Assembly (NCBI GenBank): GCA_947174825.1
Contig: CAMWKN010000076.1
Coordinates: 1-7,065, forward strand
From: an uncultured Clostridium sp.
GTDB lineage: Bacteria; Bacillota_A; Clostridia; Lachnospirales; Lachnospiraceae
DNA: 7,065 nucleotides
Direction of reading: 5' to 3'
Shown: positions 1-7,065 of the stretch, piece by piece
How the letters are laid out: each line of letters begins with the position of its first letter
Position numbering within the stretch: the first letter of the stretch is position 1
The notes under the pieces: generated by a model
What the model was told of the DNA's origin: nothing
Database searches by the model: none
The model's input: only the letters and a program-made list of their open reading frames with translations
Made by a program: the position numbers and the translations under genes

Positions 1-1187
1 CAGTTATATTCGTGAAACAAAATACCATTTGTCAATAACCTGATCCATTTCGTATCATTCATTGCACAGCTCATATACATTTTTTCATAGCCTTTTCCTA
101 CAAACACCTCTCCCATTCCAGCCATAGTTACAAATTCGACCTTTGGCAGTATCTTTTCAATAAGAAGATTTGCATACCGGATATTTTTCTGATATTCCCT
201 TCCCTGTGCTATTTTCACGGTATCTCTACACGATTCGCATTTCAAATTACAAGAGTCTTCAAAATTTACCAAAAGATTCCGCGGGGAGCTTTCCATTACC
301 AAATACTCTCTATCTAATTCCGGTTCAAAATTATCCTCTCTTCCAATAAAAACAGGACATAATTGGCTATTACAAAATGAGTATGTACGATTATTTATTG
401 CCAAACACATTATTTTATGAACTATTCCTGTCCAAATATCTTCTACAACATCTTCTTCCACACAGCCAATTCGCCCAATTACAAACGGCACACAACAACA
501 TTGTACTTCACCTATCTGGTTTAACTCCATATGATTAAAAATAGTTTGACATTCTACATCATAGCAATGCTTATCAAAAATTGTTTTTTTCAGCATCCAT
601 GACGGTTTCGTCAAAAGCTCACTCATCAGGCAATAATCCTCATAGTGCTTCAATCCCCTTTCGTTCAGAAAAGCAATTATAGAATCTGCTTTTGCCACTG
701 TAATGACAATAAAGTAGTTTTTCCAATCTTTGATTTCATCAGGCAGGAAAATTCTTTTGCCACTATTTTTCCAATACAGACCCTGTTCCTTTGAATCCAC
801 AAAATATTCTACATGACTCAGTCCATAAAATGTGGCTAATTTTTCCGCGCGCCGACCTGCTCCCCAAGCAACCATTTTCTTATCAGACGGGTTCAATTGA
901 TATTTATCCAGCAATGAAAAAAAATCTTCTTCATATACATAATCTGAACCATATATCAAATCCATACTTTCTAATTTAGCTCTTTTTTCCGTTTTTTCAT
1001 AATCACAAATAATAATTTGATTATAGCTCTCCTTGACTTTACACAAATCATCAATTCCATAAACAGGAATACCCATCCACTCTTTTTTTTCTTCTTTATC
1101 TGTAAAAAAGCATATTACTTCAAGATCATCAAATATATACATGAAATCTTTAGCTACTCTATTTACTCCGTATATTGCGTACTTCAT
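1..1187 (-). CDS. Radical SAM protein with two N-terminal Rossmann-like modules and an internal SPASM-like region (3' end beyond window)
   Basis: 395 residues are visible and the frame is still open at the left edge, so the C-terminus is missing. The start is ATG at 1187, overlapping the preceding stop as ATGA, with AGGGGG at 1200-1195 seven bases upstream. Residues 1-90 (start MKYAIYGVNRVAKDF) and about 102-190 (MVAWGAGRRAEKLA, then VEYFVDS) look like two tandem Rossmann-like modules with degenerate glycine loops. Residues about 208-278 carry cysteines in a SPASM-like arrangement: GEVQCCCVPF, IGCVEEDVVEDIWTG, YSFCNSQLCP. The radical SAM core follows, with CNLKCESC (Cys313, 317, 320, the CxxxCxxC ligands of the 4Fe-4S cluster), AGMGEVF near 356-362 in the place of the GGE motif, and LLTNG near 384-388. 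Family knowledge predicts reductive cleavage of S-adenosylmethionine in the cytoplasm. The substrate is unknown; the setting suggests a sugar, a lipid-linked glycan or a peptide. An A8 run at 1090-1083 does not break the frame. Confidence 0.85.
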   Translation of the reverse strand, partial: MKYAIYGVNRVAKDFMYIFDDLEVICFFTDKEEKKEWMGIPVYGIDDLCKVKESYNQIIICDYEKTEKRAKLESMDLIYGSDYVYEEDFFSLLDKYQLNPSDKKMVAWGAGRRAEKLATFYGLSHVEYFVDSKEQGLYWKNSGKRIFLPDEIKDWKNYFIVITVAKADSIIAFLNERGLKHYEDYCLMSELLTKPSWMLKKTIFDKHCYDVECQTIFNHMELNQIGEVQCCCVPFVIGRIGCVEEDVVEDIWTGIVHKIMCLAINNRTYSFCNSQLCPVFIGREDNFEPELDREYLVMESSPRNLLVNFEDSCNLKCESCRDTVKIAQGREYQKNIRYANLLIEKILPKVEFVTMAGMGEVFVGKGYEKMYMSCAMNDTKWIRLLTNGILFHEYN

Positions 1188-2692
1188 TGCTCATCCCCCT
1201 TATCAAACAATATATCTTCTAACGATATAACCGGAATATTTGTTCTTTTTCTTAACGCTCTCGAAATCTCACCAAACTCATTTACCACACTGACAATTAT
1301 GGCATCCACTTCTGTTAAAACACTATCCAGCCCTAAAATAGGAATTTCTCTTTCCAAGCCCTGTTTCCGAGTGTCTATTGCATATTCTATTACAATATCT
1401 GAATTTTTTAATTCCTTTCTCAGATGTTCGCCCATCATCCCTAACCCATATATTGCAATTCTGTTCATTCCTCTTTTACTCAGTGTATTCCCTAATAAGT
1501 TCCCCTGTTCTTTCCTTCTCAGCCATTGATCCAAAAGCCTCCAATATTCTTTATACTGTTCCGTCCTTAACTTATAAAACATTAACAATTCTTTTTCCTT
1601 ATTTCCTATGTCCTTCTTTACTGCCTCATTCGAATAGGAACCTAACGCTCTTTTTGTTGCTTCTAAAAAGGCATATGAATTTATCTCATCAGGCTCAAGA
1701 TACATCCCCTCGCCCCATTCGTTCCATGCATTAATAAATGTAAATTCATTCCCCAAATCTTCATTCAATTTAAGTAATTTTTTTAGATATGTTTCATATT
1801 TAGAACTATTACATCCTGTAATTACAACTCCATTTTTACCTTTTCTTGGTGTTGTATCAAAATCAACAATTCCACCAATATAAGTTCCCGCCTCAGCCAT
1901 TTTAGCCTGTGCAATGATATGTTCCCATACCATGTCATAAGAGATGGTTTTTACAGAATTATTAATTTCATAACATTCTGTCGGAAACATACTTCCCGTA
2001 GCATGAAAATATACTGCGTCCAAATATCCCTTTTGAGACGTATTTGCCCCGATAAAATGAATTCCTGCAAATCCGTTATCTATAGCCCATTGATTCCAAC
2101 ATCTTACCATCTCGTACAAATGCGAAATGTTATTGGGTCTGTAAAACATAAAAACCGGCTTATCACATATTTTTATATATCGTTCATCCTCAAAAAAAGG
2201 AAGTAAGTAGTCAAAATGTTCCCTCCACGCGTCTTCCGAACCATATTCCTGCTCTAATAAAATACCATTATTTTCCTCTTTTCTCAGAGGTTCAAATTTT
2301 TGTGCCCAAACATTTGAATCGGCGGCCACGCTCCATGAACGCACCCATGATTCATTTGCCCATGAAAAACAGAACGGCATTTGAATATCATTCCACTTCA
2401 ATAGGTTTTCCGCCGGCTTTTCCAATATCCGTTTTCCCTCTTTAAACCAATAATGATAAAAACATTGACCATATATACCATATTCTTTCATCAAATCTGC
2501 TTGCCACATCATAGTCTGTTTATCCAGCAAATTATAATAATTGTCATTCATTGGCTTTCTTGGCTGATTGTGTCCGTCAAAAAGAGAACTTGCATTACCC
2601 ACGGAAACCCACTCTGTGAATCCATCTCCCCACCACCTATTGTTTTCTTCCGTTACATGAAACTGCGGTAAATACATTGTTATGATTTTCAT
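1184..2692 (-). CDS. WbsX/GH99-like glycan enzyme with C-terminal Rossmann-like module
   Basis: 502 residues. Residues 1 to about 350 match the WbsX family (glycoside hydrolase 99-like, often annotated as a lipopolysaccharide or capsule glycosyltransferase): YLPQFH at 7-12, WWGDGFTEW at 20-28, GIYGQCFYHYWF near 72-83, FCFSWANESWVRSW at 107-120, and NAWNEWGEGMYLEPD at 321-335. GH99 enzymes are endo-alpha-mannosidases; many WbsX proteins sit in O-antigen and capsule loci without a proven reaction, so hydrolase, transglycosidase and transferase all remain possible. After a charged helical linker (about 355-408), residues 409-502 form an added module beginning MNRIAIYGLGMMGEHLRK with an EYAIDT second strand, resembling the modules in neighbouring proteins. 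No signal peptide or membrane segment is visible, so a cytoplasmic location is likely. ATG at 2692 overlaps the upstream stop as ATGA, and AGGAG at 2706-2702 is nine bases away, so the start is secure. Confidence 0.88.
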   Translation of the reverse strand: MKIITMYLPQFHVTEENNRWWGDGFTEWVSVGNASSLFDGHNQPRKPMNDNYYNLLDKQTMMWQADLMKEYGIYGQCFYHYWFKEGKRILEKPAENLLKWNDIQMPFCFSWANESWVRSWSVAADSNVWAQKFEPLRKEENNGILLEQEYGSEDAWREHFDYLLPFFEDERYIKICDKPVFMFYRPNNISHLYEMVRCWNQWAIDNGFAGIHFIGANTSQKGYLDAVYFHATGSMFPTECYEINNSVKTISYDMVWEHIIAQAKMAEAGTYIGGIVDFDTTPRKGKNGVVITGCNSSKYETYLKKLLKLNEDLGNEFTFINAWNEWGEGMYLEPDEINSYAFLEATKRALGSYSNEAVKKDIGNKEKELLMFYKLRTEQYKEYWRLLDQWLRRKEQGNLLGNTLSKRGMNRIAIYGLGMMGEHLRKELKNSDIVIEYAIDTRKQGLEREIPILGLDSVLTEVDAIIVSVVNEFGEISRALRKRTNIPVISLEDILFDKGDEQ

Positions 2693-3345
2693 TCCTCTAA
2701 TCTCCTACTTTGAACTATCATTTCTGCAAGTTCAAAATCCTCAGCAGTATTGATATCTACCGCTTCCTTATAATCAACCTCTTTAATAAAAGGATGTTCC
2801 CCTATTCGTGCGTGATATTTATGGAACACTTCTTTCTTAAATACATATACTCCCGATGTTTCACGGTAAATGGGTTTCAGATCCTGACTTCGAGGCAAAT
2901 TATTCTTTTGAAAGTTTAAGGGGACTCCATCCTGCCATAAAAAGTCCTGTATTCTTGTTGCCGTAAATGCAGAATCATACCCTCCTGATATAACTGAGTC
3001 AATGCAACAATTTACTGTATCTATTGAAATGAATGGTGCTGTTGCATGAGTATATACATATACATCTGCATCCACTATCTTACTAAATTCATCGAATATT
3101 TGTGTGAAATTCGATATAGGCAAATCCAGAAAAGCAGGTCGTTTAATAAAATTGATGCCTTCTATAAGATACTCCTTAATCGCATCATCTGAACAGAAAA
3201 CATAAATTACATCTAAGCTTCCGGATCTAAGCAATGTTGTTAATCCATACTGAATCAACGGTTTTTCTCCTAATAATTTTATATTCTTCCCCGGTAATCG
3301 TTCATTATTTAATTTTATTGGCATTATTCCAACAACTTTACTCAA
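2689..3345 (-). CDS. Acylneuraminate cytidylyltransferase-like CMP-sugar synthetase
   Basis: 218 residues from a TTG start, close to the usual length of a single-domain CMP-N-acetylneuraminate or CMP-KDO synthetase. These enzymes transfer CMP from CTP to the anomeric hydroxyl of a 2-keto-3-deoxy sugar acid and release pyrophosphate. Visible family signatures are the N-terminal nucleotide-binding loop (VVGIMPIKLNNERLPGKN), VYTHATAPF mid-protein, FTATRIQDFLW, RSQDLKPIYRETSGVYVF, and the C-terminal DINTAEDFELAE. The first motif departs from the canonical IPARxGSKR: it has MPIKLNNER, a variant I associate with relatives of unknown sugar specificity. The frame stays open upstream to 3378, but that would overlap the aldolase gene and has no ribosome binding site. 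TTG at 3345 has AGAGGG at 3359-3354 with an eight-base spacer and sits two bases after the aldolase stop. The aldolase neighbour suggests they make and activate the same ulosonic acid (inference). N-acetylneuraminate itself is not shown. Confidence 0.9.
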   Translation of the reverse strand: MSKVVGIMPIKLNNERLPGKNIKLLGEKPLIQYGLTTLLRSGSLDVIYVFCSDDAIKEYLIEGINFIKRPAFLDLPISNFTQIFDEFSKIVDADVYVYTHATAPFISIDTVNCCIDSVISGGYDSAFTATRIQDFLWQDGVPLNFQKNNLPRSQDLKPIYRETSGVYVFKKEVFHKYHARIGEHPFIKEVDYKEAVDINTAEDFELAEMIVQSRRLEE

Positions 3346-3347
3346 AA

Positions 3348-4367
3348 TCAATACCCTCTTTTTTGTAATTCTTTCCATTTATTTATTACATACTGTTTTC
3401 TGCATTTGGTCTTAAATTCCGGCGGAATTGATTTCAAAAAACATTCAAATTGTTCCACCGTGACCTTAGGATAGTCCTCCAAAAGATAACACGCAAAATT
3501 AGGATGATAATGGTATAATCCTGTCAGAAATAAATATGGCGAATACCCCCATTGTTTTTTATCATATATGGGCATTATATACCTGCTAATCAGCCTCAGA
3601 AAAATACCTATATCATATTTTTCCCCCAATATCATATTATAGTAATTTGCAATTAACTCCGTATTCAAATTTCCCGCACCACGTCCCATTCCATATAAAG
3701 AAGAATCAATAATGATTTTTCGCTGTGTGTTATATTCCAATATATCCTGAGCCGTTACAAAAGTTAAATTCATGTTGTTATGCGAATGAAAACCTATTAC
3801 TGCATTTTCATCTAATATATTATCCAATACTTTAAAATACCGTCTAAAATCTTCCTTGAGCATGTAGCCAAAGCTATCTACTATAGAAACTGCATACGGT
3901 TCTAATTCGGCAATTCGCAAACTTAGTTTTGAATATTCATCAATACTATAATCAATCGTTACCATCGGTTGCATAAACAATTTGTATCCTGCACCTTTTA
4001 CTTCTTTAGCTAATGCCAATGCATCTTCTACCTGATGCTTATAAAACACTACCCGTATTCCGTCAATTTTCCCTTGTTTATACGGTTCTAAATCTTTTAT
4101 GTAAAATTGCTGTACATCTGCCATTGCCAATAACATTGATTTCTTTCTATCATTTGGTAAAAAATCATTAATTCGTGTAATGCTATCAAACTGTGTTGTA
4201 TTTCCCCTGTACGGTTTTATCGTATTGAGATATCCCACCTCAATATAATCCATATTGGCTTCAACCAAGCTATGTACCATATCTCGAATTGTTTCATCTT
4301 CAAATTCCCAGTTTGGGATATATCCCCCATCCCTAAGTGTGCAATCCAAAAGACTATATTTCATCAT
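3348..4367 (-). CDS. DRE-TIM metallolyase (HMGL-like) aldolase, 4-hydroxy-2-oxovalerate aldolase type
   Basis: 339 residues. The N-terminus has the class signature LLDCTLRDGGY (6-16), where Arg and Asp of the RD pair serve pyruvate-enolate chemistry and metal binding in this superfamily. Further signatures are YIEVGY (41-46), VDSFGYM (163-169), the metal-binding HSHN (194-197) and DSSLYGMGRGAGNLNTE (221-237), the last typical of the hydroxy-oxovalerate aldolase branch. About 100 C-terminal residues (240-339) resemble the helical extension of that branch, with HYHPNFACYLLE at 286-297. Known relatives cleave or form 4-hydroxy-2-oxo acids from pyruvate and an aldehyde with a divalent metal. No acylating aldehyde dehydrogenase or aromatic-degradation partner is present, so a catabolic role is unlikely; placement next to a CMP-sugar synthetase favours a biosynthetic aldol addition (inference). 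The start is ATG at 4367 (MMKYS), with GGAG at 4383-4380 twelve bases upstream, a rather long spacer. ATG at 4364 or TTG at 4385 are alternatives. Confidence 0.85.
   Translation of the reverse strand: MMKYSLLDCTLRDGGYIPNWEFEDETIRDMVHSLVEANMDYIEVGYLNTIKPYRGNTTQFDSITRINDFLPNDRKKSMLLAMADVQQFYIKDLEPYKQGKIDGIRVVFYKHQVEDALALAKEVKGAGYKLFMQPMVTIDYSIDEYSKLSLRIAELEPYAVSIVDSFGYMLKEDFRRYFKVLDNILDENAVIGFHSHNNMNLTFVTAQDILEYNTQRKIIIDSSLYGMGRGAGNLNTELIANYYNMILGEKYDIGIFLRLISRYIMPIYDKKQWGYSPYLFLTGLYHYHPNFACYLLEDYPKVTVEQFECFLKSIPPEFKTKCRKQYVINKWKELQKRGY
3354..3359 (-). promoter_or_regulatory. Ribosome binding site deciding a TTG start for the cytidylyltransferase
   Basis: AGAGGG lies within the last codons of the aldolase gene, eight bases before TTG at 3345. 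No ATG in the frame has comparable support: the next in-frame ATG, at the MPIK codons, would remove part of the first beta strand and lacks a site. A short gap of two bases after the aldolase stop suggests translational coupling. Confidence 0.65.
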
Positions 4368-4398
4368 CTCTTTAACTTTCTCCAATCAGATATTGCAA

Positions 4399-5643
4399 TT
4401 ACATCAAACTATCAAAATCAACTCTCTCCAACTCATCCCATTGCGCATCTCGAGTTGCGTTTTTTATCGTCCTTCCCTGCGATTCCAAATGTATCCTTGC
4501 TGCTTTAAAAGCTCGCAGATTTTCACTACGACTTCCCTTCATAAGTTTTTCATTAGTATCCGGCGACTTATAGAAATGCGCGCCTTCATCTTCAGGATTT
4601 AGATTCGCTGTCAAAGTCATGTCAACTCCTAATAAATAAATTTCAGAAAAACCCATATAAGCCGCAATTTGAATTGCATCATACACAACCGTTTTCCCCA
4701 TGTACGTTCCTCTTACAATATCATCAGAAAATTGCGTTTTATTCCGTTCGCTTGTTAAGCCGCTATATTCATAAATATTTTCCCCTTCTTTTAGCCAATC
4801 TGTCTTATATAAATGTTTAATAAATTTAATACCATTCAGTTTTTTTATATTCTCCACATCTCTCTTTATAATAAAGTAATCGCTTGCAACATAATAATCC
4901 GGTCTCCAATTCGTGTGTTCATAGGCCAAATATATGCGATTTACACCAAAGCAAATTTCATTATTTTTATACAATTTTTCTAAATCTTTATATTTCAAAC
5001 TTGGTCCGTTTCCAATCACGAAACATCTTTTCTTTTTATGCAAATCTTTGAATTTTAACAGATTAAAATTTCTAAAAGCATATTTCTCGTTATATATTTC
5101 GTTAATGTCCATAACCTGTTTATAATTATTTATCTCCTTTATAAACAGTTCTTTGTCAATGGCATTTGTAACAATCAGAAGGGTTTTCTCTCTTATTATT
5201 TCGTCCGCATCATCGAAGTAAAAATTACCGGCATATCCCATTTCTTTCATTGCTGCACTAATTTCACGCGCTAATGGATTATCCGTACAGAAACGTATAC
5301 TCATATATCGCAGTAAATTTAATTTTTGGACAATATCCTTACTATTGTCATAATAACCATTCTGCATATACGGACTAATATAATAATCAGTAATATTATG
5401 CTCCATTAACTTTTCCGCAATTTCATTTCCACTAAAGTACCCTGTAATTACTATCGTTTCTCCACTACTCTCATTAATATAATTCTGTAACGAAATTATA
5501 GGTATTCCATAAATAAAGCCACCCTGTAATCTTTCATCACTATCAATTATTGCAATTATATTTGATGATCCAAAAAAATTAATTACCCCTATGCAATTAA
5601 TTCCCGCACCAAATAAATAAACGCCTGTTTGTTTGTTCAACAT
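4399..5643 (-). CDS. DUF115/MptE-like putative glycosyltransferase with two N-terminal Rossmann-like modules
   Basis: 414 residues. Residues about 6-92 form one Rossmann-like module (GVYLFGAGINCIG, then NIIAIIDSD, IPIISLQNYI and ETIVITGYFSG). Residues about 112-185 look like a degenerate second copy (MSIRFCTDNPLAREIS, NFYFDDADE, LLIVTNAIDKELF). Residues about 205-400 are DUF115/MptE-like: RCFVIGNGPSLK at 206-217, CFGVNRIYLAY at 231-241, TVVYDAIQIAAYMGFSEIYL from 318 and LLGVDMT at 337-343, then HFY at 356-358. DUF115 also forms the core of Maf flagellin glycosyltransferases, and GNGPSLK is shared with GT42 sialyltransferases, so transfer of a CMP-activated sugar is a reasonable guess beside a CMP-sugar synthetase. 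The pterin pyrophosphokinase label often given to the domain does not fit this context. No membrane segment is seen. ATG at 5643 is preferred, with GGTGA at 5653-5649 close upstream; GTG at 5658 would add five residues and has no site. Confidence 0.8.
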   Translation of the reverse strand: MLNKQTGVYLFGAGINCIGVINFFGSSNIIAIIDSDERLQGGFIYGIPIISLQNYINESSGETIVITGYFSGNEIAEKLMEHNITDYYISPYMQNGYYDNSKDIVQKLNLLRYMSIRFCTDNPLAREISAAMKEMGYAGNFYFDDADEIIREKTLLIVTNAIDKELFIKEINNYKQVMDINEIYNEKYAFRNFNLLKFKDLHKKKRCFVIGNGPSLKYKDLEKLYKNNEICFGVNRIYLAYEHTNWRPDYYVASDYFIIKRDVENIKKLNGIKFIKHLYKTDWLKEGENIYEYSGLTSERNKTQFSDDIVRGTYMGKTVVYDAIQIAAYMGFSEIYLLGVDMTLTANLNPEDEGAHFYKSPDTNEKLMKGSRSENLRAFKAARIHLESQGRTIKNATRDAQWDELERVDFDSLM

Positions 5644-5684
5644 CACTTTCACCCACACATTTTTTTGGTTATAAACACATTAAG

Positions 5685-6020
5685 CTATCTCATTTGCTCT
5701 GCTACGTCTACCAGACACTTATTATCTGCTCCATACCCTCTACATTTAGCACATAAACTTATATGATCATTCACCATGATTCCCAAGCAATACTCCAGCA
5801 TCTGCATTTTATCTTTTTGTATATCCCCTGTTGACTTCTCCAAATCTAAATAGTCGCTCTCACTTGGTCTATGCAGGCCACTTTTTTCCGCATCCCACAT
5901 TGTACTGCAATAATAGAATTTTTTATCATTTATGCTATGGCACCCTTGCGAACAGTTTAACATATGCTGTTTTAAATCACCCTGTAGTTCCAACGTTTCA
6001 TGCGGAAAGCCAATATCCAT
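5685..6020 (-). CDS. C-terminal piece of the split radical SAM gene: SPASM-like cysteine region
   Basis: 111 residues from the first in-frame ATG at 6020; the coding frame actually continues upstream into the poly-G run (IECSISDYKTW precedes the ATG). There is no ribosome binding site before 6020, so independent initiation is unlikely. Cysteines fall in two groups, CSQGC with FYYC, and a later CLGIM, CAKC, NKC set, consistent with auxiliary iron-sulfur cluster binding as in SPASM or twitch domains. The segment WDAEKSG through DY and GADN to QM matches the end of the upstream neighbour, marking the two genes as paralogues. The stop lies 41 bases before the next gene's ATG. Confidence 0.65.
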   Translation of the reverse strand: MDIGFPHETLELQGDLKQHMLNCSQGCHSINDKKFYYCSTMWDAEKSGLHRPSESDYLDLEKSTGDIQKDKMQMLEYCLGIMVNDHISLCAKCRGYGADNKCLVDVAEQMR

Positions 6021-6049
6021 CCATGTCTTATAATCAGATATTGAGCATT

Positions 6050-6673
6050 CTATACCCCCCCCCGTTTAAATTTTGTTTCTACTTCTTCAAGTCTGGGTTT
6101 GTATGGTATCATCTTCGTATAGTCACTGATTCTTACCGTAACATTACATTTTCGCATTACACGAATCAACTCTTCACTTGGTACAACGCTTCCGTTTGTA
6201 ATAATCTGAATATACCCAATTTGCTCACTGAAATTTTCATATACATTTGATATTATAGATGGCAATTCCTTATTTAATAATGGTTCTCCGCCTATCAAAT
6301 AATAACTTGCCAGATAATCTACCCTATTAAATAACAGCATCAAATCCTCTACAATCTCTTTAGGAGTGTAATCATACTGTTTGTCAAAATATGGCATCAA
6401 ATTTGAACAATATTTGCATCGGAATGTACATCTTGTAGTAACAGCAGATAGCACTTGTGATATACATACTTGCTTTTTATTCTTCCAATACCACTCAAGC
6501 ATAAAGATTTCCAATCGGCAAAAGTCTATATACTCCCGCATCCCAATATCCAATAAGTCGTCCTTTATGCTTTTATATGCAAGAGAACCGGTCGCTACTA
6601 TCACTTTACAATTATTAATCAAAGCTTCCGCATCCTTTAATGATTTAATTTCAATATCCTGCTTATTTCCCAA
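6050..6673 (-). CDS. Middle piece of the split radical SAM gene: end of the Rossmann-like module plus radical SAM core
   Basis: 207 residues if read from TTG at 6673, but the true reading probably enters from the preceding piece; no convincing ribosome binding site precedes the TTG. Residues about 22-50 finish the Rossmann-like module. The core carries CTFRCKYC (Cys82, 86, 89 in this numbering; the CxxxCxxC ligands of the 4Fe-4S cluster), IGGEPLL (GGE motif, SAM amino-group binding, 127-133) and IQIITNG further on. It then runs through KFKRGGV and stops at TAG 6052-6050, immediately after the poly-G run, before the SPASM-like region. If expressed alone it would lack the auxiliary-cluster cysteines. 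Confidence 0.75.
   Translation of the reverse strand: MGNKQDIEIKSLKDAEALINNCKVIVATGSLAYKSIKDDLLDIGMREYIDFCRLEIFMLEWYWKNKKQVCISQVLSAVTTRCTFRCKYCSNLMPYFDKQYDYTPKEIVEDLMLLFNRVDYLASYYLIGGEPLLNKELPSIISNVYENFSEQIGYIQIITNGSVVPSEELIRVMRKCNVTVRISDYTKMIPYKPRLEEVETKFKRGGV
6055..6063 (-). repeat. Poly-G tract (G9 on the coding strand) at the frame break
   Basis: Nine consecutive G on the coding strand, flanked by AAAC and TATAG, in an otherwise strongly AT-rich region. With nine G the frame ends at TAG 6052-6050. With seven or ten G it continues through the SPASM-like region. The overlap of the two open frames spans just this tract, because the downstream frame has a TAA at 6068-6066, directly upstream of it. 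Homopolymeric G tracts inside genes are established slipped-strand phase-variation sites in other bacteria such as Campylobacter and Neisseria. An assembly length error is the main alternative. Confidence 0.85.
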
Positions 6674-6845
6674 TCAACTGCCAATCAGGATTGTTGTCTA
6701 TAATAAATTTAATATTGAAATCCATCTTTAGCTTTTTTATATTTCTCTGAGCAACTCGTCCAAATCCATATATTATAATATCCTTTATCCCTGTCCAATC
6801 ATCTGACAGCTTATTCAATATATTCTCCTTCTTGCTTTTCTCCAT
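6663..6845 (-). CDS. N-terminal piece of the split radical SAM gene: half a Rossmann-like module
   Basis: 60 residues from ATG at 6845, 18 bases after the upstream stop. An AGGA site lies twelve bases before the ATG, a long spacer. After a charged helix it reads IIIYGFGRVAQRNIKKL (first strand and glycine loop) and FIIDNNPDW (second strand with acidic end), then stops at TAA 6665-6663. The remaining strands of the module (CKVIVATGS, then a helix ending in DLLDIG) are in the next frame, so this is half a fold and unlikely to be a free-standing functional protein. Confidence 0.6.
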   Translation of the reverse strand: MEKSKKENILNKLSDDWTGIKDIIIYGFGRVAQRNIKKLKMDFNIKFIIDNNPDWQLIGK

Positions 6846-6863
6846 TTTTTATATACATCCTTT

Positions 6864-7065
6864 TTACATTTGCACTCCTACCGGAACATAGTTTGTATTG
6901 TCACTCCCACAACCACCACATATTCTGCAAAAACTGCTTGTTCCCCTACTCAGTTCAACTATTTTGTGACATTCCGCTTTATTATTCATATCAACGTCTT
7001 TTAGCACAATATAATCATCCTCCCTTAGCTTGAAGTGGCCACTCTTCTCAGCACTCCACGAAATA
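6864..7065 (-). CDS. C-terminal end of a radical SAM/SPASM-like protein (5' end beyond window)
   Basis: The last 66 residues of a gene entering from the right edge, stopping at TAA 6866-6864. The visible part is SWSAEKSGHF, DDYIVL, then FCRICGGCGSDN and VPVGVQM at the end. Cysteines in C-x2-C-x2-C spacing suggest one set of ligands for an auxiliary iron-sulfur cluster, as in SPASM-type tails. The match to the tail of the broken neighbour (W-x-AEKSG, DY, C-x2-C-x-G-x-G-x-DN, QM) is the main reason for calling it a radical SAM protein, since the core lies outside the window. Here the frame is intact. The next gene begins 18 bases on, so they are probably cotranscribed and arose by tandem duplication (inference). 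Confidence 0.7.
   Translation of the reverse strand, partial: ISWSAEKSGHFKLREDDYIVLKDVDMNNKAECHKIVELSRGTSSFCRICGGCGSDNTNYVPVGVQM

Follow-up and report, generated by a model that had tools for sequence, protein, structure and literature searches.

A candidate slip-prone poly-G site in a predicted Rossmann-radical SAM-Twitch enzyme gene that appears disabled twice

The best-known contingency loci governed by poly-G tracts are those of Campylobacter and Neisseria. The intragenic tract of Campylobacter jejuni maf1, a surface-glycan modification gene, ranges over G(7-13) (PMC6321876), and that of cgtB is found at 8 or 9 G, with a change in length shifting the reading frame (PMC6321876, PMC6437147). 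Two radical SAM genes with tracts of G(9-10) and G(9), CFT03427_1545 and CFT03427_1558, appear in the core phasome table of Campylobacter fetus as putatively phase-variable (PMC6321876). With respect to the enzyme itself, SpeY and BtrN, which are Twitch radical SAM dehydrogenases, are among the closest known systems.

Here we analyze a stretch of 7,065 bases, apparently an entire contig (hereafter the window), in which a sequence-only reading had proposed that a nine-G tract at the break of a radical SAM gene is a phase-variation switch. As in maf1 and cgtB, the tract is an intragenic poly-G run in a gene of putative surface-glycan modification, although the enzyme type differs and variation was observed in those genes whereas we infer it here. 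The two C. fetus genes share with the window gene both the radical SAM superfamily and a G tract of similar length, but they come from a different phylum, and their tract lengths are tabulated over strains while the window is one sequence. Given these genes, the idea that a poly-G tract controls a radical SAM gene is not new (PMC6321876). The Firmicute-like setting and the location of the slip before an auxiliary-cluster domain would be new, and among the titles and abstract openings listed for open-licence PMC papers (15 of 221 in one search) there was no report of poly-G phase variation in gut Firmicutes.

The sequence-only reading had described nine G in a row on the coding strand of AT-rich DNA, and this is what we observe: C9 on the plus strand at 6055-6063 is G9 on the coding (minus) strand, in a window of 34.3% GC. 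This run is the sole one of at least six G or C in the 7,065 bases, the runner-up being five. A run as long was carried by 7 of 200 dinucleotide shuffles, and 27 of 2,000 synonymous recodings of the window's proteins gave a G run of nine. The length alone is only mildly rare, being uncommon and not extreme; the unusual feature of the tract is its location at a frame break. With nine G, the core open reading frame (ORF) terminates in KRGGV, its stop codon being 6050-6052. The cysteine-rich tail reads open to 5685 in a different frame, so the frame arithmetic of the earlier reading also held. The tail is in the -1 frame relative to the core, and the 12 bases found here in the family are 14 in the window, a net change of +2. 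Depending on tract length, two of the three frames stop at once or within about 10 residues, and the third continues through the tail. A homopolymer of about eight or more that lies within a coding sequence, just where its frame is lost, is one mark of a contingency locus, and G9 is such a run.

Table 1. Features of the window, ordered from the upstream end of the minus-strand genes
Feature	Position	Strand	Basis
Upstream paralogue, C-terminal end; related tail with CxxC motif; runs off contig edge	6864..7064	-	ORF and tail comparison
N-terminal Rossmann-like piece, 60 aa	6663..6845	-	Frame differs from that of core; fold from equivalent part of P0003
Second frame break of radical SAM gene; no long homopolymer	6663..6673	-	Frame analysis
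Radical SAM core ORF, 207 aa as called, CTFRCKYC motif	6050..6673	-	PF04055, E 2.1e-13
Nine-G homopolymer; frame break between radical SAM core and Twitch-like tail	6055..6063	-	Run and frame analysis
Out-of-frame tail, predicted Twitch-like auxiliary Fe-S domain, about 122 codons open	5685..6054	-	Frame and homologue alignment
Downstream intact gene, MptE-like (PF01973)	4399..5658	-	Pfam match
Intact HMGL-like aldolase/synthase family gene (PF00682)	3348..4385	-	Pfam match
Intact cytidylyltransferase (PF02348); closest in NCBIfam to PseF, under the cut-off	2689..3378	-	Pfam and NCBIfam
Intact WbsX-family glycosyltransferase (PF14307)	1184..2692	-	Pfam match
Further radical-SAM-like protein; weak matches to NCBIfam rSAM families, under the cut-off; cut by contig edge	3..1187	-	NCBIfam

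Three pieces make up the radical SAM gene, which extends from 6845 to 5685 on the minus strand; the N-terminal piece and the tail share one frame and the core occupies another. The break at G9 is thus real, as claimed, but a second break had been overlooked at 6663-6673, where the N-terminal piece and core lie in different frames and the stop codon of the N-terminal ORF shares bases with the TTG that starts the core ORF. Both frame breaks are direct observations. In a contingency locus the remainder of the gene is intact and slippage restores function, and in the window the second break interrupts that remainder. Because of it, the window copy would be broken at any tract length, unless there is an assembly error at that point, and we therefore do not class this copy as a working switch.

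The earlier reading had matched the cysteine-rich tail to a neighbouring paralogue. The two are related, but only modestly (23 of 69 residues identical, 33%), and the true match is to the gene's own homologues, at 66-76% identity in P0001-P0004 and P0122 and 62% in P0005-P0007. A derivation of the tail from the paralogue is ruled out by the difference between 33% and the 66-76% seen in P0001-P0004 and P0122. Identity of the window to P0001-P0004 is 0.71, 0.70, 0.69, and 0.66 over the tail and 0.72, 0.70, 0.70, and 0.71 over the core. Intact pairs, P0001 against each of P0002-P0004, served as the control and gave 0.73, 0.68, and 0.69 (tail) and 0.71, 0.74, and 0.69 (core). Over the tail stretch there are no stops in the tail frame and 10 and 15 in the other two. 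By these comparisons the tail is undecayed and conserved to the same degree as the core. Either the break is recent or selection still keeps the tail.

The gene encodes a predicted Rossmann-radical SAM-Twitch enzyme, probably a sugar dehydrogenase. The CX3CX2C radical SAM motif is present in the window core as CTFRCKYC, and its cysteines are invariant (C131 and C138) or nearly invariant (C135) in 66 homologues. Four further cysteines, as in the auxiliary domain of the SpeY/BtrN type, are likewise invariant in 66 homologues (C289, C304, C356, and C359); the window tail matches the part of the family bearing these four and is predicted to form a Twitch-like auxiliary Fe-S cluster domain. A SpeY fold match covers residues 107-379 of the predicted P0003 model. 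A profile search of the PDB gave 5wgg as the best match (E 5.4e-9, core only), closely followed by SpeY (E 9.1e-9), whose match covers the core and also some of the tail, and the NCBIfam twitch subfamily NF033640 matched only the core of P0003, with 22.6 of 170 bits, far under its cut-off. Judged from the fold, the reaction may be a two-electron oxidation of a sugar-like alcohol.

Homologues were collected at E <= 1e-20 with a query made of the three gene pieces joined by X. The search returned 158 proteins, the four best being full length at 69-73% identity, with none closer among the best 120 of the 158. These 120 and P0122 were placed in one alignment for comparison of the tract site. The number of residues across the site is observed to be identical in 120 of the 121 homologues. 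P0035 alone differs; it stands for 18 clustered sequences and is 96% identical to the intact P0003. Its head is intact, and at the site it reads KAFMRGGGRIFYIRL and then stops. When the codons for its terminal GRIFYIRL and stop are shifted by one base they permit VEYSISDY, the next residues of the family; P0035 therefore carries a net +1 frame shift within its Arg-Gly-Gly codons. The site is thus net +2 in the window and, as deduced from protein, net +1 in P0035, while the remaining 120 of the 121 homologues share one spacing. The protein comparison supports P0035 as a separate lineage that is frame-broken at the tract site in a different length state.

The residues at the site also have a restricted distribution. 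Gly-Gly occurs in 4 of the 121 homologues and Arg-Gly-Gly in 2 (P0002 and P0035), plus the window, and the triplet is otherwise variable, with Asp-Asn-Gly and Glu-Asn-Gly the commonest at 6 of 121 each. It seems from this alignment that the Gly-rich codons arose inside the nearest sub-clade. Of its three sequences with Arg-Gly-Gly, counting the window, two are broken at the site, in different length states, and relatives that read through it exist. One close relative, P0122 (211 aa), reads through as KKGGID and begins only mid-core; it may be broken or cut upstream too.

The only relative with DNA, L001, was found by a scan of genome contigs (51%, Selenomonadales metagenome-assembled genome). 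Compared with P0032, it is frame-broken about 3 codons past the tract-equivalent position (L001 3300-3330). It has no G run there and is for that reason rejected as a third instance of a break at the tract. Its genome, G001, has a second copy, L003, with an open frame of 391 aa. P0074 and P0118 end no more than about 16 residues past the site, and P0073 (287 aa, a 46% relative) ends in TRGGGIM about 31 residues downstream; by its sequence, this end too might mark a G-rich frame break, at another position. In this region, truncation is therefore not confined to a G tract at the site. Among 149 genomes of the phylum of G001, that genome included, a match at E <= 1e-40 was found in G001 only. Scans of viral contigs with two alignments and a search with a DNA pattern of variable gap built around the tract found no relative. 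A search for split heads with the 207-aa query found five proteins, the window's own included, and one for orphan tails with the 111-aa tail query found the window's own protein alone.

The best-supported interpretation is that the poly-G site acts, or acted, as an on/off switch. We lean tentatively, at somewhat less than even confidence, toward a slip-prone poly-G site in a Rossmann-radical SAM-Twitch enzyme gene of a glycan-type cluster, of which the window holds an off allele that is starting to decay. In such a mechanism, DNA polymerase slippage would alter the number of G in the tract; in two frames the product would lack the auxiliary Fe-S domain and is predicted to have no activity (off), and the third would carry translation into the tail (on), with the window contig in the off state. 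We infer slippage as the cause, its reversibility, the activity of the enzyme, and the effect on glycans. The break of P0035, the read-through relatives, and the undecayed tail favor the switch that the sequence-only reading had proposed, but the second, upstream break and the lesion of L001, which has no G run, speak against it. Given the independent upstream break, decay of this off allele has probably set in; although we do not class this copy as a working contingency locus, the site may behave as one within its sub-clade. Overall the evidence is suggestive, with the window copy apparently disabled twice. Unlikely, to our mind, is the fuller proposal of true poly-G on/off control of a Twitch radical SAM sugar dehydrogenase in a gut-type Firmicute sub-clade, with the slip point in the turn between core and auxiliary domain, toggling a keto-sugar glycan modification. 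If the site works, poly-G switching would extend to an AT-rich commensal lineage and a glycan radical SAM enzyme, and tract length in metagenome reads would be a readable marker of surface-sugar switching in communities.

A close second is that the gene is a young pseudogene, lost recently through two frame shifts with no adaptive switching, the G-rich stretch being a mere mutational hot spot. This is quite possible, since two independent breaks fall in a single gene and all five genes at 3-5658 are open, the upstream break lies outside any long homopolymer, and L001 is broken nearby without a G run. However, neither core nor tail shows excess divergence, the tail frame is stop-free, P0035 is broken at the site with an intact head, and Gly-rich codons there are restricted to close relatives.

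It is improbable that the true gene is whole and that the consensus of a short metagenome contig is wrong at one or both breaks. PCR slips at long G runs, the source is a single 7,065-base contig, and the tail and core are equally conserved, as in a whole gene. Against this, both breaks would have to be wrong, the second is away from long homopolymers, and P0035, a different sequence, breaks at the tract site. Moreover, seven of the eight A/T runs of at least seven lie within ORFs that stay open (the eighth is outside these genes), which makes an assembly prone to homopolymer errors less likely. Transcriptional or ribosomal slippage yielding a minority tail-containing protein from the broken frame is very improbable, for although the frame of the tail is -1 to that of the core and the tract supplies a G GGG GGG slip site, the N-terminal domain would still be cut off by the upstream break and 120 of 121 relatives have a single spacing at the site.

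All ORFs with a family match or homologue are on the minus strand of the window, and the gene set resembles a surface-glycan cluster. The earlier descriptions "glycan-modifying", judged from neighbours, and "low-GC Gram-positive", judged from the organism names of relatives, are plausible; besides L001, these names include Ruminococcus sp. (P0019, 51%) and, more distantly, Brachyspira. The latter relatives of P0003, at 31-36%, are on the Brachyspira hyodysenteriae plasmids NZ_CP046931.1, NC_012226.1, and NZ_CP019601.1, and P0003 as a protein query found no phage. The PF01973 domain of the MptE-like product of 4399-5658 we take to be that of the Maf flagellin-glycosylation proteins. This gene is directly downstream of the tract gene, and Campylobacter maf1 itself has a variable G tract (PMC6321876). 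Comparison of the whole window's DNA with plasmids (near) and phages (distant) gave a single match, of 66.6%, between the start of the WbsX gene (2345-2692) and MT835848, a faecal record labelled Bacteriophage sp. that is perhaps a mislabelled or host-carrying contig.
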